A DNA stretch of 48,060 nt from an uncultured Gammaproteobacteria bacterium (GTDB lineage Bacteria; Pseudomonadota; Gammaproteobacteria; Arenicellales; JAANXG01): NCBI GenBank assembly GCA_947259175.1, contig CAMYKW010000017.1, positions 1 through 48,060 of the forward strand. Direction: 5' to 3'. The notes below the pieces were generated by a model. It ran no database searches. It was not told the origin of the DNA and was given only the letters and a program-made list of their open reading frames with translations. A program made the translations under genes and the position numbers. This document shows, one piece after another, positions 1 through 48,060 of the stretch; the stretch's first letter is position 1, and each line of letters opens with the position of its first letter.

Positions 1-1325
1 AATATGAAAGAAACCTGTCGACCATGACCTTTGCGAGTATTTGCTGAGTCTGGATTCCTCATGCAGCGTTTTTTGATTGTACAGCTCCGACATTTCGTCA
101 ACCGACCCTCAAAAAATAACTTGTGGTAACCGTATTGATCTTCTCTATTACTGCGCAACCACATCATCTCTCCCGCAGGACACACACAAGTTTTGTTGAC
201 CGGATCAAAGTCAAATTCACTGGCAGGTAAGTCCCCCATTACTTCTTTCCCTTTCTGGTCCTGGTGTCTTTTTCCGTATTTGGATTTTTGATCTTTGAAT
301 TTCGGATCTCGGCTCCGGAACCGGTTATCGGGTATATAACCAGCGATACCATTGTCGTGCAGATACCGCATATTGTCTTCGTTAGCAAACCCAGTATCGG
401 CAGTCACCACCGTGCCACTTTCATAGATATCCTCGGTTATCCCTAAACGTCTGAACCGCTCTTCGATCTTCTCCATGACCGGCTGCAGGGTATGGTGCTC
501 CTGGCCTTCCCCAAAGGCTTGGGCGTCTACAATCACTTGATGCTTCTTGTCCACCGCCGCGATACCGTTATACCCCTGTATCGTGCCTTTGCTAGTGGTC
601 GTCTTTGCCGATTCATTATCGGTGATATTACTCTTCACTTCCTTTGCCCTCTTTCCCTGGCCCATCCGTGGGCTGCACGTTTTTAGGAACTGATCAATTT
701 TGTCATGGGCTTTATTTAACGTCTCGATAGCCTGTTGGGCTCGTTGGTAACGCGCTTTATCGCGGCTTTCATCCTTATCCAGCTTCCTATGCTCGGTGAC
801 ATGATGGCGAATCTGGCGTTTGATCTTGGCACGCTTTCGTTCCAATTCGTTAAACGTCCCAGACCACTCTTTCGACGCATTCGATGACATTTTGCAGCCA
901 TCTATGGCAAATAATTCATTACCCAATAATCCTTGCTCATCACAAACCAGCAAAACCTGTTCAAACAGCGCTTCTATCTCATCGCTACGACTGCTGACAA
1001 AGCTAGCAATGGTCGTATAGTGAGGCACCGTATCGCAGGACAGAGCCTTGAAGATAATATTCGTTTCACAGCACCACTCGATCTCGCGGCTTGAAGTAAT
1101 CCCTTTGGAATAAGCAAACAGAATAATCTTCAACAACACCGCCGGATCATAGGCCGGTCTACCACCATCATCGTTCTGATAACTAGGATAAAAAACAGAT
1201 AGGTCTAGCTTATTATCAATGAGATGACGAACGGCGTATTCAAACGTCCCTGGTTGTAGCTGGTCCTCGTAATTGATCACCACCAGCGCGCTTTGGTTGT
1301 AATCATAGGGTATGAATTTGGGCAT
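1..1325 (-). CDS. IS1182-like (IS4/IS5 superfamily) DDE transposase, runs off left window edge
   Basis: An open reading frame starts at ATG 1325 (MPKFIPYDYNQSALVV) and stays open for about 441 codons to base 1, so the C-terminus lies outside the window. The N-terminal part has the DUF772/InsH-like layout: GRPAYDPAVLLKIILFAYS followed by SREIEWCCETNI. Candidate DDE acidic residues sit in LFAIDGCKMSSNASKEWSG and in VVTADTGFANEDN. A cysteine-bearing segment (VNKTCVCPAGE, later TKCRSCTIKKRC) matches the insert common in IS1182-type enzymes. No frameshift is visible in the part present. It sits on the outer side of a DUF3024 gene cassette and reads in the same direction. The element's terminal inverted repeat cannot be fixed because the other end is missing. 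The family call is from memory of motifs and is fairly secure. Confidence 0.85.
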   Translation of the reverse strand, partial: MPKFIPYDYNQSALVVINYEDQLQPGTFEYAVRHLIDNKLDLSVFYPSYQNDDGGRPAYDPAVLLKIILFAYSKGITSSREIEWCCETNIIFKALSCDTVPHYTTIASFVSSRSDEIEALFEQVLLVCDEQGLLGNELFAIDGCKMSSNASKEWSGTFNELERKRAKIKRQIRHHVTEHRKLDKDESRDKARYQRAQQAIETLNKAHDKIDQFLKTCSPRMGQGKRAKEVKSNITDNESAKTTTSKGTIQGYNGIAAVDKKHQVIVDAQAFGEGQEHHTLQPVMEKIEERFRRLGITEDIYESGTVVTADTGFANEDNMRYLHDNGIAGYIPDNRFRSRDPKFKDQKSKYGKRHQDQKGKEVMGDLPASEFDFDPVNKTCVCPAGEMMWLRSNREDQYGYHKLFFEGRLTKCRSCTIKKRCMRNPDSANTRKGHGRQVSFI

Positions 1326-1394
1326 ATGAATAGCTCATTTTAGTTTGAACTATTTTATCAATTTCAAACCCCTTAAGGAGTTTTTCTACAGCTT

Positions 1395-1460
1395 CAACGT
1401 TTGCTACGCAAAAAGCGGGACAGATAGGGCTGTCCGTGTTGAGCGATTTGTTATGTGTCA
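1395..1460 (-). other. attC recombination site of the DUF3024 cassette (outer end uncertain or disrupted)
   Basis: On the minus strand an R''-type box TGACACATAAC lies at 1460-1450, right after the DUF3024 stop codon. It is the exact reverse complement (11 nt) of the first bases of the same cassette, GTTATGTGTCA at 1825-1815, as expected for an excisable cassette. It is followed by AAATCGCTCAACACGGACAG, resembling an attC L'' arm, and a small hairpin GGACAG-ccctat-CTGTCC. The partner R' box is not clear. A GTTG at 1398-1395 could serve, giving a site of about 66 nt, or the insertion element next to it may have cut the site. Confidence 0.6.
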
Positions 1461-1462
1461 TC

Positions 1463-1810
1463 TTAACCCCAGAAACACCCATGCGGATCTGCTTCCACCA
1501 AGTCCAGAAATTCTTCTACAGAATCGACCGTTGGCGTTGGACTGTAACTGTGCCATTTCAAATCTTGCCGCATCCAAAATACTTTCCACAATTGCCTGGA
1601 TTTCACATAGGTCGCTTTTGCAACAGATTGCTCTAAGGTCACCCCCGGTTCTCTCCACGCAGGACGTACTTCAAATATTTCTAGACTCTGTCCCGCTACT
1701 CGAAAACCGATATCCAGCTTCGACCGAATATGAGGGGGAGGCCGGCGTTTCTGAACGAACGCATCGGCAGCCTTTTCAACTCGCTTCATTTCAAACTCGC
1801 CGAATGTCAT
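1463..1810 (-). CDS. DUF3024 family protein in a gene cassette
   Basis: This 115-residue protein begins MTFGEFEMKRVEKAADAFV and ends DPHGCFWG. It has the family's recognisable blocks: RRPPPHIRSKLDIGFR, SLEIFEVRPAW, AKATYVKSRQLWKVFWMR and DLKWHSY. DUF3024 has no established function; these are small cytosolic proteins seen scattered in proteobacteria. The ATG at 1810 lies only 15 bases inside the predicted cassette boundary (crossover at 1825/1824), and the stop directly precedes the R'' box of an attC-like site. The gene therefore fills its cassette almost completely, which is typical of integron cassettes. No promoter or strong ribosome binding site of its own is seen. A longer open frame on the opposite strand (1345-1824) is an antisense shadow. 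Confidence 0.85.
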   Translation of the reverse strand: MTFGEFEMKRVEKAADAFVQKRRPPPHIRSKLDIGFRVAGQSLEIFEVRPAWREPGVTLEQSVAKATYVKSRQLWKVFWMRQDLKWHSYSPTPTVDSVEEFLDLVEADPHGCFWG

Positions 1811-1821
1811 TCACTGACACA

Positions 1822-2038
1822 TAACTAAATGTATTGAGCCTAAATGATAGTATGTAATATCGCCTTTTAGGCCTGTTTTGCTGTTGATAGTCCGAAAATC
1901 AATTTCTTAGGTTTGAAAGTTGTAATAAATTCTTGAACATTGTTTCGCATGGACGCTGCGGCTTGGAAGTCCCGTCCCCCCGATCAGCTTCGCAATGAAT
2001 GTCCGCTTCCGGGTTGAATGTCGAACGGCTGGAACGGG
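1822..2038 (-). repeat. Left copy of a 217-bp inverted junction repeat (attI- or attC-like cassette entry site)
   Basis: Read on the minus strand, this stretch aligns without gaps to 46202-46418 on the plus strand. By hand count there are 13 mismatches in the inner 120 bases (1941-1822) and 25 in the outer 97. The last 32 bases before the crossover are identical and end in TTTAGTTA; sequence similarity stops at the G/TT core where the DUF3024 cassette begins. It may be an attI-like site or a decayed attC; the left copy has ACCTAAG where the right copy has the R''-like GCCTAAC. The remaining bases 2039-2215, up to the aapP stop codon, show no gene or structure I can name. Confidence 0.75.
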
Positions 2039-2215
2039 TTGTTCGGCGAGTGTCCGGCTGCAGTGCAGCGCCCCTTTCAGGCCGTCAACAGGAAGGTCCA
2101 CAAAGGGTGCGAGTGGGCCATCCATTTCGAATCAGGCGGATGTCTAATCCAGGGTTAACGTGGTGGCCGTTCACAATAGCGTTGTGGAAGGTCACCTCCA
2201 GACTTTTACTTTCGT

Positions 2216-2995
2216 TTAGTGCGTGAGGATCTGGCTCAAGAACTGCTCGGTGCGCTCTGACTGGGGGTTGGTAAAGAACTCATCGGGTTCGTTCTGCTCG
2301 ACGATTTGCCCCTCATCCATAAAGATCATCTGATTCGCCACCGTCTTCGCGAATCCCATTTCGTGCGTGACGCACAACATGGTCATGCCCTCATCGGCAA
2401 GCTCGACCATGACGTCCAGGACCTCTTTGATCATTTCCGGATCCAACGCCGAAGTCGGCTCATCGAACAACATGATCTTGGGATTCATGCACAGCGCCCG
2501 GGCTATGGCTACGCGCTGTTGTTGTCCGCCTGACAATTGTCCGGGATATTTGCTCGCCTGCTCGGGAATCTTGACGCGTTCGAGATACCTCATGGCGATG
2601 TCCTCGGCCTCGGCGCGCGGCATCTTGCGCACCCAGATCGGCGCCAGCGCCAGATTCTCCAGGATCGTCAGGTGCGGGAACAAGTTGAAGTGCTGGAATA
2701 CCATCCCCACTTCGCGGCGCACGCTCTCGATATTCTTGAGATCATCGGTGAGCTCGGTGCCGTCAACCACGATGCGCCCTCGCTGGTGCTCCTCCAGCCG
2801 GTTGATGCAACGAATCAAGGTCGATTTGCCGGAGCCGGAAGGCCCGCATATCACGAACCGCTCGCCCTTCTTCACCCGCAAGTTGATCTCCTTGAGCACA
2901 TGAAACTGTCCATACCATTTGTGCATCCCCTCGATAAGAATGATCGCCTGTTCGTCGACCGGTGAACTGGAGGATGGGGTTTCGGTGTTATTCAT
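2216..2995 (-). CDS. aapP: General L-amino acid ABC transporter, ATP-binding protein
   Basis: This 259-residue cytoplasmic ATPase powers uptake of polar amino acids through the AapQM permease. The Walker A motif GPSGSGKST is at residues 51-59, the Q-loop is in [11 protein letters not shown], and the signature [15 protein letters not shown] is followed by Walker [13 protein letters not shown] and the H-loop in VTHEMGFA. Length and sequence match the AapP/BztD/GlnQ group (about 250 residues). Its ATG overlaps the aapM stop by 4 bases (2992-2995), indicating translational coupling. It is the last gene of the aapJ-Q-M-P operon. A short N-terminal extension rich in serine (residues 5-11) precedes the ATPase fold. 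Confidence 0.95.
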
Positions 2996-4107
2996 CGTTT
3001 GTGTCCGGTGCTTAATTTACGTTCCAGGGCCTGGCTGTAGCGCGACATGCCGTAGCAGAAAATCCAGAATATTAATGCCGCGAATACGTAGCCTTCCACC
3101 GCGTAACCCAACCAACTGGGGTCTTTAATGGCGGCCTCCACCGCGCCGAGGATGTCGAACAGCCCGATGATAATGACCAAAGTCGTGTCTTTGAACAGCG
3201 CAATCAAGGTGTTCACGATCCCCGGAATCACCAGCTTCAGCGCCTGGGGGAGGACAATCAGCGACATGCTCTTCCAGAAGTTCAGTCCCAACGCCTTGGC
3301 CGCCTCGTATTGTCCGCTGGGGATCGCCTGCAGTCCGCCGCGCACCACCTCGGCCATATAAGCCGATTCAAACAGCGTGATCCCGATCAACGCGCGCAAC
3401 AGCTTGTCGAAGGTTACGCCTTCGGGCAGGAACAACGGCAACATCACCGACGACATGAACAACACCGTGATCAGCGGTACACCGCGCCACAGTTCGATAA
3501 AGGCCACGCTGAAAGCGCGCACTATGGGCATCTGCGAACGGCGGCCGAGGGCCAATAGAATCCCGAGCGGCAACGACGCAACCATGCCCACCGCGGAGAT
3601 GACCAGGGTGAGCATCAGCCCGCCCCATTGGTCGGTGGACACGACCGGTAAACCCAGGGCGCCGCCGTAAAACAATAGGAACGCGACCACCGGGTAAACC
3701 AACAACAAAAGGAAACCAAGCCAGGTTTTGTAAGGAAAATTCTTGATCAGAAGCGGCACGAACAAAACGAGCAGCAGCGCGAAGGCCAGGTTCACGCGCC
3801 ACTGCTGTGCCTCCGGGTAGAAGCCATAGATGAACTGATTCAGCCGCGCGTAGATGAATACCCAACACGCACCGCCGCTGGTACAGTCCTCGCGGCCCGA
3901 CCCGATCCAATCCGCTGTAATTATGGCCCAGTTCACCACTGGCGGTATCGCGAGATAGAGCAAATACAGGGCGACTATCGTCAGCGTCGAATTCGACAGT
4001 GACGAAAACAGATTGTTTCGCACCCAGCCGAGTATGCCGACCGCCATCACCGGGGGGGGTAGATCCTCCAGTCGTTCGAACTTCTGGTTTTGCCCTGATT
4101 CAGCCAT
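2992..4107 (-). CDS. aapM: General L-amino acid ABC transporter, inner-membrane permease
   Basis: This is a 371-residue integral membrane protein, one of two permease subunits of the Aap/Bzt-type polar amino acid importer. Hydrophobic segments run throughout. The EAA-type cytoplasmic loop that docks the ATPase is seen in the C-terminal third ([21 protein letters not shown]), with a typical permease fold around it ([44 protein letters not shown]). Length fits AapM (about 380). It lies 4 bases downstream of aapQ and overlaps aapP by 4 bases. Confidence 0.95.
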
Positions 4108-4111
4108 CAGC

Positions 4112-5311
4112 TCAGCGCTCCACCAGGGCGGTCTTTTTGTTGTACCAGTTCATGAACAGCGAAATCAGCAGGCTGATGGTCAGATACACCGCCATCGTCA
4201 TGAGGATGATTTCCACCGCCTGGCCGGTCTGGTTGAGGGTGGTCCCGGCCCACACCGCGACCAGGTCGGGGTAGCCCACCGCGGTTGCCAGGGAAGAGTT
4301 CTTGGTGAGGTTCAGGTATTGGCTGGTCAGCGGCGGAATGATGACGCGCAGCGCCTGGGGGATTACCACCAGCCGCAAGGTCAGCGGCGTACGCAGTCCG
4401 AGCGCGGAAGCCGCTTCGGTCTGACCGTGACTGACCGCGAGAATGCCGGCGCGCACAATCTCCGCGATAAACGCCGCGGTGTAGATGGACAGCGCCAGCA
4501 GCAGGGCCACGAGCTCGGGAATCAGCGACAACCCACCGCGGAAGTTGAATCCTTGCAGCACGGGTATGTCCCAGGTCAACGGAAATCCGCTCACCGCAAA
4601 CACAATCAGCGGCAGGCCGATAACCAGGCCGAGGCTGGTGAGCAGCACCGGAAATTGTTCGCCGGTGAGATCCTGGCGCCGGTGCGCCCATCTGGCGACG
4701 ACAAGACTTGCCACGATGCCGAGTGCGAACACCGCGCCCACGGCGGAGAAGGCCGGTTCCGGTTGCGGCGCCGGCATATACAAGCCGCGCACGTTGACGA
4801 AGAACAGATCCATTAGCGACAGGCTCTGGCGCGGCGACGGCAGCGCGCTGAGCACCGCGAAGTACCAGAACAGAATCTGCAGCAGCAGCGGGATGTTGCG
4901 GAAAACCTCGATGTAGGCGGCGGCGATCCTGGCGATCAACCAGTTTCGCGACAGGCGCGCGATGCCGATGACAAACCCCAGCAGCGTGGCGAGCAGGATG
5001 CCGAGAAAAGAAACCAGGAGCGTATTGAGCAGGCCTACGAAAAAAGTGCGGCCGTAGGTATAGGTCTCGTCATACTCGATTAACGACATCAGGATGCCGA
5101 AACCGGCCTTTAAATCCAGGAACCCGAACCCGGTCGAGATTCCCCGCTGCGCCATGTTGGTCAGCGTGTTGTTGACGATATACGCGAAAAACGCTCCTAC
5201 CGACGCCAGCACGATGATCTGAAACGCCAGCGAACGGAACGTCGGATTGTTCCAGAAGGCGGTTCGGGGTGGAGTGGCGGTTGGCTTTTCGTCAGTCATC
5301 GGCCCGCCCAA
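4112..5311 (-). CDS. aapQ: General L-amino acid ABC transporter, inner-membrane permease
   Basis: This 399-residue membrane protein is the second permease of the transporter. The pattern SLAFQIIVLASVGAFFAYIVNNTLTNMAQRGISTGF at the N-terminus is typical of AapQ. The EAA loop is in VSHGQTEAASALGLRTPLTLRL, close to the C-terminus. Length is as expected (about 400). It follows aapJ after a 55-base gap that carries a strong stem-loop. The ORF begins MGGPMTDEKP; the start could be the second methionine (5299), which cannot be decided from the sequence. Confidence 0.95.
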   Translation of the reverse strand: MGGPMTDEKPTATPPRTAFWNNPTFRSLAFQIIVLASVGAFFAYIVNNTLTNMAQRGISTGFGFLDLKAGFGILMSLIEYDETYTYGRTFFVGLLNTLLVSFLGILLATLLGFVIGIARLSRNWLIARIAAAYIEVFRNIPLLLQILFWYFAVLSALPSPRQSLSLMDLFFVNVRGLYMPAPQPEPAFSAVGAVFALGIVASLVVARWAHRRQDLTGEQFPVLLTSLGLVIGLPLIVFAVSGFPLTWDIPVLQGFNFRGGLSLIPELVALLLALSIYTAAFIAEIVRAGILAVSHGQTEAASALGLRTPLTLRLVVIPQALRVIIPPLTSQYLNLTKNSSLATAVGYPDLVAVWAGTTLNQTGQAVEIILMTMAVYLTISLLISLFMNWYNKKTALVER

Positions 5312-5328
5312 TCCTTATCTGCAGGACG

Positions 5329-5355
5329 GCACCTGCGCGCGGCGCGCGCAGGTGC
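5329..5355 (-). promoter_or_regulatory. Stem-loop between aapJ and aapQ
   Basis: A perfect 12-bp inverted repeat, GCACCTGCGCGC with its complement, is separated by three bases. It lies between the binding-protein gene aapJ and the permease gene aapQ. It has no U-tract, so it is unlikely to be a full terminator. In binding-protein-dependent transporters such intercistronic hairpins usually protect the upstream mRNA and raise the amount of binding protein over the membrane subunits; that role is inferred here. Confidence 0.7.
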
Positions 5356-5366
5356 GTGCTCAGAGA

Positions 5367-6386
5367 TTAACGAAACGGCGGCGCATACTGCAGACCGCCA
5401 TCTTTCCACAGGGCATTTTGACCGCGTGTGATCTTGAGTTTGCTGCCCATGCCGACGTTGCGTTCAAAGGCCTCGGCGTAGTTGCCCACCATCTTGACGA
5501 TGTTGTAGGCCCATTCATTGGGCAAGCCGAGGCCCTTGCCGCCAATCCCTTCGAGTCCCAGTAAGCGCCGTACGCCGGGGTTCTTGCTGTTGGCCTTCAG
5601 GTCATCGACGTTTTTGGAGCTCACGCCCATGTCCTCGGCTTCCAGCATCGCGAACAGGCTCCATTTAACCACGTTGAACCATGCATCGTCGCCCTGGCGC
5701 ACCACCGGTCCGAGTGGCTCCTTGGAAATCACCTCCGGCAGGACGATAGCGCCGCCGGGATCCTTCAGCTGGATGCGCAGCGCGTACAGCTGGGACTGAT
5801 CGGAGGTCAAAACGTCGCAGCGCCCGGCGTCGAAGCCCGCCACGGTTTCTGCGGCTTTGTCATAGGTGATGGGGGTGTATTTCATGTTGTTGGAGCGGAA
5901 ATAATCGGCGAGATTGAGCTCGGTGGTGGTGCCGGCCTGGATGCATACGCTGGCGCCGTCGAGCCCTTCGGCGCTATTGACGCCCAGGCTTTTTTTCACC
6001 ATGAAGCCCTGCCCGTCGTAATAGTTTACACCGGCAAAATTCAAGCCCAGCGACGAGTCGCGGGTGGTCGTCCAGGTGGTGTTGCGTGACAGTACGTCTA
6101 TCTCGCCGGACTGTAAGGCGGTGAACCGCTCCTTGGCGGTCAACGGGATAAACTTGACCTTGCCGGCATCGCCGAATACCGCGGCTGCGACCGCCCGGCA
6201 CACATCGACGTCAAGACCGTTCCATTTCCCCTGGTCATCGGGAAAGGAAAATCCAGGCAGACCGGTGTTGACGCCACATTGCACGTGGCCGCGTTGCTTG
6301 ATGGTATCGAGGGTGCCCGCGTGCACCCCGCCGATGAACAGCGCCGCTAATACGGCGCTTGCCGTTAGTGTCTTCAGTATTGTCAT
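5367..6386 (-). CDS. aapJ: General L-amino acid ABC transporter, periplasmic binding protein
   Basis: This 339-residue periplasmic solute-binding protein of family 3 feeds amino acids to AapQMP. The start is placed at ATG 6386 because AGGAG lies just upstream and it gives a clean signal peptide, MTILKTLTASAVLAALFIGG with cleavage after VHA; the frame is open further upstream to 6491 but that stretch has no such signal. Mature blocks include GTLDTIKQRGHVQCGVNTGL, WNGLDVDVCRAVAAAVFGD and LTSDQSQLYALRIQL, typical of AapJ/BztA. It is the first gene of the operon; a terminator at 6535-6566 separates it from groEL. Confidence 0.95.
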   Translation of the reverse strand: MTILKTLTASAVLAALFIGGVHAGTLDTIKQRGHVQCGVNTGLPGFSFPDDQGKWNGLDVDVCRAVAAAVFGDAGKVKFIPLTAKERFTALQSGEIDVLSRNTTWTTTRDSSLGLNFAGVNYYDGQGFMVKKSLGVNSAEGLDGASVCIQAGTTTELNLADYFRSNNMKYTPITYDKAAETVAGFDAGRCDVLTSDQSQLYALRIQLKDPGGAIVLPEVISKEPLGPVVRQGDDAWFNVVKWSLFAMLEAEDMGVSSKNVDDLKANSKNPGVRRLLGLEGIGGKGLGLPNEWAYNIVKMVGNYAEAFERNVGMGSKLKITRGQNALWKDGGLQYAPPFR

Positions 6387-6534
6387 TGTCCGCTCCTGCA
6401 GTGGGTAGTAATTATTCGGCCACCGGGGCCGGGACGGCTTTGTCCGCCGACCAGGAGCCGCAAAATTAACACAACCACACTCCAACACCAACGCTGGACG
6501 CGTCCCTGGCCGCAGCTATCGCCGGCGCGCGCCG

Positions 6535-6566
6535 CAAAAAAAGCCCCGCCTGTTAGCGGGGCTTTT
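6535..6566. terminator. Bidirectional-looking intrinsic terminator downstream of groEL
   Basis: AAAAGCCCCGC and GCGGGGCTTTT form a GC-rich hairpin with runs of A on one side and T on the other. Read on the minus strand it lies 27 bases after the groEL stop codon and ends in a long U-tract (CTTTTTTT), so it should end the groES-groEL transcript before the aap operon on the same strand. Confidence 0.85.
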
Positions 6567-6592
6567 GTAGACAGCTAAAGCTGAAAGGCAGT

Positions 6593-8266
<1,674 letters not shown>

Positions 8267-8554
8267 TTATTCAATGACGCCCATAACGTCGTCTTCACGC
8301 ATGACGAGGAGTTCCTCGCCGCCAACTTTCACTTCGGTGCCGGAATACTTGCCGAACAGCACTTTGTCGCCGACTTTGACGTCCAGCGGCCGCACGTCGC
8401 CGTTTTCCTGAATCTTGCCGTTGCCGACGGCAACGATCTCACCCTGCATGGGCTTTTCCGCCGCGGTGTCCGGGATCACGATCCCGCCGGGGCTGGTCTT
8501 TTCGTCGTCAAGGCGTCGCACCAAGACACGATCATGAAGTGGACGAATACCCAT
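8267..8554 (-). CDS. groS: Co-chaperonin GroES (Hsp10)
   Basis: This 95-residue protein begins [18 protein letters not shown], with the mobile loop [17 protein letters not shown] and C-terminal block [20 protein letters not shown]. It caps the GroEL ring. A strong AGGAGG lies 8-9 bases before the ATG. It is the first gene of a two-gene operon controlled by the sigma70-type promoter and CIRCE operator just upstream. Confidence 0.99.
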
Positions 8555-8617
8555 TCGCTCAACCTCCTAATTTAGTTGGAAATTTAACTTGATGAATTTT
8601 TTACTGAAACGAGATTA

Positions 8618-8644
8618 TTAGCACTCACTACAGATGAGTGCTAA
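8618..8644 (-). promoter_or_regulatory. CIRCE operator (HrcA binding site) of groESL
   Basis: The sequence TTAGCACTC, nine bases, then GAGTGCTAA is a perfect match to the CIRCE consensus bound by the heat-shock repressor HrcA. It directly follows the -10 box of the groES promoter and so covers the transcription start, the standard repression layout. It predicts an hrcA gene elsewhere in the genome. Many gammaproteobacteria instead rely on sigma32 alone for groESL, which makes this informative. Confidence 0.95.
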
Positions 8645-8671
8645 TCATATTCATGCGCGACGCAATGTCAA
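8644..8671 (-). promoter_or_regulatory. sigma70-type promoter of groES-groEL
   Basis: On the minus strand TTGACA (8671-8666), a 16-base spacer and TATGAT (8649-8644) form a near-consensus promoter. The -35 box overlaps the fxsA stop codon, and the -10 box abuts the CIRCE operator. The predicted start of transcription falls inside CIRCE, about 80 bases before groES. Confidence 0.85.
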
Positions 8672-9129
8672 GGCTCTTTATCCACGCGCCGATAGTCCCC
8701 ATCGAGAATCTGGCCGCGACCGCCCGGAGGCTGTGGATCGGCGCTACTTTCGGCGCTACTTCCGGCGCGAATCAGACCGCGATCCAGGGCGTAGCGGATC
8801 AACCCGCGCCGCAGCGGCGGCGTCAGGCAGGCAAATCCCACCGCGTCGGTAAAGAATCCCGGGGTGAGCAGCAGAGCGCCGGCGAGCAACAGAAAAATGC
8901 CCTCCAATAACTCCATCGCCGGCAGTTCGCCGGCGGCGAGGTTGGCCTGAATCCGACCCAGCGTGGAGAAGCCCTGGGATCGCACTAAAAAAGCGCCGAG
9001 CACCGCGGTGAAGACCACCAGGAATATGGTCCACGGCGCGCCGATGACCCCGCCGATCTTGATCAGCGCGTAGATTTCCACCAGCGGCACGATAAGAAAG
9101 ATCGCCAGCAATATTGAAAACGGTCTCAT
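8668..9129 (-). CDS. fxsA: FxsA family membrane protein
   Basis: This protein of about 153 residues starts MRPFSILLAIFLIVPLVEIY and has three to four hydrophobic segments, the FxsA core GWTIFLVV-like stretch (GAPWTIFLVVFTAVLGAFLV), and the conserved TPGFFTDAVGFACLTPPLR. FxsA is an inner-membrane protein; in E. coli its overexpression relieves phage T7 exclusion by the F plasmid, and its normal role is unclear. The start at 9129 is chosen because it overlaps the hydrolase stop as ATGA; the frame is open to 9171. The C-terminal tail is hydrophilic and variable. It lies upstream of groESL, an order also seen in E. coli. Confidence 0.93.
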   Translation of the reverse strand: MRPFSILLAIFLIVPLVEIYALIKIGGVIGAPWTIFLVVFTAVLGAFLVRSQGFSTLGRIQANLAAGELPAMELLEGIFLLLAGALLLTPGFFTDAVGFACLTPPLRRGLIRYALDRGLIRAGSSAESSADPQPPGGRGQILDGDYRRVDKEP

Positions 9130-9899
9130 GGCTCGGTTGTCGCTTCCCAGATTCGGTCCAATTCGGCGCACATGCGGGGGATCGCCGATGTTAGTCGATG
9201 ATCGCCCCCCGCCACCACCTCCAGGCGAACCTCCGGCGCCTGCACCCGATCGGCAAAGCGCACGCTGTTGGCGACGGGCACCACCTCGTCATGCTGCCCA
9301 TGGAGTATGGTGACCGGGCACGCAAGGCGCACCGGTTCGCACAGCACGTCGTAGCGGTCTACATCGTCGACGATGTCATTACCGAGGGTGTAAGTCGTCC
9401 CCTGGTAAGGATCGCTGAATCCGCGCACGCCGTCGCGCCTCCATTGAGCCAGTTCTGACGCCGGCATCTCGGCGAGGATCTGTTGTACGAAGTTGAATGC
9501 CGGCGCGATCAGCAGCATTTCACGAATCCGGCGGGGCGCCCGGCGCGCGGCAAGCACCGACAGCCAGCCGCCGAGGCTGGAGCCCACCAACACCACCGGC
9601 CGGGGTGCGAGCTTTTCGAGCACCGTTTGCAGATCCCGCAGCGCGGCGGTAATTGTAAACTTGGCGAAATCGCCGTCCGACCGCCCGTGTCCCGTCAAGT
9701 CGAAGCGCACCCAGGAATAGCGCCGCTGATTGGCATGGCTGGCCAGGGCGCGCGCCTTCGATCCGTCGCAGTCGGAGCGGTATCCGTGCACGAAAACACC
9801 TATCGGCCCATTACCAAAATCAATGATCTTACCGCGAACGCGATGTCCGGGCCGGGTCTGCAAGGCGAAAGGGCGTTCGTTATCGATGACTGATGTCAT
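9126..9899 (-). CDS. Alpha/beta hydrolase (ABHD10-like esterase/thioesterase family)
   Basis: This is a cytosolic protein of about 257 residues with a complete hydrolase triad. The oxyanion segment is VFVHGYRSDCDG, the nucleophile elbow GSSLGG, the acid is in TILHGQHDEVVP and the histidine in VAGGDHRLT. The arrangement DLTGHGRSDGDF resembles the ABHD10/serine aminopeptidase-like group. The substrate is unknown. The start at 9899 (MTSVIDNERPF) is preferred over the far-upstream start at 10037, which would overlap the start region of the divergent cutA gene. It is coupled to fxsA by an ATGA overlap. Confidence 0.85.
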   Translation of the reverse strand: MTSVIDNERPFALQTRPGHRVRGKIIDFGNGPIGVFVHGYRSDCDGSKARALASHANQRRYSWVRFDLTGHGRSDGDFAKFTITAALRDLQTVLEKLAPRPVVLVGSSLGGWLSVLAARRAPRRIREMLLIAPAFNFVQQILAEMPASELAQWRRDGVRGFSDPYQGTTYTLGNDIVDDVDRYDVLCEPVRLACPVTILHGQHDEVVPVANSVRFADRVQAPEVRLEVVAGGDHRLTSAIPRMCAELDRIWEATTEP

Positions 9900-9986
9900 G
9901 GCGGGATCGTGGCAACCACACGTGCGATAATATGCGGACGATGAACCCGACTTCCAAGCTGGTTTATGCGGAATAACGGCATCCGC

Positions 9987-10310
9987 ATGACCGTCTCTTA
10001 CCAAATAGTGCTGACCACGTGCGCCGACGCCGAACAATCGCAGGCGGTAGCGCGCGCATTGGTTGAGGAGCGATTAGCTGCGTGCGTCAATATTATTCCA
10101 CAAGTACAGTCGGTTTATTTGTGGCGAGGATCGCTGCAGTCAGACGCGGAGTATCTTCTGGTGATCAAATCTCGCGCCGACAAGTTCGCGGCCATTGAGA
10201 CGCGGATAAAGGCCTTGCACAGCTACGAAGTTCCCGAGATCATCGCGGTCCCTGTCACTCAAGGTTCCGCGGAGTATCTCGCATGGATCGCCGCATCAGA
10301 CCCATTATGA
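9987..10310 (+). CDS. cutA: Divalent cation tolerance protein CutA
   Basis: This is a small trimeric cytoplasmic protein (107 residues from ATG 9987, 114 from 9966). The motifs are YQIVLTTCADAEQSQAVARAL, EERLAACVNI and SVYLWRGSLQ, then the copper-binding-like region EYLLVIKSR and the closing SYEVPEIIAVPV. CutA1 was linked to copper tolerance in E. coli, but its molecular role is unsettled. It overlaps dsbD by ATGA, the same cutA-dsbD pairing as in enterobacteria. Confidence 0.96.
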   Translation: MTVSYQIVLTTCADAEQSQAVARALVEERLAACVNIIPQVQSVYLWRGSLQSDAEYLLVIKSRADKFAAIETRIKALHSYEVPEIIAVPVTQGSAEYLAWIAASDPL

Positions 10311-12592
10311 AGCTACTGGCCGTTGTAATCGCGCTTACTTGGTGGTGGAGCCCGCTCCGCGCACAAGACCAGGAATTGCTGGAACCCGACAAGGCCTTTG
10401 CATTCAGCGTGGCGCCGGCCGCGGCGGACCGCATTCAGATCACCTGGCGCATCGCCAAGGACTACTACATGTACCGGGACAAGTACCGCGTACGTCTGGT
10501 TGAGGGTGATGCCACGCTGGGAGAACCGCAGATCCCGCCCGGCAAGGTCAAGAAAGACCAGTTTTTCGGCGAGGTAGAAATCTATGAAGGAGTCGTTCGC
10601 ATCGACGTACCCGTACAGCGGGAGAACCCTGCGCCGACATCGCTGGTAATCACCGCGGAAGGCCAGGGATGTAACGACCCCGTCGGGGTGTGCTACCCGC
10701 CGATCAAGCACACCGCCACCGTGGAACTTGCCGCGCTGGCGAAGGACGCAACGCCGCCGGTACCAAAAGCGGCGTCCCCGGGCGCCAAGCCGATAACCTC
10801 TTTGTCGTCGTTGCGCGACCTGCTGGGCGGCGCCGGCCAACAGGACGAATTTCTCGATCCCGATCAGGCGTTCCAGTTCCAGACGAGCGCGCTGGACGCC
10901 GACACCCTCGGTGTCACTTTCAATATTGCCGACGGTTACTACCTCTATCGCGACAAGACGAAGGTGAAAAGCCGGACACCGGGCGTGGGCGTGGGGGAGT
11001 ATCAACTGCCCCCCGGCAAGATCAAGCAGGACGAGTTCTTTGGTGAGAGCGTGGTGTATTACCAGGGCTTTGAAGCCAGCGTCCCGCTGCTGCGCAGCGA
11101 TGCGAATGCCACCACCGCCTCGTTCGACCTCAGTTATCAAGGATGCGCGGATAAGGGGATCTGCTACCCGCCGATCACCAAAAGTGTGGAAGTGAATCTT
11201 CCCGGCATTGCAGACGCCGCCGCTGCGCCACCGCAAAAGCCGGCGGGCGGTGCGATCGCCCCGGCACCAGACGCGCCGGCGACCACGCCACAGAGTGCAG
11301 CGTTTGGAAGTGGTTACCTGGGCTATATCCTGACCGCGTTCGTCACCGGCATATTGCTAACGTTCACTCCGTGCGTGTTGCCCATGGTGCCGATCCTGTC
11401 GAGTATCATCGTCGGCCAGGGTGAGCAGGTCACCAAACGGCACGGCGGCATACTCGCGAGCACCTACGTATTGGGCACTGCGGTGACTTACACGGCGGCG
11501 GGTGTGGTGGCCGGTTTGACCGGAGAGCAGCTCCAGGCCTATTTTCAGAATATCTGGGCGATCGGAACCGTTAGCCTGATACTGGTACTGCTCGCACTAT
11601 CCATGTTCGGTGTCTACGACATTCAGATGCCCTCGTTCATTCAGTCGCGCCTGCAAAACAAGACCCAGGGCATGCAGGGAGGGACCTTGAGCATGGTGTT
11701 CGTGCTGGGGATGGTATCGGCGTTGATTGTCGGCGCCTGTGTATCGCCGCTGCTGATCGTTGCCCTGGGTGTGGCCATCGCCAAAGCCGATCCGCTGCTC
11801 GGCGGCGCCATCATGTTCTCCATGGCGTGGGGCATGGGGGTGTTTCTCATTGGGCTCGGTTTGGGCGCTGGATTCCTGTTGCCCAGGGCCGGTCCCTGGA
11901 TGGACAACGTGAAATACGTGTTTGGTGTCCTGCTGCTGGGTGTGGCGATTTATTTGTTGGGTGCAATCCCCGAGGTGCCGGTGCTGTATTTGTGGGGCGC
12001 TTTATTGATTGTCGTTGCCGTGTATCTTGGGGCAACCCACGGGTTACCCGACGGTGCGAGCGGCTGGCGGTACCTGTGGAAAGGGGTGGGTGTGTTCTGC
12101 ATGGTATGGGGCGTACTGGCGTTGCTTGGCGGCATGGCGGGGAATCGGGATATCACCAGACCGCTGCCTTTCGGTGATTTCAACGTCGCCGGGGCCTCGG
12201 TCTTCAGAGGGGACGGCGGCGGGGCACAGCATTTATTCACCCGCGTGCGCACCATGCAGGAATTGAACGGCCAGCTGGAACAGGCCCGGACCCAGGGAAG
12301 ACCCGTGCTGCTCGATTATTACGCCGACTGGTGCGTCGATTGCATCAAAATGGAGAAAGCGACTTTCAACCACCCTGAGGTGAGCCGGGTCCTGCGTGAG
12401 CGATTCGTCCTGATCCAGGCCGACGTGACCGATCCCAGCGATCCGGAGAGCAGAGCGATAAAGCGTCGTTTCGGCGTATTCGGACCTCCCGCCATGCTGT
12501 TTTTTGCGCCGGGCGGCGACGAGCGACGCGACCTGCGCCGTTACGGGTTCATGGACGCCGCGGAGTTCCTTGACCACATCGCCGGCGTGTAA
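10307..12592 (+). CDS. dsbD: Thiol:disulfide interchange protein DsbD with two tandem alpha domains
   Basis: DsbD carries electrons from cytoplasmic thioredoxin to the periplasm. The protein has 761 residues from ATG 10307, against 565 in E. coli. A signal peptide (about 1-20) is followed by two copies of the N-terminal alpha domain: residues 24-145 with GCNDPVGVCYPP (C122, C129) and 181-300 with GCADKGICYPP (C280, C286). The two share DPDxAF, YYxYRDK, PPGKxKxDxFFGE and CYPPI blocks. A linker and an eight-helix membrane domain follow with TFTPCVLPM (C356) and GACVSPL (C478). The C-terminal thioredoxin domain has YADWCVDC (C676, C679). All redox pairs are intact. It overlaps cutA by ATGA; an in-frame upstream ATG at 10283 lies inside cutA. 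Confidence 0.96.
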   Translation: MKLLAVVIALTWWWSPLRAQDQELLEPDKAFAFSVAPAAADRIQITWRIAKDYYMYRDKYRVRLVEGDATLGEPQIPPGKVKKDQFFGEVEIYEGVVRIDVPVQRENPAPTSLVITAEGQGCNDPVGVCYPPIKHTATVELAALAKDATPPVPKAASPGAKPITSLSSLRDLLGGAGQQDEFLDPDQAFQFQTSALDADTLGVTFNIADGYYLYRDKTKVKSRTPGVGVGEYQLPPGKIKQDEFFGESVVYYQGFEASVPLLRSDANATTASFDLSYQGCADKGICYPPITKSVEVNLPGIADAAAAPPQKPAGGAIAPAPDAPATTPQSAAFGSGYLGYILTAFVTGILLTFTPCVLPMVPILSSIIVGQGEQVTKRHGGILASTYVLGTAVTYTAAGVVAGLTGEQLQAYFQNIWAIGTVSLILVLLALSMFGVYDIQMPSFIQSRLQNKTQGMQGGTLSMVFVLGMVSALIVGACVSPLLIVALGVAIAKADPLLGGAIMFSMAWGMGVFLIGLGLGAGFLLPRAGPWMDNVKYVFGVLLLGVAIYLLGAIPEVPVLYLWGALLIVVAVYLGATHGLPDGASGWRYLWKGVGVFCMVWGVLALLGGMAGNRDITRPLPFGDFNVAGASVFRGDGGGAQHLFTRVRTMQELNGQLEQARTQGRPVLLDYYADWCVDCIKMEKATFNHPEVSRVLRERFVLIQADVTDPSDPESRAIKRRFGVFGPPAMLFFAPGGDERRDLRRYGFMDAAEFLDHIAGV

Positions 12593-12699
12593 CCGCTTGC
12601 CTGGGTAGGTATTAAACACGCCATTAACCTACGTTGAATTTCGCCGACTTTGTCGTCAATGTTGAAACAACGAAGCGCAACTGGACTTTGGAAGGCAGT

Positions 12700-12728
12700 T
12701 TGTGCACACTAAGCACTTTAGCTATATT
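12700..12728 (+). promoter_or_regulatory. Candidate sigma70 promoter of aroQ-accB
   Basis: TTGTGC, a 17-base spacer and TATATT lie 34 bases before the aroQ start codon in a 169-base gap after dsbD. Spacing is ideal and both boxes match four or five consensus positions. The aroQ ATG has no clear Shine-Dalgarno sequence in the resulting short leader. Confidence 0.5.
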
Positions 12729-12761
12729 TTGTGTGTATATAACCGCACGTTCGCATCATAA

Positions 12762-13205
12762 ATGGCGACAATACTCGTTCTAAACGGTCCCAATCTCAAC
12801 CTGCTCGGTACCCGCGAGCCGCAGCATTACGGCGCCGCGACACTCGCCGAGATCCAGGCGGATCTGGAGCGGATCGCCACTGCCGCCGGACATCAGTTAC
12901 AGCACCTGCAATCCAACGCCGAACACGAACTGGTCGACGCGATTCACAATGCGGCCGAGCGGGGTGTCGCGTTTATTGTCATTAATCCCGCGGCGTTCAC
13001 CCACACCAGCATCGCCTTGCGCGACGCGTTGGCCGCGGTGTCGATTCCGTTTGTCGAAGTGCATCTGTCCAATATTCATGGCCGTGAGACATTTCGCGCG
13101 CAATCGTACATCTCCGCATTAGCGGTCGGTGTGATCAGTGGCCTCGGTGCATTCGGTTACCAATTGGCGTTACAGGCCGCAATCAATTTTTTAAATCCGG
13201 AATGA
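12762..13205 (+). CDS. aroQ: 3-dehydroquinate dehydratase, type II
   Basis: This 147-residue cytosolic enzyme converts 3-dehydroquinate to 3-dehydroshikimate in the shikimate pathway. The motif [20 protein letters not shown] (with the active-site tyrosine), [35 protein letters not shown] and [15 protein letters not shown] are all typical of the dodecameric type II enzyme. It is followed 4 bases later by accB, an arrangement common in gammaproteobacteria. Confidence 0.98.
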
Positions 13206-13209
13206 GCTC

Positions 13210-13662
13210 ATGGATTTACGCAAAATAAAGAAACTCATCGAGCTGCTGGAAGAATCCGACTTGAGCGAAATGGAGATCAAGGAGGGCGAGGAGTCGATCC
13301 GGCTGAGCCGCGCGTCATCCACGGTTCCGCACACCGGCGTGGTGACCATGGCGCCGGTGCCGGTTTTGCACCCCGGGCCGCCACCGCCGACTGAGCCCGC
13401 GACTCCGGCAGTCTCCGACATCCCGGAGGGTCACCAGATCAAATCGCCGATGGTAGGGACTTTTTATGCCGCGCCCAAACCCGGCGCAAAAGCCTTCGTG
13501 CAAGTAGGCAGTAAAGTTCAAGTGGGAGACACGCTTTGCGTCATTGAGGCGATGAAGATTTTCAATCAGATCGAGGCCGACAAATCGGGCACCGTCGCCG
13601 CGGTGCTCAAGGAGAACGGTGACCCGGTGGAGTATGGTGAAACCCTGTTCGTCCTCAACTAG
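13210..13662 (+). CDS. accB: Biotin carboxyl carrier protein of acetyl-CoA carboxylase
   Basis: This 150-residue carrier subunit begins [20 protein letters not shown]. It has a proline- and alanine-rich linker (about residues 48-70) and a C-terminal biotinyl domain with the biotinylated lysine in [11 protein letters not shown] (K116). It carries carboxybiotin between AccC and AccAD for malonyl-CoA synthesis. It is translated directly after aroQ and precedes accC by 126 bases. Confidence 0.98.
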
Positions 13663-13788
13663 CCGCTCAGCGCAGATTGCGGAACCGGATATTGGCGCGC
13701 GCCACTCTCGATCGGCGGCCTGGTTTTTTCTTCGGGCCGTGGGCGAGCCATGCGGCCTGGTTTTCGTCCCCCACCTTATCTCCAGACT

Positions 13789-15129
13789 ATGATCGATAAG
13801 CTAGTGATCGCAAACCGCGGGGAGATCGCCCTGCGGATTCAACGCGCCTGTCGCGATCTGGGAATTCGCACCGTCGCCGTGCACTCGGTAGCCGATCACG
13901 ACGCCAAATACGTTCGCCTCGCCGATGAGTCGGTGTGCATCGGTCCTCCGGCGGCGTCAGAGAGTTATCTCAATATCCCCGCGGTCATTGCCGCCGCGGA
14001 AGTCACTGATGCCGGGGCGATCCACCCGGGTTACGGTTTTTTAGCGGAGAACGCCGATTTCGCGGAACGCGTTGAACAAAGTGGATTTATTTTTGTAGGC
14101 CCACGGGCGGAGACTATCCGCCTCATGGGCGACAAGATTGCGGCGATTCGCGCCATGAAGCAAGCCGGCGTGCCCTGTGTGCCGGGTTCCGATGGGCCCC
14201 TGGGCGACGACGATCGCGCGAATCTTGCGGTCGCAAACGATATCGGCTATCCGGTGATCATCAAGGCCGCGGGGGGCGGGGGCGGCAAGGGTATGCGCGT
14301 GGTGCACACCGAGGCAACGCTGCGCAACGCCATATCCCTGACTCGCGCGGAGGCGGACGCTTCTTTCAACAACAGCACGGTGTACATGGAGAAGTACCTG
14401 GAGAGGCCGCGTCACATCGAGGTGCAAGTTATGGCCGACCAGCACGGCAATGCGGTGTATGTAGGGGATCGCGATTGCTCCATGCAGCGCCGGCACCAGA
14501 AGGTTGTGGAGGAGGCGCCGGCCCCGGGGATCACTGAAGATCAGCGCAGGCAAATTGGCAAGCGTTGCGTCGAGGCATGTAAGAAATACCAGTATCGCGG
14601 CGCAGGCACCTTCGAGTTTCTGTACCAGGACGGGGAGTTTTACTTCATGGAAATGAATACCCGAATCCAAGTGGAGCACCCGGTGACGGAGATGGTCACC
14701 GGTATCGACCTGGTGAAGGAACAACTGACGATTTCCTTCGGTGAGCCATTGTCGTTCAGTCAGGACGAAGTCGTGACTCGCGGTCACGCCATCGAGTGCC
14801 GGATCAATGCCGAGGACCCGGATAACTTCATGCCCTCGCCCGGACGAATCGTACAGTACCATCAGCCGGGTGGACCGGGGGTCAGAGTCGACTCACACGT
14901 TTACAATAATTACGTGGTGCCACCGTATTACGACTCGCTTATCGCCAAGCTCATCGTGCATGGCTCGCAGCGCAGCGAGGCGATCGCGCGCATGCGCAGT
15001 GCGCTGTATGAAATGGTGGTAGACGGCATCAAAACCAATATACCGCTTCACCGGAGAATTTTGAGCGATGGGGGATTTCAACGCGGGGATGTCACCATCC
15101 ATTACCTGGAACAAACGTTCGTACGCTGA
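13789..15129 (+). CDS. accC: Biotin carboxylase subunit of acetyl-CoA carboxylase
   Basis: This 446-residue ATP-grasp enzyme carboxylates biotin on AccB. The N-terminus [20 protein letters not shown], the glycine-rich ATP loop [11 protein letters not shown], the catalytic region [18 protein letters not shown] and [13 protein letters not shown] are all conserved. The start at 13789 is chosen by alignment with the family (449 residues in E. coli); the frame opens 13 codons earlier at 13750. It is separated from prmA by only 5 bases. Confidence 0.98.
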
Positions 15130-15134
15130 TGTAG

Positions 15135-16019
15135 GTGTCTTGGCTCCGCATTAGTTACCGCTGTGGACGCGATCTCGGCGATAGAATCGGCGAGCGACTG
15201 GAGGCTTGTGGCGCCATTGCGGTGAGTGTAACGAACGCCGGGGCGGAAGAATCTTTCGATGCCGGGTATCCGGGAGATCCGGAGTGGTCCGAGGTATATG
15301 TCAGCGCATTATTTGCCCCGGGCACTGATCCGGGAACGGTGGCCGCATCGGTAATCGGCAACAGCGGCGGCGACAAGTGCATACAGCCGTTGCGCATCGA
15401 CGAGTTAGCGGAACAGGATTGGGTGCGGGCCTGGTCACAGGACTGCCGGCCGACGCGGATAACCGACCGCCTGTGGATATGTCCGAGTTCAGTCGAGCCG
15501 CCGGTCGCCGATGCCGCGAACATCATAATCGATCCCGGCCTGGCGTTCGGCACCGGAACCCACCCGACTACGAGATTGTGTTTGCAATGGCTGGCGACTG
15601 CGGATGTGGACGGGAAAAGCGTTGTCGACTACGGCTGCGGCACCGGCATCCTGGCGATCGCCGCGCTCATGCTGGGTGCCGACCATGCGTGGGCGATCGA
15701 TATCGACCGCCATGCTCTGGCTGCGGCCCGCTACAACGCCCGGCGAAACCATGTCGCAGACAAGCTCACGGTTCTCCAATCCGCGGACATCGGTTTGGAA
15801 CCCGTCGACGTCGTCATTGCCAATATTCTGGCGAATGTGGTCGTGGGCCTGGCGCCCAACTTGACCGCCCTTGTGCAACCCGGAGGGACTATACTTCTAA
15901 CGGGTATCCTGGACTCCCAGGTGGAACGAGTACGCGCGGCGTTCTCGGAGAAATTTGAATTTGTGCCTCACCGACGCCAGGATTGGACGTTGCTTGTCGG
16001 CCGTTCCGTGTCCTGTTAG
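15135..16019 (+). CDS. prmA: Ribosomal protein L11 methyltransferase
   Basis: This 294-residue enzyme trimethylates lysines of ribosomal protein L11 using S-adenosylmethionine. The signature DPGLAFGTGTHPTTRLCLQW, the SAM loop VVDYGCGTGILAIAA and the NILANVV motif are complete. The start is a GTG at 15135, just after the accC stop, giving the usual family length (about 293). It belongs to the accB-accC-prmA neighbourhood typical of gammaproteobacteria. Confidence 0.97.
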   Translation: MSWLRISYRCGRDLGDRIGERLEACGAIAVSVTNAGAEESFDAGYPGDPEWSEVYVSALFAPGTDPGTVAASVIGNSGGDKCIQPLRIDELAEQDWVRAWSQDCRPTRITDRLWICPSSVEPPVADAANIIIDPGLAFGTGTHPTTRLCLQWLATADVDGKSVVDYGCGTGILAIAALMLGADHAWAIDIDRHALAAARYNARRNHVADKLTVLQSADIGLEPVDVVIANILANVVVGLAPNLTALVQPGGTILLTGILDSQVERVRAAFSEKFEFVPHRRQDWTLLVGRSVSC

Positions 16020-16153
16020 CCGGTGTTCGTGCCGCTATTGATAGAATTGCACATACCAAACAACATGTCAGCCCAGTTCATTCTGCTGCGACAGCATCGC
16101 CCGCCCGCCGGGCATAACGCGCATCACCGGCGCGACACCACTCCCCGGTTCGC

Positions 16154-17557
16154 ATGATGTTCGCTCGCTGCCCCAGTTGCCAGACGATTTTTGAAGTAGA
16201 CGATGAGGTGTTGAGCGCCCGCGTCGGCATGGTGCGCTGCGGTATCTGTGCGGTCACGTTCAATGCCTCGTGGAATCTGCTGGACCGCCTTCCGGGCGTC
16301 GACCTGCCGGCCGAATTAGCGCCGCCGCCGGCCGCGGAGCCCGACGGGCAGGATTCCGCCACGGGTCATGGCGACGAAGTGTCCTCGCACTCGCAGGCGG
16401 AACCGGGAATTTCCGACGAAGCGGCGCCGTCTTCCACGATCGAGCCCGCCTACGAAGTGGAGTCGGTCGCCGTCGACACCGCCACCGGCTCGGAGTCGAT
16501 TGCGGCACAAGCCGAGGCGGATATGGCTGCGGTTGAGGTCGACGATTCCGGCCGGCTGGTCGAGGTAATCGAAATCGAATCCGAAAGCATAGTCGAGGAA
16601 GTCGCGCGTCTGGACGATGCACTGTTACGCAAAAAAGTCGCCGATCAACGGACGCAGCAGGACCAAGCCGGGCTGCCTGAAGACGAACAGCACGGCGACA
16701 TCGAGAAAGTAATCCCCGACCACGAGATCGTGCTCGAGACTCCGGCCGAAGCGTGGCAAGGACTTCGGCCGGATACGCAGGTCCGGCCGAGCGCGCGGCA
16801 GCACGCGCGCATCTCCGCGTCCGTCGACCAAATGCGCGCCATGCTCAATCCGGTGGCCGAGCGAGAGCCGGACACCGGGGATGAAGACGGCGTGCAGCCG
16901 GCGACGGAAGCGGAACCGACCAAAAAGCGTGTGTTTCAGCGCACCCAAATGCCTCCCGAGCTGGACCCGTTAGGGGACGGCGGTATCGACTCCGCCAGCG
17001 GAAATACCGAAGCGTCGACTGCGCCCGATGTCAATTCCGGCTCGCAGACCGGCACCGCGGCGGTGGAAAGCGCCAGTTCAGCCGTCGCATGGCGAGTGAT
17101 CGCGTGGTTTCTGGGTTTCGTGCTCATCTTGCTGACCACGTTGTGGCAGGTTAAGAAATTTTACCTCCATGACCTGGCGCAGTTCCCCGCGATGCGGCCG
17201 GTACTGTCGGAGTTCTGCCGTTTCGCGGCTTGTGAGGTGCCGCCGCGCCGCGACTCGCGACGTATCGACCTGGTGGGCACTAATGTTGAAACCCATCCCG
17301 CTGTCCCGGGCGCGCTGCGCGTCGTGGTGAGCTTGATCAATCGCGCCGAGTTCTCGCAATTACCCCCTTTACTGCAAGTGACGCTGAGCAATAGAACCGG
17401 CCAGGTGGTGGGCCAGCGCACCTATGCGCCGGGCGACTATGTGACATCGACCTTGGACGCGACTCTGGAGCCGAACGTGGTGTCCAACGTCACCATCGAT
17501 TTGGCTGCGCCCTCTGATAGTGCAGTCGGTTACGAGATACAGCTAATACCTGATTAA
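16154..17557 (+). CDS. Zinc-ribbon (MJ0042-type) and DUF3426 membrane protein
   Basis: This 467-residue protein has an N-terminal zinc ribbon with two CxxC pairs (RCPSCQTIFEV at about residue 5 and VRCGICAVTFN at about 28). A long acidic, low-complexity region follows (about 60-300). A single membrane helix comes next (VAWRVIAWFLGFVLILLTTLW), then a C-terminal DUF3426 domain (about 335-467) starting HDLAQFPAMRPVLSEFC. The family occurs between prmA and dusB in many proteobacteria; its role is not established. The Met-Met start could be 16154 or 16157. Confidence 0.88.
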   Translation: MMFARCPSCQTIFEVDDEVLSARVGMVRCGICAVTFNASWNLLDRLPGVDLPAELAPPPAAEPDGQDSATGHGDEVSSHSQAEPGISDEAAPSSTIEPAYEVESVAVDTATGSESIAAQAEADMAAVEVDDSGRLVEVIEIESESIVEEVARLDDALLRKKVADQRTQQDQAGLPEDEQHGDIEKVIPDHEIVLETPAEAWQGLRPDTQVRPSARQHARISASVDQMRAMLNPVAEREPDTGDEDGVQPATEAEPTKKRVFQRTQMPPELDPLGDGGIDSASGNTEASTAPDVNSGSQTGTAAVESASSAVAWRVIAWFLGFVLILLTTLWQVKKFYLHDLAQFPAMRPVLSEFCRFAACEVPPRRDSRRIDLVGTNVETHPAVPGALRVVVSLINRAEFSQLPPLLQVTLSNRTGQVVGQRTYAPGDYVTSTLDATLEPNVVSNVTIDLAAPSDSAVGYEIQLIPD

Positions 17558-17689
17558 AACACTTCAGAACTACGGCAAAAATTTTTTCAGCGAAATTCAC
17601 CTGTCAAGTCTTTTCGCTCTAAAAGGTCGGGAGTATCATCCCATGTCCCTGCCTTGCTAATTCGATACAACTATAAAGCTGGCCGTAGG

Positions 17690-18676
17690 ATGGAGCTCGG
17701 ACCTTATACATTGCCAAACAATCTGTTCGTTGCGCCTATGGCGGGTGTCACCGACAGGCCTTTTCGACAAATCTGCCGGAGTCTTGGGGCGGGTCTTGCG
17801 GTTTCGGAAATGATGTCTGCGAACGTAAAACTCAGGGACACATACAAGACCCGCAGACGTATGGACCACAGCGGAGAGACAGAACCCAAGTCCGTGCAGA
17901 TTGTGGGTGCGGAGCCTGCGGCGATGGCGGATGCGGCGCGCTATAACATGGACCACGGCGCGCAAATCATCGATATCAACATGGGTTGTCCCGCGAAGAA
18001 GGTGTTACGGCAAGCTGCGGGTTCAGCGCTGCTGGAGGATGAGCGACAAGTGGCGAAGATTCTTGATGCGGTGGTCGCTGCGGTCAGCGTTCCGGTAACC
18101 CTCAAGATTCGCACCGGTCCCCGCCCGGAACGGCGTAACGGTGTGATTATCGCCGGGATCGCCGAAGCGTCGGGCGTACAAGCCATCGCGGTGCACGGCC
18201 GCACCCGCTGTTGCAGGTATCACGGGCGCGCCGAATACGACACCATTCGGGCGATCAAGCGTTCGGTTTCCATCCCGGTGATTGCCAACGGCGATATCGA
18301 CGATCCGGTCAAGGCCAAGCGGGTTCTGGATTACACCGGCGCCGATGGGGTGATGATCGGCCGCGCAGCCCAGGGCCACCCGTGGTTGTTCAGGCAAATC
18401 GATCACTACCTCGATACCGGTGAACAGCTGCCCGATCCGACTCTGGCTGAAAGACGGGATTTGCTGCTCGAGCATTTGCGCCGCATCTATGATTTCTACG
18501 GCGCGGCAGTTGGTGTTCGCGTCGCACGCAAACATATCGGTTGGTACGTAAAGCGATTACCCGGTCAGCGAGAGTTCCGCAGTACAGTCAATGGCATCGA
18601 AAACAGCCAACAGCAGTTGAGGCAGGCACAACAATTTTTCGACACATTGATAGAACGACAACGGTTGGCGGCATGA
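17690..18676 (+). CDS. dusB: tRNA-dihydrouridine synthase B
   Basis: This 328-residue flavoenzyme reduces uridine in the D-loop of tRNA. It has the FMN-binding N-terminus NNLFVAPMAGVTDRPFRQIC, the catalytic-cysteine motif INMGCPAKKV, the site VHGRTRCCRYHGRAEYD and ANGDIDDP. The start at 17690 (MELGPYTL) matches the E. coli enzyme (321 residues); the frame is open 12 codons further. The fis gene overlaps its stop as ATGA, the well-known dusB-fis operon. Confidence 0.97.
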   Translation: MELGPYTLPNNLFVAPMAGVTDRPFRQICRSLGAGLAVSEMMSANVKLRDTYKTRRRMDHSGETEPKSVQIVGAEPAAMADAARYNMDHGAQIIDINMGCPAKKVLRQAAGSALLEDERQVAKILDAVVAAVSVPVTLKIRTGPRPERRNGVIIAGIAEASGVQAIAVHGRTRCCRYHGRAEYDTIRAIKRSVSIPVIANGDIDDPVKAKRVLDYTGADGVMIGRAAQGHPWLFRQIDHYLDTGEQLPDPTLAERRDLLLEHLRRIYDFYGAAVGVRVARKHIGWYVKRLPGQREFRSTVNGIENSQQQLRQAQQFFDTLIERQRLAA

Positions 18677-18918
18677 GTAAATCCAGGCAAGACCCCACAC
18701 TGGCTAAATGCGTACAACGTTCGCTGAAAGCGTACTTCAAAGATCTGAATGGCGAGGATGCATGCGATTTGTACTCTATGGTCATGGGGGAGATCGAAAA
18801 ACCGTTACTGGAAGTGGTCATGGAACAGGCGGAAAGTAATCAGACCAAAGCGGCCCGGCTGTTGGGTATAAATCGCAACACTTTACGAAAAAAGCTGAAG
18901 CACCATGGTTTGGAGTAA
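18673..18918 (+). CDS. fis: DNA-binding protein Fis
   Basis: This is an 81-residue nucleoid-associated protein. The C-terminal helix-turn-helix NQTKAARLLGINRNTLRKKL is almost identical to that of E. coli Fis, and the start MSKSRQDPTLAKCVQRSLKA lies on the ATGA overlap with dusB. An upstream start at 18541 would lie deep inside dusB. Fis bends DNA and controls rRNA and many growth-phase genes. The N-terminal arm is shorter than in E. coli (98 residues), as in many non-enteric gammaproteobacteria. Confidence 0.97.
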   Translation: MSKSRQDPTLAKCVQRSLKAYFKDLNGEDACDLYSMVMGEIEKPLLEVVMEQAESNQTKAARLLGINRNTLRKKLKHHGLE

Positions 18919-18988
18919 GCGCAGTGGTTGATGTCCGGCACATTAATTCCCTCGATAAGCATTGTTGTGCGAAGCCGGTGCATCGAAT

Positions 18989-20566
18989 ATGAACGGAAAT
19001 GGAGTTGCACCGGTCCGACGTGCACTGATCAGCGTGTCTGACAAAACCAACATCGTTGAATTCGCGCAGCGGCTGCGTGACGAGGGCGTGGAAATCTTAT
19101 CCACCGGCGGCACCGCGAGCCTCCTGCAACAACACCAAATCGAGGTCGTTGAGGTTTCCAGTCACACCGGGTTCCCTGAAATCATGGACGGTCGGGTGAA
19201 GACACTGCATCCGCTGATTCACGGCGGTATTCTGGGACGGCGCGGCAAAGACGATCAACTGATGAAGGAGCATGGTATCGCGCCCATCGATCTGGTCGCG
19301 GTGAACCTGTATCCTTTTGAGCGGACGACGGCGGATCCCAATTGCGACCTGGACACTGCTATCGAGAATATCGACGTTGGGGGGCCAACGATGTTGCGGG
19401 CGGCGGCTAAAAATCACGATGCGGTTACCGTTATCGTGGACAGTGAGGATTACGATTCCGTATTGCAGGAACTGGCCGATCGTGGGGGCGTGACGTCGTC
19501 CACGCGGTACCGTTTGGCGGTCAAGGCGTTTGCACACACCGCCGCCTATGACGGGGCAATCACCAACTACTTGAGCCGTATTGAAGCCGACGGGCCCCAG
19601 GCACGGTTTCCGCAAGTTCTCAACCTGCAATTGCACAAGATCCAGGACATGCGCTACGGAGAGAATCCACACCAGAACGCGGCGTTTTTCGCCGAGCCGG
19701 AGCCGGCGCGGCCAAGCCTGGCGAGCAGCGAGCTGTTGCAGGGCAAGGCGATGTCTTACAACAACGTCGCCGATACCGATGCGGCATTGGAGTGCGTGCG
19801 CGCGTTTCGCGATACCACTTGTGTGATCGTAAAGCACGCGAATCCCTGCGGCGTGGCCATCGGCGACACCCTGGCGCAGGCCTACGATCGCGCGTTCAAG
19901 ACCGACCCGACCTCGGCATTTGGCGGTATCATCGCCTTCAACCGTGAATTGGACGTCGATACCGCGACCGCGATCATAGACAGGCAATTCGTGGAGGTGA
20001 TCATTGCACCGAAGATTCCACAGCCGGTTCGAGCGGTGTTGTCGTCGAAGAAGAATGTGCGCGTGCTCGAGGCGGGTTCATTGCGCGAGTCGTTTGAGCC
20101 CGGCTGGTTTTACAAACGTGTGATCGGCGGTCTGCTGGTCCAGGACCATGACGTGGGTGAGGTGGGAGAGGCGGACCTGAAGGTGGTGACCGAGCGAGCA
20201 CCGACGGACGCCGAGATGCGTGACTTGCTGTTCGCTTGGAAGGTGGTGAAGTTCGTCAAATCCAACGCCATCGTATACGCCAAGGATCAAATGACGATCG
20301 GAGTCGGCGCCGGGCAGATGAGCCGGGTCTATTCGGCCAAGATTGCCGCCATTAAAGCCGCCGACGAAAATCTCTCCGTTGCCGGTTCGGTGATGGCTTC
20401 CGATGCATTTTTCCCATTCCGCGACGGCATCGACGCCGCTGCCGATGCCGGTATCACGGCGGTGATAGAGCCCGGAGGGTCAATGCGTGACGACGAGGTG
20501 ATCGACGCCGCCAATGAGCACGGCATGGCGATGGTGTTCACGGGGATGCGGCACTTTCGGCACTAG
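18989..20566 (+). CDS. purH: Bifunctional AICAR formyltransferase / IMP cyclohydrolase
   Basis: This protein of about 525 residues catalyses the last two steps of IMP synthesis. The N-terminal cyclohydrolase domain begins [20 protein letters not shown] with STGGTASLL and [14 protein letters not shown]; the C-terminal transformylase has the catalytic block [11 protein letters not shown] and [12 protein letters not shown]. The ATG at 18989 is taken as start (an in-frame TTG lies at 18962). The last 29 bases overlap the convergent membrane protein gene on the other strand. It follows fis by 70 bases. Confidence 0.98.
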
Positions 20567-23363
20567 CTCCGGCGTCGCTTCGCAGTTCGCCGACCCGATT
20601 CGTGACCCGTGCGAAGTTGAGTAGCGCGACCAGATACACCGCGAGGGCGATGAAAAGTACCGTGGTGAAATTGAACCGGATAGACAGCAGGATCGCCGCG
20701 AAGCCGCCAAACACGGTAAAAAAACCATTCATTGCCCAAGCCCACGGGATCCCCGCGGATTCCCGCCGTCCGAGATGAAAGATACCCAATGGGAACGGCA
20801 TGCCCATGAACAGGCCCAAAGGAAATATAAACGCGATGGAAAGTCCGATGCGGCCTGCCAAAGATAGCGACAATCCGAATTGAAATACCGTCGAATAGGC
20901 GAGGGTGAATATCACTCCGCAAATCAAAATTCCGGCGAATATGACCAACCACCGCCGGCCTTCGTGCAGCCGTAATTGTTTTGACAGGGCGCTTCCCAGG
21001 CCGGCGCTGATCAGCAGGGCGAATACCACGGTGGTGAAGGTGTGGGTGGGAAATCCGATCAATTTCTTGAATATTTGAATCATCGACAGCTCGACCATGA
21101 TGAAGCCGGCGCCGAGACAGGAGAAATAGATCAGGTCGCTGCCCATGCCGGGCCATCGCGCGCGTCCCAGGCGCGACGCCAACAACGGTGCGAATACGAA
21201 CAGCAGCGCGAAGCTCAGGGATACCACGCCCACGACGAAGAGGTGTAACCAGTCTGCGGATAAAAACGGCAGCAGTTGTTCGTTGAGGATGAATGCCGTG
21301 TTGCGGTCGAGACGATTTTCCCTGCTCGGCTGTATATGGCTGGCAGACTTGCGAATCATTCCGAAATACGGGCTGTCGTCGGTGACCGGGTCAATGCGAT
21401 AAGGCAGTTTTCCCGCTTCGTCGTATGGAAAGGGATAGGACAGGAAATCATTTCCGATCAGATTATCCGCGGTGTTTACCGGGTCGAAAGCGATCAGGTA
21501 ACTGGGTCGCACCGGTCTGGGCACGGTCTGGAGCGTTGGTTGTCCGTTTGCCGTGAGCCACACCGAAAACGCGGTTTGGTGGTCTTCGTTGTCGCTACGC
21601 AGTACCAGGGTGTAGCGTGCCTCCAGGCTGTCCGACAGGGGCGGGAACTCGATGTGCACCGGGCGGTTATCGACAAAGTGCCGCCCGGGCACCTTAATCT
21701 CGGCGGCGACGTTTCCGTCTGCGTCGAGCAGCTGTGCGTCCACGTCGTACTTAAGGCCGCTCTGACCGTAGGTGCCGACGAGCACGTCGAGACCACGGAG
21801 TTTTTTAACCCGCGCGGTGAACTCGGCCCTATACGGATGACCGCGAAATATGCGTGCCGAGGGGCGCACCGGTGTGGGCGCATCCGCGCCGCGATTGGGC
21901 TCCCGGTTCATATAAGCCAGGGCGCGATCCACCTCGCTTCGCGTCCACGGCGTCATCTTGATCAGCAGCGTCGGCAGTGTATCCGAGTGCCAGCGTTCGA
22001 TGACCATTACGTGCCGCCAGAAATCACGCCGGCCGCTGCGGTGCCATGCCTGGGCGGCGGTGGTCAGCATGCGTGGATAAATGTGCCGATTGATTTGCAG
22101 CATGCCGTCTTCTTTCAAATGCGCGAAGTACTCGAGATACGCCTCCATGGTTTGCAGGTAGGCGATCGATGCCGCGCTGGTTCCTGACGCGATGCTGGAA
22201 CTGGTGTGATTGCTGAACATCTGAATGATGTCGTATTTTTTATCGGTGCCACGCAGAAAAGTGCGTCCTTCGCCGACGATGGCGGACACCCGCGGATGGT
22301 TGAAAAGATTTCCGTTGTATTCGGCATAGCGGCCGCGGGCGGCATCCACCATGGCGCTCACGAGTTCCACCGCGTCCACATGCTTGGCGCCGAAGATCAA
22401 GGCAGCCAAGGTCTCGTTCCCGACCGCGCTGCCGATAACCAGTACCTCGGACTGGCGCCCATGGTACAAATAGTGCACCAGGGACGAGCGGCCGTGATAG
22501 ATGTGGTCGATCTTTTCATTTGTCTCCTGAATCCGGTCGGCTACGTCCCGGTCGGAACGCACCATCCATGATCCCTGTTGACCGCCATCCAGCGAAAATA
22601 ACTTGGCGTTGGGCGTGGCGTTGAACACATCGAGCTTGGACACCGGGTCCCAGCGCACGTAATCACGTTTACCTTCGGCGATCATTGCATCATTGCCGCG
22701 CTTGTTCGCGTGCCCGCGGAATTCCAGATAGTTGTCCAGGGTGAGCGGATATAAACTGCCTGCCACAGCAACGGCGCCGATGACCGTTCTCGCAACTACG
22801 GATAGTTCACCCAACAGCATTGCGGCGAGGATCAGCAGCGCGCTAACGACGAACAAAATCCCGCCGGGACCAAAGTGCGGCAGTAATGGGATAAGCAACA
22901 GACAGCCAATGGCGGCCCCCACCAGATCGAACAGGTACAACTGATGTATTGCGGCGGAAAATCGCGTAAACAGCAGTGAGATAATCAGGCCGCCTATAAA
23001 GAACGGCGTAATCAACACCACGTACATCGCGGCCCACGATAAAAGTTGAACCTTTCGTGACCCCTGGAGCAAGTTTAATTCGAAGGGCAAGGCGTTCAGA
23101 ACCGGCAGCACCAGGGGGCTGGTTACCGCCATCGCAAACAGCAGGCCTTGCACGACCCGGTGGATTTCCTTACTGCGCACCGGAAATACATACAGATAGA
23201 TGCCGCCCAAACCCAGCGCGAACATGGCGGACGTAATAACCATGTAACCCGTCGTTGGCGCGAGTATGACGTCGAATACCCGCACCAGGGCGAGTTGCAG
23301 TAATAAGATCGAGGCGGTAATCAGCGCCAGGCTCAGGCGTACGTGGGGCGATGCGGAACTCAT
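20538..23363 (-). CDS. Large membrane protein with a spermidine-synthase-like domain
   Basis: This 941-residue protein has about seven N-terminal hydrophobic helices (residues 10-225). A Rossmann fold of the spermidine synthase type follows, with [20 protein letters not shown] and [15 protein letters not shown] (about 315-345). A predicted beta-rich insert (about 505-620: [20 protein letters not shown]) and six or so more helices (about 710-920) complete it. Such proteins are annotated as spermidine synthase-like transporters; whether they make polyamines is unknown. The loop GSAVGNE departs from the usual GGGDG glycine loop of true synthases, which argues against that activity. It is transcribed divergently from purD and converges with purH, overlapping it by 29 bases. 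Confidence 0.8.
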
Positions 23364-23516
23364 GCGAATTGATTGGGATGGTTGTTGATTCGGGTTACGA
23401 GGCCTAATAGCGGGCGCATTCTACCATTGTGCCGATCATTGTGGGGCAGACTTTGTTCAAACAGCAGGGTAAGATTGCCGCCCTTTCAGTAACACTCGTT
23501 CAAGAGAAGAAGTGCG

Positions 23517-24812
23517 ATGGACGTATTGATCGTCGGTGGAGGGGGGCGTGAGCACGCCCTGGCGTGGAAGGTTGCCCAGTCACGACGCGTAAACAAGGTC
23601 TACGTGGCGCCGGGGAACGCCGGCACCCAGGCCGAGCCCAAGGTCGAAAACGTAGCCATCGGCGCCGAAGATATAGAGCGCCTGGTGGAATTTGCCGCGG
23701 AAAACAAGGTGGCCCTCACCATTATCGGTCCGGAAGCGCCACTGGTGGCGGGAGTGGTCGACGCATTCCAGGCGCGCAACCTCGCTTGTTTCGGTCCCGC
23801 ACGGCACGCGGCGCAGCTCGAGGGTTCGAAGTCGTTCACCAAGGACTTTCTGCGGCGCCACGGTATACCCACCGCCGCTTACGAGACGTTCGACGACTTG
23901 GCGCGGGCGACCGAGTATATCGAAAGCAGGGGTGCGCCAATCGTGGTGAAGGCCGATGGGCTGGCTGCGGGCAAAGGTGTTACCGTTGCCCACACCGTGG
24001 ACGAAGCGCTGGCTGCGGCCGCCGAGTGCCTGGCGGAGAACAAGTTCGGGGACGCGGGGGGCAGGATCGTGGTCGAGGATCGCCTTACCGGTGAGGAGGC
24101 GAGCTTCATCTGCATTGTCGATGCGGAGAATGTGCTGCCACTGGCGAGTTCCCAGGACCACAAAGCACGGGATAATGGCGATACCGGTCCCAACACCGGC
24201 GGCATGGGCGCGTACTCGCCGGCGCCGGTGGTGACCGACGATATGCATCAGCGGATCATGCGGGACATCATCGTGCCGACGGTTCGCGGTCTGGCCGAAG
24301 ACGGCGCGCCCTATGTCGGATTCCTTTACGCCGGTCTGATGATCGACGCGGACGGCGTCCCGCGGGTGCTGGAGTACAACTGCCGCTTTGGGGATCCGGA
24401 GACTCAGCCGATACTTATGCGCCTGCAATCGGATCTGGTGGACCTGTGCGAAGCGGCGCTCAACGGCCGTCTGCATGAGGTACAGGCGCAATGGGATCCG
24501 CGCGCCGCGCTGGGCGTGGTGATGGCCGCCGGTGGTTATCCGGCAGCTTACCGCAAGGGTGACGTCATCGCGGGTCTCGAGGGCGTGGACTCGGATACCT
24601 GCAAGGTTTTTCATGCCGGTACCCGTGAACACCAAGGCCGCGTACTCACCGACGGCGGACGCGTATTGTGCGCAACCGCGCTCGGGGACACGGTCTACGA
24701 GGCGCAGGAACGAGCGTACCAGGCGGTCGGACAGATCCGCTGGGACGGCGTGTACTACCGCACGGATATCGGTTATCGCGCAGTAATCAGAGAGCGCAGT
24801 GATCAACAGTAA
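23517..24812 (+). CDS. purD: Phosphoribosylamine-glycine ligase (GAR synthetase)
   Basis: This 431-residue ATP-grasp enzyme performs the second step of purine synthesis. It starts MDVLIVGGGGREHALAWKVA, has the ATP-grasp segment PIVVKADGLAAGKGVTVA, and the metal and ATP site LEYNCRFGDPETQPI. Length equals the family norm. A purine-rich Shine-Dalgarno (AGAGAAGAAG) precedes the ATG. It is followed 15 bases later by purE. Confidence 0.98.
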   Translation: MDVLIVGGGGREHALAWKVAQSRRVNKVYVAPGNAGTQAEPKVENVAIGAEDIERLVEFAAENKVALTIIGPEAPLVAGVVDAFQARNLACFGPARHAAQLEGSKSFTKDFLRRHGIPTAAYETFDDLARATEYIESRGAPIVVKADGLAAGKGVTVAHTVDEALAAAAECLAENKFGDAGGRIVVEDRLTGEEASFICIVDAENVLPLASSQDHKARDNGDTGPNTGGMGAYSPAPVVTDDMHQRIMRDIIVPTVRGLAEDGAPYVGFLYAGLMIDADGVPRVLEYNCRFGDPETQPILMRLQSDLVDLCEAALNGRLHEVQAQWDPRAALGVVMAAGGYPAAYRKGDVIAGLEGVDSDTCKVFHAGTREHQGRVLTDGGRVLCATALGDTVYEAQERAYQAVGQIRWDGVYYRTDIGYRAVIRERSDQQ

Positions 24813-24827
24813 ACCAGGATACTAGTC

Positions 24828-25334
24828 ATGAATAATGTATTTGTTGCGGTGTTAATGGGGTCTGATTCCGATCTACCGATCATGCAGGCGACCTTGGATA
24901 CTCTGGACCGGTTGCAGGTGCCCTGGGAAGTGAAGATCACCTCGGCCCATCGTACCCCGGATGCAACGCATGTTTATGTGCGCGATGCGGACAACCGGGG
25001 TTGTGCGGTCTTTATCGCTGCAGCCGGACTTGCCGCGCATTTAGCCGGTACGGTTGCCGGCCTGACCCTCAAGCCGGTCATTGGCGTGCCGATCGACGCC
25101 GGCCCGTTGCACGGCCAAGATTCGTTGCTGTCGACGGTGCAAATGCCGGGCGGCATACCTGTGGCTTGTGTGGCGATCGGAAAAGCAGGCGCGAAGAATG
25201 CCGCGTACCTGGCGGCGCAGATTATTGGGCTATCCGCTCCCGAAATCGCCAAGCACCTGGCGGAAGATCGAGACGACAACGCCCGTGCGATACAGGCCAA
25301 AGACGTGGAATTACGGCAGCGGCTGAAAAAATAA
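24828..25334 (+). CDS. purE: N5-carboxyaminoimidazole ribonucleotide mutase
   Basis: This 168-residue class I PurE moves the carboxyl group from N5 to C4 of the imidazole. It has the substrate loop VLMGSDSDLPIMQATLDTL, the histidine motif KITSAHRTPD and GVPIDAGPLHGQDSLLSTVQ. A purK partner, which normally makes the N5-CAIR substrate, is not next to it; the following gene is tsaC. Confidence 0.97.
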   Translation: MNNVFVAVLMGSDSDLPIMQATLDTLDRLQVPWEVKITSAHRTPDATHVYVRDADNRGCAVFIAAAGLAAHLAGTVAGLTLKPVIGVPIDAGPLHGQDSLLSTVQMPGGIPVACVAIGKAGAKNAAYLAAQIIGLSAPEIAKHLAEDRDDNARAIQAKDVELRQRLKK

Positions 25335-25413
25335 CACCGCATCGATGGATGCCCCGCCGGCGTATCGACACGAGGCGGCGGGGGAACAGCCACGCAGCGG
25401 TGAGGTCCCCGGG

Positions 25414-25971
25414 GTGAATCTTGACTCAATACGACAGGCGGCGCAGGTTATCGTGGAGGGCGGAGTGATTGCCTATCCAACCGAGTCTTGTTACGGGCTG
25501 GGCTGCGATCCACGGCAGCATGCTTCGGTGAAGCGCCTGTTGCGCCTCAAGCACCGGCCGTGGACACTCGGGCTCATCGTCATCGGTGCGCGACTGGAGC
25601 AGTTGCGTCCCTACATCGACTTGTCGCCGTCGGAGATTCTTGACCGTGTGGCCGATACCTGGCCCGGCCCCCATACCTGGCTGATGCCGGCGTGGCCCGG
25701 CGTGTCGCAGTGGATTCGTGGCCGACATGCCACCGTTGCCGTGCGCGTCACCGCGCATCCAGGCGCATCCGCGGTATGCCGTTATGCCAGACGGGCCATC
25801 GTTTCAACCAGCGCCAACCGTCACCATCGCGCGCCGGCGCGATCGGCCGCGGGTGTGCGCCGGGAATTCGGCGACCAGGTCGATTTTATTTTGGAGGGCA
25901 AGCTGGGCGGTCAAGCCAATCCCACTGAAATAAGAGATGCGATTACTAATCATGTCGTTCGCACGGGGTAA
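25414..25971 (+). CDS. tsaC: Threonylcarbamoyl-AMP synthase (Sua5/YrdC/TsaC family)
   Basis: TsaC makes the threonylcarbamoyl-AMP used for the t6A modification of tRNA. The single-domain protein has about 185 residues, with GGVIAYPTESCYGLGCDP, the nucleotide-binding lysine-arginine region RLLRLKHRPWTLGLIVIGA, VAVRVTAHP and the VSTSANRH motif. It ends near LGGQANPTEIRDAITNHVVR, as in the E. coli enzyme (190 residues). The GTG at 25414 is preferred because GAGG lies before it and the length fits; the ATG at 25345 has no ribosome binding site and adds 23 unlike residues. Confidence 0.92.
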   Translation: MNLDSIRQAAQVIVEGGVIAYPTESCYGLGCDPRQHASVKRLLRLKHRPWTLGLIVIGARLEQLRPYIDLSPSEILDRVADTWPGPHTWLMPAWPGVSQWIRGRHATVAVRVTAHPGASAVCRYARRAIVSTSANRHHRAPARSAAGVRREFGDQVDFILEGKLGGQANPTEIRDAITNHVVRTG

Positions 25972-26038
25972 AGCAGTGATCATCCGCCGGGACCAACTTT
26001 GCCTTAGGGGCAACGCCAACTAGACGCTCGTTTACGAT

Positions 26039-26974
26039 ATGTCACTGGACTATCCTGACATTCAAGGCGTGAGAACTTATATGCTCGGTCTCCAGGATCG
26101 TATTTGTCGGGCGCTGGAGCAGCTGGAGACGGACACGCAATTTGTCGAGGATGCGTGGGAACATGCCCGCGGCGGGGGTGGGCGCTCGCGCGTATTGTCC
26201 TCGGCTGACGTGTTGGAGCAGGCCGGGGTGAACTTCTCGCACGTAAAAGGCGAGCGACTACCGCCGGCCGCCACCGCAAAGCGTCCGGAGCTCACGGGCC
26301 TAAATTTTGAGGCCCTCGGAGTATCATTGGTGATTCATCCTTTGAATCCATACGTGCCGACTGCGCACATGAACGTACGCTGCTTCGTGGCCGGCACTGA
26401 TCGCGAGGATCCGGTATGGTGGTTCGGAGGCGGTTTCGATTTGACCCCCTATTACGGATTTCGCGAAGACGCCGCCCACTGGCACCGGACCGCGTTCGCG
26501 GCATGCAAAGGATTCGGAGACGAGGTCTATCCCCGATACAAGAAATGGTGTGACGAATACTTTTTTATTCGCCATCGCGGTGAGACGCGGGGTGTGGGCG
26601 GCCTGTTCTTTGATGATCTCAATACACCGGATTTCGAACACTGTTTCGCGTTCGTGCGCAGCGTTGGAGACCACTTCTTACCGGCGTATCTACCCATCGT
26701 CGAGCGACGAAGATCCATGGAATACGGTGAGCGTGAGAGAAGCTGGCAACTGTATCGCCGCGGCCGTTACGTGGAGTTTAACCTGGTGTATGACCGCGGC
26801 ACCTTGTTTGGATTGCAGAGCGGGGGGCGGACGGAGTCGATCCTGATGTCGCTGCCCCCGGTGGCGGCATGGCGATACAACTACGCGCCGCAGCCCGGTT
26901 CGCCCGAGGCCGATCTTTACGCCAATTTTCTCGGTGCGAGGGATTGGTTGGAAACCGAACCCGCCGCTGATTAA
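26039..26974 (+). CDS. hemF: Coproporphyrinogen III oxidase, oxygen-dependent
   Basis: This 311-residue cytosolic enzyme performs two oxidative decarboxylations in haem synthesis using O2. The motifs [19 protein letters not shown] (with the catalytic histidine), [15 protein letters not shown] and the signature [16 protein letters not shown] are complete, and [16 protein letters not shown] lies near the C-terminus. It shows that the organism can make haem aerobically. Confidence 0.98.
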
Positions 26975-26995
26975 TGTAGACCGGAATCTGTTACC

Positions 26996-28291
26996 GTGAC
27001 CTTTTTATACACACCGCTGCTGTATCTGTTGCTACCGGTGCTATTGGCCCGGTTGCTGTGGCGTGGCTTGAAAAATCCAGATTACTGGCACCGTTGGCGG
27101 GAACGATTCGGATTTGTCGAGCGCCTGCCGTATCCCGTAGATGTTTGGGTGCATGCGGTTTCGGTGGGAGAAGTACGCGCCGCCGAACCGTTGGTGAATA
27201 CGCTGCTCGAAAAAGCCGAGTCGATCAATCTGCTGGTCACAACGATGACGCCCACCGGTTCAGCCCAGGTCCGCCAATGTTTTGGCGACCGGGTGCATCA
27301 CTGCTACGTGCCCTACGACTACCCCGCCGCGGTCAACCGCTTCATCGACAAGGCCCGGCCGAACCTGGCCGTTTTCATGGAGACCGAGATGTGGCCGAAT
27401 ATCATTCGCCTGTGTTCACGGCGGGCTATACCCCTATTGTTCGCCAATGTGCGCTTGTCGGAAAAATCGTTCTTCCGTTACCAGCGCGTGGTGGGCTTTA
27501 TGGGCCCCATTCTGCGCTTGGCGTCCGGGTTTGCCGCGCAGACCCACGCCGACGCCGAGCGTTTAAAGCGGCTCGGAGCCCGCGAAGAATCGGTGCGTGT
27601 CACCGGCAGTATTAAATTCGATGTCAAATTGCCTGCAAGCCTGATAGAAGTGGCCAAGGTGCTGCGTCGTGAATGGGGAGTCGACCGCCCGGTTTGGATC
27701 GCCGCCAGCACCCACGAGGGTGAAGACGAGATCGTATTGGCGTCGTTCGCAGAACTCAAACAACGCCACCCCAATCTATTACTCGTCATGGTGCCGCGTC
27801 ATCCGGAGCGGTTCAACGCGGTGGCGCGCGCCTGTCGCCGTGCAGGGTACGAAGCGGTGCTGCGCAGCCAGGCAGCCGGTCAGCTGAGCCGCGAGGTGGA
27901 TGTGTTCATCGGTGATTCGATGGGCGAGCTGACTCTGTTCTATGCGGCCTCCGATATCGCCTTTGTCGGCGGCAGCCTGGTGCCGGTCGGGGGGCACAAC
28001 GTGTTGGAGCCGTGTGCACTCGGATTGCCGGTTGTATTCGGTCCGCACATGTTCAATTTCGAAGAGATCGGCGAGCGTACCCTGGAGCACGATGCCGGTA
28101 TCAGGGTGGCCGACCAAGGGGAATTAACCGCGGCCGTGGATCGTTATCTCGCCGACCCGAATTTGCGATTTACGGCCGGTGAAGCGGGCAAGGCATTCGT
28201 CGCGGAAAACCGCGGCGCTTTGCAGAAAACACTGCATCTGCTGGAGGACTACATTCCGGTGCTGGCCGGCAGTGAATCACAGCGCGCCTAA
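26996..28291 (+). CDS. waaA: 3-deoxy-D-manno-octulosonic acid transferase (Kdo transferase)
   Basis: This 431-residue glycosyltransferase (family GT30) attaches Kdo to lipid A on the cytoplasmic face of the inner membrane. An N-terminal membrane anchor (FLYTPLLYLLLPVLLARLLW) precedes the donor/acceptor motifs VWVHAVSVGEVRAAEPLVN with the catalytic glutamate, WPNIIRLC, FANVRLSEKS, IAASTHEGEDEIVL and GGHNVLEPCALGLPVVFGP. The start is a GTG at 26996, 21 bases after hemF. Its presence indicates a Gram-negative envelope with lipopolysaccharide. Confidence 0.96.
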   Translation: MTFLYTPLLYLLLPVLLARLLWRGLKNPDYWHRWRERFGFVERLPYPVDVWVHAVSVGEVRAAEPLVNTLLEKAESINLLVTTMTPTGSAQVRQCFGDRVHHCYVPYDYPAAVNRFIDKARPNLAVFMETEMWPNIIRLCSRRAIPLLFANVRLSEKSFFRYQRVVGFMGPILRLASGFAAQTHADAERLKRLGAREESVRVTGSIKFDVKLPASLIEVAKVLRREWGVDRPVWIAASTHEGEDEIVLASFAELKQRHPNLLLVMVPRHPERFNAVARACRRAGYEAVLRSQAAGQLSREVDVFIGDSMGELTLFYAASDIAFVGGSLVPVGGHNVLEPCALGLPVVFGPHMFNFEEIGERTLEHDAGIRVADQGELTAAVDRYLADPNLRFTAGEAGKAFVAENRGALQKTLHLLEDYIPVLAGSESQRA

Positions 28292-28307
28292 ACAGGGATT
28301 CGACGCC

Positions 28308-29105
28308 ATGCAAACACTGAGTTCGTTACCACTAACCGTCCGCCGTCGCGTGCGTGGGGTGCTGTTCGACATCGACGATACACTGACCAGCGCCGGTCAG
28401 TTGTCGGCGGATTCGTACGACGCCTTGGAACGGCTGCACAAGGCGGGATTCCTGGTGATACCAATCACCGGCCGGCCCGCCGGTTGGTGCGACCATATTG
28501 CGCGGACGTGGCCGGTGGATGCGGTGGTGGGTGAAAACGGCTCGTTCTATTTTCGTTACAACCGCGCCGACGGGAAGCTCGAGAAACGCTTTTACTTCGA
28601 CGAAAAACGACGCCTCGAGCAGCGGAGACGGTTAAACGAAATAGGGGCGCGTATCTTGTCCGAAGTCCACGGCAGCGCCCTCGCGTCCGATCAGCCATAC
28701 CGGGAGTCGGATCTGGCGATTGATTATTGCGAGGACGTCGCACCGCTTGATGACACCGACGTTGAGCGCATTGTGGAACTTTTCCAACAGACCGGCGCCA
28801 ACGCCAAAGTCAGCTCGATTCACGTAAACGGCTGGTTTGGCGATTATGACAAGCTGGCGATGACCCGCATTCTTATGCACGAATGTTTTGGTGTGGACCT
28901 GGATGCCGAGCGGGAGCGATATGTTTTCGTGGGGGATTCGCCTAACGACGTGCCGATGTTCGCCTATTTCCCGCACAGTGTTGGGGTGGCGAACGTCAAG
29001 GATTTCGGTGATCGCATTTCTCCGCGACCGGCGTTCATCACCGTGCAACGTTGCGGCGACGGATTTGTGGAAGTCGTGGACAGGCTGTTGTCGGGCCGCG
29101 GTTAG
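28308..29105 (+). CDS. HAD-IIB family phosphatase (mannosyl-3-phosphoglycerate phosphatase-like)
   Basis: This 265-residue HAD-superfamily hydrolase starts at ATG 28308, 16 bases after waaA. The nucleophile motif FDIDDTLTS is at residues 20-28. ITGRPAGWCDHIA supplies motif II, KLAMTRIL the lysine motif, and VFVGDSPNDVPMF motif IV. The cap between them (about 95-190) is of the Cof/sucrose-phosphatase type. The substrate is not shown by the sequence; sugar or glycerate phosphates are plausible. The frame also opens upstream inside waaA at 28179, but that part is out-of-frame waaA sequence. Confidence 0.85.
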   Translation: MQTLSSLPLTVRRRVRGVLFDIDDTLTSAGQLSADSYDALERLHKAGFLVIPITGRPAGWCDHIARTWPVDAVVGENGSFYFRYNRADGKLEKRFYFDEKRRLEQRRRLNEIGARILSEVHGSALASDQPYRESDLAIDYCEDVAPLDDTDVERIVELFQQTGANAKVSSIHVNGWFGDYDKLAMTRILMHECFGVDLDAERERYVFVGDSPNDVPMFAYFPHSVGVANVKDFGDRISPRPAFITVQRCGDGFVEVVDRLLSGRG

Positions 29106-29117
29106 CCCATACACCGG

Positions 29118-29951
29118 CTACGTGATTCGTTTGCGCACCGTCGCCGATACCAGTTCGCTGACCAGTACGATGCCGAAAATTGCGATCAGCATCACCGACA
29201 CCTCGTGCCAGGCGAATTGGTTGATCGACGAATAGAGCATGATGCCGATGCCTCCGGCTCCCACGAATCCCAACACCGTCGACTCGCGGATGTTGATATC
29301 CCAGCGGTAGACAATGGTGCCGTATATCACCGGCAGCACCTGGGGTATTACGCCGATCATCAGCACCTGCAGCCGCGAAGCGCCGGTGGCCTCGATGGCC
29401 TCGGTAGTGCCGCGATCTATCTCCTCGATAGACTCGGCGGTCAGCTTTCCCACAAAGCCGACGGATCGCGCAGCAATGGACCAGATACCCGCCATCGGCC
29501 CCGGGCCGAACACCGCGACAAAAATCAACCCCCATACCACGGTGTTGACGGAGCGTGATGCCACCAGGATAAACCGGCCTATAAACCAAGTCGCCGCATT
29601 GGGCGTGGTATTGCGCGCAGCGAGAAACGCGATCGGCAGCGCGAACACGACGGTAATCACCGTTCCCAGGGTGGCAATGTGAATGGTCTCGATGAGCGGG
29701 CCGGCGATATCGTAAAAAAACTCCCAATAGGGCGGCACCATGCGGGCTACGAGATCTGCTGCCTGCTCGTGAGCATCGAGGAAATAGAACCACGGGATCT
29801 CCAGGCGGTTGAGCGACCATACGGCGACAAAAACAATACCGATGAACCAGGCGTAACGAACCAGGGTCTCCCTGGGAGTGAAACGCTCCCAAACCTGCGG
29901 ATACTTGCGCGCGTGCTCCTCCGGCGTCACCGCAATCTCCCGCGTACCCAA
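29118..29951 (-). CDS. phnE: Phosphonate/phosphite-type ABC transporter permease
   Basis: This 277-residue inner-membrane permease has about six helices and the PhnE-type core: GPLIETIHIATLGTVITVVF, ASRSVNTVVWGLIFVAVFGP and the docking loop IEEIDRGTTEAIEATGASRLQ, with YRWDINIRESTVLGFVGAGG at the C-terminal side. It is the last gene of the cluster and overlaps the preceding phnE-like gene by 25 bases. The two permeases likely form a heterodimer. The substrate (phosphonate, phosphite or phosphate) cannot be told from the sequence. Confidence 0.93.
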   Translation of the reverse strand: MGTREIAVTPEEHARKYPQVWERFTPRETLVRYAWFIGIVFVAVWSLNRLEIPWFYFLDAHEQAADLVARMVPPYWEFFYDIAGPLIETIHIATLGTVITVVFALPIAFLAARNTTPNAATWFIGRFILVASRSVNTVVWGLIFVAVFGPGPMAGIWSIAARSVGFVGKLTAESIEEIDRGTTEAIEATGASRLQVLMIGVIPQVLPVIYGTIVYRWDINIRESTVLGFVGAGGIGIMLYSSINQFAWHEVSVMLIAIFGIVLVSELVSATVRKRIT

Positions 29952-30736
29952 TTACTGAAGAATTCACCGACGAACACCAACGCCACGATGGTGGTCAGGA
30001 TCGCGAGGCTGAAATCGTAGTCGTAACGGGAGAAGCTCGCCGCCAGCACCTGACCGACCCCTCCGGCGCCGACGATGCCGACCACGGTGGAGTGGCGAAT
30101 ATTGGCATCGAGACGATAGATGGAGACGCCTAAATAGCGCGGTAACATTTGTGGTTGCACCGCGTATAACAACATCTTAGGAAAACTGGCGCCGGTCGCC
30201 TTGATCGCTTCCATCTGACCGGGCGGCATGTTCTCGATGTCCTCGGCGAGCATCTTGCCGATGAAACTCATGCTTGCAACCACCAGCGTGAGTACCCCCG
30301 CCAATGGTCCGAAGCCGAAAATCTTAACGAAGAATATGGCGATAATCACCTCGTGAAAGGTGCGACTGATGCCGAGCAGGGCGCGTCCCACCACGTACAC
30401 CGGCAGCGGAACCAGGTTTCGCGCGGCGATCAAGCCCAGCGGGATCGATAACAGCATGCCGAAGAAGCTGGCGGCGAGCGCCATCTGGATGCTCTCCCGC
30501 AACCCTTTGTAGAGCAGTTCCCAGCGGCTGAAATCCGGAGGAAACATGCGCGAAAACATATCCGCAGCCCGCGGCAGGCCCTGACCGGCCCGGACCCAGT
30601 CGATGTTCAATGACACCAGCGGCACCAGCCCGGGGGTGAGCGAGCACACGAGATAAACACCGACCAGCAACCACAATCCATAGCGCAGCCATGGATTGGC
30701 GATCAATTTTGGCGGCTGCCAGACCGGTGTGCTCAT
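29927..30736 (-). CDS. phnE: Phosphonate/phosphite-type ABC transporter permease (second copy)
   Basis: This 269-residue permease is homologous to its downstream neighbour. It has [40 protein letters not shown], the docking loop [20 protein letters not shown] and [20 protein letters not shown]. It overlaps phnC by ATGA (30733-30736), so translation is coupled. The first helix is preceded by a short cytoplasmic segment ([16 protein letters not shown]). Confidence 0.93.
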
Positions 30737-31557
30737 CCGGCGGCTGATTCCTGCTCCATTGAACCACGGTCCTCGCCGGCGCTTCGTTCCGCGGTCGGTT
30801 TTTTTATTGTTTTGCTCCAGTCCTCCTCGCCGTAGATTTCGTTCAATACCGCCGGGGTGAGCTCATGGGCGGCGCCGTCGAATGCGATCACGCCCCCGGC
30901 AAGGCCCACGACGCGGTCGGCGAATTCCTGGGCGAGGTTGACGTCGTGAATATTGACCAGGGCCGGGGTGCCCTGTTCGTGGGCGAGCTCACACAACAGG
31001 CGCATGATCTGCCGCGCGGTTTTGGGGTCGAGGCTGGCGGTGGGTTCGTCCACCAGCAGCAGATCCGGCTGTTGCATCAGCGCCCGCGCAATGCCCACGC
31101 GCTGGCGCTGACCCCCGGACAGCGCATCGGCCCGGGTGTTGTGATAACCCTCCAGGCCGACACGTCTCAATAATTCAAACGCCCGCGAGATGTCCTGGCT
31201 AGGATACTTGCGGCGGTAGGCTTGCCAGAAACTGACATATCCAAGACGCCCGGACAGCACGTTTTCCATCACCGTGAGCCGTTCCACCAGGTTGTATTCC
31301 TGGAAGATCATCCCCATACGGCGCCGGGCTCTGCGCAGGGCGCGGCGGGACAGCGCGGTGACGTCGGTGTCCTTGAGCAATACGCGCCCCGACGTCGGTT
31401 CGACGAGACGGTTGATGCAGCGGATCAAGGTGCTCTTGCCGGCGCCCGACGAGCCGATCACCGCGACAACTTGCGGTTCCTCGACTTGCAGATTGACGCC
31501 GCCCAGCGCCTGTTCGCCGCTAGGGTAGACCTTGACCAGATCCGTGATTGCAAGCAT
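30733..31557 (-). CDS. phnC: Phosphonate/phosphite-type ABC transporter ATP-binding protein
   Basis: This 274-residue ATPase has Walker [11 protein letters not shown]-loop [20 protein letters not shown], signature [16 protein letters not shown], Walker [13 protein letters not shown] and H-loop [19 protein letters not shown]. The block [19 protein letters not shown] is characteristic of PhnC. A C-terminal tail of about 35 hydrophilic residues ([18 protein letters not shown]) goes beyond the usual family end. It lies between phnD and phnE. Confidence 0.94.
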
Positions 31558-31569
31558 GAGTATGATGAG

Positions 31570-31593
31570 GGCGGCGTCCCCGGAGACGCCGCC
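31570..31593 (-). promoter_or_regulatory. Stem-loop between phnD and phnC
   Basis: A perfect 9-bp stem, GGCGGCGTC with its complement, and a 6-base loop lie in the 43-base gap after the binding-protein gene. No U-tract follows. As in the aap operon of this window, the hairpin sits just behind the solute-binding gene and may stabilise that part of the mRNA. Confidence 0.6.
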
Positions 31594-31600
31594 CCGACAA

Positions 31601-32629
31601 TCAGCCGCTCTTTTTCTTTTTCTTCTTTTTCTTGACCTTAAGAGCCTTTAAGCTCTCTTGGTTGTAGACGATACCATTGTGCTTTTGGATTGTGCGTATA
31701 ACACTCCAATGTTCTTTGTAGTTAATGGGGCTGAACTTGTCCCACGCGTTACTACGCCCGAATTCCTTCTCCAGGCCACTGCCCGACCAATTGAAGCTGA
31801 GAAAAGCGTCTCGTATTTTTTCTTGGAGTTCGGGTTTTAGGTTATGGGCCATCCCATAAGAGGTAGTGGGGAACGGGTCAGACTCCCAAATGATGCGAAG
31901 ATCTTCACGATTAACGATATCCTTTTCCGCCATCCGGTCGAGCACCGTGGAAGCGATTGGCGCCGCGTCGTAATCCTTGTTAGCGACACCCATGATCGAG
32001 TTGTCATGCTTTCCGGAGTAGCTTACTTCGTAGTCTACATCCGGGGTCACTCCCAATTCTTTGAATAAGGCTCGGGGCGCCTGATTACCGGAGTTGGATG
32101 ACGGCGTGACGTGGGCGATCTTGCGCCCCTTCATATCTTTAACTTCTTTGATGTCGCTATTCTTATGAGTAATCAGTTGTAGCTTATAGCCATATCCTTT
32201 AGGCCCATCCATGATTGCGAACGGTATGTAGCCGGCGAGGTTGACGCCGAATGGTGTGGGACCAGTGGAGATTCCTGCTACGTGCAGTCGGCCGGAGCGC
32301 ATCGCCTCCACCTGTGCGGCATAGGACTCGGCGCCATACCACTTGACCGACTTTCCGGTTTTTTGCGACAGGTAGTCCATGAATTCGGTAAACACATTCT
32401 CATACACCGACGGGTCCTCCACCGGCGTATATGAGAAGATCAACACATCCGGGTCGAGCCACTGGCCCGAATCCCTGGGAGTATCGGCGACCAAATCGCC
32501 GTTGTCGTCACAATAGCGCGAGTCGAGATCACCGCGGCTCTTGCACTCCTCGGCGTTCGCGCCGAGTGGCGCAATCGTCAAAGCAACGAACAATATGGAA
32601 ACAAGCGTGCGTATCGGCGGTCTGGACAT
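31601..32629 (-). CDS. phnD: Phosphonate/phosphite-type periplasmic binding protein with polylysine tail
   Basis: This 342-residue PhnD-family binding protein has a signal peptide ([20 protein letters not shown], cleaved near GANA/EECK). Family blocks are [60 protein letters not shown] and [20 protein letters not shown]. The start at 32629 has an excellent AAGGAGGAG six to seven bases ahead; the open frame to 32734 is upstream leader. The C-terminus ends in [13 protein letters not shown], an unusual run of eight lysines. It is the first gene of phnD-C-E-E. No C-P lyase, ptxD or phosphonatase gene lies nearby. Confidence 0.92.
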
Positions 32630-32786
32630 GATTCTCCTCCTTATTCGACCGGTTTGGACAACATGCTTAATATTTTCAGAGCATCGAGCCGCGAGCCCGC
32701 GATTTAGATGCCACTGTATGCTCGTTGCCGGCATCCTGCAACCACCGCCGGCTTGAGCCGTGGCCGTGAAGCCACGACCGCGGCGG

Positions 32787-33257
32787 TCAATGCACGGTCA
32801 CGTCGGCGTCAGCGTCAGTCTCCTCGTCCGCGGATTGCCGCTGCTTAAGGTTGAGGAGCGTCTCCGGCGTCGGCGACGCGTGGTGCAGGATGATCCGCCA
32901 CCCGTTGCTGGTGCGTCGATACACATTGGTTGCATGGACGGTGAACTGCGGTTCGCGATCGTCGGCGAGATAGATATTCTCGTTGACGTAGTGGATGGCG
33001 ATCGAGTCGCCGTCAATGCGCCGTTGCTCGGTGAGCTGCAGTCGAAGCGGTGGCGAGTTCTTGAGTATCTGGGTCCAGCTTTCGCGTATCTGCTCGTATC
33101 CCTCCAGGCGCGGACCCTGGGGGTGTATGCACACGATGTCGTCTTCGTCGGACCACACCGCCATCATGGCCGGGAGGTCGTTGGCTTGAAATGCGCGGTA
33201 AAATTCACGCTCCGCCTGGTCTGCACTCGCCAGATGCGATGCCTCTACTGCAGCCAT
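32787..33257 (-). CDS. SnoaL-like / NTF2-fold protein (DUF4440-like)
   Basis: This 156-residue protein has the cone-shaped NTF2-like fold: an N-terminal helix (ADQAEREFYRAFQANDLPAM), DDIVCIHPQGPRLEGYEQIR, then beta strands with IAIHYVNENIYLA and VYRRTSNGWRIILHHASPTP. Members are small enzymes or binding proteins with varied roles, so no reaction can be given. The start overlaps the end of tolC by 13 bases. The C-terminus is acidic (ADEETDADADVTVH). Confidence 0.82.
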   Translation of the reverse strand: MAAVEASHLASADQAEREFYRAFQANDLPAMMAVWSDEDDIVCIHPQGPRLEGYEQIRESWTQILKNSPPLRLQLTEQRRIDGDSIAIHYVNENIYLADDREPQFTVHATNVYRRTSNGWRIILHHASPTPETLLNLKQRQSADEETDADADVTVH

Positions 33258-34654
33258 GTGCCCGCTCTTTTCAGGACATCCTCGGTAAGCTCGCCCACCA
33301 CTTCCTTGAACCGCAGCCAGTTGAGGATGTAATCGTAGCGTGCCTTGAGGTAGTCGCGCCTGGCCTCGAATAAGTCGCGTTGCGCATCGAGAACCTCCAG
33401 GTTGGTATTGAGCCCAGCGGCAAATCCCTCCTGTTTACCCTCCACCGCGCTCTCGCTGGCGGTGACCGCCCGATCGAGTGCGCCCACTTGCCTAATGCTG
33501 CCGGTAACATCGAGAAAAGCGGCGCGAACGTTGCGTTCCGCAGCGCGGCGCGCAGTCTCTACTTGTTGCTGGGCGGCGTCGTGGCGCAACCGCGCCTCGT
33601 GGGTTCGTGATACAACAGCACCTCCTTGAACCAGGGGGATACTCAGCCGCAGGAGCGCATCGGTAAACGTCGTCTCGCGGCCGGGTCCGGAGATGCTGCC
33701 ATGTGAGTCCTCAAACTCATGGGACACGATGAAGTCTAGGTTAGGATAATGTCCAGCGCGCTGTCGGCGTATCTCAAACTCGGCGACTGTCGCGTTCTGC
33801 CGACCGACCGCGAGCTCCAGGTTTCCCTTTAGCGCCGCGGCGATCCAATGTTGGACGTCATCCGGTTCGGGTCCCGTCAGCGGTGCGTCGGATTTGAGAA
33901 TACGCAACTTGCCGGGCACCAGGCCGATGAGTTCCGCCAATGATTGATGGGCGTCCGCGAGGTCACTGCGGGCGGTTATTTCCGCGGCTTCTGCGACGCG
34001 GAACCGTGCTTCCGCTTGGTACAGGTCAGTGGTGGTTCCCAGCCCAACCTGTAGCCGCTCGTCGGCAAGCTCCAATTGACGCGACAGCGCGGTACGCTCA
34101 GCGACGGCGACTTCCAGATTGTCGTGCGCCGCCAGTACCAGCAGGTAGCGCGTGGTAACGCGAACGATCAGGGACTGTTTGGCGATAGCGAACTGGAGGT
34201 CCGCCACCCCGGCCTGGGATTGGGCCTGGCGATATCCCAAAATCTTTCCCCGATCATACACGGGTTGCAGCAACGACACGCCGTAGCCGTCAGAGGTGTA
34301 ATTGCCGGAGCCCTGGATGATGAATGGCTGGCCTGGAGCCTGAACCTCATCTCGATTTCGTGCGTAGTCGAGATCTGCACTCAGGCTTGGCAACAGCGGT
34401 GCGCGCGCTTGTTTTACCTTTTGCAGATCTGCCTGATAGTTCAACGCGTCGGCCTGAAACGTCGGATCATTGTCAACCGCCAGTAGATACACGTCCCACA
34501 GCCCCATGCTTGCCGCGGATTCCCTCGCCGGTGACCCGGCCTGCGCAATCATGGTGTTGTATTGAAGGTTGAGGGCTAAGTCGGCGGCATGTCCCGTCGT
34601 CGCCAGCACCGGCAACAGCGCAAAAATCACGGTGCATAGTATCCTTGTCAACAT
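33245..34654 (-). CDS. tolC: TolC family outer-membrane efflux/secretion protein
   Basis: This 469-residue protein has a signal peptide (MLTRILCTVIFALLPVLATT, cleavage near HAA). Two long coiled-coil repeats are typical of trimeric TolC channels: the first half holds YLLAVDNDPTFQADALNYQA and VSLLQPVYDRGKILGYRQAQ, and the second LSIPLVQGGAVVSRTHEARL and FAAGLNTNLEVLDAQRDLFE. It opens the outer membrane for type I secretion or multidrug efflux. The inner-membrane and adaptor partners are not in this window. Confidence 0.93.
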   Translation of the reverse strand: MLTRILCTVIFALLPVLATTGHAADLALNLQYNTMIAQAGSPARESAASMGLWDVYLLAVDNDPTFQADALNYQADLQKVKQARAPLLPSLSADLDYARNRDEVQAPGQPFIIQGSGNYTSDGYGVSLLQPVYDRGKILGYRQAQSQAGVADLQFAIAKQSLIVRVTTRYLLVLAAHDNLEVAVAERTALSRQLELADERLQVGLGTTTDLYQAEARFRVAEAAEITARSDLADAHQSLAELIGLVPGKLRILKSDAPLTGPEPDDVQHWIAAALKGNLELAVGRQNATVAEFEIRRQRAGHYPNLDFIVSHEFEDSHGSISGPGRETTFTDALLRLSIPLVQGGAVVSRTHEARLRHDAAQQQVETARRAAERNVRAAFLDVTGSIRQVGALDRAVTASESAVEGKQEGFAAGLNTNLEVLDAQRDLFEARRDYLKARYDYILNWLRFKEVVGELTEDVLKRAGTWLQ

Positions 34655-35094
34655 GCTACGGTGCCTCGATCAGGAACGTATTGTAGTTTTCTCGCACAGG
34701 TGTAGTGTGCCTGGGCCACATTTTTCTGCGCCAAAGACTCCGTCCCTGTACCCGCCGAGCGCCATCGCTTATCTAACATCGTTTTTCCGTACAAATAAGT
34801 TTGGGGTTCGTTTCATTGCTTACTATAAATAGATGCCGGGTGCCGCGCTGGAATATACGGCTTAGTTTAGCCATTTAACGCGGGATTTGTTAGTGACATT
34901 GATAAACAGTCGTCCCGCTTCGCCGGCGAGTTCATTGCAGCACCGTTTGTTGGTCACCTTACTGACACCTGACACGGCCGGTGATGCGGCTGGTTGATCC
35001 GCAGTGGGTTTGGATATGGTGGTGATCGACCGCACAACAGCTCGACGGCGCGTCAGCGAGTGTTTACCGGGATGATGGAGATTGTCGGTTCGCG
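34655..35094. other. 440-bp gap between pcm and tolC, no gene recognised
   Basis: The gap should hold the tolC promoter on the minus strand, and a TATAGT-like box near 34821-34826 is possible but lacks a matching -35. Open frames here (for example 34862-35173 on the minus strand) overlap pcm out of frame and show no recognisable family. I see no convincing hairpin terminator for pcm. Confidence 0.4.
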
Positions 35095-35748
35095 CTAAAA
35101 CACGAACCGCGGTGGCGGTTCGGCGTTGACCAGTGGCGGCAGGTCGGTTTCGAACAACGCCACTTCCTGCCAACTGTTGTCCTCCAGGCGGCGCACCAGA
35201 ATCGCCTCCATCACCGGTGACTGGCCAATTACTGCGATTAACCGTCCGTTCAACGCAAGGTTGGATTTGTAGGATTCCGGCAACGTCGGCATCGAACCGG
35301 TAATGATAATTGCGTCATAGGGTCCATCGCCATCCCAGCCTTGTGCCGCGTCGCCTTCAAAATAGTTGATGTTACTCAAGCCGTGTGCGTCGAGCTTGAC
35401 CCGCGCCGAGTCGATGAAATCGGTGAAGATTTCGACGGTGTCGACGCTTTTCCCGAGGCTGGCTAAGAGTCCGGTGAGGTAGCCGCTGCCGGTGCCGATT
35501 TCCAATATCTTGTCGCGGTCGCTCAAGGAGAGTTCCTGTAGAAGGCGCGCCTCCATCTTCGGTTGCATCATCTGCTGCCCATGGTCAAGCGGGATATTCA
35601 TGTCCACAAACGCCAGCGCTCTATATTCGTCGGGTACGAAATCCTCACGTCGAAGTTCGTGGATGAGATTCAGGACCTTGGGGTCCAGCACGTCCCACGT
35701 TCGGATTTGTTGCTCTATCATGTTGAAACGGGCTTGCTCGACGTCCAT
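35095..35748 (-). CDS. pcm: Protein-L-isoaspartate O-methyltransferase
   Basis: This 217-residue repair enzyme methylates isoaspartyl residues in damaged proteins using S-adenosylmethionine. It starts MDVEQARFNMIEQQIRTWDV. The SAM loop is ILEIGTGSGYLTGLLASLG, flanked by the PIMT signature QQMMQPKMEARLLQELSL and DAIIITGSMPTLPESYKS. In this variant the N-terminus and the PLDHGQQMMQP block match the proteobacterial PIMT subfamily often found beside tolC. Confidence 0.94.
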   Translation of the reverse strand: MDVEQARFNMIEQQIRTWDVLDPKVLNLIHELRREDFVPDEYRALAFVDMNIPLDHGQQMMQPKMEARLLQELSLSDRDKILEIGTGSGYLTGLLASLGKSVDTVEIFTDFIDSARVKLDAHGLSNINYFEGDAAQGWDGDGPYDAIIITGSMPTLPESYKSNLALNGRLIAVIGQSPVMEAILVRRLEDNSWQEVALFETDLPPLVNAEPPPRFVF

Positions 35749-35949
35749 TGGTAAGGCCTTTATCTACTTGCGGTTGACAGTGCAAAGGGTAAGCAGTTTG
35801 GCAGCGAGTGGCAAGCCGCCATGGCTCGCTCGCCCCGCCGCACAACCCGGCTCCCGGCGGCGGTCCACGCCGGCGCACCATGGCCTGGGGAGACATAGCG
35901 ACCGGAGTTCGCGCGGCTTGATCTCATGCTGGCCGGTGGTGGGACCCGT

Positions 35950-36044
35950 AAAGAAAACGCCGGCCGAAGCCGGCGTTTTTCATGCCTTGTGAGTCGCGAT
36001 TTAGGAGGAGATCAAGGCATGTTTCCAGCCTCCTTGCCAGATGC
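35950..36044 (-). ncRNA. Predicted FNR/Anr-activated small RNA with anti-Shine-Dalgarno loop
   Basis: A predicted transcript of about 95 nt starts near 36044-36042 on the minus strand, set by a class II FNR promoter. It runs in order through a 5' segment with AAGGAGG, then a perfect 9-bp stem CATGCCTTG (36021-36013) / CAAGGCATG (35989-35981). That stem encloses a 23-base loop with TCTCCTCCT (36010-36002). The transcript ends in an intrinsic terminator with an 11-bp stem and a UUCG loop, followed by TTTTCTTT. The loop is complementary to ribosome binding sites, a hallmark of trans-acting regulatory RNAs. No protein-coding frame of use is seen in it. It sits alone between pcm and a small conserved gene on the same strand. 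The closest functional analogues known to me are FnrS of E. coli and the Anr-dependent PhrS; homology to them is not claimed. Confidence 0.65.
35951..35980 (-). terminator. Intrinsic terminator with UUCG tetraloop
   Basis: On the minus strand AAAACGCCGGC, TTCG, GCCGGCGTTTT forms an 11-bp stem with the extra-stable C(UUCG)G loop, followed by CTTT. It ends the predicted small RNA. It could also work on the plus strand, where five T residues follow the stem. Confidence 0.85.
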
Positions 36045-36049
36045 CGGAT

Positions 36050-36091
36050 ATTATCCTCGTAACGCGTAAAACTTGATTTGATCTGGATCAA
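36050..36091 (-). promoter_or_regulatory. Class II FNR/Anr-dependent promoter
   Basis: On the minus strand TTGATCCAGATCAA (36091-36078) is a perfect FNR/Anr box (TTGAT-N4-ATCAA). After exactly 22 bases comes GATAAT (36055-36050), a good -10 box. This spacing places the box centre at -41.5, as in class II FNR-activated promoters. There is no consensus -35, which also fits activator dependence. Transcription would run away from the small gene at 36161-36424 and into the predicted small RNA. Confidence 0.75.
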
Positions 36092-36115
36092 GCGAACGTA
36101 CCCACCACAAGAAAA

Positions 36116-36139
36116 GAACGCCGGTCGATGCCGGCGTTC
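36116..36139 (-). terminator. Intrinsic terminator of the 36161-36424 gene
   Basis: A 9-bp stem, GAACGCCGG with its complement and a 6-base loop, lies 21 bases after the stop codon. On the minus strand it is followed by the T-rich TTTTCTTG. Its stem sequence closely resembles the terminator at 35951-35980. Confidence 0.75.
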
Positions 36140-36160
36140 GCATGTGCTCACGGGCGGGTA

Positions 36161-36424
36161 TCAAACGGGCATCGCCGCCGGCGCTTGCGCCACCGGGTCC
36201 CAGGTCTTGGCCTCGAAGCGATAAAAACCTTGGGTCTTGATAGCGTCCTTCGCCAACATCTCATTGAACGCCGCGCGATCCTCGCCCATCTCGTCGAAAC
36301 GGCCGACCTCCTTGATCCCTCCGCCGCCGGGGCAGGCCGCCGCGCTGATATCCTTGCGGTGAACATCGTCTGTGACCACAAAAAGATCAGGGTCGTCTAC
36401 GCATCGATATACGGTGAATTTCAT
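36161..36424 (-). CDS. Small conserved hypothetical protein
   Basis: This 87-residue protein begins MKFTVYRCVDDPDLFVVTDD and contains AAACPGGGGIKEVGRFDEMG, then AFNEMLAKDAIKTQGFYRFE. There is no signal peptide or membrane helix, so it should be cytosolic. It resembles hypothetical proteins I associate with sulfur-oxidising gammaproteobacteria, but no function is known to me. The ATG at 36424 is preceded by AAGGAGGTGA, an almost complete anti-16S match, which predicts strong translation. An in-frame GTG at 36433 overlaps that ribosome binding site and is less likely. It is a single gene with its own terminator. Confidence 0.8.
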   Translation of the reverse strand: MKFTVYRCVDDPDLFVVTDDVHRKDISAAACPGGGGIKEVGRFDEMGEDRAAFNEMLAKDAIKTQGFYRFEAKTWDPVAQAPAAMPV

Positions 36425-36730
36425 ACCGTTCACCTCCTTTTTTTAAATGGCTCTCAATGTACCTATTTAGACAACAAACTCACCCGATCGTCCATCGAAT
36501 TATTACTCAGCGAAGATAAGTAAATATTATTGATCGAGTCCCCCACGCGGGGATTCGCCCCAGTTCCCCGGATGCAGCGCGGCGACCGGGCGGTTCGGTC
36601 CCGATCGATGTCGTGCCGACGCGAAGGTCGCTGTGCCGGAGGTGTACTGCGGGCGGTCAGCGGCCGCGTGCGCATGCCGGATAGGGGGTAACACTTGATC
36701 CGTCTCGGGGTTGGGAGTAGGGTGAGCGCT
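36425..36730. other. Divergent spacer between the small gene and the thiC riboswitch
   Basis: About 300 bases separate the minus-strand small gene from the plus-strand thiC leader. The half next to the small gene is AT-rich (around 36440-36530) and should hold its promoter; the other half is GC-rich. I cannot assign -35/-10 boxes with confidence, and no further gene is supported. Confidence 0.4.
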
Positions 36731-38773
<2,043 letters not shown>

Positions 38774-38961
38774 ACCAAAGCGCCGGTGCCCACTGGGACG
38801 AGCCGCTCAACGCGGTTGGCGCGCTGCCGGGCCTCCCGAAGGCCGGCTGGAATTGCCGCGCGATCGTGCGCGAACGCAGATTGATAACCGGTTGCGATGG
38901 CGTCGTCTCGATGAGTGCGTGATGTGCATGCGCGGAGCTTGATTCGTTTCTATTTCACCGG

Positions 38962-40755
38962 CTATGTCGTCTGTTCCGCCGCGTCGTCAGCGACGTCTTC
39001 GGTGAACATTTGCTCCAGCTCTTCCGCCGTTTTCTGCGCCAGATAAATCATTTTCTGTTCGTCGTTGTGCATATCGTGGTGCTCGACCAGGCGTTTCTCG
39101 TCGTGCTCGCGGAACGCCTCGATGGCGCGTTCGCTCTCCAACTTGGGCAGGCCCAGCGCCTGCAGTATGCCCTTGGTCATGTCCAGGCTGGACAGCAGGG
39201 TCTCGCGCCAGATCAGCGTGACCCCCAGGTCCATCAGCCGGTACGCGTGCTTGCGATTGCGCGCACGGGCGAAAATCTTCAGGTGCGGAAAATATTGGCC
39301 CACGATTTCCGCGGTGCGTATCGAGGCCTCGACGTCGTCGATCGCGACGACGAAGATCTTTGCCCGCTCGGCGCTGGCGGCGCGCAACAGCTCGATGCGT
39401 GAGGCATCACCATAGTAGATCTTGTTGCCGTAGCGCTTGACGAAATCAACTTGTTCCGGACACGATTCGAGCGCGGTAAACCCGATCTTCTTGGCTCGCA
39501 GTATGCGTGCGACGATCTGGCCGAATCTGCCGAATCCGGCGATGATCACCGGATTATCCTGCACCACCGGTGACTCGTATTCACCTTTGGCCGCCGGTTT
39601 TCGTCTTGCCTGCAGGCGCTCGTTGACGGCTACGATCAACGGTGTCGCCGCCATGGACAGCGTGACCACCACAATGAGCAGCTCGGACAAGCCGGCGTCC
39701 ACCAGTCCGGCGCCGACGGCGACGGCGAAGATGACGAAGGCGAATTCGCCGCCCTGGGGTATGGTCGACGCCAGACTCAGCGCCGATCGCGTCGACAGCC
39801 CACTCAATTTTCCCACGCCGGCAATGATGGTGAATTTCGCCATCAACAGTGCGATGACCAATGCGACGATCAGCAGCGATTCGGCGCCGATCAACCCAAT
39901 GTTGACCGACATGCCGACGGCGATGAAGAATAAACCCAGCATCAAGCCTTTCAGCGGCTCGATATCCGCTTCCAGGGCGTGACGGTACTCGGAGTCGGCG
40001 ACCAGCACACCCGCCAAGAACGCACCGAGCCCCATCGACAGCCCCACCGCCTCCATGATCAACGCGGTGCCCACGACAATGAGCAGGGCGACCGCGGTGA
40101 ACACCTCCGGCAGGCCGGTGGCGGCGATGACCCGCAACACGTGGTGCAGCAGGAAGTGACCGCCAACGACTACCGCGGTGATCGCGAGCAGTGCCTTTAA
40201 CACCGCCCACACGGTGGCGAGCGATCCGGCGGATGCCTGCCCCGTGTCCACGGCGAACAGTGGGATGAGCGCAAGCACCGGGATCACTGCCACGTCCTGA
40301 AACAGCAGGATGGAGAACGACGCGCGGCCGTGACGTGTATTGAGTTGATGCTTCTCAGCCAACATTTGCAGAGCAAACGCCGTTGACGACAGGGATAGAG
40401 CGAAGGCAATGATCACCGCCGACTGCAGCGGTACGCCCATGACGTAAGCCGCCGTCGCGAGTACCAATGTGGAAACCCCCACCTGCAGCGTCCCCAGGCC
40501 GAATACTGACTTGCGCATCACCCACAACCGCGTGGGCTGCAATTCGAGGCCGATGATGAACAGCAGCAGCACTACGCCGAACTCCGCAAAATGCAGAATG
40601 CTCTCGACCTCGATGACCAGCCGCAGCCCCCATGGGCCGATGATGATCCCGGCGATCAGATAGCCCAACACCGACCCCAGGCCCAGGCGCCGGAACACCG
40701 GGACCGCGATGACTGCTGCGGCAAGGAAAATGGCGGCTTCAGCAAATACGGACAT
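38962..40755 (-). CDS. Kef-type K+/H+ antiporter (CPA2 family) with RCK domain
   Basis: This 597-residue protein has about 12 membrane helices (residues 5-375), starting MSVFAEAAIFLAAAVIAVPV with GYLIAGIIIGPWGLRLV, and FGVVLLLFIIGLELQPTRLW. A C-terminal RCK-N domain begins NPVIIAGFGRFGQIVARIL and continues NKIYYGDASRIELLRAASAE. The tail is acidic and charged. The layout fits KefB/KefC, which release K+ and acidify the cell during electrophile stress. The KefF/KefG-type ancillary subunit is not next to it, so the exact subtype is not given. It is transcribed convergently with thiC. Confidence 0.92.
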   Translation of the reverse strand: MSVFAEAAIFLAAAVIAVPVFRRLGLGSVLGYLIAGIIIGPWGLRLVIEVESILHFAEFGVVLLLFIIGLELQPTRLWVMRKSVFGLGTLQVGVSTLVLATAAYVMGVPLQSAVIIAFALSLSSTAFALQMLAEKHQLNTRHGRASFSILLFQDVAVIPVLALIPLFAVDTGQASAGSLATVWAVLKALLAITAVVVGGHFLLHHVLRVIAATGLPEVFTAVALLIVVGTALIMEAVGLSMGLGAFLAGVLVADSEYRHALEADIEPLKGLMLGLFFIAVGMSVNIGLIGAESLLIVALVIALLMAKFTIIAGVGKLSGLSTRSALSLASTIPQGGEFAFVIFAVAVGAGLVDAGLSELLIVVVTLSMAATPLIVAVNERLQARRKPAAKGEYESPVVQDNPVIIAGFGRFGQIVARILRAKKIGFTALESCPEQVDFVKRYGNKIYYGDASRIELLRAASAERAKIFVVAIDDVEASIRTAEIVGQYFPHLKIFARARNRKHAYRLMDLGVTLIWRETLLSSLDMTKGILQALGLPKLESERAIEAFREHDEKRLVEHHDMHNDEQKMIYLAQKTAEELEQMFTEDVADDAAEQTT

Positions 40756-41241
40756 GATAATTGTTCTTATCGCGGGTAGTTGGCAAAGTGTGTGTCATGC
40801 TATGTAACTTGATTCGAGATCGAAGAGTCAAGACACGGTTTGGACTTTTAAGGTCCTGACCCGCGTGACCGCCATTCCTTCCGCATCGGCTGTGTCTCGG
40901 CCATTGCCCGGGCAGCGGAAACGAAACCGCCGGATCACCCTCCCGGAGTGGCGCCGCCGAGCGGACTGTGCGGGAATCAGCGAGACCGAACCGGTACCCG
41001 CACGTCCGTATACGGTGTATAAGTGGGCTTCGGCCGTCGGTGCATGCAGTTGTCCCCCGACGCGGCGACGGATGTTACTTGTACGGAAGTCCCGTATCGG
41101 CGATCTTGCCAAGGCCGCGAACGGGATCTTCTCGATACGGGACGCATCATGCTCGAGGCCGGCCTGGGACGTGTGCGACTTGTCCCGGGGCGGAATTGCC
41201 TGCGGCCGAAGGGCCGGTTGCGGTGAATTGAGGACTGTAAA
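40756..41241. other. 486-bp gap with no convincing gene
   Basis: Several open frames overlap here on both strands (for example 40865-41275 plus and 40828-41346 minus). Their translations are arginine- and proline-rich with no recognisable family, as expected for out-of-frame GC-rich DNA. An 11-bp inverted repeat at 41089-41099/41133-41143 has a 33-base spacer and may be chance. The gap should contain promoters for the antiporter (minus) and for the gene at 41242 (plus), but I cannot fix them. Confidence 0.4.
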
Positions 41242-41847
41242 GTGTACAGGATTATTCCAAGGCCATTGTGCTTGATATTGATGTTCGCCTGCCCGTGGCC
41301 CGTGACTGCGGACGCTGGTGGGTGGTCGGTCGCCGATCTCAAACAAGACCGGAAAAGCGTGTTACTCGGCATTGCCGGTGGGCTGATCGCGCACGAATTA
41401 GGTCACATATCGATGGCGACGTTGCGGGGAATAGACTTCGAGTTCGACGGCTTGTCCATCGTGTACCCCGAACCCGATCTTTCGGAAAAGGACAGGCTGC
41501 TGGTGGCGTCAGCCGGATTTCAAGCGCAGTGGCTGGTTTCCGAAATCGCGTTTCATTACCTGGCAAACGACCGCGACGTGGCGAAGACGAACGCGTCCGC
41601 CGGGGTGATCTTGGGTCATCTGGCAATCACCGCCGCGTATCTCACCTTCCTCAAGGACCACGCCCAGGGTGATATCGAGGGCATGTCGCAGGCCACCGGT
41701 ATCTCCAACGACCGGCTTGCGCTGGCCGTGGCCCTACCGGCGGTGTTGGACACGTGGCGGTTGCTGGGAGCCGCGCCTCCGGGCTGGCTGCCTTCGGTAT
41801 CGGCGCTGACCAAGGGTATCGGCGTTTTATGGGCGTGGACGTATTGA
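41242..41847 (+). CDS. Predicted membrane protein with HExxH (HELGH) metalloprotease-like motif
   Basis: This 201-residue protein has a hydrophobic N-terminus resembling a signal sequence (residues 5-22). The segment LLGIAGGLIAHELGHISMAT has the zinc-protease motif HELGH at 51-55 in a hydrophobic context, as in membrane-embedded M50-type peptidases. Later features are AGFQAQWLVSEIAFHYLAND (91-110), the hydrophobic stretch SAGVILGHLAITAAYLTFL and TKGIGVLWAWTY at the end. The third zinc ligand (NxxPxxxxD in S2P enzymes) is not obvious, so activity is uncertain. The start is a GTG at 41242. The HtrA-like gene follows 72 bases later on the same strand. Confidence 0.65.
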   Translation: MYRIIPRPLCLILMFACPWPVTADAGGWSVADLKQDRKSVLLGIAGGLIAHELGHISMATLRGIDFEFDGLSIVYPEPDLSEKDRLLVASAGFQAQWLVSEIAFHYLANDRDVAKTNASAGVILGHLAITAAYLTFLKDHAQGDIEGMSQATGISNDRLALAVALPAVLDTWRLLGAAPPGWLPSVSALTKGIGVLWAWTY

Positions 41848-41919
41848 ATTTCCTCGGCGATTGTTGAGGATCTGAGCCGACCCTGTCATCAGAGGCAAGC
41901 CGGCGTGGAGAGAGCACCT

Positions 41920-42915
41920 ATGACCTTTGTCAACGCTTTGCGAACAACTTTAATCTTGGTTTGGTTGGCGTCGCCGGTCGGAGTGACCGCGAAAGAGCCC
42001 CTGTTCGAGGACGTCATCGCCGCGGTCGTCGGGTTGCATGTCATTGTGCCGGACAATGCGCGCACCGCGGGCACACTCGGTACCGAGCGCGAGGGATCGG
42101 GGGTGGTGATTGGCGCCGATGGTCTGATTGTGACCATCGGTTATCTGATTCTCGAGGCACGCGAGGTCAGTGTGGTGCTTCCCGCGGGTGACGTCGTCCC
42201 GGCCAAGATACTCGCCTATGATCACGCCAGCGGATTTGGATTGATCCGCACCGACAAACCGTTGAACTTAACGCCGATTGCACTGGGAGATTCAACGCAG
42301 GTTGAGGTGATGGCGCCGGGTCTGGTCGCCAGTTATGGCGGATTGGCTCACGTTCGGCCGGTCAGGATCGTGTCGCGGCGGGTGTTCGCGGGTTATTGGG
42401 AGTATCTTTTGGAAAACGCCATTTTCACCTCTCCCCCGCATCCCTCGTTTGGCGGTGCGGCGCTGATCAATTCTGCAGGTGAACTGATTGGCATCGGCTC
42501 TCTGGTGGTGTCGGACGCCGTGGCCGACACCCAGCTCCCGGGTAATGTGTTCGTGCCGATCGAGGCATTGACACCGATCATTGATGAGCTCAAGTCCGCG
42601 GGCCGGCGGTCTTCGCCGCCGCGACCTTGGCTCGGCATCTATAGCGAGGAAATAGCGGGCCGATTGCGCGTTGTCCGCGTCGCCGACGAAGGTCCGGCGG
42701 CGCGAGCCGGCGTTGAAAGTGGCGACATTATATTGACCGTGGCCGATCAGCCGGTCAGCTCGATGGAGGGATTCTACCGCCGGGTATGGGCTTTAGGTAA
42801 TGCCGGCGTACCGGTAGCCATAACCATCCTTGACGGTGTGGCCACCCGAAAGATTGTGCTGCACAGTATGGATCGCCACAAGTGGCTGCGATTGGGCCGT
42901 GGGCCGCGAGACTAA
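41920..42915 (+). CDS. HtrA/DegP-like protein with lost catalytic triad and a PDZ domain
   Basis: This 331-residue exported protein (signal peptide about 1-24) has a trypsin-like domain followed by a PDZ domain (about 235-325: PRPWLGIYSEE, DEGPAARAGVESGDIILTVA). The protease fold is clear: GSGVVIGADGLIVT, VVLPAGDVVPAKILAYD, LGDSTQVEV and GGAALINSAGELIGIGS. All three catalytic positions are changed. The usual NNHVV is IGYLI (H to Y75), the TDLAL segment is SGFGL (D to G105), and GNSGGP is PSFGGA (S to F177). It is therefore predicted to be inactive as a protease and to act by binding. The start at 41920 has GGAGAG ahead of it; the frame opens five codons earlier. Confidence 0.85.
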   Translation: MTFVNALRTTLILVWLASPVGVTAKEPLFEDVIAAVVGLHVIVPDNARTAGTLGTEREGSGVVIGADGLIVTIGYLILEAREVSVVLPAGDVVPAKILAYDHASGFGLIRTDKPLNLTPIALGDSTQVEVMAPGLVASYGGLAHVRPVRIVSRRVFAGYWEYLLENAIFTSPPHPSFGGAALINSAGELIGIGSLVVSDAVADTQLPGNVFVPIEALTPIIDELKSAGRRSSPPRPWLGIYSEEIAGRLRVVRVADEGPAARAGVESGDIILTVADQPVSSMEGFYRRVWALGNAGVPVAITILDGVATRKIVLHSMDRHKWLRLGRGPRD

Positions 42916-42999
42916 CCCGGCGGCAGTGAACATCTTGACTGGATCAAGTAGAATTCCTGACCAATTTATGACGTTGTTCAACGTTGGAGGCTCAGAGAT

Positions 43000-43197
43000 A
43001 TGCGGACGGCGCTAATTGTTTTGGTCCTGCTCGCGCTTGCATTAACGGTAGGTTCTCTGGCATGGGGATTGATCTCCATGAGTAGAGGCGGTCAATACGA
43101 TAGCAAGCACAGCCACGAATTCATGTTCGCACGTGTCGCCTTCCATGCGGTGGCGGTGGCGATCGCCTTACTGGTCTTATACCTGTTCGTTGGTTAA
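43000..43197 (+). CDS. Small twin-transmembrane protein, HIG1-like
   Basis: This 65-residue protein has two hydrophobic helices (about 3-25 and 45-64) and a short polar loop, SRGGQYDSKHSHEFMFARVA. The loop resembles the HIG1 motif (G-G-x-[YF]...N/S...M..RV) of proteins that associate with cytochrome oxidase, and also DUF2909-type proteins. The ATG at 43000 is preceded by TTGGAGG. It stands between the HtrA-like gene and the FAH-family gene. Confidence 0.7.
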   Translation: MRTALIVLVLLALALTVGSLAWGLISMSRGGQYDSKHSHEFMFARVAFHAVAVAIALLVLYLFVG

Positions 43198-43430
43198 GTT
43201 AAGCCGCGTCGGCAGCCGTGTGGCATCCTGGCGACGCGATGAAATCGCGCCAGTGCTGGTTGTTCCGGTGACGATTCGCGGCGATGCGTGTTGGCCGCGA
43301 CTGGCAGTATCCGGCGACTGACTCTACGATTGATGCGGACCGTGTTATTGGCAGCGGCATTGCGGTGCTAATTGATGTGTGCGAACTACCGGTTCGTCGT
43401 TTGCTGTTCATGAAAACGAGGAAAAAATAG

Positions 43431-44198
43431 ATGGCGCTTTGGATCCGATTTGAACACGAGGGACAGGTTAAGTTCGGAACTCTTTCGGCAGGTATTGTTC
43501 AGGTGCATCAGGGCAATATGTTTGCCGAACCGAAACCTACCGGGGAGCAAGTGGAACTTGCAGCGACCAGGCTGCTGACCCCGACACGACCGGGCAAGAT
43601 GGTCTGTTTGTGGAACAATTTCCATATGCTGGCCTCGAAGTTGGATCTGACGATGCCTGAAGAGCCGCTGTACTTCATCAAAGCGGACACATCGTACCTG
43701 CCGGGGGAAGCACGGATTAGCAAACCCAGTTCCTACGACGGCAAGGTCATCTTCGAGGGTGAGCTTGGCGTGGTGATCGGTAAGGAGTGCCGACGCGTAT
43801 CGGAAGCGGACGCGCCCGGGTATATATTCGGCTACACCTGTGTGAACGATGTAACCGCCGTGGAGTTGTTGAACAAGGACAGCAGTTTTACCCAGTGGAC
43901 CCGGGCCAAGAGCTTCGACACGTTTGGCGTGTTCGGTCCCGTGATCGCCACCGATCTGAATCCGCAGGACTTGGTTGTGAAGGCGGTGTTGAACGGAAGC
44001 GAACGCCAAAGTTATCCCGTTTCCGACATGTTTTTCTCGCCCTATCGCCTGGTGAGCTTGATTTCCCAGGACATGTCGCTGCTTCCCGGCGATCTGATAG
44101 CTTGCGGCACCAATGTTGGCGTCGGCTCCATGAAGCCGGGCAGCACCATCGAAATCTCTATTGATGGCATCGGCGTGTTGCGAAATACCTACGAATAA
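43431..44198 (+). CDS. Fumarylacetoacetate hydrolase (FAH) family enzyme
   Basis: This 255-residue cytosolic enzyme has the FAH core: metal ligands in FEGELGVVIGKECRRVSE (E-x-E region) and NDVTAVELLNKDSSFTQWTR, with AKSFDTFGVFGPVIATDLNP and LLPGDLIACGTNVGVGSMKP. Family members hydrolyse, decarboxylate or hydrate acylpyruvates and 2-oxo acids from aromatic breakdown. With a PcaD-like hydrolase 1.1 kb downstream an aromatic or dicarboxylic acid substrate is plausible, but they are not in one operon. A purine-rich AACGAGGAA precedes the ATG. Confidence 0.9.
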   Translation: MALWIRFEHEGQVKFGTLSAGIVQVHQGNMFAEPKPTGEQVELAATRLLTPTRPGKMVCLWNNFHMLASKLDLTMPEEPLYFIKADTSYLPGEARISKPSSYDGKVIFEGELGVVIGKECRRVSEADAPGYIFGYTCVNDVTAVELLNKDSSFTQWTRAKSFDTFGVFGPVIATDLNPQDLVVKAVLNGSERQSYPVSDMFFSPYRLVSLISQDMSLLPGDLIACGTNVGVGSMKPGSTIEISIDGIGVLRNTYE

Positions 44199-44250
44199 CC
44201 AGCATGGCCCGCCCGGCACACGGGCGAACGTTTTCAGTAGGCGGTCGCCG

Positions 44251-44520
44251 TCAGTGCTTGGACGAGGGGTCGCCGATGCCCGCCGCGATGAGAAATTCCC
44301 GCAGATGGCGAATATCTTGCTTGCTGGCGGCGCTGCTACGGTGCGGGCGATGCAGCGTGCCTTCGACACCATTCAAAAACACCCGGAAGCGCGCTCCGTG
44401 ACCGGGCTGTACGTCGGCGCCCAGCCAGTTCAACAATGACTCCACATCCCGCCAGCGGATATTGCCGCTCACCGGCTCGGTAAAGACCGAGCTCAGAATA
44501 CGTTCGTGTTTGCTGCTCAT
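44251..44520 (-). CDS. HicA-family toxin-like protein without adjacent HicB
   Basis: This 89-residue protein begins MSSKHERILSSVFTEPVSGN, with IRWRDVESLLNWLGADVQPG, a double-stranded-RNA-binding-like beta segment (RFRVFLNGVEGTLHRPH) and KQDIRHLREFLIAAGI at the end. This matches the longer subgroup of HicA mRNA interferases. HicA toxins are normally encoded with a HicB antitoxin; here the downstream neighbour is the convergent FAH-family gene and the upstream neighbour is a Sel1 protein gene, so it is an orphan. It may be a domesticated or inactive copy. Confidence 0.75.
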   Translation of the reverse strand: MSSKHERILSSVFTEPVSGNIRWRDVESLLNWLGADVQPGHGARFRVFLNGVEGTLHRPHRSSAASKQDIRHLREFLIAAGIGDPSSKH

Positions 44521-44561
44521 CGCGGATTTGGGTCACGCCTTAGCGGGTGTTGGCCATATTG

Positions 44562-45212
44562 CTACTGGTTGCGGTCAGCGCTTTGGTAACGGGGATCATT
44601 TCCGTGGTCTGCGATCCAGCTCAAAGCGAGTTGCCGCGCCGCGGCGATCTCCGCTGCAGACATTCGTTGCGCCAGCACATCGCGGTTTATCGCGGCTTGC
44701 GCGTTACCCTGCGCGGCCGCGAGGTAGAACCATTTATAGGCCTGGAGATACCCGGCGGGTACGCCCTGTCCGTTGGTGTAGTGCACGCCGAGGTTGTTCT
44801 GAGCCTCGACAATACCTTGTTCCGCCGCCTTACGATACCAGGCAACCGCTTTCGTCGGATCCGGGTTGACGCCGTAGCCACGGTCATTGACCACGCCCAT
44901 GTAAAGCTGTGCGATGCCGTCACCTTGATCCGCCAGACCCCGAAGTCCCTTCAGTGCAGCCTCGTAATCTCCTCGGCCAAAGGCGATGATAAGACGTTCT
45001 CTATCGGCGATGTACCTGATCTGCCGCTCTAGAAGATCCATAACCCTCGTTATCGGCAACGGAAAAGGAGCGGACGCGATATCCTTCAACAGTCCGGGTT
45101 GATCGTTCTCCGGTTTGGTGTCACCGGAGTTTGGATCATCTCCCGATGCCGCTGACAGTGGCAAGAGGCTTATTACGGCAGCTACTAATGTACTACGGTT
45201 CAGCATTGGCAT
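44562..45212 (-). CDS. Exported Sel1/TPR repeat protein
   Basis: This 216-residue protein has a probable signal peptide (MPMLNRSTLVAAVISLLPLS). Sel1-like repeats lie in the second half: AALKGLRGLADQGDGIAQLY, GYGVNPDPTKAVAWYRKAAE and GVPAGYLQAYKWFYLAAAQG. Such repeats mediate protein contacts, often in envelope or stress pathways. The start may be 45212 or the second methionine at 45206. No promoter was identified. Confidence 0.85.
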   Translation of the reverse strand: MPMLNRSTLVAAVISLLPLSAASGDDPNSGDTKPENDQPGLLKDIASAPFPLPITRVMDLLERQIRYIADRERLIIAFGRGDYEAALKGLRGLADQGDGIAQLYMGVVNDRGYGVNPDPTKAVAWYRKAAEQGIVEAQNNLGVHYTNGQGVPAGYLQAYKWFYLAAAQGNAQAAINRDVLAQRMSAAEIAAARQLALSWIADHGNDPRYQSADRNQ

Positions 45213-45293
45213 AATAATTTGGACACCGCGTTGGTATTATAATCCAACCGTGACCCATAGAGGTTAATCAAAGTAGATAACTGGGAGACAGTC

Positions 45294-46088
45294 ATGCATC
45301 GAACCGTGAACGGCATTGAGATGAGCTATGAGCTCTCTGGCGAGCGCGACGCGCCGGTGGTGGTTCTGAGTCACTCTCTAGGTTCAAGCACCGTGATGTG
45401 GAAACCGCAGATTGAACAATTAGAACGCGAATATCAAGTTCTTCGTTACGATACCAGGGGGCATGGTGGTTCGGAGGCGCCGGACGGTGCATATGATTTG
45501 GATCTTTTAGGTGATGATGCGGTGGCTTTGCTCGACGCGCTCGAGATTGACCGCGTGCACTGGGTGGGGCTGTCCATGGGCGGTATGATCGGCCAGAGCA
45601 TCGCATTGCGCCATCCGCAACGTCTCCTTACCCTGGCTTTGTGTGACACCATGGCGGTGGTGCCGGACGCCATGCAGGGATTGTGGTTGGAGCGCATTGA
45701 CACCGCTCGCGAATCCGGCATGGAGGCGCTGGCGGATGCAACTATGGAGCGCTGGTTCACACCGGTTTTTCGCAGTGCCGATGAACAGGCGGTGGCTAGT
45801 ATTCGGCGGCAGTTCGTCGCCACACCGGTCGCCGGTTATGTCGGGTGTTGTGAAGCCATAAGGCGTCTGAACTACCTGCCGATGTTGACCAACGTAAACG
45901 TACCCACCCTGGTCATGGTGGGTGAACACGATCAGGCGACACCGGTTGCCGCGGCCGATGCCATTCACGAGCAGATCGCGGCATCGGAGCGAGTGGTTAT
46001 TCCCAACGCCGCCCATTTGTCCAACGTAGAACAGCGTGGACTATTCAATACCAAGATGCTTGACTTTCTAAGCCGCCAGTCGGGTTGA
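45294..46088 (+). CDS. Alpha/beta hydrolase, 3-oxoadipate enol-lactonase-like
   Basis: This 264-residue protein has the full triad: VVLSHSLGSSTVMW (oxyanion), nucleophile elbow GLSMGGMIGQ, aspartate in VMVGEHDQATPV and histidine in IPNAAHLSNVEQ. The overall match to PcaD is good (RYDTRGHGGSEAPDGAYDLD), but no other beta-ketoadipate genes are near, so other esterase functions remain possible. A GGGAGA lies 9 bases before the ATG. It is the last gene before the right-hand cassette array. Confidence 0.87.
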   Translation: MHRTVNGIEMSYELSGERDAPVVVLSHSLGSSTVMWKPQIEQLEREYQVLRYDTRGHGGSEAPDGAYDLDLLGDDAVALLDALEIDRVHWVGLSMGGMIGQSIALRHPQRLLTLALCDTMAVVPDAMQGLWLERIDTARESGMEALADATMERWFTPVFRSADEQAVASIRRQFVATPVAGYVGCCEAIRRLNYLPMLTNVNVPTLVMVGEHDQATPVAAADAIHEQIAASERVVIPNAAHLSNVEQRGLFNTKMLDFLSRQSG

Positions 46089-46201
46089 TACGCGGCAGCA
46101 CCGATGATTTTGAATTAGTAATTAGTGCTCGACTGGAGAAAGACATCGCGGATGTTCTCCGTGAGCAGAACACACGCCTCTTGTGGATTGGTGGTTATCG
46201 G

Positions 46202-46418
46202 CCCGTTCCGGCCGTTTGATATTAAACCGGAAAGTGGGCATTCATTGAGAAACTGATCGATCGAACGGCGCTTTCGCGCCGCCACATCCATGCAAGATAA
46301 TGTTCAAGAATTTATTACAACTTACGAGCCTAACAAATTGATTTTAGGGCCACCAAAAGAAAAACAAGCCCAAAAGTCGATATTACATACTATCATTTAG
46401 GCTCAATACATTTAGTTA
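46202..46418 (+). repeat. Right copy of the 217-bp inverted junction repeat (attI- or attC-like cassette entry site)
   Basis: This is the inverted partner of 1822-2038, aligned without gaps (about 38 mismatches in 217 by hand). Within it, GCCTAAC (46326-46332) and GTTAGGG (46415-46421) resemble the R'' and R' boxes of an attC, about 95 bases apart, though the arms between them pair poorly. Similarity to the left copy ends at the G/TT core at 46415, where the first right-hand cassette begins. The preceding bases 46089-46201, after the hydrolase gene, hold only a hairpin at 46135-46160 without a U-tract. Confidence 0.75.
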
Positions 46419-46453
46419 GGGCTCTCTTTACCAGGCCCGAAGAGTCATAAACA

Positions 46454-46732
46454 TTGGTCACAGAAGTTAAACTGCAATTAACATCGGAAGATCGAAAACT
46501 GGTTGCCGAATACGGGTACCCGTTTGAAGATCTCGCCAACCAACTTCGCGGCCTTGAGAAGTCGGAGCGGACGGAGGAGGTAACAACTGACGATTTCTAT
46601 CTTGGGAACCTACTGGCCGACCTCGTTCGGTCAATGAAAGAGACCGACGATGATGTACTACTTCAGCGTCTCGATGAGCTCTACTATGAACTTGAGTCGC
46701 AAGCAGCAGGCCAGGGGGTCCGTATACTATAG
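46454..46732 (+). CDS. Cassette 1 hypothetical protein
   Basis: This 92-residue acidic protein starts MVTEVKLQLTSEDRKLVAEY (TTG codon at 46454) and ends LDELYYELESQAAGQGVRIL. It looks mostly helical, with no membrane segment or known domain. It is the only gene in a cassette bounded by the crossover at 46415/46416 and attC at 46806-46908. The start is uncertain because no ATG is available near the front; a GAAGAG lies 12 bases ahead of the TTG. No function can be given. Confidence 0.65.
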   Translation: MVTEVKLQLTSEDRKLVAEYGYPFEDLANQLRGLEKSERTEEVTTDDFYLGNLLADLVRSMKETDDDVLLQRLDELYYELESQAAGQGVRIL

Positions 46733-46805
46733 TAAAGGGCGTAAAAGCTGCGACGTTGCGCAACACGACTTCGAGAACGTCCTATCTACCCAAGGATCAT
46801 GAACG

Positions 46806-46908
46806 GCCCTAACAAAACGCTGCAGACGGACAAACTCAATCTGTCATGTCTTTTGCTGGCGCAAAAGCCACGCCAGCTTGACTTTGCCGCTGAGCTAGAA
46901 CGTTAGAG
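46806..46908 (+). other. attC site of cassette 1 (long form)
   Basis: R'' is GCCCTAAC (46806-46813), the exact reverse complement of the cassette's first bases GTTAGGGC (46415-46422). The L'' arm GCTGCAGACGGACAAA pairs with the L' arm CTTTGCCGCTGAGC, leaving the unpaired bases typical of attC hairpins. R' is GTTAGAG (46902-46908). About 95% identical (5 mismatches in about 97) to the attC at 47841-47944. Confidence 0.9.
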
Positions 46909-46913
46909 TGCTA

Positions 46914-47399
46914 ATGGCGCTTAAACAAAAAGTCTTTTACTTCTTTCTTTTCGCAGGTTTTATTGGAGGTCTTGGGGCCACTGTATTCCTATGGAATCTC
47001 ACCGAACCGGACAACCAATACGTGGTCCTCGGTTTTCGAGAACGCTGGATCTTCTATACTTTTCCCTTTGTCGGTGCCCTGCTGTCGGGGTTTTGGGCGT
47101 TTGTTCTCTTGGTGCCGGATTTTGGCGCCATGCGCGGCGCTTTTGCTAGTTTATTGGCATTCCTAACATTTATTTTGGTACTTGGTCTTCTCAGCCCAGC
47201 TGGATTTGGCGGCAATTTTCCTGTGGGTGTTAAAGGGATATTGGGCACTGTGTTTGCGTTTACGGTATTCGGCTTTGTTATGTTTGGTTGGGCACTAATA
47301 GTAATCGGTGCCCTAGCTGGCTGGCTTTTCAAAAGATCGGTTGAGAAGCACTCTAACAACGCGTTCAACTCGGACGCGCAAAAAGCGCGCGCCGGTTAA
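46914..47399 (+). CDS. Cassette 2 predicted membrane protein
   Basis: This protein of about 161 residues has four hydrophobic helices (KVFYFFLFAGFIGGLGATVF; FYTFPFVGALLSGFWAFVLL; ASLLAFLTFILVLGLLSP; VFAFTVFGFVMFGWALIVIG). It begins 11 bases inside the cassette (ATG 46914; an in-frame GTG lies at 46908) and has no separate ribosome binding site. Its last 16 residues or so (HSNNAFNSDAQKARAG) are encoded by the attC itself, a common trait of cassette genes. The function is unknown. Confidence 0.82.
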   Translation: MALKQKVFYFFLFAGFIGGLGATVFLWNLTEPDNQYVVLGFRERWIFYTFPFVGALLSGFWAFVLLVPDFGAMRGAFASLLAFLTFILVLGLLSPAGFGGNFPVGVKGILGTVFAFTVFGFVMFGWALIVIGALAGWLFKRSVEKHSNNAFNSDAQKARAG

Positions 47400-47413
47400 C
47401 GCGGACGTTAGGG
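47348..47413 (+). other. attC site of cassette 2 (short form)
   Basis: R'' GCACTCTAAC (47348-47357) is the exact 10-base reverse complement of the cassette's start GTTAGAGTGC (46902-46911). The body GCGTTCAACTCGGACGCGC, AAAAA, GCGCGCGCCGGTTAACGCG folds as a compact hairpin, and R' is GTTAGGG (47407-47413). This is the short attC type widespread in gammaproteobacterial arrays, different from the two long sites beside it. Confidence 0.93.
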
Positions 47414-47431
47414 TTTAAAACGTAGAGCGGT

Positions 47432-47848
47432 ATGAGATCGAGGTACGGGATATTTTTCGGCGTGCTGGCCATATGTTTATCGATCGCAGGTACGACAGCA
47501 TTACAAAATTACAACCCGGATAACTGGTTTGTACTTGATTGGATAGAACGTTCAAATGTAGTTGAGAACGTTCAGCCGGAACTTTCTGCGGCGCCACCTG
47601 AGCTATTTGAAATCACCGAAAAGAATGCAATTAGATGGATGTTGTTTTTGGCAGTTCTTTTTAGTGTTGTTGCACTGGGGTTGGCAATCTTTGGAGAGTT
47701 GAGAAAAGAAAACACCTTATTCACGGCTACCTCAGCATTTCTTGGCTACGGCGCAATATCATACTTAAACACCTTGGCGGGACTTGCAACATTATGTTTA
47801 GCTGCTTGTGCCGTACTTTATTTAAGGTCAAAGAGAGTTGAACCCTAA
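47432..47848 (+). CDS. Cassette 3 predicted membrane protein
   Basis: This 138-residue protein has an N-terminal hydrophobic helix (YGIFFGVLAICLSIAGTTAL), a polar region (about 28-62), and two or three further helices (WMLFLAVLFSVVALGLAIFG; FLGYGAISYLNTLAGLATLC; LAACAVLYL). It ends RSKRVEP, with its last codons inside the R'' box of attC 3. No domain is recognised. The ATG at 47432 is 24 bases inside the cassette. Confidence 0.8.
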   Translation: MRSRYGIFFGVLAICLSIAGTTALQNYNPDNWFVLDWIERSNVVENVQPELSAAPPELFEITEKNAIRWMLFLAVLFSVVALGLAIFGELRKENTLFTATSAFLGYGAISYLNTLAGLATLCLAACAVLYLRSKRVEP

Positions 47849-47944
47849 CAAAGCGCTGCAGACGGACAAAGTCAATCTGTCATGTCTTTTGCTGTCGCAA
47901 AAGCCACGCCAGCTTGCCTTTGCCGCTGAGCTAGATCGTTATGT
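47841..47944 (+). other. attC site of cassette 3 (long form)
   Basis: R'' AACCCTAAC (47841-47849) is the exact reverse complement of the cassette's start GTTAGGGTT (47407-47415). L'' and L' arms match those of attC 1 with five base differences over about 97 positions. R' is GTTATGT (47938-47944), after which cassette 4 begins. Confidence 0.9.
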
Positions 47945-48037
47945 GGCTGTGTAGCAAAATACTACTTCTACTTCGAAAAGGTGAATTCGAATGTGGAATT
48001 ATAATTATTATTCACCATTAAGATTGAGAAATTCGAA

Positions 48038-48060
48038 ATGAGTAAAGGTACAGTTAAGTG
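48038..48060 (+). CDS. Cassette 4: start of a cold-shock-domain-like gene, cut by window edge
   Basis: Only the first codons are present: ATG AGT AAA GGT ACA GTT AAG, giving MSKGTVK and then the first two bases (TG) of a codon that fits Trp. This matches the start of CspA-type cold-shock proteins (MSKGTVKW). It is preceded by an AT-rich leader of about 95 bases inside the cassette and by AGATTGAGAA as a weak ribosome binding site. With seven residues the call is tentative; cold-shock domains fused to DUF1294 are another option. Confidence 0.45.

Follow-up and report, generated by a model that had tools for sequence, protein, structure and literature searches.

A predicted Fnr-activated small RNA with an anti-Shine-Dalgarno loop, conserved upstream of pcm in an uncultured gammaproteobacterial genus

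The minus strand of the window (the whole stretch of 48,060 nucleotides that was analysed) probably carries, between 36091 and 35949, a stand-alone gene for an Fnr-activated RNA of about 95 nt, whose anti-Shine-Dalgarno loop is predicted to act on a tctC-type mRNA. A preliminary description had proposed an FNR-activated small RNA at this place, and that overall prediction is supported by conservation across the genus, by paired base changes, and by the lack of a conserved start codon. The unit is a well-conserved candidate for an oxygen-responsive sRNA in an uncultured genus of Gammaproteobacteria, and a first target can be named for it. Among the points that weigh against this explanation are the changed box and poor -10 of one congener (G002) and a main stem without covariation.

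The unit begins with the FNR box TTGATCCAGATCAA (36091-36078), which five of the six genus genomes share without change and which is the sole TTGATN4ATCAA in the 48 kb window, compared with 0.015 expected from base composition. The -10 hexamer GATAAT (36055-36050) follows after exactly 22 bases and has a mean identity of 83%, against 48% for the spacer. Class II spacing would place the transcription start at 36043, plus or minus 2, and with this start the box is centred at about -41.5. The box, the gap, and the hexamer had all been pointed out before, and each is borne out in the sequence. No sigma-70 promoter was listed at the unit by a simple consensus scan, in line with what an activator-dependent start lacking a -35 element should give.

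The predicted RNA (36043-35949) folds into three parts. A small 5' hairpin (36041-36024) was absent from the preliminary description and is present in all five congeners. It is followed by a 9-bp stem with a 23-nt loop (36021-35981; arms 36021-36013 and 35989-35981, loop 36012-35990), and this loop contains the anti-Shine-Dalgarno stretch UCUCCUCCU (36011-36003). The RNA ends in an intrinsic terminator with a U-rich tail (35979-35949), the hairpin of which (35979-35954) is capped by UUCG. The fold agrees with the one proposed earlier for a transcript of this length and has a z of -4.7, and none of 200 shuffled sequences was equally stable. The terminator is conserved in the genus, but its UUCG cap, which had also been singled out, is not. 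A simple terminator scan did not list the unit's own terminator, the U run of which lies partly within the stem. The scan found two terminator-like sites in the region, compared with 1.2 expected; a terminator-like hairpin at 36139-36116 on the minus strand lies 3' of the upstream small gene and separates that gene from the unit.

Of 31 genomes searched, all six of the genus, this one included, contain the unit, whereas it was found in none of the 25 others. The five congeners share the three-part fold (z of -4.7 to -6.6), and in two of them the minimum-energy structure places a few extra pairs within the loop. The loop's 19 bases UCUCCUCCUAAAUCGCGAC, made up of UCUCCUCCU and the adjoining AAAUCGCGAC, are invariant in 6/6 genomes, and a CU-rich stretch is both exposed in the predicted loop and conserved, as in anti-Shine-Dalgarno sRNAs. 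A class II site near -41.5 is likewise found, with a spacer of 22 bases here and 21 bases in four congeners (the hexamer being taken from the same alignment column), and with the variant box TTGACCGAAGTCAA and a weak -10 in G002, the most distant congener. Mean identity over the five closest genus genomes, with G002 left out, reached 1.00 in the box, 0.98 in the loop, 0.97 in the stem-loop, 0.88 in the terminator (35980-35950), and 0.63 in the 5' part, compared with 0.48 in the promoter spacer and 0.54 in the bases 36115-36092, which directly precede the box. In pcm, the first 300 bases had a value of 0.87, and the end of the small gene had 0.85; thus, the loop is more conserved than its coding neighbours. 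Loss of box, stem, and terminator beside retained flanking genes had been named as evidence against the proposal, and the opposite was found, with stem, loop, and terminator in 6/6 genomes and the exact box in 5/6.

Paired base changes are a useful sign of a functional RNA. Three of the six pairs of the 5' hairpin show changes on both sides that preserve pairing, and the terminator has one such pair; this total of four was reached in 2 of 500 column shuffles. When the 3' partners were slid by +2 columns, three both-side-changed pairs were again obtained, although only 41% of the cells were paired, compared with 96% unshifted. The test covers six related sequences with imperfectly aligned rows, and the paired changes are support for an RNA, not proof. 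No covariation is seen in the main stem among the six genus genomes, where seven of its nine pairs never vary.

The statement that no coding frame competes has to be amended, as a 75-aa GTG frame (35924-36151, minus strand) crosses the unit, although nothing about it suggests a gene. Coding through the loop was considered and rejected: one sense frame is open in 6/6 genomes over the approximately 100 bases translated, its start is not conserved, and an invariant loop leaves no codon position free for variation. A plus-strand gene starting at the AGGAGGAG-ATG of the complement was also rejected, since G003 has ATA in place of the ATG, and the peptides, besides being short, are unlike one another. 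A non-coding RNA is therefore favoured, both by the paired changes in the 5' hairpin and by the absence of any conserved start.

The covariance search that had been suggested was run with a model of the unit (R1), and strong matches were obtained in all six genus genomes. Matches occurred in 10 of 13 family genomes (E up to 1) and in 32 of 109 order genomes (E up to 0.1); those of 79-116 bits were confined to the genus, and all others scored 34.1 bits or less (best E 0.00078, in G045). The weak matches were rejected as distant homologues: an FNR-like box was found around 0 of 31 and CTCCTCC around 2 of 31, and in the five best of them the alignment covers the hairpin and the terminator, and their loop is short and unrelated. 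With strong matches in the genus alone and the 31 weaker ones boxless, the unit is, to the extent of these searches, restricted to the genus. Seven genomes of four sister genera all possess pcm, with no FNR-like box and no CTCCTCC within 500 bases upstream. The exact loop 18-mer occurs at eight loci in a collection of 84,980 species, where about seven are expected by chance by our own arithmetic; five lie in uncultured Gammaproteobacteria and the other three in Cyclobacterium, Anaerobacillus, and Roseibacillus.

The genus also encodes an Fnr-like protein and Hfq. The best PF13545 protein of each genome carries CX2CX5C near the N-terminus and an ETVSR motif in 6/6 genus genomes, which we take to be the marks of Fnr. 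An oxygen-sensing Fnr-like protein of the Crp/Fnr type is thus available in all six, as expected for an Fnr-activated sRNA. The best NCBIfam match of the protein from this genome is Fnr, at 198.9 bits, which is below the cut-off of 228. Hfq is encoded in 6/6 genus genomes.

Target prediction from the loop, as proposed earlier, gave one strong candidate (tctC) and one moderate candidate (a gene for a secreted metallo-beta-lactamase-fold protein). The loop core has as its complement the 16-mer TTTAGGAGGAGATCAA, of which the six genomes contain exact copies at five sRNA loci and at one other site. This sole other site is the Shine-Dalgarno of a TctC-family gene in this genome, and the match reaches into the start codon. 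By our own arithmetic, such an exact match would arise by chance in this genome with a probability of about 0.002 for TTTAGGAGGAGATCAA and 0.02 for any loop 16-mer. The motif AGGAGGAG lies upstream of tctC in the five genus genomes where tctC was found (duplex energies of -19.4 to -30.7), the four besides this one carrying AGGAGGAGAACAATG or AGGAGGAGAACGATG at the ribosome-binding site, and pairing is interrupted or shorter in 4/5; tctC was not found in G002, whose genome is 74% complete. In six sister-genus genomes, tctC is preceded not by AGGAGGAG but by ribosome-binding sites of other sequence, whose duplex energies lie between -9.7 and -15.0; for four of these six genes, the identity is only 58-60% and the start is uncertain. 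The contrast between the genus and its sister genera is one evolutionary event. In five genomes, AGGAGGAGAT or AGGAGGAGAC is found at the metallo-beta-lactamase-fold gene, the family having been checked on one copy.

More generally, the six genomes contain 140 sites of the pattern AGGAGGAG-N3-11-ATG and 45 of its reversed form, an excess of the kind expected from any good Shine-Dalgarno. Of these sites, 137 were examined (those on contigs C269, C283, and C373 of G005 were left out), some being double or the sRNA itself; 88 site records had a long or open frame, and 73 entered the pairing test after filtering for spacing and redundancy. Ortholog groups were formed by tctC and the metallo-beta-lactamase-fold gene (five genomes each) and by rhodanese, an ABC binding protein, SoxA, and thiolase (three genomes each). 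Over the 73 candidate sites, the real loop paired no better than loops with a kept core and permuted flanks, 116 of 300 being as good or better. On single genes, the same test tended to favour the real loop only for tctC (15/300) and the metallo-beta-lactamase-fold gene (20/300), both values being uncorrected. Rhodanese, the ABC binding protein, SoxA, and thiolase showed no extra pairing with the loop, and they are therefore not claimed as targets.

A 16-mer search with up to two mismatches found 24 sites, compared with 10 for controls counted without a start-codon check. Five of the 24 are the sRNA itself, and eight of the other 19 precede a long frame, six of these being tctC or the metallo-beta-lactamase-fold gene. 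At one locus of this search range (L295, G000 C27), a molybdopterin oxidoreductase gene is preceded by TTTTAGAGGAGATCAAGTG, which differs from the loop complement at two positions; this gene may be a further target. As tctC matches but no pairing excess was found over the 73 sites, an anti-Shine-Dalgarno mechanism of the loop is plausible, with one good candidate target and not a mapped regulon.

The position of the unit leads to the question of whether it belongs to a neighbouring gene. It had been placed between pcm and a small conserved gene. The former, pcm (protein-L-isoaspartate O-methyltransferase; Pfam PCMT; 35095-35748, minus strand), occurs in 13/13 family genomes and lies downstream of the unit in the same direction in 6/6 genus genomes. 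The latter (36161-36433, minus strand; 90 aa, no Pfam or NCBIfam family) adjoins the unit in 5/6, at about 75% identity, but was not found in G002. A TPP riboswitch ahead of thiC was observed further along (36725-36828, plus strand; 57.1 bits, with the gathering score at 54.3), and also in two of the five congener loci scanned, some of which end nearby. The constant order of unit and pcm would fit a cis-acting leader, with the box driving pcm and the stem-loop and terminator forming an attenuator in its 5' region. We regard this as quite unlikely, since the terminator is followed by 120 poorly conserved bases (35949-35830, identity 0.54), and identity rises to 0.79 only in the approximately 80 bases directly before pcm. 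That block (35749-35830, minus strand) holds a promoter-like motif with a CTTACCCTT or CTTAACCTT core, which can be made out by eye in 11 of the 13 family genomes, among them some from genera that lack the unit.

It is also conceivable that no RNA gene exists and that an unrelated FNR site beside a terminator has been conserved as DNA, and the terminator stem can indeed be read in both directions. However, the loop is invariant besides box and terminator, the 5' hairpin has paired changes, and no other gene of the window starts where the box could serve, all of which makes this very improbable. If an RNA is made, its loop might bind another RNA, as a sponge, or a protein, with the likeness to an anti-Shine-Dalgarno being incidental. 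The ten bases past the core (AAAUCGCGAC) exceed in their invariance the needs of generic Shine-Dalgarno pairing, and target enrichment over the 73 sites was not seen; the 16-nt match at the tctC start codon argues the other way, and we consider such a partner unlikely. A further alternative would be a sponge of RsmA/CsrA like RsmX/RsmY, given that the best sub-threshold Rfam match is rsmX (RF02144; 31.4 bits, E 0.00019). The gathering score of this family is 56, the aligned pairs belong mostly to hairpin and terminator, and instead of conserved GGA loops a GGA was seen by eye in the 5' hairpin loop of 2/6 genomes only, so that this idea is scarcely credible.

For the Fnr-activated anti-Shine-Dalgarno RNA, the following course is proposed. 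At low oxygen, the FeS form of Fnr would bind the box at -41.5 and activate transcription from the -10 at 36055-36050, as suggested by geometry and conservation. The RNA is predicted to fold into the 5' hairpin, the stem that keeps the 23-nt loop open, and the terminator, all of them conserved. The loop's UCUCCUCCUAAAU would then pair with purine-rich Shine-Dalgarno regions and block ribosome loading, probably with the participation of Hfq. The best-supported target is the mRNA of the TctC-type binding protein of a tripartite transporter, and the second candidate is that of the secreted metallo-beta-lactamase-fold protein. Uptake and oxidation functions would thereby be lowered once oxygen runs out, like with FnrS in enterobacteria.

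Similar layouts may exist elsewhere. A class-wide pattern demanding an FNR box and CTCCTCC at 48-78 bases, and neither hexamer, hairpin, nor terminator, matched in 8 of 369 class genomes (own included), against two hits for the reversed pattern, which is a modest excess. In two matches from other families, L307 (G180) and L310 (G465), both on the minus strand near the middle of their loci, the FNR box is followed after 22-23 bases by a hexamer resembling a -10, then by a hairpin whose loop contains CUCCUC or CCUCC, and finally by a terminator with a U tail; their sequence is otherwise different from the unit, and they have no Rfam match. The full layout was not seen by eye in the other five class-wide matches, and in the order the pattern occurred in 2 of 103 non-genus genomes, neither complete by eye. 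It is a tentative and rather doubtful idea that Fnr-activated anti-Shine-Dalgarno hairpins are a recurring, unrecognised sRNA type of Gammaproteobacteria that arose more than once, and that the tctC Shine-Dalgarno subsequently changed towards the loop here. Because the sister genera keep pcm, and most of them a tctC relative, without the RNA, the unit is a case for following the change of a target ribosome-binding site after the birth of an sRNA.

Database comparison at the gathering score gave only TPP in the window; the unit had no Rfam match here or in the five congeners, and the FnrS family had none in the window. PhrS of Pseudomonas aeruginosa is an Anr-dependent sRNA and resembles the unit as an oxygen-related sRNA with a terminator, but its Rfam model (RF01673) has 212 positions and scored 18.1 bits, well short of its gathering score of 37. 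FnrS of E. coli represses functions that are dispensable without oxygen and is itself activated by Fnr, through a class II site with its centre at -41.5; for gonococcal FnrS, a class II site and a terminator have been predicted (PMC3032703, PMC8139620, PMC4423775). The gonococcal RNA has a build like that of E. coli FnrS (PMC3032703), and meningococcal AniS is induced in anoxia (PMC4423775). The unit is like them in being a short stand-alone RNA, and it shares with E. coli FnrS the class II site near -41.5. It differs in its neighbourhood and in pairing, as predicted, via a stem-held anti-Shine-Dalgarno loop, and no sequence relation was found.

Anti-Shine-Dalgarno pairing is known from other sRNAs. 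NmsRA and NmsRB of Neisseria meningitidis repress metabolic mRNAs through UC-rich single-stranded and loop regions complementary to the Shine-Dalgarno, a complementarity that the unit's loop shares. According to the accessible part of the report, they differ from the unit in extending the stringent response, in having two anti-SD stretches, tandem copies, and TCA-cycle targets, and in not being described there as Fnr-activated (PMC5362039). In Alphaproteobacteria, SmelA075/SmelA099 of the Rhizobiales (PMC3927594) and the alphaR8 family SisA-D (PMC12559287) expose a CCUCC-type motif in hairpin loops or a single-stranded stretch; unlike the unit, they have CCUCCUCCC or UUUCCUCCCU motifs in several loops or copies, and the available parts of both reports describe no Fnr control. 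No Fnr-activated sRNA of the anti-Shine-Dalgarno kind was found in the literature excerpts examined. The unit is predicted to work like FnrS and NmsR combined, with no sequence tie found to either. We judge it to be a new, genus-restricted candidate, while FNR-induced sRNAs and anti-Shine-Dalgarno sRNAs are known kinds.
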